Assembly: GCA_027618835.1 (NCBI GenBank)
Contig: JAQCHZ010000018.1
Location: 1 to 55,934 of the forward strand
Source of the DNA: Chloroflexota bacterium
GTDB lineage: Bacteria > Chloroflexota > Dehalococcoidia > Lucifugimonadales > Lucifugimonadaceae
Reading direction: 5' to 3'
Length of the DNA stretch: 55,934 bases
A model generated the notes under the pieces. It was not told the DNA's origin and ran no database searches. It saw nothing but the letters and a program-made list of their open reading frames with translations. Positions 1 through 55,934 of this stretch are shown piece by piece. The stretch's first letter is position 1, and each line of letters starts with the position of its first letter. The translations under genes and the position numbers were made by a program.

Positions 1-2
1 TG

Positions 3-1091
<1,089 letters not shown>

Positions 1092-1124
1092 GTTCTGGGG
1101 AACCTCCAGCGGATGCAATTCCGA

Positions 1125-1140
1125 CCCGACACTGAGTTCT
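1125..1140. repeat. Degraded terminal-repeat fragment (GTTCTG/CAGAAC family)
   Basis: The sequence CCCGACACTGAGTTCT matches the inner part of the 25-bp inverted repeat that bounds the element at 13193-13411. Its outer end is lost. It lies just after the truncated lipoprotein gene. Confidence 0.5.
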
Positions 1141-1282
1141 CAAGTAGGTGTGTGGGTCGAGTCTAAGAGAGGTATTGACCTGCCCCTGATAGCGTTACCA
1201 CTTATTATCTCGGATTCACGACCAGTTGAAGCCTGGGCATGATTGCCTCAGGTGTTGGTGAAATTTCAGTTGAATTCGAAAA

Positions 1283-2713
1283 TTATCGATTTATCTCGGC
1301 GGCCATATTGTTCAACATTTTTCGAAACACCAAGGCGTGTAGAGGATAGAGAGCTAACCAGTAAATGTACCCGCCCCATCCCTTCGGATTGAAAGAAACC
1401 GTATGTTCCAAAATAGATTCTTTAGCCGTTCCCTCATAAATATGTATGTCGAAAACTGCGTCTCCGGGTAAGCGCATTTCCGCAGAAAGTGTCATTCGGT
1501 TTTCGGATATTCTTTCAATTCGCCAAAAATCGAGAGTTTCGCCAACTCTCAAATGTTCAGATCGACCTTTTCTGATTCCCACTCCCCCGACTGCTCGATC
1601 GATCCACCCTCTTAGCGTCCATAACCAAGATTGCCAGAACCATCCGTAATCCCCGCCGATTCTGCTTGCTATTTGAAAAGCCGTATCAGGCTCTTTTCCT
1701 ACACGTCGCGTGCGTTTTTCCACAATCCTTATACCGACGTGACTCTTATAGTCATAGCTCTTACCTTTTTCGTCTAAAAAGCTGAAAGAGGATTCTTCTT
1801 CTTGGATGGTCGCTTCAATGGCAGCTCTGGTTCCTAATGGCTTTATACTAAATAGTTTTGAGGCTGTGTCCGAACTTACTACTGACCGGTGAACTGCGCT
1901 TTCAACAATCCTGCGTCCGATCTTGTAGTGCGCCGGAGTTACCAACTTGAGCCAGTGACTAGACAGTCTCGGAGTTACCACAGGAACAGGAATCATGAAC
2001 CTCCTGAGCCCTCTGACATCCGAATACATTTTCATTAAATCTTGATACCTGACTACATCTGCGCCTCCGATTTCAATCACCCTGCTAACGGGTTCAATCT
2101 CGAGCGCTGAAATCAAATAATCTTTCAAATCACTAGCTGAGATGGGCTGTAATTCTCCCCTAACCCACCTAGGAGTTACCATCACTGGCAGTCTTTCTAC
2201 TAGAGCCCTAACAGCCTCAAATGGCATACTTCCAGCACCAATTATCACGGAAGCTCTGAACTCGATGGTCGGTACCCCCGAGTCTTTCAGAATTTCACCC
2301 GTCCTGTGACGGCTCGACATGTGCTTTGAGTATTCTTTGTTTTTGGCCTGCGCTAAAGCGCCAAGAAAAATTATTCGCTTTATGCCCGCCTTGGCTGCAG
2401 CGGTTCCGAAATTCCTAGCACTCTGGGCTTCCAGTTCTTCGAAATCATCTGAATCGGCCATCGAATGTACTAGGTAATAAGCATCGTCTACGCCTTCCAT
2501 CGCTTTGGTAAGTGATTCCAAATTCGATGTGTCGCCATAGACAGCAGTAGCGTTACCCACAAGACTTTCATTTAGGGATTCTGGATGCCGGGTCATGCAT
2601 TTGATAACCCGGTATTTTCGTTGTAAATCGGGTAATAACAAGCCGCCTACATAGCCCGTTGCACCGGTCAACAATATCGTTTTATTTTCCAAATTTGATT
2701 CGTCTTCTACCAT
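1283..2713 (-). CDS. SDR-family NAD(P)-binding oxidoreductase with C-terminal DUF2867
   Basis: 476 aa. The N-terminal Rossmann fold carries the nucleotide-binding motif GATGYVGG (about residues 16-23) and resembles NmrA/YbjT-type atypical SDRs. The C-terminal third (about 330-476, GDYGWFWQSWLW to FNPKGWGGYIYW) matches DUF2867/DUF1990-like domains seen on these proteins. The start ATG has an AGAGGT ribosome site. It begins 34 bp after folE on the same strand, so the two are probably cotranscribed. Genes of this family recur beside folE and photolyases in light-induced clusters controlled by LitR/CarH; that link is from known gene neighbourhoods, not shown here. Substrate unknown. Confidence 0.85.
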   Translation of the reverse strand: MVEDESNLENKTILLTGATGYVGGLLLPDLQRKYRVIKCMTRHPESLNESLVGNATAVYGDTSNLESLTKAMEGVDDAYYLVHSMADSDDFEELEAQSARNFGTAAAKAGIKRIIFLGALAQAKNKEYSKHMSSRHRTGEILKDSGVPTIEFRASVIIGAGSMPFEAVRALVERLPVMVTPRWVRGELQPISASDLKDYLISALEIEPVSRVIEIGGADVVRYQDLMKMYSDVRGLRRFMIPVPVVTPRLSSHWLKLVTPAHYKIGRRIVESAVHRSVVSSDTASKLFSIKPLGTRAAIEATIQEEESSFSFLDEKGKSYDYKSHVGIRIVEKRTRRVGKEPDTAFQIASRIGGDYGWFWQSWLWTLRGWIDRAVGGVGIRKGRSEHLRVGETLDFWRIERISENRMTLSAEMRLPGDAVFDIHIYEGTAKESILEHTVSFNPKGWGGYIYWLALYPLHALVFRKMLNNMAAEINR

Positions 2714-2746
2714 GAGGATCAGTACCTCTTTTATCTCAAAGCGTAG

Positions 2747-3328
2747 TCATTGTTTATCAATTTGAATCTGCGTTAGAAATTCGGAGCGAAGCAAGCTGTC
2801 AGACCTGAGCGAACCGGTCATGAAATTTGTGGTCATAAGTGAATGCTGCTTACGCACCCCTCGAATGGTTGAACACATATGCGATCCTGTGAGAATCACC
2901 CCAACACCAAGCGGTTCGACAAGCGTCGATACAGTTTCAGCGATCTGCTTGGTCATTCGTTCTTGAATTTGCAGTCGCCGGGCGTACATGTCTACGATTC
3001 TAGGAATTTTTGACAAGCCGACCACTTTATTGTCAGGAACGTAGGCAACATGAGCTAACCCCGTGAATGGCAACATGTGGTGCTCGCACAAACTCTGAAA
3101 CTCTATGTTGGTGACCATCACCATTTGCCCGTGCTCGACGTCAAATAGTGCGCCGTTGAGCAATTCGGTCGGATCGACGTTGTATCCACTGAGAAGCTCT
3201 CCGTACATACGAGCCACTCTGTTAGGAGTTCCCACAAGGCCTTCCCTGGTTGGATCTTCACCGACCGCTTCCAGCACATCTAGTACAGCGCTTTCGATCG
3301 ATTCAATCCTTGTTTTATTTTGTATCAA
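2747..3328 (-). CDS. folE: GTP cyclohydrolase I (FolE)
   Basis: 193 aa, the normal length for the catalytic core. It converts GTP to 7,8-dihydroneopterin triphosphate, the first step of tetrahydrofolate and pterin synthesis, in the cytoplasm. Zinc ligands are visible as Cys81 and His84 ([10 protein letters not shown]) and Cys152 ([11 protein letters not shown]); the substrate region KQHSLMTT follows. The start is TTG at 3328, preceded 9 nt upstream by AGGAG, which decides it. It sits between the fasciclin gene and the DUF2867 reductase on the same strand. FolE is a recurrent member of CarH/LitR light-responsive clusters, which fits the divergent cobalamin-binding regulator about 2 kb away. 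Confidence 0.95.
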
Positions 3329-3351
3329 CTAATTTCTCCTGTCAGGCTCGG

Positions 3352-3407
3352 ATAGGCCACCTGCATATGCCGTAGAAGTTATTTCTGGGACAATGCAGGT
3401 GGTCTAT
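3352..3407. promoter_or_regulatory. Long inverted repeat between fasciclin gene and folE
   Basis: Arms ATAGGCCACCTGCAT (3352-3366) and ATGCAGGTGGTCTAT (3393-3407) are complementary at 14 of 15 positions around a 26-nt loop. On the minus strand no U-tract follows, so it is not a standard intrinsic terminator for the fasciclin gene. It could process the transcript, attenuate expression into folE, or bind a protein. Confidence 0.55.
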
Positions 3408-3444
3408 GCTCCGGGCGTTATCTTATTTTTCTAGACGACTGAAG

Positions 3445-4896
3445 TTAGGGCAGAATCACAGCGTCGATCACGTGGATCACACCATTTGATCCGATGATGT
3501 CAGTGATGATCACTTTCGCACCGTCGATCATTACCGAGCCGTCGTTGACTGCAATAGTGACATCTTCACCTTGGAGTGTTGTAGCTGAGGTTAGCCCAAC
3601 TACCTGCTCTGCCAGTACTGATCCTGAAATAACGTGGTAGGTCAATACATCTGTCAGTGCAGGAATGTCCTCAAGCAGACCGGCCACTACACCATCAGGA
3701 AGAGCAGCGAAGGCGTCATCTGTCGGTGCGAACACGGTGAAAGGTCCGTCTCCAGAGAGTGTCTCAACCAGACCCGCTGCCTGAAGGGCAGTTACGAGCG
3801 TCCCAAATCGTCCGTCTTCGACAGCAATGTCAACGATGGTCTTAGATACCACCATAGAATCCATGGCATCTTCTGGCGTTGCCAACGAAGCTGCGATTGC
3901 GGAGGGCAGAATCACAGCGTCGATCACGTGGATCACACCGTTAGAACCGATAATATCGGTTATCAATACAGTGGCTCCATCGATCATCACATTCCCAATA
4001 GTGAGGGGTGGTCGATTCGGATCAATCACTTCGATCGTAACTTCTTCACCTTGAAGCGTAGCTGCTGAAGTCAATCCGACTAATGTCTCGGCAAGGACTG
4101 TTCCTGATACGACGTGGTAAGTAAGAACCTCTGTCAAACTTGGAATATCTTCTAGAAGCCCGGCAACGACGCCGTCTGGTAACGCTGCGAAAGCGTCGTC
4201 AGTTGGAGCGAATACGGTGAACGGTCCTTCACCTGAAAGCGTAGAAACCAGATCTGCTGCTTGTAGGGCAGCCACAAGAGTTTCAAAACGTCCGTCTTCA
4301 ACGGCTATGTCTACGATAGTTTTTGTTGCTTCTGGACTCGAAAGCGAAGCAGCGATTTCTGTTGGCAGTATCACTGAATCTATAACATGAATTACACCGT
4401 TAGAACCGATAATATCGGTTATCACTACTGTGGCTCCATCGATCTTCACACTCCCATCGATCACTTCGATCGTAACCTCTTCACCTTGAAGCGTAGCTGC
4501 TGAAGTCAATCCGACTACTGTCTCGGCAAGGACTGTTCCTGATACGACGTGGTAAGTAAGAACCTCTGTCAAACTTGGAATATCTTCTAGAAGCCCGGCA
4601 ACGACGCCGTCTGGTAACGCTGCGAAAGCGTCGTCAGTTGGAGCGAACACGGTGAACGGGCCTTCACCTGAAAGCGTAGAAACCAGATCTGCTGCTTGTA
4701 GGGCAGCCACAAGAGTTTCAAAACGTCCGTCTTCAACGGCTATGTCTACGATAGTTTTTGTTACTCCCATCGGCTGCTGCGTTGGCATCGGTGATGTCGT
4801 CGCGACAACATCCGGTGTCGTCTCCTCGTCTGAGGAACAAGCAACCAGAACCATTGTGATGGCTCCGATCAATAAGAGAGCTCCGAACTTTTTCAT
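3445..4896 (-). CDS. Lipoprotein with three fasciclin (FAS1) domains
   Basis: 483 aa from the ATG at 4896, chosen over an upstream in-frame start because GGAG lies 8 nt before it and a clean signal peptide follows (lipobox LVAC, then SSDE). Three FAS1 domains follow, each opening with [13 protein letters not shown], with a central [19 protein letters not shown] and ending [15 protein letters not shown]. Domains 1 and 2 are almost identical even at DNA level across about 290 bp (near 4050-4340 and 4480-4770), showing a recent internal duplication or gene conversion; domain 3 is more diverged. Domain 2 has a short [10 protein letters not shown] insert. FAS1 proteins are extracellular adhesion modules. 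It lies in the minus-strand set upstream of folE. Confidence 0.9.
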
Positions 4897-4953
4897 AATC
4901 GTTCTCCGTTTTGTGAATAATTTTCTATGTGCCAACTGCTAAAAATATAGCTT

Positions 4954-5100
4954 TTAGGGAATGGCGTTTTCTTGTTCTATTGAGTTATTGATGTAAACCG
5001 TGTAAGCACAGTTGACACATTTTTTTTCGGGACCGTCAAGGCCTTCATGTTCATACACAGAACCGTCGAGGCATTTGGGGCACGATTTGAAACTAAGCAT
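4954..5100 (-). CDS. Small zinc-ribbon protein, 48 aa
   Basis: A short ORF from ATG 5100 with an AAAGGA ribosome site 7 nt upstream. It contains two metal-binding knuckles, CPKC near the start and CVNC about 27 residues later, separated by an acidic stretch, so it probably binds one zinc. The C-terminus is polar. It lies between the DUF378 peptide and the fasciclin gene on the same strand, with 18-nt and 57-nt gaps, consistent with one transcription unit. An AT-rich hairpin (CTAAAA/TTTTAG, about 4939-4957) overlaps its stop. No function can be assigned. Confidence 0.65.
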   Translation of the reverse strand: MLSFKSCPKCLDGSVYEHEGLDGPEKKCVNCAYTVYINNSIEQENAIP

Positions 5101-5118
5101 TAGTGTCCTTTCGTCCAA

Positions 5119-5241
5119 CTACGGCCGGGGGGGTTGGAGGAAACTCCCCCCGACCAAGTCGAATTTGAACAGGCCAATCAAGCCCAAGTTCAGCGCACCA
5201 CCAACTGCCAAGACGATTCCTGCGATATATAGATTTTCCAT
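5119..5241 (-). CDS. Short DUF378-like membrane peptide, 40 aa
   Basis: From ATG 5241 with GGAG just upstream. MENLYIAGIVLAVGGALNLG and the following GLIGLFKFDLVGG match the first hydrophobic half of DUF378 proteins, which normally have a second membrane helix. Here the reading frame ends after QPPRP in a C-rich tract, so the second helix is missing. Either this is a one-helix variant or a homopolymer frameshift removed the end. It is the promoter-proximal gene of the minus-strand set and faces the cobalamin regulator across about 145 bp. Confidence 0.55.
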   Translation of the reverse strand: MENLYIAGIVLAVGGALNLGLIGLFKFDLVGGSFLQPPRP

Positions 5242-5306
5242 TTTATTCTCCGGTAATTTTCCGGACTGTTTACGGGTTGAAGCAGTCTGGGTTAGGTAGT
5301 AAAAAC

Positions 5307-5376
5307 CACATTCTAAGAAATGTGATTGATATATGCTACACATTGATTGTTGTTGTGTAAAGTCGACGTTTGTGTA
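5307..5376. promoter_or_regulatory. Candidate operator region between regulator and divergent operon
   Basis: Three TGTGTA-type half-sites start at exact 17-bp steps: TACACA (5337, inverted), TGTGTA (5354) and TGTGTA (5371). The first two form an inverted repeat with an 11-bp spacer. A further inverted repeat CACATT...AATGTG lies at 5307-5324. The region is AT-rich and separates the divergent genes. Regular half-site spacing suggests cooperative binding by the adjacent regulator; that is inference. Confidence 0.55.
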
Positions 5377-5387
5377 AAATAGTGGGT

Positions 5388-6290
5388 ATGAGTCAAGAAT
5401 ATTCTGTCAAGCCAAAAAAGAACGAACTGTCCAAAACACGAGGTGGCCTGCTACATGCGTTAATAGAAGGGGATCAACTAACTGCCTCACGTCTAGTCAA
5501 CACTGCCATCTCTGAACGCTGGGAGCCTTCAAGCGTGTATGTGCACCTCATTGGGCATTGCTTGGCAGAGATCGGTGCAAGATGGCATGCTGGCGATCTT
5601 GCAATTGCCACGGAACACCGAGCGACTCAGATGGCACTTCGCCTGCTAGGAAATGCGCAACAGGCTTACGTCAACGGCAAGAGGGTTGGCCGCCGTGCCG
5701 TCATCACATCAGTAGAGGGTGACACCCACCTAATTGGCGGGTTGACTTTCGCGGATCTACTGCGATTTGAAGGTTGGGATGTTGACTTTCTCGGAGCGGA
5801 TACGCCAACCGATGCACTGGTTGAATTGGTCGAAAAAGATTCGCCTGACCTAGTGGGGCTCTCAGTGACGGTAGAAAAATTTATCCCAAATGTATCTAAG
5901 ACAGTTAGGGCTGTTAAGCGGCTGCAAAATCCTCCAGTTATCGTCGTCGGTGGCGAGCTTATGGCTAATAATCCAATCTTGGAAGCTGATTTCTGTAGCG
6001 AAGACGCGGTGAAGGCTGTCGACTGGGTCCAGAAGCACTTTGATCTGAACGAGTCTTCGGTGACTCTCGAGGTGCTGCTCTCGGATCTTGGCGAACGAAT
6101 TCGGAGGTTGCGAAAAGATCGGGGATTGAGTCAACAAGGGCTCGCGTCGCAAGCGAACGTAGATCGCAGCTACTTGAGCGCCGTCGAAAACGGAAAACAA
6201 AATGTAAGCTTTGCGACGCTCAAAGGCATTTCTGATGCACTGGACGTAGGTATCGCTGAGCTCATATCAAAAGAGTGGCCGTTCGGATAA
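5388..6290 (+). CDS. Cobalamin-binding (CarH-like) photosensor fused to a C-terminal XRE helix-turn-helix
   Basis: 300 aa from ATG 5388; a TTG at 5370 is in frame but lies within the half-site region. Residues about 15-95 form the four-helix B12-cap domain, with Trp66-His67 and the Wx9EH motif (Trp66, Glu76, His77). Residues about 100-215 are the Rossmann B12-binding domain with Asp112-x-His114-x-x-Gly117. In Thermus CarH the equivalent residues hold adenosylcobalamin and sense light (Trp131, His132, Glu141-His142, His177). CarH and LitR carry an N-terminal MerR helix-turn-helix; here the DNA-binding part is instead a C-terminal Cro/C1 (XRE) domain (about 233-295, GLSQQGLASQANVDRSYLSA). It is divergent from the folE set, which it probably controls in response to light or B12. 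Confidence 0.88.
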   Translation: MSQEYSVKPKKNELSKTRGGLLHALIEGDQLTASRLVNTAISERWEPSSVYVHLIGHCLAEIGARWHAGDLAIATEHRATQMALRLLGNAQQAYVNGKRVGRRAVITSVEGDTHLIGGLTFADLLRFEGWDVDFLGADTPTDALVELVEKDSPDLVGLSVTVEKFIPNVSKTVRAVKRLQNPPVIVVGGELMANNPILEADFCSEDAVKAVDWVQKHFDLNESSVTLEVLLSDLGERIRRLRKDRGLSQQGLASQANVDRSYLSAVENGKQNVSFATLKGISDALDVGIAELISKEWPFG

Positions 6291-6711
6291 AGCAGCTGAT
6301 TCGAACGTTTTCGCTTGGGAAGCCGATAGTGGAGGGCTTAGAGTACAGAGGGCGATACTTAACGGTTCTGTCAGAACTCAGCGTAAAAGACCAAATCCGA
6401 TCCAAATTCTGCCGTGAATATCGATGCTTTCGTTCTCAATACATTAACGTCAGATGCCAATTTTAAGGTTGAAAACCTGGTTGAGCGCTGAGTTCTGACC
6501 GACCGACCATAATCGAATCCATAAGTTAGCAAATTCACACCAAAATAAGCCTGCAACAGCGTCTGCCCAACATTTCTCTTATGCCAAATTTAATTTGGTT
6601 ATATCAGGTCTCTGTACAGTCTCTAATATAAGATACTTCAGAGCTATTTCGTCTAACGACGGTAAGCACGTTTGTTTGCCAAGACGTATTTGAAAATTCA
6701 GGAAAATATAG
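6291..6711. other. Intergenic stretch between regulator and GYD gene
   Basis: About 420 bp without a supported gene. It holds the small inverted-repeat element listed at 6364-6500. The rest is AT-rich; short overlapping ORFs show no recognisable domain and span the repeat ends, so none is called. Confidence 0.6.
6364..6500. mobile_element. Miniature inverted-repeat element
   Basis: The left end GGTTCTGTCAGAACTCAGCG (6364-6383) is matched in inverse at 6483-6500 (CGCTGAGTTCTGAC shared over 14 bp). The internal 100 bp is AT-rich with no coding. The end sequence is the same family as the ends of the elements at 8917-9223 and 13193-13411, so this looks like a non-autonomous derivative. Confidence 0.6.
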
Positions 6712-7038
6712 ATGACACAGTACTTGTATCAGGCTGCATACACACCCGAGTCGCTAGCTGCACAAATGAAGAACCCGGTAGACCGTCTCGCACAAGTCGG
6801 CGCGTTGATGGAACAGTCAGTCGGTGTAAAGATAATCGGTGGCGGTTTCTCGTTTGGGGATTATGACATCGCCGTAATCCTAGAGGCTGATAATGATGCA
6901 ACTGCTGCTGCTGTAGCAATTGCGATCGCTGCTGGCGGCGCAATTCAGTCGGCAAAAACTACACCACTGCTAAGTGGTGACGAGTGGATTGCTGCGATGA
7001 CAACGGCATCCAAGATCAAGTACACACCTGCCAAGTAA
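6712..7038 (+). CDS. GYD domain-containing protein
   Basis: 108 aa. Begins MTQYLYQAAYTPES and keeps the family's core FSFGDYDIAVILEADND, followed by an Ala-rich helix and a short C-terminus. GYD proteins are small cytoplasmic ferredoxin-fold proteins of unknown function. The start ATG has AGGAAA upstream. It stands alone with its own terminator at 7068. The length is normal for the family. Confidence 0.85.
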   Translation: MTQYLYQAAYTPESLAAQMKNPVDRLAQVGALMEQSVGVKIIGGGFSFGDYDIAVILEADNDATAAAVAIAIAAGGAIQSAKTTPLLSGDEWIAAMTTASKIKYTPAK

Positions 7039-7067
7039 GAAGTATATGAAAAAAACAGGTAATCATT

Positions 7068-7104
7068 AGCCCTTCGCATGTTGTAGCGAAGGGCTTTTTT
7101 GTTT
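7068..7104 (+). terminator. Rho-independent terminator after the GYD gene
   Basis: A perfect 10-bp stem AGCCCTTCGC/GCGAAGGGCT with an 8-nt loop is followed by a run of T. It lies 30 bp downstream of the GYD stop codon. Confidence 0.9.
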
Positions 7105-7128
7105 CAGAAAGATGGTGAAATGTTGACA

Positions 7129-7150
7129 GGTTCTGTCAGAACTTAGCACG
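7129..7150. repeat. Solitary transposon-end sequence
   Basis: GGTTCTGTCAGAACTTAGCA matches the family end sequence. No partner was seen in the next 800 bp, so it is a relic end. Confidence 0.5.
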
Positions 7151-7352
7151 ACCATGAAACGCAGCCAAACTGAATAGATAATCAATCCATGGATTGGACC
7201 TGACCGCTCAATCATTAGAGTCGACCAATTGTCGGCGAAGGTTTCGGGGTTGTGGGCGAAGCTGTTGCTCTTGTGAGACTGCTTGGATAAGTGTTCATCC
7301 CCGCCACCCTCACATCCTGATATAGCAAGGTGCGGGCTTGATCGATCACTAC

Positions 7353-7715
7353 TCAGGAAGCCTCACGGAACAAGAACGCTATTCGACCTCGATGTTTGGC
7401 GAACAAACGGTAGAACGGTTCTAGAAGCATGCTGGCGAATCGCTTTTTGCATATCCTGCCTAGAAATCCTGAGAAGCCTCCGGTACAGCTGACGATCAAT
7501 GAAATCGCCTGCGCACCGTAGAAGACCGCACCATTACCATCGACTGCAACAATTGTGCGGGCAGCCTTTGTGGGATCTATTTCAGGTGAAACTGCATGGA
7601 CCGACTCTCGGTCATTTGGATGAAAATCCACTTTTCCATTCAGATCGTTCCGCTGTACCCAGCGAATAAACGCCCGTCACACAGCACATAATGCGTCGTA
7701 TAAAGCGATCACCAT
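7353..7715 (-). CDS. DCC-family (DUF393) thiol-disulfide oxidoreductase, candidate selenoprotein (TGA at codon 13)
   Basis: 120 aa read through one TGA (7677-7679). From ATG 7715, with GGGAG about 6 nt upstream, it reads LYDALCAV-TGA-RAFIRWVQRND and then an uninterrupted DUF393 domain (TIVAVDGNGAVFYGAQAI, a Phe/Leu-rich helix, AKHRGRIAFLF). DCC proteins begin YDGxCxxC; the TGA falls exactly on the second cysteine of the pair, giving CxxU. Seventeen nt after the TGA the mRNA forms a 7-bp stem with a GGUA loop, as expected for a bacterial SECIS. There are no frameshifts. Likely role: cytoplasmic redox reactions on disulfides. The alternative is a nonsense-mutated pseudogene; the exact position and stem-loop argue against it. 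No sel genes lie in the window. Confidence 0.75.
7649..7666 (-). promoter_or_regulatory. Candidate SECIS stem-loop in the DCC gene
   Basis: On the mRNA the arms UUCGCUG and CAGCGGA pair over 7 bp (one G-U) around the loop GGUA. The loop starts 17 nt after the UGA and opens with GG, both within the accepted ranges for bacterial SECIS elements. Confidence 0.65.
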
Positions 7716-8022
7716 ATTTCTCCCATCCAGCTTTTTGTAATTGTCCTGTTAGAGCATCATATTTCAGAGTCGTTATCTCTACGCAAATAACTACTATTTT
7801 CCAGCAACTCCCTAGCTCTTCCCAAATTAGCCGGTAATCGGACGCAAAAAATGTTCTAGCCAGTTCATTGCCAAAACCATAGCGGCGCGTATGGGTTATC
7901 CGCATCACATGGATACCCGCTACTGCCGATAACCCATACGCTCCATGTGGATACGCTCTGTGGCTTCATAATTGAGCCACATGAATTTGGAATTACTTAG
8001 TAGAAATTAGTAATCTCGACGA
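7716..8022. other. Intergenic stretch with a strong inverted repeat
   Basis: About 300 bp upstream of the DCC gene and of the small plus-strand ORF. It contains the 14-bp inverted repeat at 7887-7941. A minus-strand reading frame across 7716-7908 shows no domain and is not called. Confidence 0.5.
7887..7941. repeat. 14-bp perfect inverted repeat
   Basis: GCGTATGGGTTATC (7887-7900) and GATAACCCATACGC (7928-7941) are perfect complements with a 27-nt spacer. The related strings CATGGATACC and CATGTGGATACG flank the right arm. There is no T-run. It could be an operator, a transposon end or an RNA hairpin. Confidence 0.5.
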
Positions 8023-8265
8023 ATGGACAACACATCTACTGAAATTACGCTGTCTCGTAGGACTCTATTACGAATCGCTTCCTTGCTTACCGACCCTGAA
8101 CGAAGCAATCAGGAATGTCTGGTCGAAGCACAAGCACTGAGGCGGACACTGGTACACATAAATGAGGCTCGATCACCTGCGGGGCCACTAGTCGTTGCCA
8201 CCGCACTGGTCCTCCGGGCGAGCAGGCATAGGAACTGGAGGTTGAGATGCCTGATCCCTAAGTAG
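8023..8265 (+). CDS. Hypothetical protein, 80 aa
   Basis: ATG start, with no clear ribosome site. The first 50 residues are helical and polar (SRRTLLRIASLLTDPERSNQ); the end is basic. No recognised domain. It may be a genuine small gene or chance, and it lies between two minus-strand redox genes. Confidence 0.25.
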   Translation: MDNTSTEITLSRRTLLRIASLLTDPERSNQECLVEAQALRRTLVHINEARSPAGPLVVATALVLRASRHRNWRLRCLIPK

Positions 8266-8422
8266 CCACCCCCAGAAAACTGCCCGCCATCAAGCCCGGT
8301 GCGTTTGCTGTAAAGAGTAGGCGTGAGCAATCTAGATAAGAACGTGAGACCCCGATATCTAACTTGGACTACTTATTCTATTTCGATGGGCGGTGCGTTC
8401 AAATTGTCTGGAGCAATAATTA

Positions 8423-8888
8423 TTAGGTTGCTAATTTCTTTAATACCCCTAGAACATCATCAACGTGTCTCGTCACATTGATTTCGTGCGTGAAAGCTCC
8501 CTGGCAAATTCCGACCTTATCAATGACGAACGTCGCCCTCCGAAACGGCACTAACCCGAAAGTCCAGCTGCGCTTTACACCAAACAATTTGCTCAAATCG
8601 CCATCTGAATCCGAAACAAGGTTAAACGGAAGACCATTCTGCTCACGAAACTGTCTATGGCTTTCAGCGTCGTTGGGGCTTACACCGATTAGCACGGCGT
8701 CATGACCCAAGATTTCCTCGTAGCTGTCACGGTACGAGCGGGCTTCAAGTGTTCAGCCACGGGCAAAGTCCTTCGGGTAGAAGTAAACAACGATATTCTT
8801 TTTGCCTTTGAATTCCGACGTTCGAAACGGCTCACCATTGTCTAGTTCCGCCTCGAATGCAGGGATATTCTGACCGATTTTCAACATG
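8423..8888 (-). CDS. Peroxiredoxin (AhpC/TSA, BCP/PrxQ type), candidate selenoprotein with TGA at the peroxidatic position
   Basis: About 153 codons. The frame reads VVYFYPKDFARG-TGA-TLEARSYRDSYEEI and continues through GHDAVLIGVSPNDAES to the stop. In this family the block is YPKDxTPGCTxEAxxFRD; the TGA (8753-8755) sits exactly at the catalytic Cys. A 6-bp stem CUCGUA/UACGAG with a 10-nt loop containing GUGACA begins 20 nt after the stop, a SECIS-like hairpin. It would reduce peroxides in the cytoplasm. Oddity: the only ATG with a ribosome site (8888, AGGAG upstream) is one base out of frame through an A5 run, so there is a start-proximal frameshift, real or from assembly. A decayed gene is therefore possible, but the TGA position is hard to explain by chance. 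The DCC candidate lies 0.7 kb away on the same strand. Confidence 0.6.
8717..8738 (-). promoter_or_regulatory. Candidate SECIS stem-loop in the peroxiredoxin gene
   Basis: CUCGUA and UACGAG pair perfectly around a 10-nt loop (CCGUGACAGC). An inner C-G pair could close a six-base loop starting with GU. The spacing from the UGA is 20 nt, within the usual range. It is weaker than the hairpin in the DCC gene. Confidence 0.5.
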
Positions 8889-8916
8889 ACTCTTTTAGTG
8901 CTCCTATTCTGGTTTG

Positions 8917-9223
8917 GTTCTGTCAGATTTTAGTGCTCACTTGGCTCATACGCTGACCTGATTGCCTGATCAATCCGTATATTAAATCTGACAACTCGGT
9001 CACCGGAATTGATGGGCCTACGAATGGATTTTATTTCTCAAAAACGAACGTATTTGATTTACCCACGATATTCTTCTCTGAAGAATGTTCGATAACCCAG
9101 CGAAGTTCGATGTTTTTTCTTGAAAGTTGACGCAGACCCGCAGTGTGGACAATACATAAACAGATCTCCTCAGCAAATGAGAAATGATGCTATTCTGCCC
9201 CGACACTGAGTTCTGTCAGAACC
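8917..9223. mobile_element. 307-bp decayed insertion-sequence remnant
   Basis: It is bounded by GGTTCTGTCAGATTTTAGTG (8917) and, inverted, by CCCCGACACTGAGTTCTGTC...ACC (9198-9223). The right half (9157-9223) is clearly homologous to 13345-13411: both have CAGATC.CCTCAGCAAATGAG just before the repeat. It encodes only the start of a zinc-ribbon transposase. It lies directly upstream of the peroxiredoxin gene and so may carry or block its promoter. Confidence 0.7.
9059..9157 (-). pseudogene. N-terminal fragment of a zinc-ribbon (IS6-like) transposase
   Basis: The frame from ATG 9157 reads MYCPHCGSASTFKKK then LGYRTF and ends at TAA after 32 codons. It aligns with the start of the fragment at 13345 (MSCPHCLSTFVSKRTLGYRAF). 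The CPHC knuckle followed by a Cys-poor decayed second knuckle marks it as the zinc-ribbon start of a DDE transposase. No catalytic domain remains. Confidence 0.6.
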
Positions 9224-9248
9224 ATGTAATTTCGCCGTTTAATGGGAA

Positions 9249-9731
9249 TTAAAATCTCAGCGCTTTTTGAGTCGCATAGTTTCTATACCGAAAGATTCTT
9301 AGCAGATCTCTTGCTACAAAAAGTCTGTTTGTAAGCCTTCCAAATGGAACTTTGTATTTCACGCAGTCGTTCACGATAGTGCCACCATATGGAGAAATCT
9401 CTAAGGTGTGCATATGGGACCACATGATGTATGGACCTTTAATTTGCGTGTCCACAAACTTGTATGGAGGGTCCCACAATGAAATTTCCGACCTCCATTT
9501 CACAGGAAAACCATGAATTTTAAGTCGATACTCAATTTGGGTCCCCGAGTGCATATTGATTGGAGTGTCGGAGACAATCGTGAACTTTAGCCAATCAGGC
9601 GTTATTAGGTTCAGATTTTCCGCATCCGCGAAAAAGGCGAATGTATCACTAACGTCGCTCTCAACGGTCGTTTGAGAGCGGAGCACATAGTTGGCGTCTT
9701 TTCCACGAGTTATTGATAATTGTTTATCCAT
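9249..9731 (-). CDS. SRPBCC (START-like) family protein
   Basis: 160 aa. The pattern TVESDVSDTFAFFADAENLN, a central GFPVKWRSEIS strand, and the C-terminal GGTIVNDCVKYKVPFGRL are typical of the SRPBCC ligand-binding fold (polyketide cyclase/dehydrase-like). The ligand is not predictable. Its ATG directly abuts the TAA of the gene upstream (9732), so the two are translationally linked. Such proteins often accompany DUF2867 reductases in light-induced clusters; the link here is by proximity only. Confidence 0.8.
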   Translation of the reverse strand: MDKQLSITRGKDANYVLRSQTTVESDVSDTFAFFADAENLNLITPDWLKFTIVSDTPINMHSGTQIEYRLKIHGFPVKWRSEISLWDPPYKFVDTQIKGPYIMWSHMHTLEISPYGGTIVNDCVKYKVPFGRLTNRLFVARDLLRIFRYRNYATQKALRF

Positions 9732-10151
9732 TTAACTAGCCGGCAAATCTTGACCAGAGCCCCATATGTAAGGCAAGTTGTCGTTTTCGGCCCAGTCAAA
9801 TTGTCCGTAGTGGTTAGGATCCTTTCGTAGAAGATTACTTCGGTGGCTTGCATGGAAGTCGGAGTTACCCAGCCAACAGGGAGAAATCGGTGCGATATCA
9901 GGGACGATTAATTTCATACTGTTTCTGTACCCCCTGGTTTTCCACTCTTCGATAATTGTGTTGTGGTACACCGCAAGCATCGCTTCGAAACCTCGCCACA
10001 TATTGACTGCAGGATGGTTCTGCCAACCATAGTTGTGGTTTTCCAATGCTCTTAAGATTTGCATTGCTTCAATTCTTTGCTTACCTAATCTTCGCCAGTC
10101 CAAACATTGAGCTGATGTTTTGAAATCAGGGTATGGCAGAAATGTTTGCAT
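9732..10151 (-). CDS. MSMEG_6728-family protein, related to pyrimidine-dimer DNA glycosylases
   Basis: 139 aa, full length for the family. It opens MQTFLPYPDF, with LDWRRLGKQRIEAMQILRAL, NHPAVNMWRGFEAMLAVYHN and the C-terminal SHRSNLLRKDPNHYG. These features match the Pfam pyrimidine-dimer DNA glycosylase (T4 endonuclease V-like) clan. The expected role is excision of UV-induced pyrimidine dimers, although activity of this subfamily is not established. A GGAAAG ribosome site precedes ATG 10151. It forms a two-gene unit with the SRPBCC gene. With folE and the CarH-like regulator about 4 kb away, a photoprotection theme is plausible. Confidence 0.75.
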   Translation of the reverse strand: MQTFLPYPDFKTSAQCLDWRRLGKQRIEAMQILRALENHNYGWQNHPAVNMWRGFEAMLAVYHNTIIEEWKTRGYRNSMKLIVPDIAPISPCWLGNSDFHASHRSNLLRKDPNHYGQFDWAENDNLPYIWGSGQDLPAS

Positions 10152-10455
10152 TATCCGTATCTTTCCGAGAAAAACTAAAACAGAAGAGAGCTTTTAATAA
10201 GCGCAGGTCAATCTTGACTATTAAGAGCGAATCGAATCCTGAAGGATCAGGCACCCCCTAATCGAACTGTGAATTCAAAGCCAACAGCGGTCGGAACAGC
10301 GGGAAGATGATCTCGATGTGCTCAACCAAGTGTTGGACTGTCTCCGATAACTCCGAGAGGTCTTTGGTCAGGCATGTTTACCTTGTGTAAATGGGTTTGA
10401 GGTCAGTTCTTCACATAGATTGCCTGTACCGGATGATGAGAATAACGGAGTTCTG
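10152..10455. other. Intergenic region upstream of the glycosylase-like gene
   Basis: About 300 bp. It contains a short inverted repeat GTCAA-TC-TTGAC (10207-10218) and a single TTGTGTAAA string (10383-10391) resembling the half-sites near 5354-5379. The right end carries a degenerate transposon end (10448-10466). No coding seen. Confidence 0.45.
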
Positions 10456-10466
10456 TCAAAACTCAC
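10448..10466. repeat. Degenerate transposon-end sequence at the 3' end of the MMPL gene
   Basis: GAGTTCTGTCAAAACTCAC is a variant of the GTTCTG/CAGAAC end. The stop codon of the MMPL gene (10456-10458) lies inside it. Confidence 0.45.
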
Positions 10467-12696
10467 TATTCACGATAGATTTGATGTCTGGTCGATCCGA
10501 TCCGGGAATTAACTTTTTTTGCTTCCTCGGCCACCAACTCCATTCACCCAGGATTGCGGCCATACTTGGGACGAGCAGAGCTCGAACTACAAACGTGTCG
10601 ATGAGGACCCCCAACATTACGGCGAAGCCGAGCTGGAATATGTCGCGTAGGGGCAGCGTCGTAAGAACTGCGAACGTCCCTGCCAAAATGATTCCAGCAG
10701 ACGTAACAACTCCGCCAGTGCGACCGACTGCTGTAGCAACCCCATCGCGGAATCCTTCTTTTTGAACGGCCTCTCTAATTCTGGACATCACGAATATGTT
10801 GTAGTCGGCACCAAGAGCAACTAGGAATATGAACATCCACACACCGTTAGAGTAAGCAACTCCTGAGTGGCCGAATATTTGTTGAAAAGCAAACACCGAG
10901 AGTCCGAATGTTGCCCCGAAACTCACGATTACGCTGAAGACCAGGTACAGCGGTGCGACTATGGATCGCAATAGAAGCATTAAGATGATCAGAATTGCTA
11001 GTAGTGACACAGGAGCTAACCATCGAATATCTGCGTCGATCGATGCTTTTGTATCCGCCTGAACAGCTGATTCTCCACCTATTAATATTCGAATACCCGG
11101 GGTACCGGACAAATCCGACTGAGTCGCAATTGAGCGGAGATCGTCGATAAGCTCAAGTGATTCAGCCGAGTAAGGGTTCCCGTCGATAATCAGCTCAAGT
11201 CGAGCTGTGGTTTCATCTACTGAGACAAACCTTTCCGCACCCTGATCGGCTGCGAGATTTTCGTCAACTGGTACGCCGATAGGGCGAGTTGGTCCGATGA
11301 CCCGCAGAACACCTGGTGTACTAGCTAAAGTCGCTGAAAATTCTTCCAACGAATCAAAAGAGTTTGAAATCGATGATTCACCTGATTCGACAAATATCTC
11401 GGTTGGAGCGAGTAACCCCTGCGGGAATGACTCTGCCAGCAATGAGTAACCTTGTTTTGATTCCGCATCATCTGGAAATCCGTCGATAAAATTGAAACTT
11501 GGAATGATCGTCCACGATGGCAAAGTTGCTAAAGCAATTCCAATAATCGTTACGCTAAACACCACCAATGGCCTACGAGAAACGAGGCGGCCAATCCGGT
11601 GCCATATTCCACTCGTATCGATAGCACTTTGCTGAATTAGTGGACGGGGCCAGAACACCCACTTCCCAAATAAAGCTATTACCGCTGGCATCACTAACAA
11701 TCCAGACAATAGGACAATAAATATTGCAACAGCCAGCATTGGACCCAACGATCTGAATGATCCATACGAGGCAAACGTAAGAGCAAACATGGCGACGATC
11801 GTCGTTCCCGCTGAACCTGCAATGGAAGGTCCAACATTTGACATCGTGGTTCGCATTGCGCCCCACTTGTTTGCGTTCAGGACGAGTTCTTCCCGATAAC
11901 GAGACACTATGAACAAGGCATAGTTAGTTCCTGCACCGAACACGAGAACCGACATGAGCGCCGTGACCTGTCCGTTCAATGGCAAGTCAAATTGCTGGGA
12001 AAGCATTGCGGCGATTGATTGCGACAGCGTCAAGGCAGTCCCGATAACAACGAGCGGAATTACCGCCAAAAGCGGAGACCTGTAAATCACAAGCAGCAAT
12101 ACCAAGACAAGCACTACGGTTACTAGTGTGACTCGCAGATCGATCGAACCGAAGACCTTAACAGCATCGTTGATAATTCCAGCCGGCCCCGTAATCGCTG
12201 TATCGATTTCAATTTCTGCACCCACATCACTTGCTTTCTCAGACAGCCAATCAACAGTCTCACCGAACTCTGGTTCAGATGGTGCTCCCCCAATCGTCAC
12301 CACGACCATTGCCGTCGTGCCGTCTTCTGATATTAAAGTCGAAGCGACTGTCGGAGAATCTGATGGCGAAAGTATCGAAAGTATTGAGTCCGGTGCATTT
12401 GGTGCTCTCACATCCGAGGTGAATTGACTTATTGCAAAACTCAGCGCATTTGAAGCCGTCTTGGCTCTAAATACCACGAGTGCTGGAACTCCGTCGGCAG
12501 CAGGAAACTTTTCAGTGCGCAGTTTCAATGCTTCTACGGACTCCGCACCCACAGGCAAGAACTCATCTTGCTCGTTGGTGGTCACTTCGGACAGGCTGGG
12601 TGCGATTGAAGAGATCACTCCAATTAGGAGGAACCAACCTATTATTCCTAGGATTGCGCCTTTTCGAGTTGAAGAACTAAAAAGAAATTTTGTCAT
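10456..12696 (-). CDS. MMPL-family (RND-type) membrane transporter
   Basis: 746 aa, with an N-terminal helix (ILGIIGWFLLIGVISSIA), a large extracytoplasmic loop, a first block of five or six helices (including VLVFGAGTNYALFIVSRYREE), a second periplasmic loop from about residue 395 and a second helix block (FLVALGADYNIFVMSRIREA). The two-fold repeat and the GAxxNY/GADYN signatures define the MMPL family, which exports lipids, pigments or drugs using the proton gradient. The substrate is unknown. The last codons (IVNSEF) run into a transposon end that supplies the stop, so the native C-terminus may have been altered. Upstream (12697-13088) is a long AT-rich region with repeated ACGTCA strings. 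Confidence 0.88.
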   Translation of the reverse strand: MTKFLFSSSTRKGAILGIIGWFLLIGVISSIAPSLSEVTTNEQDEFLPVGAESVEALKLRTEKFPAADGVPALVVFRAKTASNALSFAISQFTSDVRAPNAPDSILSILSPSDSPTVASTLISEDGTTAMVVVTIGGAPSEPEFGETVDWLSEKASDVGAEIEIDTAITGPAGIINDAVKVFGSIDLRVTLVTVVLVLVLLLVIYRSPLLAVIPLVVIGTALTLSQSIAAMLSQQFDLPLNGQVTALMSVLVFGAGTNYALFIVSRYREELVLNANKWGAMRTTMSNVGPSIAGSAGTTIVAMFALTFASYGSFRSLGPMLAVAIFIVLLSGLLVMPAVIALFGKWVFWPRPLIQQSAIDTSGIWHRIGRLVSRRPLVVFSVTIIGIALATLPSWTIIPSFNFIDGFPDDAESKQGYSLLAESFPQGLLAPTEIFVESGESSISNSFDSLEEFSATLASTPGVLRVIGPTRPIGVPVDENLAADQGAERFVSVDETTARLELIIDGNPYSAESLELIDDLRSIATQSDLSGTPGIRILIGGESAVQADTKASIDADIRWLAPVSLLAILIILMLLLRSIVAPLYLVFSVIVSFGATFGLSVFAFQQIFGHSGVAYSNGVWMFIFLVALGADYNIFVMSRIREAVQKEGFRDGVATAVGRTGGVVTSAGIILAGTFAVLTTLPLRDIFQLGFAVMLGVLIDTFVVRALLVPSMAAILGEWSWWPRKQKKLIPGSDRPDIKSIVNSEF

Positions 12697-13088
12697 CGTT
12701 GTTAATAGTTTCGAGGCGAACTAAGCTGATTCGCCGGACTGAGTTGGATGCAGTATCACTCTGGATAGATGAGATAGCTGGGTACGACGTCAATGAATAG
12801 TTAATGAACTTCTTCTCTGTAACGTCAATTCCTTCGTGTTCGTATTGACTACACAAAATACGTCAGAGCAATAAACATTCCTCATTTGTATGTACATATT
12901 CTACATAATCGTCAAAGTGACGTAAATATCATACTTCATTGAAATGCAATGTAAAGTCCGTAAATATCAAAAGATATGGGTGCCAGTAAGAAAATTTCAC
13001 TCAAACAAAGAAAATTAGATCTCAGCACTATTTGAGAAAAACTGCCGTCGGCTTTGACAGAGGTTGATCAACTAGGAATAAGAAGTTT
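12697..13088. promoter_or_regulatory. AT-rich upstream region of the MMPL gene with ACGTCA repeats
   Basis: Nearly 400 bp with no gene. ACGTCA occurs at 12787, 12822 and 12860, and as its complement TGACGT at 12918. The last forms CGTCA-aag-TGACG, an inverted repeat at 12910-12922. CGTAAATATCA also occurs twice (near 12922 and 12960). The clustering suggests regulator binding sites for the divergent or MMPL promoter; this is inference. Confidence 0.4.
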
Positions 13089-13411
13089 GGGTTCTGTCAG
13101 AACTATTGTAGATACGGAATCGTTCTCGGTCCCTGTGGCAAAACGCATAACGTCGCATCTTCACCGTACTTCTCGAGCAATCGCATGACCGTGGTTCTGT
13201 CAGAACTCAGTGTCGGGAACTGAAGATCGTTGAATGGTGATCCAGAACGTTCGTTGAAACGCCGTTCGCAATCGCTGCAGTTGAAAGCCCGATAGCCTAG
13301 CGTTCTCTTCGATACGAACGTAGATAGGCAGTGTGGGCAGGACATGAGCAGATCGCCTCAGCAAATGAGGAACGATGTTATTCTGCCCCGACACTGAGTT
13401 CTGACAGAACC
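13089..13411. mobile_element. Nested insertion-sequence remnant with perfect 25-bp inverted repeats
   Basis: The inner element 13193-13411 (219 bp) has 25 perfectly matching terminal bases: GGTTCTGTCAGAACTCAGTG then TCGGG on the left, and the inverse at 13386-13411. A further end copy, GGGTTCTGTCAGAACT, lies at 13089-13104. The inside encodes only the zinc-ribbon start of a transposase. The core GTTCTG-T-CAGAAC is itself palindromic. Perfect ends with no complete transposase suggest a MITE mobilised in trans. Confidence 0.75.
13103..13345 (-). pseudogene. Transposase N-terminal zinc-ribbon fragment (IS6-like)
   Basis: 80 codons. Residues 1-48 read MSCPHCLSTFVSKRTLGYRA then CSDCERRFNERSGSPFNDL, the CxxC...CxxC zinc ribbon plus RFNERTGTPFN signature of IS6-like transposases. 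After FNDLQFP the frame runs through the left inverted repeat into unrelated sequence. The DDE catalytic core is absent, so it cannot transpose DNA. Confidence 0.75.
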
Positions 13412-13563
13412 GTATTACGCCCATGACTCCATAGAAAAGCGAGGAACAGGACTTTCTTACCGGCATGTTTCGACCAAGGATTCATGTGCTGAATGTATCT
13501 GGTTCGAGTGTGGGAGCTGAGGTAGGTGTAACAGGTGATCGCCTATACAACCTCCATTTGCAC

Positions 13564-14349
13564 TTATGGATTGGATTGGCGAGCGAGCATCGTGCTATCC
13601 GCTTTCGAGGTAACGAACCTGACAGCGCGTATCAGCTTTGGAATATCTCTTCGGGTTCTGAGAATAATTCTTTGCCCTGGTTCTTTTACCAGATCGATAA
13701 ATGTAAGGTTGGCTTCAACATCCGACTCAAGCGGATTGCCATCGGTCGAGAACAGTTCATCCCCTGCCTTAGCTTCTAGCAATGGAGTGACTCCGACTGG
13801 CTTAATGAGATCTGTCCCGGCTATCAATGTTTTGGACTCTGCACGAATCAGTGGCGTCAGGGCCAAATTGAGTAAGGCGTGTTTATCAGTGTTATTGAGT
13901 TTGTTAATGATCTGAAGATGACGGTTGAACGTTTGATTACGGAGTTGGAAGGGTTGGAATCGTTCAATGAATTCCACTCCAAAATGAGGTACATTTCGCA
14001 GTTCATTTCTGGTGGTGCTTCTCCAGTTCGCATCGTTGTCCAGCAGCGGGAATGAAGTGCGCCTGAACGGTGTTGGCGTGATAGTTCGTGCGAATCCCCA
14101 AGCTATGTAATCAAGACATGAACGCAGGTTCTGGATCAACTCACCAATATCAAGACTAAGTTCGATCCAATGCTTCTGATTACTGTCGCTCCGAACCCAG
14201 ACGATCCTGCCAGATGAATCATCTATTTTGCGTTGGATAGGACTTTGATCTGAGTCGAATCCAATAATTGTTTTTTGCTTGATTTTGGTGAATTGGATTT
14301 CAGCTCGCTCGAGCTTGGCCCAGGCACCTTGTAATAACACGTGTGACAT
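13564..14349 (-). CDS. Conserved hypothetical protein, 261 aa
   Basis: It opens with an amphipathic helix (WAKLERAEIQFTKIKQK). The central region has LGELIQNLRSCLDYIAWGFA-like and INKLNNTDKHALLNLAL-like motifs that recur in uncharacterised bacterial proteins of about 250 residues. No signal peptide or membrane segment. The C-terminal half is beta-rich. The start ATG has no clear ribosome site. It stands alone between a transposon remnant and a tRNA-like scar, so recent transfer is possible. Confidence 0.6.
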   Translation of the reverse strand: MSHVLLQGAWAKLERAEIQFTKIKQKTIIGFDSDQSPIQRKIDDSSGRIVWVRSDSNQKHWIELSLDIGELIQNLRSCLDYIAWGFARTITPTPFRRTSFPLLDNDANWRSTTRNELRNVPHFGVEFIERFQPFQLRNQTFNRHLQIINKLNNTDKHALLNLALTPLIRAESKTLIAGTDLIKPVGVTPLLEAKAGDELFSTDGNPLESDVEANLTFIDLVKEPGQRIILRTRRDIPKLIRAVRFVTSKADSTMLARQSNP

Positions 14350-14424
14350 CAGTAAAAGGATAGCTCACCGGTTGGCATATCCACCATGCTTATATGTGCT
14401 CGATGTCTATCGATGGATCGGCTT

Positions 14425-14470
14425 ACTGCTTTGCAAGTAGGAGGTAGAGGGCTAGAGTCCCTCAAGGCTT
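14425..14470 (+). tRNA. tRNA-Ala(UGC)-like 3' fragment (degenerate)
   Basis: ACTGCTTTGCAAGTAGGAGG resembles a tRNA-Ala anticodon arm with UGC. It is followed by a perfect 5-bp stem GAGGG/CCCTC around a 7-nt loop, CTAGAGT, in the place of the T-arm. No matching D-arm or 5' acceptor strand is found upstream, so this is not a working tRNA. It may be an attachment-site relic, or chance. Confidence 0.3.
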
Positions 14471-14493
14471 TTGGCAAACCGCAAATAAATGAA

Positions 14494-14522
14494 AAAGCCC
14501 TCGCAAAAATGCGGGGGCTTTT
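14494..14522. terminator. Intrinsic terminator
   Basis: AAAGCCCTCGCA (14494-14505) and TGCGGGGGCTTT (14510-14521) pair at 11 of 12 positions. A-tract and T-tract on opposite sides suit termination in both directions. Confidence 0.8.
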
Positions 14523-14692
14523 GTGTGTGCTGATTCTTCCTAGGTGGAGAGCTAGGTGACCGCAATTCTTTTGTAAGAATTTTCATTGGGTTGTCAGATT
14601 TCCGGATCAGAGTTTTGTTCATCAAGCTTTTTCGCGTCGTGTTTTTAATCGGACGAGAGGTTTGCAATAACGAATATAACCGGAGATCTGTA

Positions 14693-14977
14693 ATGAATTT
14701 GCTCTCTAATATGTCGCTTAATGCGGTGATGATTGTATTGGGCGCGCTGTTGCTCACGGCAGCCGTTGCATGTAATTCGGACGATCGTGAGCCTACTCAG
14801 GTCGCTTCGTATCCGAATACGGTAATGGCTGACGACGACGCCATGATGGAACACAGCACCACTAAATTTTCGGTTGTGATCGAAAACGTCGGTGGCATTT
14901 TTGACTTAACTTCTAACGGTGTCGGGGTTGATGCCCCTGTGTCCGGCGAACACTGTTTGGACGTTTGCTTCTCGTAG
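14693..14977 (+). pseudogene. Truncated lipoprotein, probable start of a spondin-domain protein
   Basis: 94 codons from ATG 14693 with GGAG upstream. The signal peptide ends at lipobox AVAC (then NSDD). After a short polar linker the frame begins KFSVVIENVGGIFDL, which resembles the opening strands of the spondin_N domain. From about 14925 the sequence instead matches, on the other strand, the 3' end of a metallophosphoesterase pseudogene, so the lipoprotein has lost most of its domain by recombination. Confidence 0.6.
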
Positions 14978-15667
14978 TAATTTTACGACAGGAGTACGTC
15001 GTTCAAGCGGAATCGTCCAGTAGCCATATGGTTGGTTCGGCGGAGAGGAATCCCAATCGAAATCGATATCGGCTTCTTCGGCGTTATCGAGAAATAGCGG
15101 ATGGTGCATGAACGCTACTACGTGTTCAGACTCTATGGATTCACGTTAACGTAGGGTGTCGCCCAAGAAGTCCATTTGAGCTTTGTGCTCGTCGGGCAAA
15201 TTTTGAGGTCGATCGAGAATTACCGAGTCGATAATGATGAATTTAGATTCGCCATGATTAAAGGCGTAGTAGTCGTCGCCAAATTCAGATCGGTACATGT
15301 CGAAGGAGTCGCGATCGGGGATCAGGTTGTTCACACCGATGGCATGGTTTCCGGCTACCCAGTGCACTGGAACTTTCGAGCTGTATTTTCCTAAGGTTTC
15401 GCGAATTAGTGCGATTTGTTCTTCGTCACCGGCGGTGTCGACCATGTCGCCGCAAACGACGATGAATGCGGGGTCGATTTCATCGAACTGTTCGAGGGTG
15501 GTTAGGAGGTTTTGACGTTATTGTTCAACTCCCTCGATTTTCGGTGCGTCTTTGACGTTGAGTCCATGTTTTCTAAGGAGAGATGCGGCTTCCGGGTCCA
15601 TGGCTGAGAATCGAGAGAACATTCCAACTTGTGGGTCGGCCATTTTGATGAAGTTGAAATTTGCCAT
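14906..15667 (-). pseudogene. Metallophosphoesterase pseudogene with two in-frame TAA codons
   Basis: From ATG 15667 (AAAGGTAG upstream) one frame reads NFIKMADPQVGMFSR, then FIVVCGDMVDTAGDEEQ, VHWVAGNHAIGVNNL, AFMHHPLFLDN and VFAGHRG, the metal-binding blocks of calcineurin-like phosphoesterases. TAA codons interrupt it near 15521 (after EGVEQ) and near 15149 (after GDTLR) without any frame change. The second His of the usual GHxH block is disturbed (AGHRGIN) and the end is lost. An intact paralogue lies at 43909-44754. It overlaps the truncated lipoprotein at its 3' end. Confidence 0.8.
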
Positions 15668-15754
15668 GTCTACCTTTTCGCGTGGACGGACTTGTGTCGT
15701 TCGCAATTGAACGATTCTGCACATGGTTACAAAATCGCGGCAGTTCGCAATAGC

Positions 15755-16786
15755 CTATTTGGTTACACTGGGCTTTTTGGCTGACTTTTTATAGGGCATT
15801 TTGGAGGCGTTGTCTTTTAGGTGTTCTTCGCCGCGTTCTCTGGAGAGTCGGATCTGGAGTTGTCGTTCTCGGAAACGATCTCGATCTTCGTTGGCGAGCG
15901 AGTCATCGCAATACGGGCAGCTAACGCCTAGTTCAAACATTGGAGATTCGCGGTCGGCAGGGGAGATTGGGTGCTGGCAGCCGTAGCAGAGTTGGTAATC
16001 GCCTTCGACGAGTCCGTGTTTGAGCGAGACTCGGTGGTCGAAGACGAAGCATTCGTCTTCCCAGAGGCTTTCTTCTTCAGGGACTTCTTCGAGATATTTG
16101 AGGATTCCGCCTTTGAGGTGGTAGACCTCATCGATGCCTAATTGCTTCATGTAAACGGTCGCTTTTTCGCAACGAATTCCGCCGGTGCAATACATGGCGA
16201 CTGCGGAAGGTTTTTGAGGTCCGGATGCTAGTAGATCGGCCCAGTCGGGGAATTCACGGAAGGTTTCGGTTATGGGGTCGATGGCATCTTTGAAGCGACC
16301 GACGCCGAATTCAAAACTGTTGCGGGTGTCGATTAGCAGAACGTCGTCGCGCTTGATGAGATCGTTCCAGTCGGCGGGATCGACGTAGGTTCCGGCATCG
16401 GCGTTGGGGTCGATGTTAGGCTTGCCCATCGTGACGATTTCGTCTTTGATTTTGATCTTCATTCGGTTGAAGTTTTGGTTCTCGCTGTAGGAGTACTTGA
16501 CTTCGATTGCGTCGACATTATGCCAACTTTGGAGATGGTCGAGAACGGCTTTCACGCCGTTGTCTGGGCCTGAAATAGTGCCGTTAATTCCTTCTTCAGC
16601 GAGGATGAGTGTTCCAACGATGTTCTCGGCGCGGCAGAGCGCCAGAAGTGGTTCTTTTTTCTGGTCGGGCTCTTCTATTTTTGCGAAGTGGTATAGAGCG
16701 GCTACCGTGAACGTTCGTTCGGGTGAGGCGATTATCGCTGCGGTCTTTTCTTCGCTTGCTGACAAGTTGGCGTTGGAATAGGTCAT
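15755..16786 (-). CDS. trhO: tRNA uridine-34 hydroxylase (TrhO/YceA, rhodanese family)
   Basis: 343 aa. Residues about 30-125 are the N-terminal acylphosphatase-like UPF0176 domain (AENIVGTLILAEEGINGTIS). A rhodanese domain follows, with the catalytic Cys in YCTGGIRCEKA. A C-terminal zinc-binding region has CYGC and CPYC. TrhO makes 5-hydroxyuridine at the wobble position of tRNA, using oxygen, in the cytoplasm. Length and domain order are normal. The last 40 residues are Arg/Lys-rich. It appears monocistronic, with the antibiotic-monooxygenase-like gene about 100 bp upstream on the same strand. Confidence 0.92.
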   Translation of the reverse strand: MTYSNANLSASEEKTAAIIASPERTFTVAALYHFAKIEEPDQKKEPLLALCRAENIVGTLILAEEGINGTISGPDNGVKAVLDHLQSWHNVDAIEVKYSYSENQNFNRMKIKIKDEIVTMGKPNIDPNADAGTYVDPADWNDLIKRDDVLLIDTRNSFEFGVGRFKDAIDPITETFREFPDWADLLASGPQKPSAVAMYCTGGIRCEKATVYMKQLGIDEVYHLKGGILKYLEEVPEEESLWEDECFVFDHRVSLKHGLVEGDYQLCYGCQHPISPADRESPMFELGVSCPYCDDSLANEDRDRFRERQLQIRLSRERGEEHLKDNASKMPYKKSAKKPSVTK

Positions 16787-16890
16787 CGAACTATTTTACG
16801 TTCTTGTTGTCAATTCGGGTTACAAGCATTTTGTGAGAATTGCGTGTTGGACTCTAAGCGAATACTTGTGATCAGTGGATTGAGGATCGG

Positions 16891-17184
16891 CTAAGTTGCG
16901 GTTACTTGGCCGTCTTCCCATATGGGGTCGCTATTAAGAAGTGCTCGCATTTTTTGATACCAGGCTTCTTGCTCTGGTCGTGCTGCGTTGGCTTTGTAGC
17001 GCTCTTCGCTATTGAAGACAGCGATCATTTTGACGACGGATGAATCGGCGTCTGTTTGCAGGATGTACCCGTCGACGAAGCCGATGTCACCAGTTCCTTC
17101 GGCGGCGTTCCATTCCTTCAGGAGCAAGCCGAGTGCATGGACGTTGTCGGGGTTGATGCTGAGTGTTGCGATTGTTCCGTACAT
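16891..17184 (-). CDS. Antibiotic biosynthesis monooxygenase (ABM)-like protein
   Basis: 97 aa, one ferredoxin-like dimeric alpha-beta domain: MYGTIATLSINPDNVHALG, a VDGYILQTDADS strand and a VAVFNSEERYKAN-type strand-helix unit. ABM-fold proteins include haem-degrading and quinol monooxygenases as well as inactive members; no specific activity can be inferred. AGGAG precedes ATG 17184 at good spacing. It is probably a cytoplasmic dimer. Confidence 0.75.
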   Translation of the reverse strand: MYGTIATLSINPDNVHALGLLLKEWNAAEGTGDIGFVDGYILQTDADSSVVKMIAVFNSEERYKANAARPEQEAWYQKMRALLNSDPIWEDGQVTAT

Positions 17185-17286
17185 GATCGTCTCCTTAGTT
17201 TAGTAGAGGGTTTTGTGAAGCAGGGTTCGGTGGCATATTAGTACATTTCAAGTGCGGGTGTCACGACGAGTGTGGGTTGGTGGGTC

Positions 17287-17410
17287 GTTAGTCGCATTCG
17301 TCATCGGATGACTCGGCTCCGCGTTTGCGTCTTGTTCGATCGTCGTCGGACGACTCAGTCACTAGCTGCAGTTCTCCTACCCTGGCCCTTCCGTCTGGAA
17401 GAGGAGTAGG
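17287..17410 (+). repeat. Three-hairpin dispersed repeat, copy 1
   Basis: It starts GTTAGTCGC and contains GTCATC-G-GATGAC, then GTCGTC-G-GACGAC, then CTTCC-gtct-GGAAG, each a small hairpin. The same order and orientation recur at 17547, 23063 and 32918, and partly at 25011. Confidence 0.8.
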
Positions 17411-17492
17411 TTGTAGGCCTTGGCAGGAGGGAGGACCGTTGTGCGTATTTAAGTTAGCTCCATACCTTCGCGCCAGCCCCCAAACGACCGAT

Positions 17493-17518
17493 GTCATCCT
17501 GAATTCATTTTCAGGATC
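17493..17518 (-). repeat. Short hairpin repeat CCTGAAAATGAATTCAGG
   Basis: GTCATCCTGAATTCATTTTCAGGATC is read here in inverse orientation. CCTGAA and TTCAGG arms form a hairpin. Matching copies lie at 17698-17725 and 33216-33243. Confidence 0.7.
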
Positions 17519-17546
17519 TTTATCCCCCAGTTGCAGCTCTGGCTTT

Positions 17547-17670
17547 GCGTTAGTCGCGGTCGTCATCGGATGACTCGGCTTCGCTATTGCGTTTTGTTCG
17601 ATCGTCGTCGGACGACTCAGTCACTAGTCGCAATTCTCCTACCCTAGCCCTTCCGTCTCGAAGGGCATAG
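17547..17670 (+). repeat. Three-hairpin dispersed repeat, copy 2
   Basis: The same layout as copy 1: GTCATCGGATGAC, GTCGTCGGACGAC and CCTTC...GAAGG. The third hairpin keeps pairing although its bases differ from copy 1, which suggests selection on structure. Confidence 0.8.
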
Positions 17671-17697
17671 CAGCACGTTGGGCGTTATTGGTCGTTT

Positions 17698-17725
17698 GAC
17701 CCTGAAAATGAATTCAGGGTGACAT
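17698..17725 (+). repeat. Short hairpin repeat CCTGAAAATGAATTCAGG
   Basis: GACCCTGAAAATGAATTCAG then GGTGACAT. The stem CCCTGAA/TTCAGGG has changed on both sides relative to the copy at 33216 (GATCCTGAA/TTCAGGATG). Confidence 0.7.
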
Positions 17726-17814
17726 ATTTTAGAATTGTCGGCTGATCCGAAGTTTGTGTATTCGAATCAGCCGACGTAATTACGATCTCTCAGAAAACGT
17801 GCCACTGGCACATC

Positions 17815-19542
17815 CTAGCTGGTTGTTGCGCCGGTTGAGGCGGGGTTTACCAGTTTGATGTACTTGCTGAGCACGCCTTTGGTGTAGGGCGGTGGCTTTG
17901 GCTGCCACTTGTCGAGTCGTGCCTTGAGTTCGTCGTCGCTGATTTTGATGTTGAGTTCGAAATCGTCGAGGTTTACTTCGATAAGGTCGCCATCTTGAAC
18001 GGCTGCGATTGGTCCACCGATGGCGGCTTCAGGTCCGATATGCCCGATCATCGATCCGTGGGATGCCCCCGAAAATCGACCGTCGGTCATCAGTAGAACT
18101 TTTTCGCCAAGTCCTTGTCCAACAAGAGCGGCGGTAACCGAAAGCATTTCTCGCATACCGGGTCCGCCCTTGGGTCCTTCATAGCGAATCACGATGGCGT
18201 CGCCTTCGTTGATAGATCGTTCTTGAAGTGCAGCCATAACGCCTTCTTCACCGTCGAAGACTTTTGCGGGTCCACCGAAGGTTTGACCGAACTGGTGTCC
18301 GGCAACTTTCAGGACGCAACCGTCTGGAGCGAGATTTCCGAAAAGGGTGACGAGACCGCCGGTGGTAGAAATAGGATCTTCAACCGAGTGGAGTACGTCG
18401 TTTGGTTCTGGGACTACAACGTCAGCGAGGTTTTCGGCAATGGTTTTGCCTGTGACCGTCATGCAGTCGCCGTGGAGTAGCCCGGCGTCGAGGAGTCGCT
18501 TCATTACGACAGGAATGCCGCCGAGTCGGTCGATATCGAGCATTAGGTAGTCGCCACCGGGCTTCATGTTGGCGATTAGCGGCGTTCGCATTGAGATGTC
18601 GTGGATGTCTTTGAGTGTTAGCTCGATGCCCATCTCGGAGGCGATTGCCGGGAGGTGGAGCGTGGTGTTTGTTGATCCGCCCATTGCGACAACGACCGTT
18701 ACTGCGTTTTCTAACGCTTTGCGGGTGAGGATGTCGGACGGTCGGATGTCTTTACGAAGCAGGTTCAATACTGCGTGCCCTGCTTCGCGTGACGAGGCGG
18801 CTTTGCGCTGGTCGACGTTCGGCTCGGATGCTGTACCGGGGAGGGAGAGGCCGAGGGCTTCGCCGATGGATGACATCGTGTTTGCTGTGAACATTCCGCC
18901 ACATGAACCGGAGCCGGGACATGCGTGGTTTTCGATGTCAAGGAGTTCGTTGGCGTCGATCTTGCCGGTCTGGAATTGACCAACGGCTTCGAACACGTTC
19001 TGAATCTGGATATCTTCGCCATGAAGTGATCCGGGAAGGATTGATCCGCCGTAGATGAATACGGAAGGTACGTTGAGTCGAGCCATCGACATCATTCCGC
19101 CGGGGAGAGATTTGTCGCAGCCAGCGACAACGACGAGGCCGTCGTAGCGTTCGGCGAAAACGACAGTTTCTATGGAGTCGGCGATGACTTCACGAGAGAC
19201 GAGCGAGCCGCGCATGCCTTCGGTTCCCATGGAGATGGCGTCGGAAACGGTGATTGTTCCGAACGTGAAGGGAGTTCCACCAGCGGCGAATACGCCACGT
19301 TTTACTTCTTCAACAAGCGGTGCGATTCCTGAATTGCAGGGAGTGACTTCGTTGTGGGTTGATGCGATTCCGACGAATGGAGCTGCGATATCTTTATCAC
19401 TGAGTCCCATCGCTTTCATCATCGAGCGGTGGGGTGCTCGAATTGCGCCTTCAGTGGTTTCCCAGCTGCGCCATTTTCCGGGTACTCGCTTGGAAGCGCG
19501 CTTTGAGTCGAGTTTTTCTTGTGAATCGCTTTTTGTGGTCAT
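17815..19542 (-). CDS. ilvD: Dihydroxy-acid dehydratase (IlvD)
   Basis: 575 aa, full length. It catalyses dehydration of 2,3-dihydroxy-isovalerate and 2,3-dihydroxy-3-methylvalerate in valine and isoleucine synthesis. The three conserved iron-sulphur cysteines are present: Cys69 (THNEVTPCN), Cys142 ([12 protein letters not shown]) and Cys214 ([16 protein letters not shown]). The C-terminal domain has [10 protein letters not shown] and the usual GHIGPEA. The first 25 residues are polar and probably flexible. No other ilv gene lies near, so it appears to be a stand-alone unit. Confidence 0.97.
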
Positions 19543-19863
19543 GTTTGTTTTTTGTACTGGTTTATCGCCCTTCGAGACCCTCAGGATGACACCTAGAAGA
19601 CCTTGACTGACGAACTTGAATCGCTGTATTTTGCGACCCTTAATGTTACACGCGGATTCGAGCCTTTTCTGTGAAGGAGTTGGTGTTGTAGGCTGGCGGT
19701 AGTTCGCTGCTGTTGGCGTTGGTGCCTTGTCGTGCCGTTTTCATCCGGGCATGCATTCACACTTTGGACGTTCTCTGGCGACTGGCTCAGGATGACATTG
19801 GTGATGCACGACTGAGGTTGGAATTATCGTTGGGTTATTTGTTTGTCGACTAGGGAGAGATAC
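19543..19863. other. Intergenic region between divergent ilvD and SMP-30 genes
   Basis: About 320 bp containing a copy of the 65-bp repeat shared with 21641-21706 and a CTCAGGATGAC string of the short hairpin family. The promoters of the two divergent genes must lie here; no clear boxes were identified. Confidence 0.5.
19736..19800 (+). repeat. 65-bp intergenic repeat, copy A
   Basis: ATCCGGGCATGCAT.CACACTT through GGCGACTGGCTCAGGATGAC is about 80 percent identical to 21641-21706, in the same orientation. Confidence 0.65.
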
Positions 19864-20784
19864 ATGGTTTCGAGTTCGATTGAATTGATTGCTGACGCTC
19901 TGTTTTTTCCTGAGGGTCCTCGTTGGCGGGCTGAGGAGCAGAAGCTGTATTTCAGCGATGTAATGGCGGGCAAGGTTTCTCGCGTTGGTGACGATGGCGC
20001 GGTCGAAACTGTGTTTGAGCCGGGTGAATTTCCGAGTGGTCTCGGTTTCTTAGAGAATGGCGATTTGTTGGTTGTTGCTACCGAGAGTAAGGCGATTGTT
20101 CGTTTGTATTCGTCGCAGGTGGTAGCGGGTAGTGCTAAGCGGTCGGACTCTACGCATCATGCTGATATTTCTACGGTGTTCGGAACTGGTAACAATGACA
20201 TGGTGGTCGCTCCGAATGGCAATGCTTATGCGGGTGCGTATTTGCCGGGATTGAGCGAGGAGGTTCCGCCAGGTCCTTCGAATCCGCCGCTATTTGGGAA
20301 TATCGTGCTTGCTCGACCGGATGGATCGTCGCAGGTGGTTGCCGATCGAGTTTGCTTTCCGAACGGCGGTGCGATTACGCCGGATGGAAAGACATTGATC
20401 GTAGCCGAGACTTTCGCTTTTACGCTGACTGCTTGGGACATCGAAGACGACGGCACGTTGTCGGGTCGTAGGCCGTTTGCGAATCTTGCAGCGCCGACGG
20501 ATGGGATTTCTCTGGATGCAGAAGGCTGTGTTTGGGTGGCGTGCCCGTACTTCTCTTATGGCGATTCTGGAGGTTGGGTGCGGGTCGCTGACGGAGGCGA
20601 GATTAAGCAGGTGATTGCGCTTGAGGATGCGGATAAGAGCGCATATGCGTGCATGCTCGGTGGGGCAGATGGTCGTGATTTGTGGCTTTGTGAATCGACG
20701 GTGCTTGGGCGAGAGCGGTATCAGGGCGACGGCAGGATTCGTCGGGTTCGGGTGGATGTGCCGAAGGCGGAGGCGCAGTTTTAG
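19864..20784 (+). CDS. SMP-30/gluconolactonase-family beta-propeller protein
   Basis: 306 aa from ATG 19864, chosen for the GGGAGA ribosome site just before it. Family signatures are visible: FPEGPRWRAEEQKLYFSDV at the start (first metal ligand Glu), NDMVVAPNGNAYAGAY, NGGAITPDGKTLIVAETFA and DGISLDAEGCVWVA. Members hydrolyse sugar lactones with one divalent metal ion in a six-bladed propeller. No signal peptide, so probably cytoplasmic. With the nearby GguC-like hydrolase, dehydrogenases and cupin it suggests sugar-acid catabolism, but the substrate is unknown. Confidence 0.85.
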   Translation: MVSSSIELIADALFFPEGPRWRAEEQKLYFSDVMAGKVSRVGDDGAVETVFEPGEFPSGLGFLENGDLLVVATESKAIVRLYSSQVVAGSAKRSDSTHHADISTVFGTGNNDMVVAPNGNAYAGAYLPGLSEEVPPGPSNPPLFGNIVLARPDGSSQVVADRVCFPNGGAITPDGKTLIVAETFAFTLTAWDIEDDGTLSGRRPFANLAAPTDGISLDAEGCVWVACPYFSYGDSGGWVRVADGGEIKQVIALEDADKSAYACMLGGADGRDLWLCESTVLGRERYQGDGRIRRVRVDVPKAEAQF

Positions 20785-20828
20785 GGGTGGCGGTACCGAA
20801 TTCGGTCGTCTAGGTTTGGCACAAAATA

Positions 20829-20862
20829 ACCCCTCGGAGAAGTGATCTTCCGAGGGACTTTT
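20829..20862 (+). terminator. Rho-independent terminator after the SMP-30 gene
   Basis: CCCTCGGA pairs with TCCGAGGG across a short loop, then an ACTTTTTTTT tract follows. It lies about 45 bp past the stop codon. Confidence 0.85.
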
Positions 20863-20954
20863 TTTTGATCAGGTTGATTGCAAATGCCTTCCACCGTGAC
20901 ACCGCCGAAGGTCTCTCAACTCCGCTTTGCTGCGGTCGAGAAATCATGTTTACG

Positions 20955-21593
20955 CTACCCGAGAGTGATGCGGAACGAACTTAGGTGTTGGGCGTCGAGT
21001 TCGGTGGCGTCGAGGCGGATCATGAGCGGAACCATGTGGTCGAGGACTACCGCTTGCGCGAGAGTGCCGCAATCGACAGGTTTGAAGCCGATGCCTCTTA
21101 TTAATTGTTTGACTGCTTTCATAGCCTCTTCATCGTCGCCGGCGTAGTGGACTTCGCGTGGTTCGCCGGTCGAATCGATAGGATTTTCAAATGTCGCTGC
21201 GAAATTGGTTTTGAAGGCTGCGATAACGAGGGCGTCGTCGCCAATAATCGATGCCGTTACCTGTGCGCCTGAGTCGCCGTTGTTTGGCTGGGCTGTGAAT
21301 GGGTTTGTGATGTCGATGACGATTTTATTGCGAAGCGAATCACCTAACTTCCTAGCAGTGGCTGCGACTTCTTTGTAGGGCAGGGTGATGATCACGATCT
21401 CGCCCGCGTCTTCTATGGCGGCTTGGTAGCCGTAGATTCGCGATTCGGTGCCAACGGCTTCATGGAAATCGTTTTTGGATTCGGCTCGGCGCGATCCGAA
21501 GGCGACGAAGTGTCCAGCGGCCAGAAGGGATTTGCCGAGGGCGAGCGCCATGGTGCCGGTGCCGAGGATTCCGATGCGGGGTTTTCGTGTCAC
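20955..21593 (-). CDS. NADPH-dependent F420 reductase-like protein
   Basis: 212 aa, start GTG 21593 with an AGAGAAAG ribosome site. The N-terminal Rossmann fold has IGILGTGTMALALGKSLLAA and the GSRR loop that recognises NADP phosphate. Then follow VIITLPYKEV, VIDITNPF and a C-terminal DCGTLAQA. This matches F420H2:NADP oxidoreductases (Fno/NpdG) and their relatives, which move hydride between NADPH and coenzyme F420. Members of the group without F420 use also exist, so the cofactor is inferred. F420-type enzymes are common in this lineage. Cytoplasmic. Confidence 0.75.
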   Translation of the reverse strand: MTRKPRIGILGTGTMALALGKSLLAAGHFVAFGSRRAESKNDFHEAVGTESRIYGYQAAIEDAGEIVIITLPYKEVAATARKLGDSLRNKIVIDITNPFTAQPNNGDSGAQVTASIIGDDALVIAAFKTNFAATFENPIDSTGEPREVHYAGDDEEAMKAVKQLIRGIGFKPVDCGTLAQAVVLDHMVPLMIRLDATELDAQHLSSFRITLG

Positions 21594-21953
21594 GTGTGAC
21601 TTTCTCTGAGAGTTCGCTTGTGGTTGGCTGAATTGTCGTCATTTTGATCCGGGCCTGCATCCGCACTTGGGATGTTCTCAGGCGACTGGCTCAAGATGAC
21701 ATTTGATGTGGGTTGAGTTGAATTGTTGGCTGAGTCGTGCGTTGCTTTGCTCAGATTGCTGATTGCCACGTCGTCAGGCTACTCGCAATGACAGAGTCCG
21801 ATTTTTTAGGCAAGTTCGTAGTGGGATGTTATGGATTTTGTTTGGAGATGTATACCGTTTGGGCGGCTGCTGGGGTAGGCTACGTGTTCGCAGCGTCTGA
21901 CTGCATCCACCTGATTTTGAAAATGTCCCGCGGGACAGTGAGTTTGAACGTAA
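21594..21953. other. Intergenic region with repeats
   Basis: About 360 bp between divergent genes. It holds repeat copy B (21641-21706) and the string GATTGCCACGTCGTCAGGCT followed by ACTCGCAATGAC (near 21762-21793), a relic of a common intergenic hairpin element. No gene is supported. Confidence 0.5.
21641..21706 (+). repeat. 65-bp intergenic repeat, copy B
   Basis: The partner of 19736-19800: ATCCGGGCCTGCATCCGCAC through GGCGACTGGCTCAAGATGAC. Confidence 0.65.
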
Positions 21954-23054
21954 ATGACTGATTATCTTCCACTGCCAGGCACTCCAGTTGAGGAGCTTGA
22001 TACTCCGTGCATCATCATAGATCTTGACGTAGCTGAGTCGAATATCGCTAAGTTGCAGGCTGCTGCGAACGAGATGGGAGTCGATGTTCGACCTCACTCG
22101 AAGACGAACAAGAGTCCTTATTGGGTTCGTAAACAGTTGGATGCCGGGGCTATTGGCGTTTGCTGTGCGAAGGTCGGCGAGGCCGAGGTTATGGTTGAGG
22201 CAGGTGTGACTGAAGTGATGATTCCGAACCAGGTTATTGGTAAGCGGAAGATTGCTCGATTGGTTGCTCTGGCTCATTCGGCAAACATCATCGTTGCTGT
22301 GGAAAGCGCTGGTAATGTCGACGATCTATCTTCTGCTTCAACGGCTGCCGGTGCTGAGCTTGGTGTGATTGTTGAAGTCAACGTCGGTATGGATCGCTGC
22401 GGAGTGGATGGCGATGGAGCTGTGGAACTAGCAAAGCAGATCGATGCTGCGCCCGGTCTTCGCTTTGACGGATTGATGGGGTACGAGGGTCATGTTGTTG
22501 CTGAGCGGGACTACGAGATTCGTAAGACCGAAGCCGAGAAGGCTATGGCGATTCTTACGGGTGCTGCTGATCAGATTCGTGGAGTAGGCATCGATGTGAA
22601 GCTTGTTTCAGCTGCTGGTACGGGAACGTACAACATCACGGGTCGAGTCGACGGTGTTACCGAGCTTCAGTGTGGTTCGTACATTTTCATGGACGGTGAC
22701 TACCTCGAAGTGTTCAACGATTTCGAACCTGCGCTGTCGGTATTGGCAACGGTGATTTCACGCCAGAAGAAGGATGTTGCGATTGTCGATATGGGGCTGA
22801 AGTCGATCTCAATGGATCGTGGATTGGCTGAGGTTATTTCTCCTGCGTCTGCTTCGATCATCAATCATTCGGAGGAGCACACGGCTGTGAATTTGCCGGA
22901 CGCTGCTTCACAGGCTTTGAAGGTTGGCGATAAGGTGCGATCACGTCCGACTCATGGCGATACGACGATCAACTTGCACGAGTACTACTTTGGTATTCGA
23001 AATGGCAAGCTTGAGCAGGTAATCCCGATCCCAGGCCGCGGCAAGTTCAGGTAA
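21954..23054 (+). CDS. D-threonine aldolase-like (DSD1 family) PLP enzyme
   Basis: 366 aa. A fold-type III alanine-racemase-like barrel: TPCIIIDLDVAESNI, then RPHSKTNKSPYWVRKQ with the PLP lysine, CCAKVGEAEVMVEAGV, the EVNVGMDRCGV strand and SAAGTGTYN, which binds PLP phosphate. A C-terminal beta domain contains THGDTTINLHEYYFGI, where D-threonine aldolases and D-serine dehydratases place metal ligands (His present, the usual Cys replaced by Gly). It probably cleaves or deaminates a D-beta-hydroxy amino acid. The weak ribosome site leaves the start fairly but not fully certain. A repeat follows 9 bp after the stop. Confidence 0.85.
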   Translation: MTDYLPLPGTPVEELDTPCIIIDLDVAESNIAKLQAAANEMGVDVRPHSKTNKSPYWVRKQLDAGAIGVCCAKVGEAEVMVEAGVTEVMIPNQVIGKRKIARLVALAHSANIIVAVESAGNVDDLSSASTAAGAELGVIVEVNVGMDRCGVDGDGAVELAKQIDAAPGLRFDGLMGYEGHVVAERDYEIRKTEAEKAMAILTGAADQIRGVGIDVKLVSAAGTGTYNITGRVDGVTELQCGSYIFMDGDYLEVFNDFEPALSVLATVISRQKKDVAIVDMGLKSISMDRGLAEVISPASASIINHSEEHTAVNLPDAASQALKVGDKVRSRPTHGDTTINLHEYYFGIRNGKLEQVIPIPGRGKFR

Positions 23055-23062
23055 CCCAGGGG

Positions 23063-23182
23063 CGTTAGTCGCGCTCTTCATCGAATGCCTCGGCTCCGCG
23101 TTGGCGTTAGCTCCGGGCGTCGTCGGACGACTTGGTTGCGCATCGCAATTCTCCTACCCTAGCCCTTCCATCCTGAAGGGGA
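23063..23182 (+). repeat. Three-hairpin dispersed repeat, copy 3
   Basis: GCGTTAGTCGCGCTC opening; the first hairpin is degraded (CTTCATCGAATGCC), the second GTCGTCGGACGAC is intact, the third is CTTC...GAAG. It starts just after the aldolase-like gene. Confidence 0.75.
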
Positions 23183-23337
23183 CCGTTGGGTGCTGTTGAT
23201 GATTTAGGCGGGGATCGGTGCTGCGGCTTGGAGAGTAGGCGCACCTATAATTTCGACGTTCGTATTCGCAAGGCTGCCTGGTATGACGGATTGCGTCGAG
23301 CGTGTGCTTAATTCAGCAGGATTTGTAGGGACAAAAT

Positions 23338-24165
23338 ATGTACGAGTTGGATGGCAAGGTTGCAATTGTTACTGGTGCTGGGGGCAAGGCCGGGATTGGT
23401 CGTGGGATTGCGACTCGATTGGCGGCTGAGGGTGCAACGATTGCCGTTTGCGATTTGAACGACAGCGGGACTCCCGATTGGGGTGGACTGTCGGCGGTTG
23501 TGGATGAAATCAACGCTGGTGGTGGTAAGGCAATTGGTCTTACGGGGAGCGTTTCTGATTCGGGCGATGTGGCTTCAATTGTTGAAGGAGCGATTTCGGA
23601 GTTTTGTAGAGTCGACATTCTTGTGAACAACGCTGGCGCATCGGCGGGTCCGGATCGTGTGAACGTCGTCGATCTTCCCGAAGAGGTTTGGGATCAGGTG
23701 ATTGGCGTGAATCTGAAGGGCACATTCTTGATGTCACAGGCGATTTCTCGTCACATGATTCACCGTGGGGGTGGCGGCAAGATTATTAATATGTCGTCGG
23801 TTTCAGGCAAGGTTGGGAACGCTAAATTCGCGGCGTATTGTTCTTCTAAATTTGGGGTGATCGGATTTACTCAGTCGCTTGCGAGAGAGATGGCTGAGTA
23901 CAAGGTAACGGTGAACGCTATTTGTCCTAGCTTGGTCGAGACCGAGCGGGTGTTTGGCATGGCGGCAGCGTTGAAACCTGACGAAGATACTTCGACCGAA
24001 GAGTGGCGAGATGAGATGGTTGCGCAGACGAACGCTAATAACCCTATGGGTCGGATTGCGCAGGCTAAAGACGTGGCTGACGTTGCTGCGTTTTTAGCGT
24101 CGTCACAGGCTGATTATTTGACCGGGTTGGCTATCAACGTAGCTGGCGGATCGTATATGGGGTGA
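23338..24165 (+). CDS. Short-chain dehydrogenase/reductase (SDR)
   Basis: 275 aa classical SDR. Cofactor site TGAGGKAGIGRGIA (a Gly-rich loop with an extra residue), NNAG, catalytic Ser in MSSVSG and the YCSSK tetrad (Tyr, Lys), and a C-terminal AINVAGGSYMG. The Asp after the second strand (CDLND) points to NAD over NADP. An AGGGAC ribosome site precedes ATG 23338. It is convergent with the acetoacetate-decarboxylase-like gene, with 7 bp between stop codons. Substrate unknown. Confidence 0.9.
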   Translation: MYELDGKVAIVTGAGGKAGIGRGIATRLAAEGATIAVCDLNDSGTPDWGGLSAVVDEINAGGGKAIGLTGSVSDSGDVASIVEGAISEFCRVDILVNNAGASAGPDRVNVVDLPEEVWDQVIGVNLKGTFLMSQAISRHMIHRGGGGKIINMSSVSGKVGNAKFAAYCSSKFGVIGFTQSLAREMAEYKVTVNAICPSLVETERVFGMAAALKPDEDTSTEEWRDEMVAQTNANNPMGRIAQAKDVADVAAFLASSQADYLTGLAINVAGGSYMG

Positions 24166-24172
24166 GTTGGGG

Positions 24173-25000
24173 CTAGTAGAGGATGTGTTGGTCGGAGAGG
24201 TCTTTGCCGCCGGTTGAGCGGGTTAGGCCGCCTCCGAGGAATTCTTTTACTTCTAGTTCGGCGAAGGCGTTTACTACTTGGTAGAACGTGGGGAGGTCTT
24301 CCCACCGCGCTGGGTTCCAGCTGAGTTTGCCGTCGCCTACGAGGTCTTCATGAACTACTGTGTGTGAGCCTTCGGCAGGGGTGATGACGGCGTACTGGGT
24401 ATCGGCAGTTCCCCATTCGCCGGTTCGTGGCATGTATTTATAGTGGAGTTGGCCATCCACTTTCTCAGGAGATGCCGGTTCGGCGTTTGATTTGGGCTTG
24501 AGGTTGCTGACTTCCATATCGAGGAAGGTGAACCCGAGCCATGAAGCTTGTGTTCCGGCTGTGTCGCCAACGACTCGGATGTCGGGGAGTTCGCAGTAGA
24601 TTTTCGAGAATCCAAGCTCTTCACGACCGGTGATAATGGGATCGGCGAGATTCTCCCAGAGGACGGTTAGGAACGGGCCTACTGCGGTGTCTTTTTCGCC
24701 CTTGAATCGTGCTGGGATTGTGACTCCCAAAACCGAGTAGCCCCGACCTGCGAGCCATTCGATTTCGGTCATGTTGGTTTCGCTTACTGTGACGACAGGA
24801 TCGCCGTACAGTCCGAAGCCGGGCGGCAGAAGGTTTTCGAGCTGCTTAGCGTTGGATAGAAACGATGCTCGAAGTGATACCGATTTCGGGCTGTTGATGC
24901 CATCGAATTTGCGACCGTTGTGACCTCTGCGGGGTCCGGTCGCTGGGCCAAAGTGAGTTGGCATTCGGTACATTTCGCCGGGCTGGAACGTGTATGACAT
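24173..25000 (-). CDS. Acetoacetate decarboxylase-family protein
   Basis: 275 aa from ATG 25000; an upstream in-frame extension is rejected because it runs into the repeat at 25011. Family blocks are visible: PPGFGLYGDPVVTVS, EIEWLAGRGYSVLGV, GPFLTVLWENLADPIITGRE and LGFSKIYCELP. In true acetoacetate decarboxylase a Schiff-base Lys lies in EXXK near the last block; here GFSKIYCELP holds a Lys in that area. Many relatives act on other keto acids or are lactonases/hydratases, so the reaction is open. Cytoplasmic. Convergent with the SDR. Confidence 0.78.
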   Translation of the reverse strand: MSYTFQPGEMYRMPTHFGPATGPRRGHNGRKFDGINSPKSVSLRASFLSNAKQLENLLPPGFGLYGDPVVTVSETNMTEIEWLAGRGYSVLGVTIPARFKGEKDTAVGPFLTVLWENLADPIITGREELGFSKIYCELPDIRVVGDTAGTQASWLGFTFLDMEVSNLKPKSNAEPASPEKVDGQLHYKYMPRTGEWGTADTQYAVITPAEGSHTVVHEDLVGDGKLSWNPARWEDLPTFYQVVNAFAELEVKEFLGGGLTRSTGGKDLSDQHILY

Positions 25001-25010
25001 TTTGTGTGTG

Positions 25011-25092
25011 CGTTTAGTCGCGCTCGTCGTCGGACGACTCGGATCTAACTGCAGTTCTCTCATCCTCTAACTCCCTCTCACTCTGAGAGGGA
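25011..25092 (+). repeat. Three-hairpin repeat, shortened copy 4
   Basis: It has the TTTAGTCGCGCTC opening and one central hairpin, GTCGTCGGACGAC; the rest is replaced by CTCCCTCTCA-ctc-TGAGAGGGAG, a perfect 10-bp hairpin (25070-25092). It lies just upstream of the acetoacetate-decarboxylase-like gene. Confidence 0.65.
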
Positions 25093-25138
25093 GGACTTGT
25101 GTGTGCTCTGGCCGTGACTTTATCACTCGGCTAACGTT

Positions 25139-25968
25139 TTAGATGTTTGGGAGGAACTTCCATAGGGTTGCGTCGGAGACGGGGGTGTAGCCGATTTGTT
25201 GATATATGGAATTCGAAGTTGGGTTGTCGAGATCGGTGTAGAGCACGGCGTATTTTTTACCTGAATCGAGAATCGTCTGAGTCACGGCGGAGGTGAGGGC
25301 AGTTGTGTAGCCGTGGTTGCGAAGTTCGGGTGGCGTGTAGACGGCTCCGACCGTTCCGCCATTGTCGGTGCCTCTTCCGAGTATGGCGACGCTGACTGGT
25401 TGTCCATAGATACACTTGGCCGTTTTCGATTTGCGCCCGAATATGATCGTCGCCGGTCAACACGATTCCATCGACTTCATCTCGGAAGGCGATTCGCCAA
25501 GTTTTTATTAGCTCGAATTCTTCAATTGTTGCTTGCCGATGGCTTCCGTCAGCGAGTTTCAATTCGTTGACGGAGGTGCACGAATAGATTCTCGAATTCA
25601 TCTGAATTTCAAGATCGTAGTGGGTGAGGCGTTCCCATTCGTCAGCGAATGCAAGTGCATTGCCAGTTGGTCCGTTCACTCCGGTTGGTCGTGGATTTTT
25701 TTGGGTAGAAGAACCGGGCTAGAAGTCTGGCTGCTTCTTCGGGGCCATCAGAGAGCAATGGGGCAACGTTTGGAGTGAACATCGCTGGGAGAACCGACCG
25801 GCCGTCGTCGTCGATAGAGAAAAATTTAGTCGACATCGCTGAATCGACACCTCGGGATTGCTGATTGGCGTATCCCAAAAGGATTGAGTTTGCAGGTTCG
25901 TTTTTCAAGAGCAAGTCGCGATTAGCGTCGAGGAACGCGGCGGCTGATTTATATTCGGTGACCTGCAT
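25139..25968 (-). pseudogene. GNAT acetyltransferase pseudogene with two frameshifts
   Basis: Three successive frames join into one protein: frame 1 from ATG 25968 (QVTEYKSAAAFLDANRDLLL to RLLARFFYPKK), frame 2 from about 25690 (NGPTGNALAFADEWERLTHY to HIRAQIENGQVYL), and frame 3 from about 25410 (QPVSVAILGRGTDNGGTVGA, YTPPELRNHGYTTALTSAV, SNSIYQQIGY) to TAA 25139. The last part is the acetyl-CoA-binding GNAT core with the RNHGY loop. Two separate indels make decay more likely than sequencing error. Confidence 0.78.
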
Positions 25969-25999
25969 ATTCTTTTTGCTTTTCTAGTGGCGGTTTCGG

Positions 26000-26944
26000 T
26001 TATTCGTACTCGTAGTCGTCGAGGAGGTTATTGATAAGACTTTGAGGACCCGCTGCCATGAGCCCGGCGTCGACGGGCAGCAGAACTCCGGTGATCCAGC
26101 GAGATTCGTCGCTGGCTAAGAACGTTGCAGCCATCGCAATATCTTCTGCTTTTCCTTCGGTGCCCAGTGGGGCGATGTCGCGTCGGAGTTTTCGTTTTCG
26201 ATCGTCGACGTATTCGACCATAGAGGTGTAAATCATGCCGGGAGCGATGCAGTTGACTCGGACGTTTTCTCGTCCGTGATGCACTGCCATTGCTCGGGTC
26301 GCTGCGATCATTCCACCTTTGGCAGCTGCGTAGGGAACGTTCTTGGTCATTGCGGCGCGGATGCCGTCGACCGAGGCGACGTTGATGATTGAGCCACCGC
26401 CGGTTTTAATCATTTCGGGGATGGCGTATTTAGAGATGAAGACCATGCTTTTCAGATCGACGTCCATTACTCGATTCCACAACTCTTGGGTTACGTCGGG
26501 TGCTGCTCCGGGGCCGCCGATGCCGACGCTGTTCATTAGGATGTCGAGCCTGCCGTAACGCTCTACAGCGGCGTCGACGAGGGCTTTGCATGCTGACTCT
26601 TGGACAACATCGGCGATAAAGGTGGTTGCTTCGCCGCCGGCTTCCTCGATCATCCGCTTGGTGGTGTTGGCGGCTTCTTCGTTCATATCAACGATCAACA
26701 CCTTCGCTCCGTGCGAGGCGAAGAGTTTTGCCGTTGCGACGCCTACGCCGCTGATGTTGGCGGAGCGGGTTCCAGCGCCTGTGACGATTGCGACTTTGTT
26801 TGCGAGTCGAGTAATTTCACACCTCGTGGCCGGCTTGCCGTGCCTGATGAGTTTTCTGTAATTGATCTTGCTACATGGTGGCGAGTAATCGCTTTGACCG
26901 TGTAGCGTTGCCGCGGGATAGTGCGCCATCCGGGATTGTGGCAC
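26000..26944 (-). CDS. Short-chain dehydrogenase/reductase (SDR)
   Basis: Classical SDR core: LANKVAIVTGAGTRSANISG, DMNEE after the second strand (NAD preference), NSVGIGG in place of NNAG, the catalytic Ser in VASVDG and YAAAKGG (Tyr, Lys), then a C-terminal PVDAGLMAAGP. Homologues begin just before LANKVAIVTG, so the first 40 or so residues of the longest frame are doubtful. No ATG, GTG or TTG lies at the right place; an ATT at 26815, 6 nt after GAGGTGTGAA, is a possible rare start. Substrate unknown. Confidence 0.82.
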   Translation of the reverse strand: MPQSRMAHYPAATLHGQSDYSPPCSKINYRKLIRHGKPATRCEITRLANKVAIVTGAGTRSANISGVGVATAKLFASHGAKVLIVDMNEEAANTTKRMIEEAGGEATTFIADVVQESACKALVDAAVERYGRLDILMNSVGIGGPGAAPDVTQELWNRVMDVDLKSMVFISKYAIPEMIKTGGGSIINVASVDGIRAAMTKNVPYAAAKGGMIAATRAMAVHHGRENVRVNCIAPGMIYTSMVEYVDDRKRKLRRDIAPLGTEGKAEDIAMAATFLASDESRWITGVLLPVDAGLMAAGPQSLINNLLDDYEYE

Positions 26945-27060
26945 AGTTGCGTGGGATTTTCATTACGGTGGTGCTTGATTGTGCTGCTTTGCCAAAGCTG
27001 ATGGTAGGTTGTTTAGATCGCTACTGATATTCGAAACAAACGTTTGTGATTAAGGATTCG

Positions 27061-28080
27061 ATGATGAAGGCTGCGGTAATACGTGGGACTCAGAAGATAG
27101 TTGTTGAGGATATTCCGACTCCAGAGCCGGGTCCAAATCAGGTGCTGGTCAAAATTAAGTATTCGGCGTTGTGTGGGTCGGACGTTCACAGATTTCAGTA
27201 CGGAATGGCGAATGACGGGTCGGTATTGGGTCATGAGTACATCGGGGAAGTCGTGCAGACGGGTCGTGACGTCACGCTGCTGAACGAGGGCGATCGTGTG
27301 ATTAGCGGAGGTGGTGATCCGCCAGCGGGAACCGTTTCTACGTTGTTTTCAGGAGAGCGGTACAGCGCTCGGACGGTTGGTCTTGAGGCGACACGTATCG
27401 GTGGGTTCGCCGAGTATGTGGTGATGGACGAGTGGCGACCGCTGCTGATTCCAGCCGGTGTGAGTGACGAGCTTGCGGTACTTGCTGAACCGGCGTCGAT
27501 TGCTGTTCATGCGGTTCGTACTTCCGCATTCAAAATTGGCGATCAGGCAGTGGTTATGGGTGCGGGGCCGATCGGGTTGTTGGTCATGCAGGTTTTGAAG
27601 GCGGCAGGTGCGGCGGCAGTTTATGTTTCGGAACCGGCATCGGCTAGAGCGGAGTCGGCGCGAGTGCTTGGTGCTGATCTCGTTTTGAATCCTATGGAAG
27701 AGGACGTTGTTGAGCGTGTTTTGGAGCTTTCGGGTGGTCCTGGGGTGCCGGTGGCGTTCGATGCGGCGGCGGCTCGTCCTACGTTCCAACAGGGTATGGA
27801 GATGATTCGTCGTGAAGGGCAGTTGTTGGTCGTTTCGATGGCTTGGGAAGATGTTGAGCTTCGGACTGTCGATTGGATTGGGCGAGAGGTTGAGATGAAG
27901 GCTGCGTACGGGTCGTTGCCGATCGACTGGCGCACTGTTTTGAGTTTGATGGAACGCGGACAGCTATCGGAGAAATCGATGGTGACTGACGAGAGCTTTA
28001 TCGGCTGGGACGAAATGCAGGTATCTATGGAGCGGCTGATGAAGCCCGAAGAGCATGTGCAGTTGGTATTGGTGCCGTAG
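27061..28080 (+). CDS. Zinc-type medium-chain alcohol dehydrogenase
   Basis: 339 aa from ATG 27061, chosen for AAGGA at good spacing. The N-terminal GroES-like domain has the catalytic zinc site: Cys in SALCGSDVH, His-Glu in GHEYIGEV. A Rossmann domain follows with VVMGAGPIGLLVMQVLKAAG. The four-cysteine structural-zinc loop is missing; that stretch is instead PPAGTVSTLFSGERYSART. It resembles sorbitol/threonine dehydrogenase-like members. Substrate unknown. Convergent with the M81 gene, with a shared terminator. Confidence 0.88.
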   Translation: MMKAAVIRGTQKIVVEDIPTPEPGPNQVLVKIKYSALCGSDVHRFQYGMANDGSVLGHEYIGEVVQTGRDVTLLNEGDRVISGGGDPPAGTVSTLFSGERYSARTVGLEATRIGGFAEYVVMDEWRPLLIPAGVSDELAVLAEPASIAVHAVRTSAFKIGDQAVVMGAGPIGLLVMQVLKAAGAAAVYVSEPASARAESARVLGADLVLNPMEEDVVERVLELSGGPGVPVAFDAAAARPTFQQGMEMIRREGQLLVVSMAWEDVELRTVDWIGREVEMKAAYGSLPIDWRTVLSLMERGQLSEKSMVTDESFIGWDEMQVSMERLMKPEEHVQLVLVP

Positions 28081-28115
28081 TGGAGCACGTTTGATACTTG
28101 TTGAGCAGCGAGCTC

Positions 28116-28167
28116 TCGACAGACCAGGCTGATGTGCCCGGTCTGTCGATGGCAATTCGAGTTTTTT
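28116..28167. terminator. Terminator between convergent genes
   Basis: A perfect 10-bp stem TCGACAGACC/GGTCTGTCGA (28116-28125, 28140-28149) lies between the dehydrogenase and M81 stop codons, with a T-run at 28161-28167 on the plus strand. Confidence 0.6.
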
Positions 28168-29660
28168 TACTGCCTAGAGAACACTTCAGTTTTTGGTGTG
28201 AACTCGGCGTCTAGCTCTAGCGGATAGATGGGTCGGGCGCAGACCGTGTGACCGAGGGTTTTCAGGTTTGCTGATGTAGCTCCGGGTGCGTCGACGTTGA
28301 AGTTGGCTTCTACCCAATCATCGAAGAACGCTGGTTCGCAGTGAGGCGACTTCACAATTGTCGAGTGGAAGTTCTTTGGATCGAGTCCAGCTTTGAAGAA
28401 AAGACCCCGGTCGACGAGCATGACCGTTTCAGTGGTCACAACGAGCGTAAGATTGCCTGATTTTAGGACGGCGGTTGGCCCAATTGTTGGTTCGTACTTC
28501 CATGTTTCGCACTTGTACGTGCCGTCGGTAAGCGACTCAACTGTCCAGTCGAGCTTGAGTGGAGTGAACTGTGGGTCGTGCGCTCCTCCGATGCCCATTG
28601 TGAACGTTGCGCCTACGCCAAGTTCGTGTGCTTTGGCGGCCGCTGCGGGGTCGGCGATTGGTGCGAGGATGCTGTGCGGATAGTTGGCATTGACCATTTC
28701 GGAAATGATTGCGTTGCTGTCGCCAGACGAGCCTGAGCTTGGCGCATCGGCGGCGTCGGTGAAGGCGATTGGACCTGTCATCGTCGCTCCCTTGGCTACC
28801 GATTCTTCAAGCGAGATGAATTGTCCTTGCATGATCGCGCGATTTGGCCAGAAGTCGTTTGCCATTTGCAGCGCATGTTCTTCAGCGAGAGCCTGGTCTC
28901 CGTCGGTGAAGACGTATGCCTGACTGCTTAGTTCTGGAACATCGGTGAATGGGTTGCCGATGAAGAATCCTGCGGAGAGGATTTTTGGGTTTTCGTGCAG
29001 TTTTTTGGCGTAGCGGATCTGTGCTCCGAAAGCGCCTTTCGCGGTGATTAGTTCGTTACCTCGAACGATGGCAGGGATTCGAACACGAGCTGCGACTGGC
29101 TTGACGCCATCTTTCAGAATTCGTGTGAGCATCTGGGCGGCGCGCTTGCCGGTGTCGGCGAAATCGACGTGCGGGTAGGTGTGGAACGATGCGAGGCCAT
29201 TGATATTTTCGAGCATCTTGGCGGTGAGGATGCCGTGGAGGTCCATCGTGATAACGATTGGGACATCTTCTCCCAGAATTTTTCTGGCTTCTTCTAGGAG
29301 ATAGCCTTCCGGGTCGAGCAGTTCAGTTGTTCCCATTGCGCCGTGCATCGAGAAGTAGACGCCGTCGATCTTACCGGCGTGTTCTTTTAGAGGCTCAAGG
29401 AATTCTTTGGCGATTCGCATGAAGGCGCTGTGGCGGAGTGGCCCGGCTGCGGTGCCTTCGGCGTCGTAGGTGTAAACGACTTCGAGATCGTCTCCGAACG
29501 CTGACTTCAGTTCGGCTAGTGCGCCACCAATTTGAGAATCGTTGCCGTCGTGTGTTGCCCTGATCTCGTCACCACGCAGGTAATCGAAGAATTCGTATTC
29601 ACATGGGACTGGGTTGAATGTGGATATCTCTTGCTGACATCCGCCGATCAGGATTCTCAT
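28167..29660 (-). CDS. M81-family metallopeptidase (MlrC-like)
   Basis: 497 aa, full length. It opens MRILIGGCQQEISTFNPVPC, the family start, then DGVYFSMHGAMGT, VITMDLHGILTAKM and ASFHTYPHVDFADTGKRAA, which carry the Asp/His metal ligands. The C-terminal MlrC half has DSNAII and GVGATFTMGIGGAHD. MlrC degrades linearised microcystin in sphingomonads, but most family members act on unknown substrates and lie in amino-acid or amidine catabolism. Cytoplasmic, no signal peptide. No obvious operon partner. Confidence 0.9.
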   Translation of the reverse strand: MRILIGGCQQEISTFNPVPCEYEFFDYLRGDEIRATHDGNDSQIGGALAELKSAFGDDLEVVYTYDAEGTAAGPLRHSAFMRIAKEFLEPLKEHAGKIDGVYFSMHGAMGTTELLDPEGYLLEEARKILGEDVPIVITMDLHGILTAKMLENINGLASFHTYPHVDFADTGKRAAQMLTRILKDGVKPVAARVRIPAIVRGNELITAKGAFGAQIRYAKKLHENPKILSAGFFIGNPFTDVPELSSQAYVFTDGDQALAEEHALQMANDFWPNRAIMQGQFISLEESVAKGATMTGPIAFTDAADAPSSGSSGDSNAIISEMVNANYPHSILAPIADPAAAAKAHELGVGATFTMGIGGAHDPQFTPLKLDWTVESLTDGTYKCETWKYEPTIGPTAVLKSGNLTLVVTTETVMLVDRGLFFKAGLDPKNFHSTIVKSPHCEPAFFDDWVEANFNVDAPGATSANLKTLGHTVCARPIYPLELDAEFTPKTEVFSRQ

Positions 29661-29927
29661 CGTCGATTTGGCTCCGGGTTGGGTGGCGTTATTTCGAGAA
29701 AAAATGTATCAGTAATTTTTCAGTAAAAGTCGCTAGGTTTGTTCGATTTATGGTGGTAAACCTGATGATTAAATGTATTGCTGTTACAGCGTTGTAGGTG
29801 ATTGAATTACGAGATTACTTTCTTACGCGTTCGAATGAGTGAGGCTGGAATGAGTCGTCGCTTCTTTAGGGCCTGAGAAACTTGGGATTAGCGGAGGCGG
29901 TTTCAACGCTTCTGCGAGATAAAACAA

Positions 29928-31175
29928 TTGCAGGGGAATCACCCCACCCAGACACGGCGTATTCGACGTGGCCCTCGTCCTTTACAGCATCCGGTTTTCC
30001 GACGTGTACTAGGCGTTAGCGTAACCGCTCATCTCGTTCGATTCATCGATTTCACGATTGTCGCGTGGCTTGTAGTTCAGCAGACTAATAATTCTTCCGC
30101 AGTTGGGTTACTCATATTTTTCCGGTTTATTCCGTTTCTGATATTTGGACCATTTATAGGGGCTTTGCTGGATCGATATTCGCGCATTGCGATGTTCCGG
30201 CGAACGCAGCTCGGGATGGGGATAGTGTCGCTCGGGTTCGGATTGGCTATCGCCAGTGGCTTTGATTCGCTTGCTGTGATCTATGCGTATACGACCCTGA
30301 TGGGCATTTTGATGATGGCTGAGATTCCGTCTCGCCGTTCGTATATGTCGGGCATTGTTGGGCCTGCTGCCTTGGGTTCGGCATTGGCGTTGGACATGGT
30401 TGCGCTGAACGTGGCGTGGTTTGTTGGATCGAACGTCGGTGGCTTCATTGCAGATTTGATTGATCCGGCTTGGGCGTACATGGTAATGGGTTCGGTATTC
30501 TTTCTGAACTACTGGTGGCTTCGAGGACTACCGGTGATGTTCCGTCCTGGGCCGGCGGGCGGGCGACCCAGTCCGTTCCGTTTGATCGCTGAGGGTTTCG
30601 TGTTCACACGTTCTCATCCGGCGATTTTCGCTGGATTGCTGGTGGTCGGTGTGAACAACTTCTTTGGTTACGCTTTTGAATCGATGACTCCTGCGTTCGC
30701 TCGGGATGTTTACGGTGCGGGTCCGACTCAGTTTGGGTTGTTGATGTCGGCACAGGGCCTGGGTGCGCTGATTACGGCGGGTTACATAGCGCTTCGTGGT
30801 AAACAATTGCGAAACCCGGGCGTGCTATTGCTTAGCTCAGCGTTGTTGCAGTCGATTGGAAGTATTGGATTTTCTTACACGCAGACGGTAGAAGTTGGCT
30901 TCGTTGCTATAGCGGGGTTGGGGCTCATAAGTATGGTTTTTGGTATTACTCATACGATGCTGGTATTGCTAGCTGCCCCTGCTAACTTCAGGGGCAGAAT
31001 CATGGGATTCCAGGTGCTAATGATGGGGCTGTTCCCGCTAGGGAGTTTGGCACTGGGCTTTACTGCCGATGCGATTGGACTTGAATTTGCGGTTCGGGTT
31101 TTCGCCTCTATGGGCGTGGTTTTGCTGGTGATGATTTGGTTCAAATATCCTGAATTGCGTAAACCACTGAGTTGA
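29928..31175 (+). CDS. MFS transporter
   Basis: 415 aa from TTG 29928. About 12 membrane helices; the first block has TIVAWLVVQQTNNSSAVGLL and the loop-2/3 motif GALLDRYSRI. It belongs to the MFS_3 (EntS/macrolide-exporter-like) group. A paired block begins near ITAGYIALRG. The substrate is unknown; drug or siderophore export is typical for the group. Eight bp downstream starts the nucleotidyl-cyclase frame, so the two were probably cotranscribed. Confidence 0.87.
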   Translation: MQGNHPTQTRRIRRGPRPLQHPVFRRVLGVSVTAHLVRFIDFTIVAWLVVQQTNNSSAVGLLIFFRFIPFLIFGPFIGALLDRYSRIAMFRRTQLGMGIVSLGFGLAIASGFDSLAVIYAYTTLMGILMMAEIPSRRSYMSGIVGPAALGSALALDMVALNVAWFVGSNVGGFIADLIDPAWAYMVMGSVFFLNYWWLRGLPVMFRPGPAGGRPSPFRLIAEGFVFTRSHPAIFAGLLVVGVNNFFGYAFESMTPAFARDVYGAGPTQFGLLMSAQGLGALITAGYIALRGKQLRNPGVLLLSSALLQSIGSIGFSYTQTVEVGFVAIAGLGLISMVFGITHTMLVLLAAPANFRGRIMGFQVLMMGLFPLGSLALGFTADAIGLEFAVRVFASMGVVLLVMIWFKYPELRKPLS

Positions 31176-31182
31176 TCGTGCG

Positions 31183-31676
31183 ATGAAGACGATCATGTTT
31201 ACGGATTTGGTTGGGTGACGTCTATGATGAGTCGATTGGGCGACGAACGGGCGTTCAAGCTTTTACGTGAGCACAACACGGTTGTTCGTGATGCACTGAC
31301 TCGATTTGGCGTGAGAGAAGTGAAGCACACTTGTGATGGTGTGATGGCGTCGTTTGATGTTGCGGATCAGGCGGTGCGGGCTACGATTCAGATTCGTTAC
31401 GGAATTCCTGCCATTGCTGTGGATGAGACTGATGAGCGTTTGAGTATTCGGATTGGGATGACTTCTGGGGAGCCGTTTGAAGAGCATGGCGATTTGTTTG
31501 GGTCGGTGGTGAATTTGGGTTCGAGATTGTGCGATCTTACAGAGTCGGGTGAGATTCTTATGTCTGAGGATTGCCGGAACGAGTTGGAGAACGAATCGCT
31601 GCAAACCAAATCGATAGGCGATGTGAGCATTCGGGGCTTTTCGAGTGCGGTGACAGTTAGTCGGGTTGCTGACTAG
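31183..31676 (+). pseudogene. Class III nucleotidyl cyclase domain with a start-proximal frameshift
   Basis: From ATG 31183 the frame reads MKTIMFTDLVG and stops; one base later the next frame continues TSMMSRLGDERAFKLLREHN, HTCDGVMASF, IRIGMTSGEPFEEHGDLFGS and VNLGSRLCDLTESGEIL. Together they make a single class III cyclase catalytic domain (expected FTDLVGSTxMM, the Ser codon having lost a base). The metal-binding Asp of FTD lies before the frameshift, so a product from the downstream GTG 31215 would be inactive. It could be decay, an assembly error, or slippage at the G-rich tract. Confidence 0.65.
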
Positions 31677-31937
31677 AGGTTTCTTCGGCTGAATCGTGAT
31701 TTCGAGCTGATTGTTTGTTGCAGCATCTGAATATCGTTTGGTGAACGGGGTACGAGATGCGACGTCTTGAGCGATTCGGTAGCTGTGAGTCATGGTTCCC
31801 TACTGCTCTGTGATTGCTGAGGAATAGCGATTCGCCAATTGGCGATTGTTTGCGGAGTTGGGTGGGTGTAAAGTTCCCTGCGTCTCGTAAAAAACTTTGT
31901 TTTATTTTGATCATTTTTCGAAAGATGTTGCCTTAAA

Positions 31938-32924
31938 TTGAAAGCCGCACGACTCGTTGCTCCACAAACGTTTGATTTTGTCGAACTGGACGAACCGACT
32001 CCAGTAGATGGTGAAGTGAAAATCCGAATTGAAGCCACTTCGGTTTGTGGTAGCGACATACACGGGATATACCACGGTGGAACTCCTGAAGAGGACTATC
32101 CACTCGCTCCGGGAGTGCCTTGCCACGAGATTGCAGGAACGATAGTCGAATCGAAGACTGATGCTCTCAAAGAAGGTCAACGAGCCATCGTTTTGCCGAC
32201 ACGGGGTATGGGTGGTCTTTCTGAGTACCTCGTACAGACTCCCGACCGTGTGCTTCCAGTTCCCGATTGGGGTGGGCTCGATGAGTGGGTGATGTGTCAG
32301 CACACTGGAACGGTTCTCTATTCTGTGAAGCAGATGGGCAACGTTGCTGGTAAACGCATCGCAGTTCTGGGACAGGGAGGAATCGGTTTATCGTTCTCAA
32401 TGCTCACTGAGAAGATGGGTGCGCAGCAGGTTATCGGTATCGATCCTGTTGATGCTCGTCGTGAGAAGGCGTTGGAGATCGGTGCGACGAATACGGTCGA
32501 TCCTTCAAAAGACAATATGTACGAAGCGATTGAAGACCTGACCGGCGGCGAGGGTATCGATATTGTGGTCGATGCTACTGGTGATCCTGATGGCTTCGGT
32601 CAGTGTTTGAAGATTGTGAAGCGCTGGGGAACGTTCATTAGCTTTAGTTTGACGGGTTCTACTGGGAAGATTGCTGAGTTTCCACATCAGGAGTTCATGT
32701 TCAAGGCTGCAACGATTATTCCTACGCAGGTTGCTGCCACTTCGCAGCCGACTAAGGACATTCGAGAGATGATTGCGCTCAAGGAGCGTGGTTGGGCTGA
32801 CCCAGGTCTGCTGAAGAGTCACAATATGGCCTTTGAAGACGTTCAGAAGGCGTACGATATGTACTCCGATCACTCCGGTGGAGTTATCAAGGTTGTGATG
32901 GATATGAACGGCGCTGGGCGTTAG
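31938..32924 (+). CDS. Medium-chain zinc-binding dehydrogenase
   Basis: 328 aa from TTG 31938. GroES-like domain with SVCGSDIHG and PCHEIAGTIVE, which supply the usual catalytic-zinc Cys and His-Glu. Rossmann domain with AVLGQGGIGLSFSMLTEKMG and an acidic IGIDP turn that suggests NAD. The structural-zinc cysteine loop is missing. The stop codon is part of the GTTAGTCGC opening of the dispersed repeat, so the native C-terminus (NGAGR) was probably changed when the repeat arrived. Substrate unknown. Confidence 0.86.
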   Translation: MKAARLVAPQTFDFVELDEPTPVDGEVKIRIEATSVCGSDIHGIYHGGTPEEDYPLAPGVPCHEIAGTIVESKTDALKEGQRAIVLPTRGMGGLSEYLVQTPDRVLPVPDWGGLDEWVMCQHTGTVLYSVKQMGNVAGKRIAVLGQGGIGLSFSMLTEKMGAQQVIGIDPVDARREKALEIGATNTVDPSKDNMYEAIEDLTGGEGIDIVVDATGDPDGFGQCLKIVKRWGTFISFSLTGSTGKIAEFPHQEFMFKAATIIPTQVAATSQPTKDIREMIALKERGWADPGLLKSHNMAFEDVQKAYDMYSDHSGGVIKVVMDMNGAGR

Positions 32925-33045
32925 TCGCGGTCGTCATCAGATGACTCGGCTCCGCGTTGGCGTTAGGTTCCATCGTCGTCGGGCGACTCAGTCACTAGCT
33001 GCAGTTCTCCTACCCAGCCCTTCCTTCTGAAAGGGGATAGCTGCG
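32918..33045 (+). repeat. Three-hairpin dispersed repeat, copy 5
   Basis: GCGTTAGTCGCGG opening, GTCATC-A-GATGAC, GTCGTC-G-GGCGAC (one G-T pair) and CCTT...AAGG. It overlaps the last codons and stop of the upstream dehydrogenase gene. Confidence 0.8.
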
Positions 33046-33139
33046 GCGTTGGTCACCCGTGGCAGTCTTCCCCTCTAACTCCCCACTCTGCGGGGCGGAT
33101 CGTTGGTTCCAAACTTGGTAACGAAGTAATTTTACAAAT

Positions 33140-33172
33140 ACCTCTTGTCGATTTGACGAGGGGTCTTTTTTT
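33140..33172 (+). terminator. Rho-independent terminator
   Basis: ACCTCTTGTC pairs with GACGAGGGGT (10 bp, with G-T pairs) around a 5-nt loop, then CTTTTTTT. It probably ends transcription from the dehydrogenase gene. Confidence 0.75.
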
Positions 33173-33215
33173 GTTTGATGGACGTGGGGTTGGGATTGAT
33201 TCTAGGTGGGCGATA

Positions 33216-33243
33216 GATCCTGAAAATGAATTCAGGATGACAG
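33216..33243 (+). repeat. Short hairpin repeat CCTGAAAATGAATTCAGG
   Basis: GATCCTGAAAATGAATTCAG then GATGACAG. Same core as the copies at 17493 and 17698; a half copy (GAATTCAGGATGACA) lies near 34717. Confidence 0.7.
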
Positions 33244-33296
33244 TTCGGGTGCGAGCGTGCGGCACGTGGGCGATCATCTGGGTGATGCCGTAGGTA

Positions 33297-33797
33297 TTAG
33301 GAAAAATACTCGGGGGATTCGGCTGTTTTTGGGACAGCGCCTGAGAAATCGAGTTGTTGCCACATTTCGTAGAGCACGATGGCGACTGCGTTCGAGAGGT
33401 TTAAACTTCGATTTGCGGGCATCATCGGTATTTTCAGTCGCTTGTCGGATTCGAATTTTTCGGTGACTGTTTCTGACAATCCACGGCTTTCAGATCCGAA
33501 AACAACCGTGTCTCCGTCTTGGAATTCGACCGAGTTGTACGTGGTCGTGGCGTTTGATGTGGTGGCGAACATTCGGGTTGGATCGATTGAGTCGAGTAGT
33601 GCCTCGAACGACTTGTGGACGGTAACGATTGTGAGGTGATTGTAGTCGAGAGCGGCTCTGCGGAGGGCGTGTTCGGTGAGCTCGAATCCTAGTGGTTCGA
33701 CAAGATGAAGATTCGCTCCGGTATTGGCGCACAGCCTGATTATGTTGCCGGTGTTCTGTGGTATTTCAGGGGCTACAAGTGCCACGTTGAAGGGCAT
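33297..33797 (-). CDS. trmL: tRNA (cytidine/uridine-34-2'-O)-methyltransferase TrmL
   Basis: 166 aa, normal length. SPOUT methyltransferase blocks are present: PEIPQNTGNIIRLCANTG, VFGSESRGLS and IPMMPANRSLNLSNAVAIVL with the knot. TrmL 2'-O-methylates the wobble base of tRNA-Leu isoacceptors using S-adenosylmethionine, as a cytoplasmic dimer. Single gene, no operon partners visible. The C-terminal tail VPKTAESPEYFS is variable in the family. Confidence 0.92.
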   Translation of the reverse strand: MPFNVALVAPEIPQNTGNIIRLCANTGANLHLVEPLGFELTEHALRRAALDYNHLTIVTVHKSFEALLDSIDPTRMFATTSNATTTYNSVEFQDGDTVVFGSESRGLSETVTEKFESDKRLKIPMMPANRSLNLSNAVAIVLYEMWQQLDFSGAVPKTAESPEYFS

Positions 33798-34019
33798 GCG
33801 GTTTACGTTCTCGGTAATCGATCTTGGAGGTTCGGAGTTGGGATTGTAATTTTGCCACCGATTGCTTGGTAAAGCTGCGAGCTGCCGGGCATCGATTAGC
33901 AGACGTTACGACCCGTGTCGAAGTTGTGAACGGAATGGGGAGGCTAGTGGCACTGGCGGTTGACATGTCACTGGATGAGCTTTGCTAGTAATCGTCCCTA
34001 TTCAACGGGTATCGGGTAA

Positions 34020-34592
34020 CTAGCTCCAGATGGTGACTTCGTTGGCTGGGGTGCGTTTGCGGGCGGATTTGTTTTCGTCGGAGTCTGCTGGGTAGCCGAT
34101 GTAGAGTGCACCGACGATGTCCCAGTCGGGTTCGGCACCGATGGCTGTGTCGATCGGTGCGAGGCAGGGTTTTCCGGTGCTCCAGCCGACTCCGATTCCG
34201 AGCGATTCGGCGGTGAGCATAAGGTTTTGAACAGCGCAGGAGGTTGCTGAGTAGTTCTCGCGGGTCATTTCGTCGTCACGGCCTTCTACGGAGTAGACGT
34301 ACATGAAGGCAGGAGCGTCGAGAATTTCTTGCTGGACTTCTCTCGCACTTGATTCGCGGCGTTCGGGGTTTGGGTTTTTGATGTTCTCGTAGGTCCAGTC
34401 GTGAACGATTTTGGCGACCTTTTTGCGCATCTCGCCATCTTTGCTAAGCACTATGAATCGCCACGGCTCGGTAGTTCGGTGATTGGGAGCCCATGTTGCG
34501 GCTTCGATCATTAACTCGAGGGCGGAGTTGGAGACGGGATCTTCAGTGAAATCACGAGTTGTACGGCGGGCTTTGATGGCGTTGAGGACCAA
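34020..34592 (-). CDS. Nitroreductase-family protein
   Basis: 190 aa from TTG 34592 with GGAG 8 nt upstream. FMN-binding signatures: IKARRTTRDFTEDPVS near the start, APNHRTTEPWRFIVLS, and LGIGVGWSTGKP near the end. Nitroreductase-fold flavoproteins reduce nitro groups, quinones or other electrophiles with NAD(P)H, usually as homodimers. Substrate unknown. Divergent from nothing close; DUF1028 lies upstream on the same strand. Confidence 0.88.
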   Translation of the reverse strand: MVLNAIKARRTTRDFTEDPVSNSALELMIEAATWAPNHRTTEPWRFIVLSKDGEMRKKVAKIVHDWTYENIKNPNPERRESSAREVQQEILDAPAFMYVYSVEGRDDEMTRENYSATSCAVQNLMLTAESLGIGVGWSTGKPCLAPIDTAIGAEPDWDIVGALYIGYPADSDENKSARKRTPANEVTIWS

Positions 34593-34749
34593 GTTATTCT
34601 CCGATGAGTTTGGTTTAGAGCGTAAGAGTACAGGTGATTGAATGGACGCTGAATAGGTCGAGATGGAAAACGACCGATTGATCTTTAAAATACGTTTGAT
34701 GTGGCTCAGTACAGGTGAATTCAGGATGACAATTTGTTGTCGGAATTAG

Positions 34750-35466
34750 CTACGAATCAAGCGATTTTACCCAGTCGTCTTGCGAAGGTAGGTTGGTGGG
34801 GTTTTCGGCGCTGTGCAGGTGAAACTGGTGCATTGGCGAGTAATTTTCGTAGGTTGAGCGGAGATCGGGAATGGCGTCTTCGGAGGCATCGATACGGATG
34901 TCTATAGGAAATTTGTCGCCGGGTGTTCCCACGATCAGGCAGACTGAGCGTTCGTTGAGATGAAGCCCATCTATTCCAGACCGCCCGCCCGCCTGCTTAC
35001 CAGAATGGAGTGCGGAGAGAAGTCGATTGGCGAGTATTCGATCAGCTTTATTTTCTGTGGTTGGAATTTGGAAGCCGGCGACCATAGCTGAGAGGACCTC
35101 GTGGTTGGTAAAAAAATTTCCGACCGCGGTGCAGTTGTCGCCATTGAGGTGTCCGCTGATCGGTTTGATATTGATTCCAGAATGAACAAGTGTGTCGCCA
35201 TGAGGAAGCATCACGGCGACCTGACGAAACTCGGGGTGCTCATCGTTAGCCAGTGCTCTGATGAAGGCCTCAAGCGGATCGTTTCCGTCTTCGAGTAGCT
35301 CCATTATTTCTTCAGCGATCGCCGGAATAGTCGATGCCTGAGCCGTGGCCACTGCGATACCAGGAAGGATTCTCGGACAGGTTGCGCCGACAGCGAGCGA
35401 GTAGGTCGCTACGGCGATTCCGAGCTCCCCAGTTTCATGGTCTCGGCCAAGGATCGTGAAAGTCAT
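34750..35466 (-). CDS. DUF1028 protein (Ntn-hydrolase-like)
   Basis: 238 aa from ATG 35466, two codons inside the longest frame. Opens MTFTILGRDHETGELGIAVA then VGATCPRILPGIAVATAQA, LEDGNDPLEAFIRAL, and GHLNGDNCTAVGNFF, all hallmark DUF1028 blocks. The fold is that of Ntn hydrolases; activity is unproven in general. No signal peptide. The ribosome site is weak. Confidence 0.88.
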   Translation of the reverse strand: MTFTILGRDHETGELGIAVATYSLAVGATCPRILPGIAVATAQASTIPAIAEEIMELLEDGNDPLEAFIRALANDEHPEFRQVAVMLPHGDTLVHSGINIKPISGHLNGDNCTAVGNFFTNHEVLSAMVAGFQIPTTENKADRILANRLLSALHSGKQAGGRSGIDGLHLNERSVCLIVGTPGDKFPIDIRIDASEDAIPDLRSTYENYSPMHQFHLHSAENPTNLPSQDDWVKSLDS

Positions 35467-35537
35467 GCACACTATTTTATGCGAGAGTCAGCCAAGAAAA
35501 TCCCTCGAAGGTGAGCTGGGTGTAGCCGGGTAATTGC

Positions 35538-35960
35538 TTACGCCCTGCGCCATTGACGACGGATTGCGATTAATGAAGCCACAACAACGAGGACGGCTAA
35601 CATACCGCCTATCATCACGCCCAACTGAATAGCGGTGCTGTTGGAGCTTCGCACCCGGAGCGAGCTCTACTGGAGCCACTTCAAGATCAGAGATAGTTCC
35701 GTTTTCAACTTTTTCGTGGAAGTTATCGGCATCGACACGGAACGCGATGACGGGGCAATAGCCTTTGCCAACAGTGATGATCGTTACCTCGACTTGCTGA
35801 CCGGCTGGTGGGACGGCTAATTCAAAACTGTCTGAACCGTCTTCCTCCGGGTTCTATTTGGAGTGCAGCGCTCGATGTTGACGAGAAATTGACTGGGAGT
35901 CTTAGTTCGCTTGAACACGAGGAACCAACTATTGGTGAAATAGCGACTCGACAGTCATTT
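35538..35960 (-). pseudogene. Remnant of a membrane-anchored secreted protein
   Basis: On the minus strand several frames in turn give protein-like text: LPVNFSSTSSAALQIEPGG, then SFELAVPPAGQQVEVTIITV and PVIAFRVDADNFHEKVENGT, then in another frame a C-terminal membrane helix VMIGGMLAVLVVVASLIA followed by IRRQWRRA and TAA at 35538. This looks like the tail of an extracytoplasmic beta-sandwich protein with a C-terminal anchor, broken by at least two frameshifts and without its start. No family identified. Confidence 0.45.
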
Positions 35961-36097
35961 AAATCGCATAGAATTCAGGAACGTCATTTTTGGCGCCTAA
36001 TTTTGAGTGTCGCTGTTGATTTGTTGATAGTTCCCTAGCAATGTTATTGCAAGCTATTTGGTGATCGCCAAACACAGTCGAAAGGTGTGATGCTAGG

Positions 36098-39000
36098 TTG
36101 CTGATTTTTCGCCGCAGATTGCGGTCTGATTTTTACCAGATGTTTGCCCTCGTTTTGGGCGTGATGGTGATGACGGCTATCTTGGCGGGCGCGCCGATGT
36201 ATCTGAGTTCAATCGAATCACTTGGACTGCGATCGACACTCGTTACACTTTCAGCTTCAAACCGAAACATGCAGATTGTGGTTGAAGAACTTCCTCTTAC
36301 TGATCTTTCTGTTTCGTCGGCGACTGAGCGAGTGGACTCGGCGCTGGGCGAACTTGGCGATCTTATTGTCGAGATTGGGCAAGAGTCGCACACTCGTCCA
36401 CATTTATGGGGCTCAGGCGCCGATTCGATTTTTGGTGGCCCGAACGCCGACATCGCAATGCTTCACCGTTTTGACGGCTTTCTAGATGAGGTAGACATCG
36501 TCGAAGGACGAGCACCTCAATCGACGGTAGTTCAGGGTGAGACTCATCTAGTCGCCGAGGTCGTTGTTCCGGTAGAGCGCGCCGAGCTTCTAGGAGTTGG
36601 AGTCGGGAGCGAGATATGGCTCACGGTGAGTCCTGCGGATCCGCCGTATTTGGTAGCGAACATCGTTGGATTGTTCCAGGCCAGAGACCTTGATGCGGAG
36701 TTCTGGTTGGGTTTGGGCGAGCAAGTTACCGAGCCTGGGCGACCTGTTCCGACAGCTCGATATATGTTGCCGCTGTTCTTTACCAGAGACGGACTGTTTA
36801 GATCTGTTACTGGTGGGGCGGCATCGATCGGCACTAATCGTTGGCTAGTTCAGTTGGACGCTGACTTACTCGAACGGCAAAGTCCGGCGTTTACGGCCGC
36901 ACAGGTCGAATCTGTGAGTCACGAACTTCGACGTGGGTTGCCTGAGTCGAAGGCCATTTCGGCACTCGAAAATCCGCTTAAATCGCTTGGTCAGAAGATA
37001 GCTTTTGCTCGAATTCCAACGTTGATGATGGGTGGGGTTCTTCTGCTGGCTGCTGGATACTATTCGATTATGGCGGCGGGTACGCTGACTGCCGGACGGC
37101 GTGTGGATACGGCGCTGATGTGGGCTCGTGGGTCGGGTAGGCGGCAGGTGGCGGTTGTTTTCTTTTTCGAGTCGCTATTGCTAGTTGCATTACCTGCGTT
37201 GCTAGCGCCGTTTGTAGCGTTTGCGGCTATCAACCTGATTGGGCTGATTCCTGAATACGAATCGATCACTCTCGGATCGAGCATGCCTGTGTATCTGACT
37301 TGGCAGGCGTTTGCGTGGGCTTTGATTGGCGCGGGCATTGTTGTCGCTTACATGCAGTGGATCGTTTGGAAGGGCGGCGGTCGCGCTATTGGATCGGAGC
37401 ATATATCGAGCCGCAGGGTGGAAGGTAAGCCTTTCTTCCAGCGCCAATATCTCGACTTTTTATTCTTTATTTTCGGTGGAGTTGTTCTTTGGGATCTGTC
37501 GACTGAATCGTCAGTGGCAACTGCTAAAGAAGGTGGCGAGCAGATCGTTACAGTGAACCCGTTGCTGGTGTTCGCTCCGGCGATCTTCTTGGGCGTTGCG
37601 GTGATGCTTTCGATGAGGGTTTTGCCGCCGGTTGCCCGCATTATTTCCGGTGCATTAACTAGACGGGGTCCTGCTTGGGCTCATCTAACGTCGGCGTTGT
37701 TCGCCCGAGTTCCACTTACATATGCGTGGCCAGCGGCGATTGTCGGGATGGCGGCTGGAACTGCGATGCTTTCGGCTACTGTTGCTGCGACTTTGCAGCA
37801 GGGTTCTGTCGATCAATCGGGCTACGAGGTTGGGGCTGATCTTCGATTATTCCCGGTTGATTTGAATAGCGGAACCCGGAGTGTGGTGCTCGATCAGGTG
37901 CGTAGCGTCGGTGGTGTTGAAGATGTGTCGAGCGGACTTCGAACAACAGGAAATATTCGTATTGGCGGGCAGGGCGATACGTTTGAGTTCCTTGCCATTG
38001 AGCCAGCTAAGTTCGCTGAAATTGGCGTGTTTAGAGGCGATTACGCAGAATCGAATATCGTTGATCTGATTAGTAAGTTGGGATCTGACGCCGAGCTTGA
38101 GCCTTTGGTCATTCCTGAAGCTGCTGTCCGAATCGGGTATCGAATGCGGGCTAGTGTTATTGAACGTCGTATTCGGGCGAGCGTGAGGCTGATTGATGCA
38201 AAGGGTTTGTCGCACAATATCGATCTTGGGCCGATCACAACCCATGATTGGCAGATTCGTATGGGGCTGATTCCCACGGTTGCAGCGCGTCCGGTTGAAG
38301 TAGCGGGACTTACATTCTTTGAATTGACGCCTGATGAGATTGGCACAAAGACGAATGTTCAGATCGACGATTTGATGTATGAGGTCGCTGGTGATTCGAA
38401 TTTGATTGTGATTGAGGATTTCGATAGCTATATCGACTTATGGAATCCATTGGCATCGCCGGAAGGGTTCGATACGGAAACTCAATCGTTTACGTATGTA
38501 CGTAGCATCGATGGCGAGCAGCGTTCCGATAGCGGGTTGCAGATCGATCTTGGAATCGGTACTGACTTAGGCGTTCGAGGTGTGGTTCGATCGATATCGG
38601 CGACAGTGCCGATCTTGTTCAGCCAGACGGCGCTTGAAACTAATAATGTGGTTGTGGGCGACACGACAGTTGTTCATGTGTTCGGGCGTTCAATCCCTGT
38701 TGAGATCGTTGGTGTGAGCGATTTGTTCCCGACTCTTAGCCCTGACAAGGGTGGGTTTGGAGTGGTTGATGTTTCACAGCTGTGGTCGCATTTGGCTTTG
38801 AGCAGTGCGAACTCGGCGGGTGTTGCGGCAGAGATGTTCATCGGAATCGACGATGCACCCAGTGCCGCGACCATCGATGCTATTTCTTCTACCGTTGGGG
38901 GGCTTCATAGCGTTGTTGAGCGGGAAGCGATTCAGCGATCTTCAGTTGTGACTCCGCTGGCGGTAGCTGGTTGGAAAGGTACCTCGATCGTGACGGCGGC

Positions 39001-39400
39001 TCTTGCAGTCGTATTGGCTGTTCTCGGCTACCTTACGTTTGCCCCTATGCGACCCGCTGGGGATCGTTTCAATTTAGCTGTTCTGAGATCGATGGGTGTG
39101 CGAAAACGTGGGCTGGTAGTGATTAGCGTTGTTGAGCAACTGGTGATTTTGATTGTTGGGATTGCTGCTGGTGTCGGCACTGGATTTATTATGGCGCGCG
39201 TTGCTGTCGACACCGCTTCTCAGACAGATTCGAATGTGAATTCACTGCCGCCGATTGTTTTCTCGACTAACTGGAATTACGTGGTCGGCTTGATTGCCGC
39301 TCTGGCTGTTGTTTCGGTGCTGATGGTCATTTCAGATTCGATAGCAGTTCGTCGAATAAATGTTGCAAATATGGTTCGAATTTCAGGGAAGAGTGGCTGA
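36098..39400 (+). CDS. Giant ABC-type permease of the FtsX/MacB family
   Basis: 1100 aa from TTG 36098 with GAAAGG upstream. N-terminal helix (YQMFALVLGVMVMTAILAG), a first extracytoplasmic domain to about residue 300, four helices in the first FtsX block (MMGGVLLLAAGYYSIMAAG; RQVAVVFFFESLLLVALPAL), further helices near 450-570, a second extracytoplasmic domain (about 590-970), and a last FtsX block of three helices ending SVLMVISDSIAVRR. This duplicated layout is typical of large permeases for lipoprotein or macrolide export or cell-wall control. No ATPase gene lies adjacent. It overlaps the start of its paralogue by 8 bp, so the two subunits probably pair. Confidence 0.87.
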   Translation: MLIFRRRLRSDFYQMFALVLGVMVMTAILAGAPMYLSSIESLGLRSTLVTLSASNRNMQIVVEELPLTDLSVSSATERVDSALGELGDLIVEIGQESHTRPHLWGSGADSIFGGPNADIAMLHRFDGFLDEVDIVEGRAPQSTVVQGETHLVAEVVVPVERAELLGVGVGSEIWLTVSPADPPYLVANIVGLFQARDLDAEFWLGLGEQVTEPGRPVPTARYMLPLFFTRDGLFRSVTGGAASIGTNRWLVQLDADLLERQSPAFTAAQVESVSHELRRGLPESKAISALENPLKSLGQKIAFARIPTLMMGGVLLLAAGYYSIMAAGTLTAGRRVDTALMWARGSGRRQVAVVFFFESLLLVALPALLAPFVAFAAINLIGLIPEYESITLGSSMPVYLTWQAFAWALIGAGIVVAYMQWIVWKGGGRAIGSEHISSRRVEGKPFFQRQYLDFLFFIFGGVVLWDLSTESSVATAKEGGEQIVTVNPLLVFAPAIFLGVAVMLSMRVLPPVARIISGALTRRGPAWAHLTSALFARVPLTYAWPAAIVGMAAGTAMLSATVAATLQQGSVDQSGYEVGADLRLFPVDLNSGTRSVVLDQVRSVGGVEDVSSGLRTTGNIRIGGQGDTFEFLAIEPAKFAEIGVFRGDYAESNIVDLISKLGSDAELEPLVIPEAAVRIGYRMRASVIERRIRASVRLIDAKGLSHNIDLGPITTHDWQIRMGLIPTVAARPVEVAGLTFFELTPDEIGTKTNVQIDDLMYEVAGDSNLIVIEDFDSYIDLWNPLASPEGFDTETQSFTYVRSIDGEQRSDSGLQIDLGIGTDLGVRGVVRSISATVPILFSQTALETNNVVVGDTTVVHVFGRSIPVEIVGVSDLFPTLSPDKGGFGVVDVSQLWSHLALSSANSAGVAAEMFIGIDDAPSAATIDAISSTVGGLHSVVEREAIQRSSVVTPLAVAGWKGTSIVTAALAVVLAVLGYLTFAPMRPAGDRFNLAVLRSMGVRKRGLVVISVVEQLVILIVGIAAGVGTGFIMARVAVDTASQTDSNVNSLPPIVFSTNWNYVVGLIAALAVVSVLMVISDSIAVRRINVANMVRISGKSG

Positions 39401-42400
39401 TATGGGACCCCGAGCATTCCTTGAATTTGTAGGACGTCGAACGCGTTCGCATTGGCCAATGTTGACGGTTGTTTCTGTTGGCGTTGTGGCGGCAGTAGTG
39501 ACGATTGCTGCCAGCGTGATTTATTTCGATTCGCTTGGCGATATCGCTCTTGAGCGCGAGATTTCAGCCGATGGTGGATCTAATCACGACATAGTCATTT
39601 CAGGCAGAGAGACAAATGTTGATGCGCTGACGAATGGCGACATTCTTGGCATGGTTGATCGGACTGTGCGAGAGGTGTCGTCGTCGATTATCACAGACGC
39701 GACGCTGACTTACGGATCGCCAACTTTGCTCATTGACGCTCCAGTAGATTTAGACGGTTCGTGGCGTGCAGTGCTTATGAACGCACCTAGCATGCAATCC
39801 AACTCGGTTCTCACGTCGGGCTCTTGGCCATCTCAAGAAACTGGTGAGGGTGTTGCCGGGCAGTTGATGATTGAAGTTGCGCTGAATGAAGATGCTGCAG
39901 AAGGTTTCGGGCTTGCGATTGGCGATGTGGTTGAGGTTGCGCCATTCTGGGACGATGTGAACGATTCGGTAGCCGTTCGGGTTTCTGGCACATATGCTCG
40001 TGCTGATACTACGGCCGTATTTTGGGCAGACATTGATCGGCAATATGGGTTCGATGACGACGATCTTAACTTCCTTCAGTTTGTACCGGCGACGGGTGTT
40101 TTCGAATCGGTAGTAGCACCGTATTTGCCGGGGATGACGGTGAAATATTTCTGGCGGTATAAAGTCGATTCGGGTCTGGTGAATGCATCGGGTGCGAAGA
40201 AGCTGCTGCTTGGGTTCGACGAAATCAAGGCGCAACTTCAGCCGCAGATCGGTAGCTACTCGCAGGATATTCCTCTTCAGGAAGTACTATTGCGTAATCA
40301 GCAGCAGACGTTCTTTAGTCGGTTGCCTATGACGGTTGTGTTCTCCGTTATTGCAGCTGTTGTCCTTTATTTTGTTGGCACGATGTCGATCTTGATGGTC
40401 GAGACTCAGCGAGACGATATCGCTAGGTTACGTACTCGGGCGGCGACTGCAAAACAGGTGATTGGGGCTTTCGTTATCGAAGGCGCTATTGTGGCGTTGT
40501 TGGCGATATTGCTTGCGCCGCCACTGGCTGCGTTACTCGTTAAATGGCTTGGAGTAATTCCGTTGTTCAGTGCGCTTAACGGGGGCAATACGCTTCCGGT
40601 GAGCCTTGGGCAGAGCGCTTACGTGGTATCGATTATCACAGGTGTTGCAGGCTTCCTTGCAATGGTCATTCCAGCATCGATGGCGGCCAAGAAAACGGTC
40701 GTTTCGAGTGTACGAGAATCCACTCGGCCTACGTCGCAGGGCGCGATGCAGAAGTACTACCTCGATGTGGCGCTTTTTGGGTTGTTACTTGTGTTGGCTT
40801 CGCAACTGACTAGCGAGGGTTCGTTTGTTGATGTGCCGGGAGTCGGTGCGGCTTCGGTCGACAAGATAAATGTCGCAATGCCTGCCCTTGTTCTCGCGTT
40901 TGGTGGATTTGTATCCCTTCGCTTTTTCCCGCTGATGGTGGAAATTATTGCGTGGCTGACTTCATTGCCGAAGATTTCTTCGTTGATTTCGCCAGCTGTA
41001 ACGCTCGTGCTTTGGCAGATGGCTCGTAACCCTCGGCACTATTCTCGATTGTCGTTGTTGATGATTTTGACTGCCGGTTTGGGTGTGTTTGCGTCGAGCT
41101 TCGCGGGCACTCTCGACGAGAGTGCCTCGGATCGAGCGAGGTATCAGTCGGGGTCAGATCTGCGGGTGAACGGCGTTTCGTACACCAATCGAGTTCAAGC
41201 TGGAGATACCTTTAGACGAATCACTGGAACGCCGGGAGTCGTTTCAGCTGCTCCGGCGTTTAGGACGGTTGGAGTCGATCTGACGGCTGACATAGGCAGT
41301 ACTTTTACTTATTTAGGAGTTGATCCTCATTCGATGGCTGATATCGCATGGTTTAGGGATGATTTTTCCTCGATATCTTTGAACGACCAGATGGATCTAC
41401 TTTTAGACTCGAGCTCAGGCATTTCTATTCCACCTGACGCACGTTGGATCAGCCTGAAAGTTCGCCCAACTGTACGGCGTGCGGACTCCCGTGTTTCAGC
41501 ACGGCTAAGCGATTCTACCGGGAGATTATTCACATTGAATCTAGGGTCGCTATTACCACGATCCGCTGCACAAATAATCTCAGTCAAAGATATAAATAAG
41601 ACTTTTCTAGACAGTTTAGGTCCTGGATATGGTGCATCACCTCTTCATTTAGCAGTCCTCACAGACAATAAAGAAATCGCTGAAATTCTTATCGACAATG
41701 GCGCCTATGTGGACCTAAATGCAAACGATGAAGATGCAGGCACCCCATTGCATTGGGCCGTTTATATGGGGAACAGAGAAATGGCCGAGTTCCTGATTGA
41801 GCGGGGGGCTGATGTAAACGCAATGAATAAAACCGGTTACAGGCCGATTGATTTTGCGTCAGAAGGTTTTGTTCGACCTGAATGGTTTGATCAAGAAAAC
41901 TCTGATTTCACACTCCCAACCTTACAGACAGACACCAGCGTAAACTCTGATTTCCTGAAGATAGATCCAGTACCTACAATTTTCACACTTCAAAGCCTAT
42001 TAGATGTTGGTTTTAAGCTTAATAAAGCTTATTCAGTATTGAATCTTGATGGTGCCACGGAGGCATTCCATGGCTTTTATGGTCCAGATCCTTACAGTAG
42101 GCTCGAGTATGAAGTGCGTCTCTATCCTACGCACGCCGAAGCTAGCGATACTGGAGTAGATTTCGCTGATGAGGTCACAGGAGAAGATACGGTAGCGGAA
42201 GAGCTGCAGCGATGGCAGGAAGGCATCGGGGAACGACGTCAATGCAGGGCAAGGGGACGCCGTTCCCCGCCTGATTGTGAAAATCCCAAATATTTTGACT
42301 ACATCGTGGTTGGAAACATGGTTCTGTTGTGTCAGGGGAAGGATTCATCGTCTTCGATTAATGCTTGTGCTGAACTTGTGCAATCTGTCGAAGGTGCAGA

Positions 42401-43832
42401 AGTCACATCTAGTAATGACCAGACTGCAGTAGGTGATGGGGCTAATACAATCGCAGATGATTCTTTGGAATCTGTGTCGTTACAACAAGAATTTCAAATC
42501 GTAACCTCCGCTGATGATGAGGAAATATTTGCCGCCATCTTGGGTTCTGATATCGATGTAGTAAACCGATATTTAAGCTTTGGTAGATGTGAGGTGGTGA
42601 AAGAGACGTTATCTCCAAAATGGTGCACTCTTTCTGGCTCTTTAGAAGAAATTGATTTCGATGGTATTAATCCCATTCCACCGCTCCATATTGAGTTTAT
42701 TGGGGTGGGATTACCAAATGTTGACCGAGGGAGATTTAGTCGAACAGATCCACCGTTCTTAGATGCCGGTGCGGTTGAGATTGATGAGCTTTCGATCGTT
42801 CTTGAGAGCGGTGATATACGAGTGATTGAAGATTTTAATTCAGACTCGTCTTGGATGACCGTTGAAGCTGGTCTCAACCAGTATGGAGCGCGTATCGAGC
42901 CGTTATTTGTATACGCTGATGTTTCGGACAGTGAGGGTGATGAGAAGCCAGCCCCGATTGATCAGGGCATCGCAGTGATGACTTGGAACCCCGTAGTCGT
43001 TACACAGCTGAGCGGCGTGAATGTGGGATCGGAAAGTGCCCCAATTCCGGTGATTGCTAGTACCGGGTTCATGGATCGTGGTGGTTACTACGTTGGCGAA
43101 CGGATCAACGTGGATGTGCAGGGTAGTTTGGTCCCGGTTCGTCTTGCTGGAGTTACTGATTACTTCCCAACGCTTGATCCGGAATTTTCGACTTTCTTAG
43201 TGGGCGACATTCGATCGACGTGGATGGCGCTGAATGCCAACAAGATGCGTAATGCTGAGCAGGCGAACGAAGTGTGGATCGAGACTGGCGATGCGGTGCC
43301 TTTGGAGGTAGCTAACGCCATGCGGGGGCGTATGACTTTGCCTCCATCGTTGATCGCTCAGGATCAGTTGCTCCGTGATGCTGCGGTTGATCCGCTGATA
43401 TCAGCCGGTTGGAAGGCATTGTTGGCGATTGCGTTTACGACTGTTCTGGCTGCGAGCGCTGTCGGCTTCTTGGTCTACTCGCAAGTAACGTTTGCTTCGC
43501 GTATGACTGAGTATGCTGTCGTGAGAACTCTAGGGCTGACGACCAAGCAGGTGCTTGGTTTGGTTACGCTGGAATTATTGATGGTGCTTGTACCAGCGGT
43601 ATTGGTTGGTGGATTGCTCGGCATGCGTATGGGCGCAACGATCATTCCATTCCTCGTCACATCTGGCGAAGGGGTGCTAGTCGTACCGCCTGTTTTGCTT
43701 GATGTGGACTGGCAATCGGTTGGAGTGCTGATTGGTGTGATCGGTGCGATATTCCTCGCTATTTCAATTGGTTTGATCTCATCCGTGCGCAAAATATCAC
43801 CACCTAGGGTGATGCGAATGGGGCAGAATTAA
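39393..43832 (+). CDS. Giant FtsX-family permease with in-frame ankyrin-containing insertion
   Basis: About 1479 aa from GTG 39393, overlapping the preceding permease; ATG 39402 is an alternative. It matches the upstream permease end to end: N-terminal helix (MLTVVSVGVVAAVVTIAASV), first FtsX block (MTVVFSVIAAVVLYFVGTMS), a middle helix set, a second extracytoplasmic domain and a final FtsX block. Residues about 730-1115 (41.58-42.74 kb) have no counterpart in the paralogue, which is 380 residues shorter. The insert has ankyrin repeats (SPLHLAVLTDNKEIAEILID, TPLHWAVYMGNREMAEFLIE), a Cys-containing domain near VVGNMVLLCQG, and a half ankyrin (EEIFAAILGSDIDVVNRYL). It is AT-richer than its flanks. 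It lies in a predicted extracytoplasmic loop. Confidence 0.85.
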   Translation: MADMGPRAFLEFVGRRTRSHWPMLTVVSVGVVAAVVTIAASVIYFDSLGDIALEREISADGGSNHDIVISGRETNVDALTNGDILGMVDRTVREVSSSIITDATLTYGSPTLLIDAPVDLDGSWRAVLMNAPSMQSNSVLTSGSWPSQETGEGVAGQLMIEVALNEDAAEGFGLAIGDVVEVAPFWDDVNDSVAVRVSGTYARADTTAVFWADIDRQYGFDDDDLNFLQFVPATGVFESVVAPYLPGMTVKYFWRYKVDSGLVNASGAKKLLLGFDEIKAQLQPQIGSYSQDIPLQEVLLRNQQQTFFSRLPMTVVFSVIAAVVLYFVGTMSILMVETQRDDIARLRTRAATAKQVIGAFVIEGAIVALLAILLAPPLAALLVKWLGVIPLFSALNGGNTLPVSLGQSAYVVSIITGVAGFLAMVIPASMAAKKTVVSSVRESTRPTSQGAMQKYYLDVALFGLLLVLASQLTSEGSFVDVPGVGAASVDKINVAMPALVLAFGGFVSLRFFPLMVEIIAWLTSLPKISSLISPAVTLVLWQMARNPRHYSRLSLLMILTAGLGVFASSFAGTLDESASDRARYQSGSDLRVNGVSYTNRVQAGDTFRRITGTPGVVSAAPAFRTVGVDLTADIGSTFTYLGVDPHSMADIAWFRDDFSSISLNDQMDLLLDSSSGISIPPDARWISLKVRPTVRRADSRVSARLSDSTGRLFTLNLGSLLPRSAAQIISVKDINKTFLDSLGPGYGASPLHLAVLTDNKEIAEILIDNGAYVDLNANDEDAGTPLHWAVYMGNREMAEFLIERGADVNAMNKTGYRPIDFASEGFVRPEWFDQENSDFTLPTLQTDTSVNSDFLKIDPVPTIFTLQSLLDVGFKLNKAYSVLNLDGATEAFHGFYGPDPYSRLEYEVRLYPTHAEASDTGVDFADEVTGEDTVAEELQRWQEGIGERRQCRARGRRSPPDCENPKYFDYIVVGNMVLLCQGKDSSSSINACAELVQSVEGAEVTSSNDQTAVGDGANTIADDSLESVSLQQEFQIVTSADDEEIFAAILGSDIDVVNRYLSFGRCEVVKETLSPKWCTLSGSLEEIDFDGINPIPPLHIEFIGVGLPNVDRGRFSRTDPPFLDAGAVEIDELSIVLESGDIRVIEDFNSDSSWMTVEAGLNQYGARIEPLFVYADVSDSEGDEKPAPIDQGIAVMTWNPVVVTQLSGVNVGSESAPIPVIASTGFMDRGGYYVGERINVDVQGSLVPVRLAGVTDYFPTLDPEFSTFLVGDIRSTWMALNANKMRNAEQANEVWIETGDAVPLEVANAMRGRMTLPPSLIAQDQLLRDAAVDPLISAGWKALLAIAFTTVLAASAVGFLVYSQVTFASRMTEYAVVRTLGLTTKQVLGLVTLELLMVLVPAVLVGGLLGMRMGATIIPFLVTSGEGVLVVPPVLLDVDWQSVGVLIGVIGAIFLAISIGLISSVRKISPPRVMRMGQN

Positions 43833-43908
43833 CGGATTCTGAATCGGTTAGGCGAAAGGTTCGTCGAACACGAAAGGGCTAAGATTCGTTTCTGTGGAAG
43901 CTTACTTG

Positions 43909-44754
43909 CTAATTATTTTCTTCAAGTGAGTAGTACTTGTGTTCAATATTTGTATTCGTTACGTTGACTACTCTGAAGCCCGATGGGTCGTTACCTAGTG
44001 GGTAGCCGACGGGGCCTGATGTTACGACTTCGATGCCACTGTCGGTGGCGTAGTTATTTCGGTGCCAGTGGCCAGCAAAGTTAGCTTTTATTCCGTGATC
44101 AGCCGCGATTTCAACTAATGGTTTGCGGTACTTCTTTTTGATCGACCAGGGATTGTCGGCTTCGTTGACCGATTCGACGAACAGCGGGTGGTGGCTGAAG
44201 AGAACGATTCGATTGGCGCTTTGGTGCCCTGCGATTATCGCCTCAGCCTCGACAAAATCGAGTTGCTCTTTAGCTTGTTCATCCATCGTTTTGGGAGATG
44301 TGAATACTGATGAGTTGATGACGATAAATCGAATGCCCTCGTGTGAAAAGGCGTAGTAGTCGGGGCCGAAGTTTTTCCTGTATTGATCGATGTATTTCTG
44401 TTCAGGAGTGTAATGATCAACAGTTACATCATGGTTCCCAGGCACCCAGTGAAGGGCTATTGAATCATCTAGGAGTGCTCCGATTCGTTTAACTTCTGTG
44501 ACCTGATCTTGATCGTCGGGATCGTTGACCATGTCACCGCACACCACAACGAACGCTGGTTTCAGCCAGTTGGCGCGTTCGATGGCGCGAGTGAACAGGG
44601 CGGTTTCCGGCGCAAAACCAGTGAATTTCTTAACTTTGCGAAGCATAAGTCCGCGCTCGGCGAAAGCTGCGATTTCCGCATTGGTTTTTCCGCTTGCTCC
44701 AGCGAACAATCCGAACTGAGGGTCGGCTAGCTGAATGAAAGAGAAGTCGCTCAT
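43909..44754 (-). CDS. Calcineurin-like metallophosphoesterase
   Basis: 281 aa. Metal-ligand blocks in order: LADPQFG (DxQ variant of DxH), VVCGDMVND, WVPGNHDV, FSHHPLF and FAGHWHRN. It resembles class III cyclic-nucleotide phosphodiesterase-like and purple-acid-phosphatase-like enzymes; the true substrate is unknown. No signal peptide. The pseudogene at 14906-15667 is a decayed paralogue. The gene stands alone downstream of the permease pair on the opposite strand. Confidence 0.88.
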   Translation of the reverse strand: MSDFSFIQLADPQFGLFAGASGKTNAEIAAFAERGLMLRKVKKFTGFAPETALFTRAIERANWLKPAFVVVCGDMVNDPDDQDQVTEVKRIGALLDDSIALHWVPGNHDVTVDHYTPEQKYIDQYRKNFGPDYYAFSHEGIRFIVINSSVFTSPKTMDEQAKEQLDFVEAEAIIAGHQSANRIVLFSHHPLFVESVNEADNPWSIKKKYRKPLVEIAADHGIKANFAGHWHRNNYATDSGIEVVTSGPVGYPLGNDPSGFRVVNVTNTNIEHKYYSLEENN

Positions 44755-44879
44755 CTACTTTTTTACCTTTGGGTAGGACGTTCCAATGTCTTGGCGACCG
44801 TATTTTGTTTCGATTCAGAGCCCGAAAAACGAATTTATAGAAAGTACCCAACAGCATACTATTTTTGGCGTACTGAATA

Positions 44880-45442
44880 TCACTTTGCATACTCGTAATC
44901 GGTGAGATTGCGGGTTGACGCTGTCACCCCCGGAGGTTGGGCTTTGAATGCAGCGCCGTAGTTGTCGTCATAGGCAATTGCCTGACCGAGTGGCATGCAT
45001 TGTTCGACGAGATAAGAATCGAGCGTCGTATCTTGCTTCGATCCGATGGCGATGTCCGAGCAGTGAATGAGCGTGTCGAGGAACAGTTCTTTTGTGTAGT
45101 CGGCTCCGCTCACGGGGCCTGATGAGATCTGGCATGTTCGCGACATGGCGTGGGGTTCATTCGTTGGCTGTCCGGATGTAAACGGCAGTGGGGTCGTCGC
45201 CGACAAGGTCACCTTCGAATTCGTTGCCGACTTCAGCGATTGTTCGGCCGCTGAAGGGAGCGGTCATCCATGCGTTTTCGTAGACGATGTGGTTTACGAC
45301 AGCTTTCACATCCCAATCAGAGCAGAGGGGTGTCGTTGCCCCATGGGTTGGCAGGGACGTTTTTGACAAAGTTGATCGACGAGTAGAGGGATGGCGGGTA
45401 GAAATCAGAGATTACTTTGGGATCCATTACGGAGTCTGACAT
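44880..45442 (-). pseudogene. TIGR03086/maleylpyruvate-isomerase-like (DinB fold) pseudogene
   Basis: From ATG 45442 (GAGG upstream) the frame reads SDFYPPSLYSSINFVKNV, shifts near 45335 into LCSDWDVKAVVNHIVYENAW, then shifts again near 45170 into HAMSRTCQISSGPVSGADYT, DTLIHCSDIA and the usual C-terminus. The TWDVRALVNHLV-like block and HxxDxA block are those of mycothiol-dependent isomerase-like metal-binding proteins. Two frameshifts make a working product unlikely. Confidence 0.65.
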
Positions 45443-45678
45443 TGATATTCCTCAGATCGTATTGGGGAGTGGGTTCGACACGTCAATAAGGGCATGCGAA
45501 TTCAGGTTTGTCGGGCTATATCACAGTGTTTGATGCGATCAGGCTCCGAACGATTCTGTGTTGCTTGTTGCTTGGTGTTTGCTGGCGTTGGGTTGATGAC
45601 CTTCGTGTGCTCAGCGTGTACAGTCGCACCTCGAATCCCAACTACTTATGCCGACCAAATATGACCCACGGGGTAAAA

Positions 45679-46500
45679 ATGATTCAGACTAACCAAACGC
45701 ATATCGATTATTCCGAGCTGATGGACGAGATCGGTCAACCTCCCGAGGTGCTCGCAAAGCTGAAGCAGGATGGCGATTACACAGGTTTGACGAAATCGGT
45801 GAAGACTATTCTCGATGGACGAAATCGGGCCGCTGCTATTTCGTCGCCAGCTGGTGCGCCTTCGGATCCTCATTTGCACGCTGATTTTCATGAGTGGTGG
45901 ATTGTCATGAAGGGTGAGGTTGCTTACGACATCGGTGAGTACGAGCAGGTTGTTGCGAGTTTCGGTGACATCGTGATTGCTCCGTGTGGATATCGCCATG
46001 ACATTAAGCCGTGGAAGGGCGATCAGTGCGTGCGTATGGTCGTTGGTATGAACGATTCCAATCACGATTTGAAGGGGTTGCCTCACCCGAGAACTTTGCC
46101 GATTCCTGGCGATTGGCAGCCGCCAAATATGATTCACACTCGGTTGGAGTGGATGATCGAACGCCACGGTCTGGAAGAGAACTGGGGCGAAGAGGTTGTG
46201 CTTGATCAGCGCAATAGGGTGAACATCATTCACACTTTGCCGGGCTCAGCTAACAGGCCGCACTGGCACCCGGATATGGATGAATGGTGGTTCGTCGCTA
46301 AGGGTGAGATCGAATGGCAAGTTGGAAACGACGGTGCGTTTGTCGCTAGGCGCGGTGATCTTGTATTTGTCGAGGCGGGTAGGGCTCATTCGATTCGAAC
46401 GGTTGGTAGTGAGAGTTCGATTAGGTACGCGGTGACTTCACCGGATGTTATTCATTACTTTTTGGACGATCCTGACGCACCGAGGCCGCCTAAGAGTTAG
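45679..46500 (+). CDS. Two-domain cupin protein
   Basis: 273 aa from ATG 45679, chosen because GGGG lies just upstream and because the longer frame adds unlikely sequence. Two cupin barrels: the first with HLHADFHEWWIVMKGEV, the second with HWHPDMDEWWFVAKGEI, each with the His-His-Glu set expected to bind a metal. It is cytoplasmic and may be a dioxygenase, isomerase or sugar-binding protein. Flanked by HOT-like alcohol dehydrogenase and GguC-like hydrolase genes, consistent with a small catabolic neighbourhood. Confidence 0.82.
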   Translation: MIQTNQTHIDYSELMDEIGQPPEVLAKLKQDGDYTGLTKSVKTILDGRNRAAAISSPAGAPSDPHLHADFHEWWIVMKGEVAYDIGEYEQVVASFGDIVIAPCGYRHDIKPWKGDQCVRMVVGMNDSNHDLKGLPHPRTLPIPGDWQPPNMIHTRLEWMIERHGLEENWGEEVVLDQRNRVNIIHTLPGSANRPHWHPDMDEWWFVAKGEIEWQVGNDGAFVARRGDLVFVEAGRAHSIRTVGSESSIRYAVTSPDVIHYFLDDPDAPRPPKS

Positions 46501-46558
46501 CTGGCTAGGATTTTGTGAAAGTCTTCTCCTGGGAGAGTGGACGGTTGCTTCCAGCTGT

Positions 46559-47845
46559 CTACCAGAGTTGCATTGAGTCGGTGAAGAGTTTGGTTAGTTC
46601 TTCAGCCCCTGTTGGGCGTGGGGCTAGTTTTGTTACTCGGTGTTGGGGGAGCGTGCCTTCTACTAGCGCTGGGACATCATCGCCGGTGTAGCCGACACCG
46701 CCGAGCCCGTTGGGGACTCCGATTTGCTTCAGGATGTAGATGAGGCGTTCGGCTATGAGATCGCCGGCGTCTTCGGGTCCTGCTCCGGTTACATCGGCTC
46801 CGAGGAGTTGTGCGGCGCGCATGTGGCGTTCGGGGTTGGATGAAGCGGTGTAGCGGAATACGGCAGGGGCGTTAAGGATTACTGCCATTCCGTGTGGAAC
46901 TATTGCTTTTCCTTCTGGGTAGCCCTCGGGTCGGTAGTTTTTCACGAGTCCTGAAACCGGGTACGACATGCCGTGAGGGAGATGCACTCCGGCGTTTCCG
47001 AAGCCGACACCTGCGAAGGTTGCGGCCATCGCCATGTTAGTTCGGGCGTCCATATCTTCGGAATCGAGCACTGCTGGGAGGATGTTTTTTCCGACCATTT
47101 CGAGTGCTGCTAGTGCCCAGACATCGCTAATAGGATTTGATCCCTGATAGGCGGGTCGAAGCGCTGGACTATATGGAGCTTCGCGCTGGGAAAATGGGAG
47201 AGCGGTGTAGGACTCTATGCCGTGGCATAGAACGTCGAAGCCGCTGCATGCTGCGACCATTTTGGGGAGAGATCGGGTATTTTCAGGATCGACCAGGCCG
47301 ACGTCGGGTCGTAAAGATCGATGTGCGATGCCGGTTTTCGCACCGAGTTCTTCGTAGTCGAAAATCGCTACGCCGGTGGTTTCGCTTCCCGTTCCGGCAG
47401 TGGTTGGGACTGCTACCAGTGGTTTTAGATCGCCCGGTACTGGAGTGCCTTTTCCGATTGGCGCGTTCACGTATTCGAGGAATTCTGCGGGGTAGGTGGA
47501 GTAGAGATTCGCCCCTTTCGCAGTGTCGATGCTCGAGCCGCCGCCCACGGGCAGGAATCCGTTGAATTTGCCTTCTAGAGCGAATTTGATGGCTTGTTTT
47601 AGCGAGGAGTCGGTCGGCTCGACGCTGACTTGATCGAATACTGCGTAATCGATGTTGGCTTTCTTCAGTGAGTCGATTGCAGTTTGTACTGCCGGGCTGT
47701 TCGCTAATTGCGGATCGGTTACGACCAGAACCCGAGTTGCGCCTAATCGCGAGAGTTCGTAGCCGGCTTCGCTTGTAATCCCGGGGCCAAATTTGATCGA
47801 TGAGGTATCGATGGTGAAGGCGGTTTCGTTAGACATGTTGGTCAT
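46559..47845 (-). CDS. Iron-containing alcohol dehydrogenase, HOT-like
   Basis: 428 aa. NAD-binding GGGSSIDTAKG and PTTAGTGSETTGVAIF, then the metal-binding helix with HGIESYTALPFS and GNAGVHLPHGMSYPVSG. The long loop ALRPAYQGSNPISDVWA is specific to the hydroxyacid-oxoacid transhydrogenase (ADHFE1) branch of the family. Such enzymes couple oxidation of 4-hydroxybutyrate-type acids to reduction of 2-oxoglutarate; other substrates occur in bacteria. ATG 47845 or 47836 could both start it. Confidence 0.88.
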   Translation of the reverse strand: MTNMSNETAFTIDTSSIKFGPGITSEAGYELSRLGATRVLVVTDPQLANSPAVQTAIDSLKKANIDYAVFDQVSVEPTDSSLKQAIKFALEGKFNGFLPVGGGSSIDTAKGANLYSTYPAEFLEYVNAPIGKGTPVPGDLKPLVAVPTTAGTGSETTGVAIFDYEELGAKTGIAHRSLRPDVGLVDPENTRSLPKMVAACSGFDVLCHGIESYTALPFSQREAPYSPALRPAYQGSNPISDVWALAALEMVGKNILPAVLDSEDMDARTNMAMAATFAGVGFGNAGVHLPHGMSYPVSGLVKNYRPEGYPEGKAIVPHGMAVILNAPAVFRYTASSNPERHMRAAQLLGADVTGAGPEDAGDLIAERLIYILKQIGVPNGLGGVGYTGDDVPALVEGTLPQHRVTKLAPRPTGAEELTKLFTDSMQLW

Positions 47846-48003
47846 TGCAGGGCGCTGAACTCGGTGGACTTTTGGTGATTTTTGATTGGAATGCGAAGGA
47901 TAACCGAATATCTTGAATGACCAATACGATCACGGGGCGTACTATCTGCGTTACAAGTTCGGTTTGAAGTGAATGTGTTCAGAAATCTAGATAAGAGAGC
48001 AGT

Positions 48004-49047
48004 ATGCGTGTAGTTCAGTTTGTTATTCCGGGTGTGGGGCGTCGAGTAGGTTTTGTCGATGGTGATGATGTTGTTGATGTGACTTCGTCGAGTTCTTCGC
48101 TAAGTTCAGTTTTCGATGTTTTTGAAGCGTCGCAGGCTGCTGGTAAATCCTTCGATGAAACTCTTGGTGGAGCGGCTTCCGAGGGATCGGATCGTTTGAA
48201 CTACGCGGATTTGCTTGCGGCTAAAGTTGGCGGTGATTCAACTTATTTGATTGCTCCGTTCGATCATCCTGACGATCACCGCGTAATAGTTTCTGGAACG
48301 GGACTTACCCATACGGGAAGCATGAAGTCACGCGATCAGATGCATTCGGGTGACGCTGCGCCGACCGAAGAGCCAGCGACTGATTCGGCGAAGATGTTCC
48401 AGATGGGTATCGATGGCGGTAAGCCTGAGCCGGGTGAGCGCGGTACATCTCCGGAGTGGTTTTACAAAGGGAATGGCACGATTGTGCGTGGGCCGGGTGA
48501 GGGACTCGAAATTCCGGCGTTTGCTCTCGATGGCGGAGAGGAGCCTGAGCTGGGCGGATGTTATTTCATCGACAAGAATGGTGTGCCTAATCGAGTTGGG
48601 TTTGCGTTGGGCAACGAGTGGGCGGATCACGAGACTGAGCGGATTAACTATCTATATTTGGCTCCTTCAAAACTGCGTTCGTGTTCGCTAGGTCCGGAAC
48701 TGATAACCGATTTTGCGTTTGATGAGCTAGAACTGGAATGTACGGTTGAACGTGATGGCGAGATGATCTACGAAAGCGGTCCGCTTTACTCGGGTGAAGA
48801 GTACATGTCTCACACGCTTGCGAACTGTGAGGATCACCACTTCAAATACCCGTTGCATCGTGTTCCTGGCGATGCGCACGTTCACTTTTTTGGCACAAGC
48901 CAATTGAGCTATAGCACTCGTGACTGGAAGTTCGAGCCGGGTGATGTGATAACGATTTCTGCGGAAGGCTTTAGTGCACCTTTGCGGAATTCGGTAATTG
49001 ATGGTGACCCTGTGGAAGGTCGAGCCATTCGGGTAGTGAAAGCTTAG
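48004..49047 (+). CDS. GguC/AraD1-type fumarylacetoacetate-hydrolase family protein
   Basis: 347 aa. It opens MRVVQFVIPGVGRRVGFVDG, the GguC family start, then VSGTGLTHTGSMKSRDQMH, and the FAH-fold core with EPELGGCYFIDKNG and GFALGNEWADHE, which hold the Glu/Asp metal ligands. AraD1-type members dehydrate or cleave acyl-sugar acids such as 2-keto-3-deoxy sugar acids. ATG start, within a gap of about 150 bp from the divergent alcohol dehydrogenase. Likely partner of the SMP-30 and cupin proteins in sugar-acid use (inference). Confidence 0.85.
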   Translation: MRVVQFVIPGVGRRVGFVDGDDVVDVTSSSSSLSSVFDVFEASQAAGKSFDETLGGAASEGSDRLNYADLLAAKVGGDSTYLIAPFDHPDDHRVIVSGTGLTHTGSMKSRDQMHSGDAAPTEEPATDSAKMFQMGIDGGKPEPGERGTSPEWFYKGNGTIVRGPGEGLEIPAFALDGGEEPELGGCYFIDKNGVPNRVGFALGNEWADHETERINYLYLAPSKLRSCSLGPELITDFAFDELELECTVERDGEMIYESGPLYSGEEYMSHTLANCEDHHFKYPLHRVPGDAHVHFFGTSQLSYSTRDWKFEPGDVITISAEGFSAPLRNSVIDGDPVEGRAIRVVKA

Positions 49048-49148
49048 ATACGATGAGAAATAGTAGAGATACACCCCGTTACACTTTGCAAATGTCGAGT
49101 CATTTAGCTCACAATTAAGTCCTTGTCGGTTTACAGATCGTTCGTGAA

Positions 49149-49337
49149 TTGCCGGGCGAAAACCTTACTACTGACGAAATAGTATTTTCTCCGCACGAGC
49201 TTTCCGTTTTGAACCAGATAGCGACGGTAGTCAGCAGCGCTACAGAAATCGCTGAAGTGTATTCCGCGGTTTCTGCACTTGTCGCAGAAGGTCTATCGTC
49301 GACCGACTGTGACACCCGTATGAGCTTCCACGCCTGA
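49149..49337 (+). pseudogene. Fragment resembling the start of a GAF-domain sensor
   Basis: FSPHELSVLNQIATVVSSAT then EIAEVYSAVSALVAEGL is typical of the first helices of a GAF domain in sensor kinases. The frame stops soon after at TGA and the remaining domain is absent. It lies next to an integration scar, which may have removed the rest. Confidence 0.35.
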
Positions 49338-49355
49338 ACCAGCGACATTCTTTGG

Positions 49356-49745
49356 ATGAATCCTTGGTCGAAACGTCCCGTTAAGAAAGTCTCAGTCCCT
49401 CGCTTCTCTCTGGAAAGCTGGGCGCAACACATGGCAGACCCGAAGCAGTACACAAACATGCTCCGAGAGCACGCTCGCTCGCTCAGGGATCAGCTGAAGT
49501 TGCTGGACAAGCGGGAGTGGGTGAAGCTTGAACAGGCATTTAACTGTTCGATGGAGCGGAATACGAGGTTCGAACTCGCGACACTCTCCTTTGCAATTCT
49601 ATTATCTCTGCCCCAGACCGTACTAGACGCACCATTCGCCCAGTTTGATTTGTACTCGAAGCCGTTGAAACCTGCCCCACACTGCCTCAGGCTGTTTCAG
49701 AGCGTCCGTTACAACACATTTACAACAAACAGGCTCAATCTCTAG
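49356..49745 (+). CDS. ORF running into a tRNA-like attachment site (possible integrase remnant)
   Basis: 129 codons. The first 65 residues are basic and helical with LREHARSLRDQLKLLDKREW. The end, SMERNTRFELATLSFA, is the antisense translation of a tRNA 3' end (see 49552-49597). Recombinase genes of integrative elements often run into the tRNA attachment site with this kind of tail, so a recombinase remnant is possible, but no catalytic residues are seen. Confidence 0.3.
   Translation: MNPWSKRPVKKVSVPRFSLESWAQHMADPKQYTNMLREHARSLRDQLKLLDKREWVKLEQAFNCSMERNTRFELATLSFAILLSLPQTVLDAPFAQFDLYSKPLKPAPHCLRLFQSVRYNTFTTNRLNL
49552..49597 (-). tRNA. 3' fragment of a tRNA gene (attachment-site scar)
   Basis: On the minus strand: TTGCAAAGGAGAGTGTC, then a T-arm GCGAG-TTCGAAC-CTCGT, acceptor strand ATTCCGC, T and CCA. 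T-arm pairing and the terminal CCA are convincing. The 5' half needed to pair with the acceptor (GCGGAAT) is not found upstream, so it is a partial copy of the kind left by integration into a tRNA gene. Confidence 0.6.
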
Positions 49746-49920
49746 GCAGATCGTTTATCGGGTTACCCATTGCGTCATGGTCACCAATGACGATGGTGAA
49801 ATCACCGAAGCCCGGAGCCTGTGCAGCTACATTCACTGTCGTCTTACCAAAGCCTTGGTCTGCAAGCCACGTAGCAGCGTCCATGCGTTCCTTGTTGGAA
49901 GCGCTCGCGTCACGAAACAC
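49735..49920 (-). CDS. Small phage-like protein, 61 aa
   Basis: GTG 49920 has a strong ribosome site (GGGAGG, 4-5 nt away). The sequence ASNKERMDAATWLADQGFGK resembles the helix-rich part of small phage packaging or replication proteins in which Ala-rich helices precede a LADRGFGK turn. The C-terminal half is acidic. It lies next to the tRNA scar and may be part of a decayed prophage or integrative element. Confidence 0.4.
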   Translation of the reverse strand: MFRDASASNKERMDAATWLADQGFGKTTVNVAAQAPGFGDFTIVIGDHDAMGNPINDLPRD

Positions 49921-49986
49921 GCTTACCTCCCTACCATCTGCAGTACGTTCATGGATGTCGTTGTGGAAGCCGCGGAGGTAGATGGT

Positions 49987-50181
49987 TCAATTTCGTTTAT
50001 TTCTCAATTCCGCTATGTTTCCACCAAGCCCAACCCAAGTTAACAGTAGTGCTCCAGCAACTGAACCACCGATTACGCCACTAGCGACGTCATGCGATGA
50101 AACCAAGGCGGAAAGACCGCCAAACAACCCACCAGCCAAAATCCCTCTGATCATGAATATCGCAGCATTTTTAAGTTTCAT
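49987..50181 (-). CDS. Small glycine-rich membrane protein, 64 aa
   Basis: Two hydrophobic helices, FMIRGILAGGLFGGLSALV and SGVIGGSVAGALLLTWVGLG, rich in small residues that allow tight packing, then a charged tail (ELRNKRN). AGAAAG precedes the ATG. It lies 66 bp before the small phage-like gene on the same strand. Function unknown. Confidence 0.5.
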   Translation of the reverse strand: MKLKNAAIFMIRGILAGGLFGGLSALVSSHDVASGVIGGSVAGALLLTWVGLGGNIAELRNKRN

Positions 50182-50368
50182 TTTCTTTCTATGCGAACTT
50201 CGCCATAGCCTCTCTGACTTACTCTAAGTCTTCAACCAACTCGTGATCATAGTCCCCCATTATCTACTAGCGGTGATTAGGTCTATCGTCGGTATGTGTT
50301 GTCAGTATTTCCATAAGCCGACATAATTTGGGGAATTAACAGATTTAAGAGAGTTTGAGTAAATTATT

Positions 50369-51427
50369 GTGAAATTGTCTTTTAGGCGTGAATGTTTTCA
50401 AATATTCTTCCTGGTCACCATCTTCACTGTTGGATGTGGTGAAGGAGATCGTTTCGGTGTTGAAGCAGGAGAGGTATTTGAAGTATTTGTTGCGTCTGAC
50501 GTTTCGAAGGGTGCTGAAACAGGAGTGAATGAAACACTTTAAGCTGCAACCAAGGTTTGGGGATCATCAGGTCGTCTTGAATATTGGGTTGTAGGAACAG
50601 ATCCTCAAGCGACCGTTGATCTAGCAAATGATTTTTGTAATCGCCGAGTCACAAGCGGAGACATGGACAGAAAAGAATGTGAAGAAGATGTGTTGGAGAA
50701 CAAAGACCATAGTTTTGATTTCTACCGCAAGATTGGCGCAAGGGCTTTATTGTCTCGTCGCCCCTCAGGAAATGCCGGCCACAACGGCGGAGCTGAATGG
50801 GGTTTTCACAGAATGACCTCATCGTTGCCTTTAGGGTTTGTTGGACAATTAGGTGTACCCGTTGAGGATGAGCAAGTAACCGTTTTACACGAATACTGGC
50901 ATTCTCTCCAACATTCATTTATTCAGACAACCAGTAGAGGTAACGGCCAAAAGTACGTTCCTGGTGAACGAACAAGGGATAGCCTGCTGGGCCCAGTCTG
51001 GTTTGGGGAAGGATCTGCAGTGGCAATGGCAGAAATTACCCATGCGCAGCTTCGAGCCAGTGGAGAGTTGTCAGCTTGGGGTGACGGCGAATGGGAATGG
51101 CAAAGCTTAGAAAAACGTATGTCCCAGAAAATGTCTGAAGTACAAGCGAGCCGAAATAAATGCCCGGCTATGGCAAATATCGAATACAGCTCGCAATGTA
51201 TTCAGTCGATGGGTTACTCAGCTGGAGCATGGGCCGTCATATTTCTATTGAGCGAATTCAGTCAAGATATATTGCTTACTGAATTTCACCCAGTTGTCGA
51301 GGAAAAAACATGGGAAGGTGCATTCATTCACACCTTTGGCATGAGTTCGTCCGAGTTCTACGAAAAGTTCGACGATTTTCTTGAATTATCTCTTGACGAT
51401 CAATTGAAATTATTGTCTCGATACTGA
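50369..51427 (+). pseudogene. Lipoprotein gluzincin-like metallopeptidase interrupted by TAA
   Basis: A single frame from GTG 50369 to 51427 (353 codons) is broken only by TAA at 50540-50542 (codon 58). Before it: a signal peptide with lipobox FTVGC. After it: EYWVVGTDPQATVDLANDFC and a catalytic domain with HEYWHSLQHSF (HExxH) and, about 60 residues on, WFGEGSAVAMAE, the third ligand Glu of gluzincins. Downstream ATG 50663 could still give the catalytic part but without export. A single C-to-T change (CAA to TAA) would explain it. Confidence 0.65.
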
Positions 51428-51724
51428 GATCACCGAAACTTCAGCATCCCCACCCTTCCAAACTGCAATAACCACCCAGCCACTCGCACACTATGACTGA
51501 CACAAATTACTCATAATTCCGATTTATGATGCTGGTCTGGTTGTGGTTACTAACAGAAAAGCCCCTGCATTTCTGCAAGGGCTTTTCTAGCTGTGATACT
51601 CGTGATTTAAGTTTGTGAAAACAGTGGGTCAGTTGGATGAATTCATCTGTCCCACTTACGTTATTTTCTCAAAGTTCGAGTGTGATCAGACGGTATCGGA
51701 CTCATCACACTAACAGCGATGAAT
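51428..51724. other. Intergenic region with terminator
   Basis: About 300 bp between the peptidase remnant and a convergent gene. Holds the terminator at 51555-51588; nothing else recognised. Confidence 0.6.
51555..51588. terminator. Intrinsic terminator
   Basis: AGAAAAGCCCCTGCA and TGCAAGGGCTTTTCT pair over 15 positions (one mismatch) around a 4-nt loop. A- and T-tracts suit termination on both strands. Confidence 0.85.
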
Positions 51725-52129
51725 TTATTTCCATTCCCACAGGTCCCATGAAGCGTTGCCTTCAGGGTCGACTACCCAGTCATAAACTACTGCGGTTCCG
51801 TTCAGGCTTGAGAGTGATGGAGCGGAAGTTTGACAGTACGCCATCCCTTTAAAACTGGTTCCACCATCTTCTGTGAAAGTCCCGATACCGGTCGCTGTGA
51901 AAGTTGCTACCCCATCTGCAGCCATAATTACTCCCTGGTTAGGACATTCTCCGTAAAGAGTTCCATCTGCTCTCATGTCCGCCGTGAAAGTTGTTACACC
52001 GTTTACATCTGCACCCGCAAGTGTGCCAGATCCTTCACATGTCGTTTCGAAACTCGGCAAAGCACCATTAGCTGGCAAAACTTTGTTTCTCGTGGTGAGC
52101 TGCATTGATCCTAATTTTTCGCCTAACAT
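51725..52129 (-). CDS. Conserved hypothetical protein, 134 aa
   Basis: Opens MLGEKLGSMQLTTRNKVLPA. Beta-rich throughout, with GSGTLAGADVNGVTTFTADM, RADGTLYGECPNQGVIMAAD, ATFTATGIGTFTEDGG, and the end NASWDLWEWK. This matches a family of about 130-residue cytosolic barrels (MLGE...LWEWK) found widely in bacteria and archaea, with no assigned function. AGGAG precedes the ATG. The length is normal. Confidence 0.75.
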   Translation of the reverse strand: MLGEKLGSMQLTTRNKVLPANGALPSFETTCEGSGTLAGADVNGVTTFTADMRADGTLYGECPNQGVIMAADGVATFTATGIGTFTEDGGTSFKGMAYCQTSAPSLSSLNGTAVVYDWVVDPEGNASWDLWEWK

Positions 52130-52412
52130 TTTGAGTCTCCTACTTGCAAAATCTGCACAGACTTTTTACTTGTTGATTGCTTTATTACGTGCTTATAGAC
52201 ATCGTATCTGAAGATCTGAGGGAGATTCGTAAGTGGTCTTAGCGCTTTGCACTCCCTCCATAGACCGAAAGGCTGCGCGATCGGCATTAAGCTGGTCTTT
52301 GGAGGTAGCGATCGCGGCCTTGTGCGTGGGCCCAACAATTTTAGACACGGTAGCCCCGTTGCAAATGACCTTCGATATCTCAGTGGTCTCCTGAGGATCA
52401 GAGAACTACATA
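52130..52412. other. Intergenic region, nothing recognised
   Basis: About 280 bp between two minus-strand genes. It must carry the promoter of the 51725-52129 gene. No repeats or coding seen. Confidence 0.5.
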
Positions 52413-53015
52413 TTAGTCGATTTGAAAATCAAGTTGCTTCTGATCTGGTTGCGAGGGGGGCGGGTTGAGAGTGTATATGCCATCAAGAGCTCGGTAACGC
52501 TTTTGTGTATCCATACCGTAACCGACAAGCCACGCATCTGAGTCAGAGACTAGTGCGCAAAAATCGGGTGATACATCATTGTTACGAGCAGAGGGTTTAT
52601 CAACTAGCACGCACACTGTCACCTCAGCGAAACCAGCCCGCTTGAACTCCTGTAGTAAATGTCCCATTGTCGTGCCAGTATCCAGAAGATCATCAATAAT
52701 TACCACTGGAGAATGCGGTTCAATGGACTCATTGAATTTGCTAGGGAATTCGACCATCGGATCTCTTATCAGTCCATCATCTAGGTAAGTCGAGACAAAA
52801 ACTGGGGCGATGAACCACTTACCTGGCGTCAATCGTTCCAGTTCCATTGCTAAACCTGAGCAAAATGGCATTGCTCCTGTAAGAACTGGTACTAGGTTGA
52901 CAGTTTGGTTCTCCGAGTACAAATCATCAATCGATTTGGCAACTTTTCGAATCGCTGCTTGCACCTCTTCGAACGCCCAAAGCAGATGCATCGTAGGCAC
53001 GTTAGATGATCCCAC
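52413..53015 (-). CDS. Hypoxanthine phosphoribosyltransferase-like protein
   Basis: 200 aa from GTG 53015; a downstream ATG at MHLLWAF is also possible. The PRPP-binding motif VVIIDDLLDTGTTMGHLL is complete, preceded by LVPVLTGAMPFCSGLAMEL (PPi loop) and the flexible loop FVSTYLDDG. Late residues VCVLVDKPSARN and WLVGYGMD recognise the purine. It salvages hypoxanthine or guanine to the nucleotide. The purine permease gene lies 244 bp upstream on the same strand, supporting a purine-salvage role. The C-terminus (PPPSQPDQKQLDFQID) extends beyond the usual fold. Confidence 0.8.
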   Translation of the reverse strand: MGSSNVPTMHLLWAFEEVQAAIRKVAKSIDDLYSENQTVNLVPVLTGAMPFCSGLAMELERLTPGKWFIAPVFVSTYLDDGLIRDPMVEFPSKFNESIEPHSPVVIIDDLLDTGTTMGHLLQEFKRAGFAEVTVCVLVDKPSARNNDVSPDFCALVSDSDAWLVGYGMDTQKRYRALDGIYTLNPPPSQPDQKQLDFQID

Positions 53016-53259
53016 TCACATACCCATAGCTTTTAGCATGCGACAGGTGCTAACCGAAGTGGCAGAGCATCGAAGAATTGAAGGATTCATTTTCAGACAA
53101 GTCATATAACACATTTGGAACTCAGAAATTTAACGATACTTCAAATATGTTTACGCTACCGAGAAGTTTAGGCCGGCTAACGAAATAAAATGCGCTAGCC
53201 GGCCGTTTGCGTTCAAATCTCAAACATCTTATGCAGGCGATGCTGCATCTGACAGGATT
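53016..53259. other. Intergenic region with stem-loop between permease and phosphoribosyltransferase genes
   Basis: GGCCGGCTA (53171-53179) and TAGCCGGCC (53196-53204) form a 9-bp stem with a 16-nt loop. There is no T-run on the minus strand, so termination is uncertain. The downstream gene may be cotranscribed. Confidence 0.5.
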
Positions 53260-54594
53260 CTAGCGGATTTCCTCCACCACAAAGTACAGCACCGACACCA
53301 CTGCCATACCAATGGATGCGTAATTTAGCGAACGCCCTTTACCACTGAGAGCTTTGATCAGCACGTAGCTGACAAATCCGATAGCGATTCCGTTAGCAAT
53401 CGAATATGTCAAAGGCATGATGATCGCTGCAAGGGCAGCCGGGGCGTACTCTGAGATGTCGTTCCAGTCGATATCCTTTATGTTACGTAAGAAGTACGTG
53501 GCAATAAAAATTAACGCTGGCGCCGTAGCAAATGCTGGAACCGACTGGGCCAGCGGTGCAAAGAACAAACATGCTCCGAAGAGTACCGCAACGGTGACGG
53601 CCGTCAGACCTGTTCTACCACCTTCTTTAATACCAGCTCCACTCTCAATATAGGAAGTAGTATTTGAGGTACCCGCTAAAGCGCCTACAACTGTAGCGGT
53701 TGAATCGGCCAACAATGTACGGTCGATATCCTCAACCTCACCGTCTTCACGAACCCGCCCAGTAAGGTTTGCAATTGATGTCAATGTTCCGGCGGTATCA
53801 AGGAAGTCAACAAACAAAAATGCGAAAGCTACTCCGATGAAGCCAGCCGTCGCAATTACCGAGAAGTCCAACTGGAAGGCATGCGAAGGACTAGGTACCG
53901 ATCCCGCTACTCCATGTAGTTCAGCCTCGCCGATAATCCAAGCGATTATCGCTATCACGAGAATTCCAATAACGATGGCTCCAGGGATTTTGCGATTACT
54001 GAGTACTGCCATGATGATGAACCCGAGACCTGCAAGTAATACAGGCCACGAGGCGACGTCACCAAGTCCGACTAAAGTTGCTGGATTATCGACAATAATC
54101 CCCGCATTCTGAAGGCCGATGATCGCAAGGAATAGTCCGATACCTGCACCGATACCCAGTTTCATGCTTTTCGGGATCGAGTTGATGATGTATTTTCGTG
54201 CAGGGCTCACGGAAAGGATCATGAACACAACACCAGCTACGAATACTGCAGTCAAAGCTTGCTGGTAGCTGTAGCCATCATTAAGTATGACCGTATAAGT
54301 GAAATAGGCATTCAATCCCATGCCTGGGGCTAGTGCGACCGGCCAGTTAGCCCACAATCCCATTATGAGCGTCCCTACCACTGCAGCGATTATCGTTGCA
54401 GTGAAGACAGCACCGAACTCCATGCCAGTTCCCTCTGTAGCAAGTGTTAGAGGGTTGACAATGGTTATGTAAGCCATCGTCAGGAAAGTAGCCAGCCCTG
54501 CCAGTAGTTCTATGCGGATTGATGATCCTGCCTTACTGACTCCAAATAGTTTTTCCAACCCTGCTTGACTGGGCCCAAGTAGTTTTTCCAACAT
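53260..54594 (-). CDS. NCS2/AzgA-type purine permease
   Basis: 444 aa from ATG 54594, chosen for AAGGA upstream; a longer in-frame start is less likely. Opens with a short amphipathic lead then TFLTMAYITIVNPL. It has 12 or more helices and the signatures PVALAPGMGLNAYFTYTVI, DFLDTAGTLTSIANL and TSNTTSYIESGAGIKEGGRT, all specific to the AzgA/PbuG guanine-hypoxanthine branch. It imports purines by proton symport at the inner membrane. With the phosphoribosyltransferase gene downstream it forms a purine-salvage pair. Confidence 0.92.
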   Translation of the reverse strand: MLEKLLGPSQAGLEKLFGVSKAGSSIRIELLAGLATFLTMAYITIVNPLTLATEGTGMEFGAVFTATIIAAVVGTLIMGLWANWPVALAPGMGLNAYFTYTVILNDGYSYQQALTAVFVAGVVFMILSVSPARKYIINSIPKSMKLGIGAGIGLFLAIIGLQNAGIIVDNPATLVGLGDVASWPVLLAGLGFIIMAVLSNRKIPGAIVIGILVIAIIAWIIGEAELHGVAGSVPSPSHAFQLDFSVIATAGFIGVAFAFLFVDFLDTAGTLTSIANLTGRVREDGEVEDIDRTLLADSTATVVGALAGTSNTTSYIESGAGIKEGGRTGLTAVTVAVLFGACLFFAPLAQSVPAFATAPALIFIATYFLRNIKDIDWNDISEYAPAALAAIIMPLTYSIANGIAIGFVSYVLIKALSGKGRSLNYASIGMAVVSVLYFVVEEIR

Positions 54595-54850
54595 TCGAAT
54601 AATCCTTCCATGAGAACTCAATATCCACACGAAACAACATAAGTTGTTTCAAATGATCAGAGTCTATTGATACAGCCAAATCTCAGCGGATAGTTAACGA
54701 TTTAGCCATATCATGAGGTTTATATCATGCCCCAGCTTTTTTCACACATGAGAATGTTCCTGCGCGAACTTCGCCACATCCCTCTTTAACAAGGGTGGGG
54801 GTCTATCGGCGGTCTACACCCTCACGCACACGCAGGCGTGGGTCTCCCCC
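54595..54850. other. Upstream region of the permease gene
   Basis: About 255 bp. It includes a perfect inverted repeat (54631-54650) and a string GCGAACTTCGCCA near 54763 that also occurs near 50193. No purine riboswitch core was recognised. Confidence 0.5.
54631..54650. promoter_or_regulatory. Perfect 8-bp inverted repeat upstream of the permease gene
   Basis: GAAACAAC-ATAA-GTTGTTTC lies 37 bp before the start codon, so it falls in the leader or promoter. It could be an operator (purine-responsive repressor type) or an RNA hairpin. Confidence 0.5.
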
Positions 54851-55798
54851 TTATCGAGGATTCCAGCTAGTGGGCATCAGCTTGCCTGCATCATCGAACG
54901 CCCTCCGGATTGTCCTCACTCGTTCGGCAGCAGTCTTTCCAGTTGCCCGAATGATGGCATCCTTTAGCGGATGGTTACTTTGGATGTAGTACTCGTTCCG
55001 TTTGTAGACACGCTCAACTACCGCGTATTCAGGCATGTTGTTCGATTTTGACAAATTGCAGTCAGCACAGGCATTAACGAGATTCCAGACGTGATCTACG
55101 TCAGTTGTCATGAACTTACCGAGTGAATGCGGAATTACATGGTCAACATGGGTTTGCGTCATCACTAAGTCGATAGTGTCGAGTTCTACACTGCAGTAGA
55201 AACACTTACCGTCTTGGTAGCCGCTAAAAGCCCATTTGGCATTGCCGATGGACTTACGAGTATCGAGATCACGACTGACGATAAGTTCCTCAGTCGCACC
55301 GTTCATCTGAACGTCTAATAGCTGCGCAGACACGCCGATAGACCACGCTGTCTCGACCAGTCGCCACCGAGCCTCTACTTCGCCTTCTAGAACCGCAGAA
55401 GTCGACCTGTTGATACCAAGTAGCTGTTCCGTCGGGTGAATCACTCTGTTGCCCCCAGAGCCTTCCAATATGAAGAACCTTTGCGGTACATCTTCACCAG
55501 CAACCTGATGGAAGGCATCGAAGACGTACCTGAAGCCCTTCGAGATGGTTGAGCTAACTAAAGTGTCGAGATCGATCTCTCCAGAGTTGTACTGCCTACA
55601 TGCCGCAAGGAAGTTACTTGAAGGGTTGGTAGCTTGCCGATCTTCGATCTTCAAATGGTCGCAGATGCGTTTGGCGAAGGGGACTGCCAAGTCCTGAACC
55701 CTGATGCTCTCCGAGCCTGCCGTGGCTACTTCCAGCAATGCGCCACCAAGTGCGAATTTGTAGGAAGCCGTATTGCTACCAAATAGCAGTATTGACCG
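54851..55798 (-). CDS. HNH endonuclease (5' end unclear)
   Basis: The conserved reading runs from about 55798 (SILLFGSNTASYKFALGGAL) to the stop at 54851. The C-terminal HNH zinc domain has CFYCSVEL, the catalytic HVDHVIPHS, and NLVNACADCNLSKSN. The middle part (residues about 40-180) is helical and unassigned. A TAG at 55799-55801 lies directly before the homologous region; the only good ATG (55858, GAGG upstream) lies in frame beyond it. Either translation starts at a CTG/TTG just after the TAG or the gene is interrupted. Probably a mobile nuclease or part of a defence locus cut off by the window edge. Confidence 0.7.
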   Translation of the reverse strand, partial: RSILLFGSNTASYKFALGGALLEVATAGSESIRVQDLAVPFAKRICDHLKIEDRQATNPSSNFLAACRQYNSGEIDLDTLVSSTISKGFRYVFDAFHQVAGEDVPQRFFILEGSGGNRVIHPTEQLLGINRSTSAVLEGEVEARWRLVETAWSIGVSAQLLDVQMNGATEELIVSRDLDTRKSIGNAKWAFSGYQDGKCFYCSVELDTIDLVMTQTHVDHVIPHSLGKFMTTDVDHVWNLVNACADCNLSKSNNMPEYAVVERVYKRNEYYIQSNHPLKDAIIRATGKTAAERVRTIRRAFDDAGKLMPTSWNPR

Positions 55799-55934
55799 CT
55801 ATAGCCTGCCGGTATCGTTGGTATCTGAGAGCCAGTATGAAAGTGGGTGATATGCCATCGGAACCTCGGGACGAATTGCATCTTGAGATTGAATGTGCAG
55901 AATACCCGATACTCAGCACCCTGAACCCCACCAT

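Follow-up and report, generated by a model that had tools for sequence, protein, structure and literature searches.

The gene at positions 7353 to 7715, on the minus strand, of the 55,934-nucleotide stretch of DNA that we analyzed as a whole (the window) very probably encodes a selenocysteine (Sec) form of a DCC1-like, thioredoxin-type protein, in which an in-frame UGA would be decoded via SelB and an RNA hairpin; the product is likely to be a CxxU reductase, and UxxC and UxxU forms occur elsewhere. An earlier sequence-only reading of this DNA had proposed Sec at this site, and our results support it. That reading located the gene correctly without giving its strand, and it rightly described a gene intact from ribosome site to stop save for one TGA. 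The frame opens with an ATG at 7715, preceded by a GGGAG (7720 to 7724, minus strand) that by eye is a probable ribosome-binding site, and runs through 120 codons, with UGA counted as Sec, to a terminal UGA (7353 to 7355, minus strand) that has no SECIS-like hairpin behind it. The only stop between this ATG and the terminal TGA is the TGA at 7679-7677, codon 13, in the context YDALCAV-U-RAF, and it is there that an ordinary ORF listing breaks the gene. Read with Sec, the 120-residue product begins MVIALYDALCAVURAFIRWVQRNDLNGKV. With Cys put at the UGA, residues 5-112 match the Pfam family PF04134, DCC1-like (E 4.5e-16; 60.5 bits, the cut-off being 27.8), which we take to be the family that also goes by YuxK, COG3011 and DUF393. 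As claimed earlier, the UGA falls on the second Cys of the CxxC motif of the family, a column at which homologues have Cys or UGA. The window protein scores above the gathering threshold and has its motif in the same DxxCxxC-type position, but it carries CxxU in place of the two-cysteine CxxC, one motif Cys being replaced by UGA/Sec, and other Chloroflexota have UxxC or UxxU; judging from its sequence, it is a Sec variant of the DCC1-like family.

The UGA is conserved among close relatives. The source genome shares its genus with Candidatus Lucifugimonas marina (SAR202, Chloroflexota), which the NCBI taxonomy places in Chloroflexota, Dehalococcoidia, SAR202 cluster. Among 60 relatives searched, 19 genomes have a DCC match, and eight of these matches, own genome counted, contain exactly one TGA, at the identical codon; these eight are the nearest homologues. 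The other 11 have no stop and show Cys in that column. The alignment of homologues that the sequence-only reading called for therefore gives Cys or UGA at codon 13, and we encountered neither unrelated residues nor further stops in close relatives, nor an absence of sel genes. Identity to the window protein among the UGA forms ranges from 93 to 42%. The 19 genomes of the genus itself comprise seven with the Sec form, one with a Cys form and 11 without a match, the eighth Sec form belonging to another genus of the same family. A scan of the named genomes found eight loci, seven with UGA and one Cys form (L056); one UGA locus is that of Ca. Lucifugimonas marina JH1073, a complete genome (CP046147.1), the rest being from metagenome-assembled genomes (MAGs).

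This conservation bears on the suspicion that the UGA is a nonsense mutation or a sequencing error, the gene being a pseudogene or starting downstream at GTG 7631, which we consider very improbable. Such a reading could draw on the dN/dS downstream of the UGA in the closest pair (G000 versus G013), which is 0.74 with very few changes and a dS of 0.04, and on the 92-residue ORF that opens at GTG 7631. Against it, the identical UGA codon recurs in eight genomes, one of them complete, the hairpin behind it is conserved and covaries, and dN/dS is 0.13 in the pair L010/L011 and 0.26 in L012/L014 (two wider pairs were saturated), while a product started at GTG 7631 would be without the entire redox motif. 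We reject it on these points and retain the reading as a Sec gene.

Our surveys of Sec-DCC genes, all of them in Chloroflexota genomes, show that the window gene is one of many. An active-site UGA is present in the DCC gene of 43 genomes, of which 16 have CxxU, five UxxC and 22 UxxU. In a sample of 400 Chloroflexota genomes, 136 gave a PF04134 match, and 23 of these, own genome included, have an active-site UGA (5 CxxU, 5 UxxC, 13 UxxU); a class search of 393 genomes added two UxxU genomes, a search through the full class of G694 (110 genomes) seven UxxU and four CxxU, and the relatives' search seven CxxU. The TGAs of G453, G216, G292 and G370 were rejected as Sec, being C-terminal stops. The set used for the comparisons below was drawn from 137 HMM domains, three of which lack the motif pattern and were left out (L079, a Cys form; the second L135 copy; and L175, a true CxxU gene whose domain was located too late in the sequence); after removal of duplicates, 116 unique genes remained, 42 Sec and 74 Cys. 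The second DCC-like stretch of L135, which has no motif and adjoins the Sec-DCC gene (minus strand, about 473-1309), is perhaps a decayed duplicate.

Directly behind codon 13 lies the hairpin UUCGCUG-GGUA-CAGCGGA (7649 to 7666, minus strand), with seven base pairs and a folding energy of -9.2 kcal/mol. The 7-bp stem and the GGUA loop had been correctly recognized, but it is the apical loop (7659-7656) that lies 17 nt after the UGA, a distance previously given for the start of the stem, which is at 10 nt. According to the available part of a 2026 review (PMC13188914), the bacterial SECIS (bSECIS) model requires a loop of 3-9 nt with an early G, lying 16-37 nt from the UGA, and an energy of -7.5 kcal/mol or lower; the window hairpin agrees with it in loop size, G, distance and energy, and our own scan confirmed the fit that had been asserted. 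All eight SAR202 Sec genes have a stem of 6-7 bp whose GGUN loop lies 17 nt past the UGA, within the same model. The earlier reading had argued against a chance coincidence of TGA and hairpin. The two strands of the window together contain 2134 TGA trinucleotides; 31 have a contiguous SECIS-like hairpin of at least 5 bp and -7.5 kcal/mol or lower behind them, and just three of these, the Sec-DCC gene among them, also had open flanks (eight codons before and 50 after).

A strict scan of the 116 unique genes, limited to contiguous stems and to the position behind the second motif codon, found a hairpin in 35 of the 42 Sec genes (CxxU 15/15, UxxC 3/5, UxxU 17/22), the remaining seven having no contiguous one, and in 4 of the 74 Cys genes. 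The loop of the most frequent UxxU hairpin begins 18 nt past the second UGA and 27 nt past the first, and since both distances lie within 16-37 nt, both UGAs fit the published model. A single hairpin would here have to serve two UGAs 9 nt apart.

We considered whether the conserved stem might be a by-product of the peptide RWVQR, with no RNA function. The codons of this pentapeptide, which the stem encodes, largely fix the stem, and four of its seven pairs are invariant, the seventh (14-31) being formed in just 4 of 15 sequences. RWVQR is present in all 15 CxxU genes, from both lineages, and in L175, which lies outside the count, but in none of the 74 Cys genes. When each SAR202 gene was recoded synonymously for its own peptide with window codon usage, a stem of at least 6 bp arose in 7.6-9.6% of recodings per gene (if codon usage was taken as uniform, 5.5 to 6.8%), yet all eight genes have one, though these chances do not simply multiply because the genes are related. 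The third-base pairs covary: the 15 distinct CxxU sequences score 0.248 for covariation, a value that no shuffle out of 500 attained (mean 0.079) and that lies above all six slid controls (highest 0.139). Pair 15-30, which is paired in 15/15, varies among G-C, C-G, U-A and U-G, and pair 18-27 among C-G, U-A and U-G, while each of the four letters is found at the last loop position. Other measures are less striking, as pairs changed on both sides and pair types were equalled by 46 and 19 of 500 shuffles, respectively, and the folding energy over 36 nt is unremarkable in L010 and L011, where it is matched by 28% and 13% of the synonymous recodings. An origin of the stem in the peptide alone is, in our judgment, scarcely credible. 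On this comparative evidence the hairpin is under selection, and RWVQR is a case of a protein bent by its RNA.

The machinery for Sec insertion, for which the sequence-only reading had suggested looking, is present. The source genome (2.4 Mb, 41 contigs, 89% complete) contains SelA, SelB, SelD and tRNA-Sec, all over cut-off (427, 318, 366 and 66.4 bits, respectively), and the tRNA, with anticodon UCA, is called tRNA-Sec by both ARAGORN and Rfam. Its selD (L088, G000 C41) itself contains one in-frame UGA, and 32 nt behind it follows a hairpin of 8 bp whose loop is GGUUU. SelB and a UGA-containing SelD are over cut-off in all eight Sec-form relatives, and tRNA-Sec reaches at least 60 bits in just five of them; our guess is that the missing ones are MAG gaps. 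Two UxxU genomes (G083 and G113) have SelB over cut-off together with tRNA-Sec(UCA). A wider survey took in 80 of the 150 genomes initially named, namely every Sec-form genome beyond those already tested (33) and 47 with the Cys form, and found SelB over cut-off in 27/33 versus 31/47, so the Sec machinery is common in Chloroflexota and weakly tied to the Sec form.

A UGA-reading tRNA would also be expected if the whole genome used UGA as an ordinary sense codon, reassigned to an amino acid such as Trp or Gly, although the tRNA found is called tRNA-Sec. We regard this as the remotest of the explanations. Five of the 29 window ORFs of at least 200 aa, which are mechanical ORFs and perhaps not all genes, end in TGA; 28 of the 42 Sec-DCC genes scored terminate at UGA, with no SECIS-like hairpin behind the terminal UGA in any of the 28; and homologues have Cys at the UGA column, not Trp or Gly. 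Reassignment was rejected on these points.

The distribution of the motifs points to exchange between Sec and Cys. Three genomes of the same family (G023, G033 and G024) have CxxC at the site, and their genes fall within the Sec clade of SAR202, next to L012 and L014 (98/89 support), although the tree program flags odd composition for all three and a long branch for the G024 row (L019). The best SelB and SelD matches of these three genomes are under cut-off, and the best tRNA-Sec matches of G023 and G033 are, according to ARAGORN, tRNA-Ser(GCU). The comparison suggests that Sec gave way to Cys in genomes lacking the machinery. The tree was built from 75 of the 116 genes (HMM score of at least 72) with motif and hairpin residues masked, leaving 106 columns; on this masked alignment, forcing the CxxU genes of SAR202 and of family f131 into one clade was rejected (p-AU 9.2e-6). 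The presence of CxxU with the same RWVQR hairpin in two lineages outside a common clade would imply either that it was gained twice or that an ancient Sec ancestor was followed by repeated loss to Cys, the number of gains and losses being uncertain in so short an alignment, in which 25 of 72 inner branches are open. In f131, where Sec forms are common, L151 (G611) has CxxC with a shorter stretch behind the motif and with SelB present, and G772 carries one UxxU copy and one CxxC copy (L141, L153). We lean, with some reserve, toward a broader picture in which DCC would be an undescribed selenoprotein family across Chloroflexota that has sampled all four sites (CxxC, CxxU, UxxC and UxxU), with, in UxxU, one hairpin serving two UGAs 9 nt apart and a diselenide as the working center, and with CxxU gained twice or kept with repeated loss.

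Also beyond what had been noticed earlier, along with the UxxC and UxxU forms in the phylum, a second UGA-containing gene lies nearby. About 700 nt upstream of the Sec-DCC gene, on the same strand, an AhpC/TSA peroxiredoxin gene (8423 to 8887, minus strand; PF00578, 104.7 bits), a possible partner, has an in-frame UGA at 8755-8753 (KDFARG-U-T), presumably where Bcp-type peroxiredoxins have their peroxidatic Cys, and about 22 nt behind this UGA there is a mismatched stem with a GUGACA loop. Ca. L. marina has a peroxiredoxin gene at the corresponding position, 64% identical and with this UGA conserved. We find it possible, if rather doubtful, that Sec-DCC is the electron donor of this Sec-peroxiredoxin. 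Strand, arrangement and the UGA of both genes are conserved at two of the eight Sec loci (G000 and G013), but the gap is long, tblastn did not find such a peroxiredoxin in the available flanks of the other six, and no partner gene family is common to all of the 31 loci compared; in Pfam, the ORFs neighboring L134 and L138 matched nothing, and the ones next to L132, L051 and L128 matched unrelated families. The partnership is a lead only.

Other features of the window deserve mention. The segment with both genes (7129-8908) matches Ca. L. marina (L049) in reverse, with 86% DNA identity, and 9218-10243 matches it directly, with 91%, a reverse match beside a direct one that indicates an inversion between the two species. 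Between the two genes, at about 7880-7948, lies a perfect-looking palindrome (GCGTATGGGTTATC ... GATAACCCATACGC), perhaps a terminator or a repeat element; an Rfam search of 7200-8000 gave just six sub-threshold miRNA-like matches, five of them at this palindrome. Further away (3445-4935, minus strand), a 496-residue protein has, by eye, three near-identical fasciclin-looking repeats and a lipoprotein-like start. No match to P0001 turned up among the plasmids of the collection.

How might the protein work? SelB with Sec-tRNA(Sec) would bind the GGUA-loop hairpin just behind codon 13, and the UGA of codon 13 would be read as Sec and the gene's final UGA as termination, as conservation, covariation and machinery suggest. 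The CxxU product would most likely cycle between a selenol/thiol pair and a selenenyl-sulfide, most likely reducing disulfides or oxidized peroxidases in the cytosol, a role and a cycle suggested by the family, the motif and, by eye, the lack of a signal peptide. The predicted fold is thioredoxin-like and places the motif where the first helix begins. The structure model has a pLDDT of 74.7, and the top Foldseek rows against the PDB are GST, Spx, mycoredoxin, NrdH, thioredoxin and PDI, with none of the 571 matches reaching an E of 0.001; by sequence, nothing in the PDB was significant.

The available parts of the literature place Sec-DCC near known selenoproteins without naming it. Sec thioredoxin, glutaredoxin and SELENOW-like proteins are likewise small redox proteins, of other Pfam families, SELENOW-like being CxxU and thioredoxin and glutaredoxin UxxC in the table of PMC13188914. 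The plant thioredoxin DCC1, in the accessible text of PMC6603150, has its DCC1 name and a redox function in common with the family, but it is a plant protein. A 2006 survey counted three selenoprotein families in Chloroflexota (PMC1794560, in its available text), and some later selenoprotein papers do not name Chloroflexota in the parts available. The table of 119 prokaryotic selenoprotein families and subfamilies in PMC13188914, as far as it was accessible, has no DCC or PF04134 row; DCC is absent from the available texts of PMC13188914, PMC2398784, PMC12013277, PMC5029168, PMC9312934, PMC9402790, PMC1088965 and PMC1794560; the accessible text of the SAR202 cultivation paper (PMC10444878) contains no word starting with "selen"; and NCBIfam 20.0 gave no match over cut-off for six Sec-DCC proteins. 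Our search found no literature linking selenoprotein or selenocysteine to DCC, DUF393, PF04134, COG3011 or YuxK, and because preprints, subscription papers and supplements lay outside its scope, we limit the claim to saying that Sec-DCC is apparently a selenoprotein family not yet listed.

If true, a widespread and apparently unlisted family would be added to the prokaryotic selenoproteome, from a newly cultivated ocean lineage and Chloroflexota-wide. The natural series CxxC, CxxU, UxxC and UxxU within one domain of ~110 residues would show what each selenium atom buys, and genes in which UGA is read both as Sec and as stop, one small hairpin apart, would offer a clean test set for SECIS rules.
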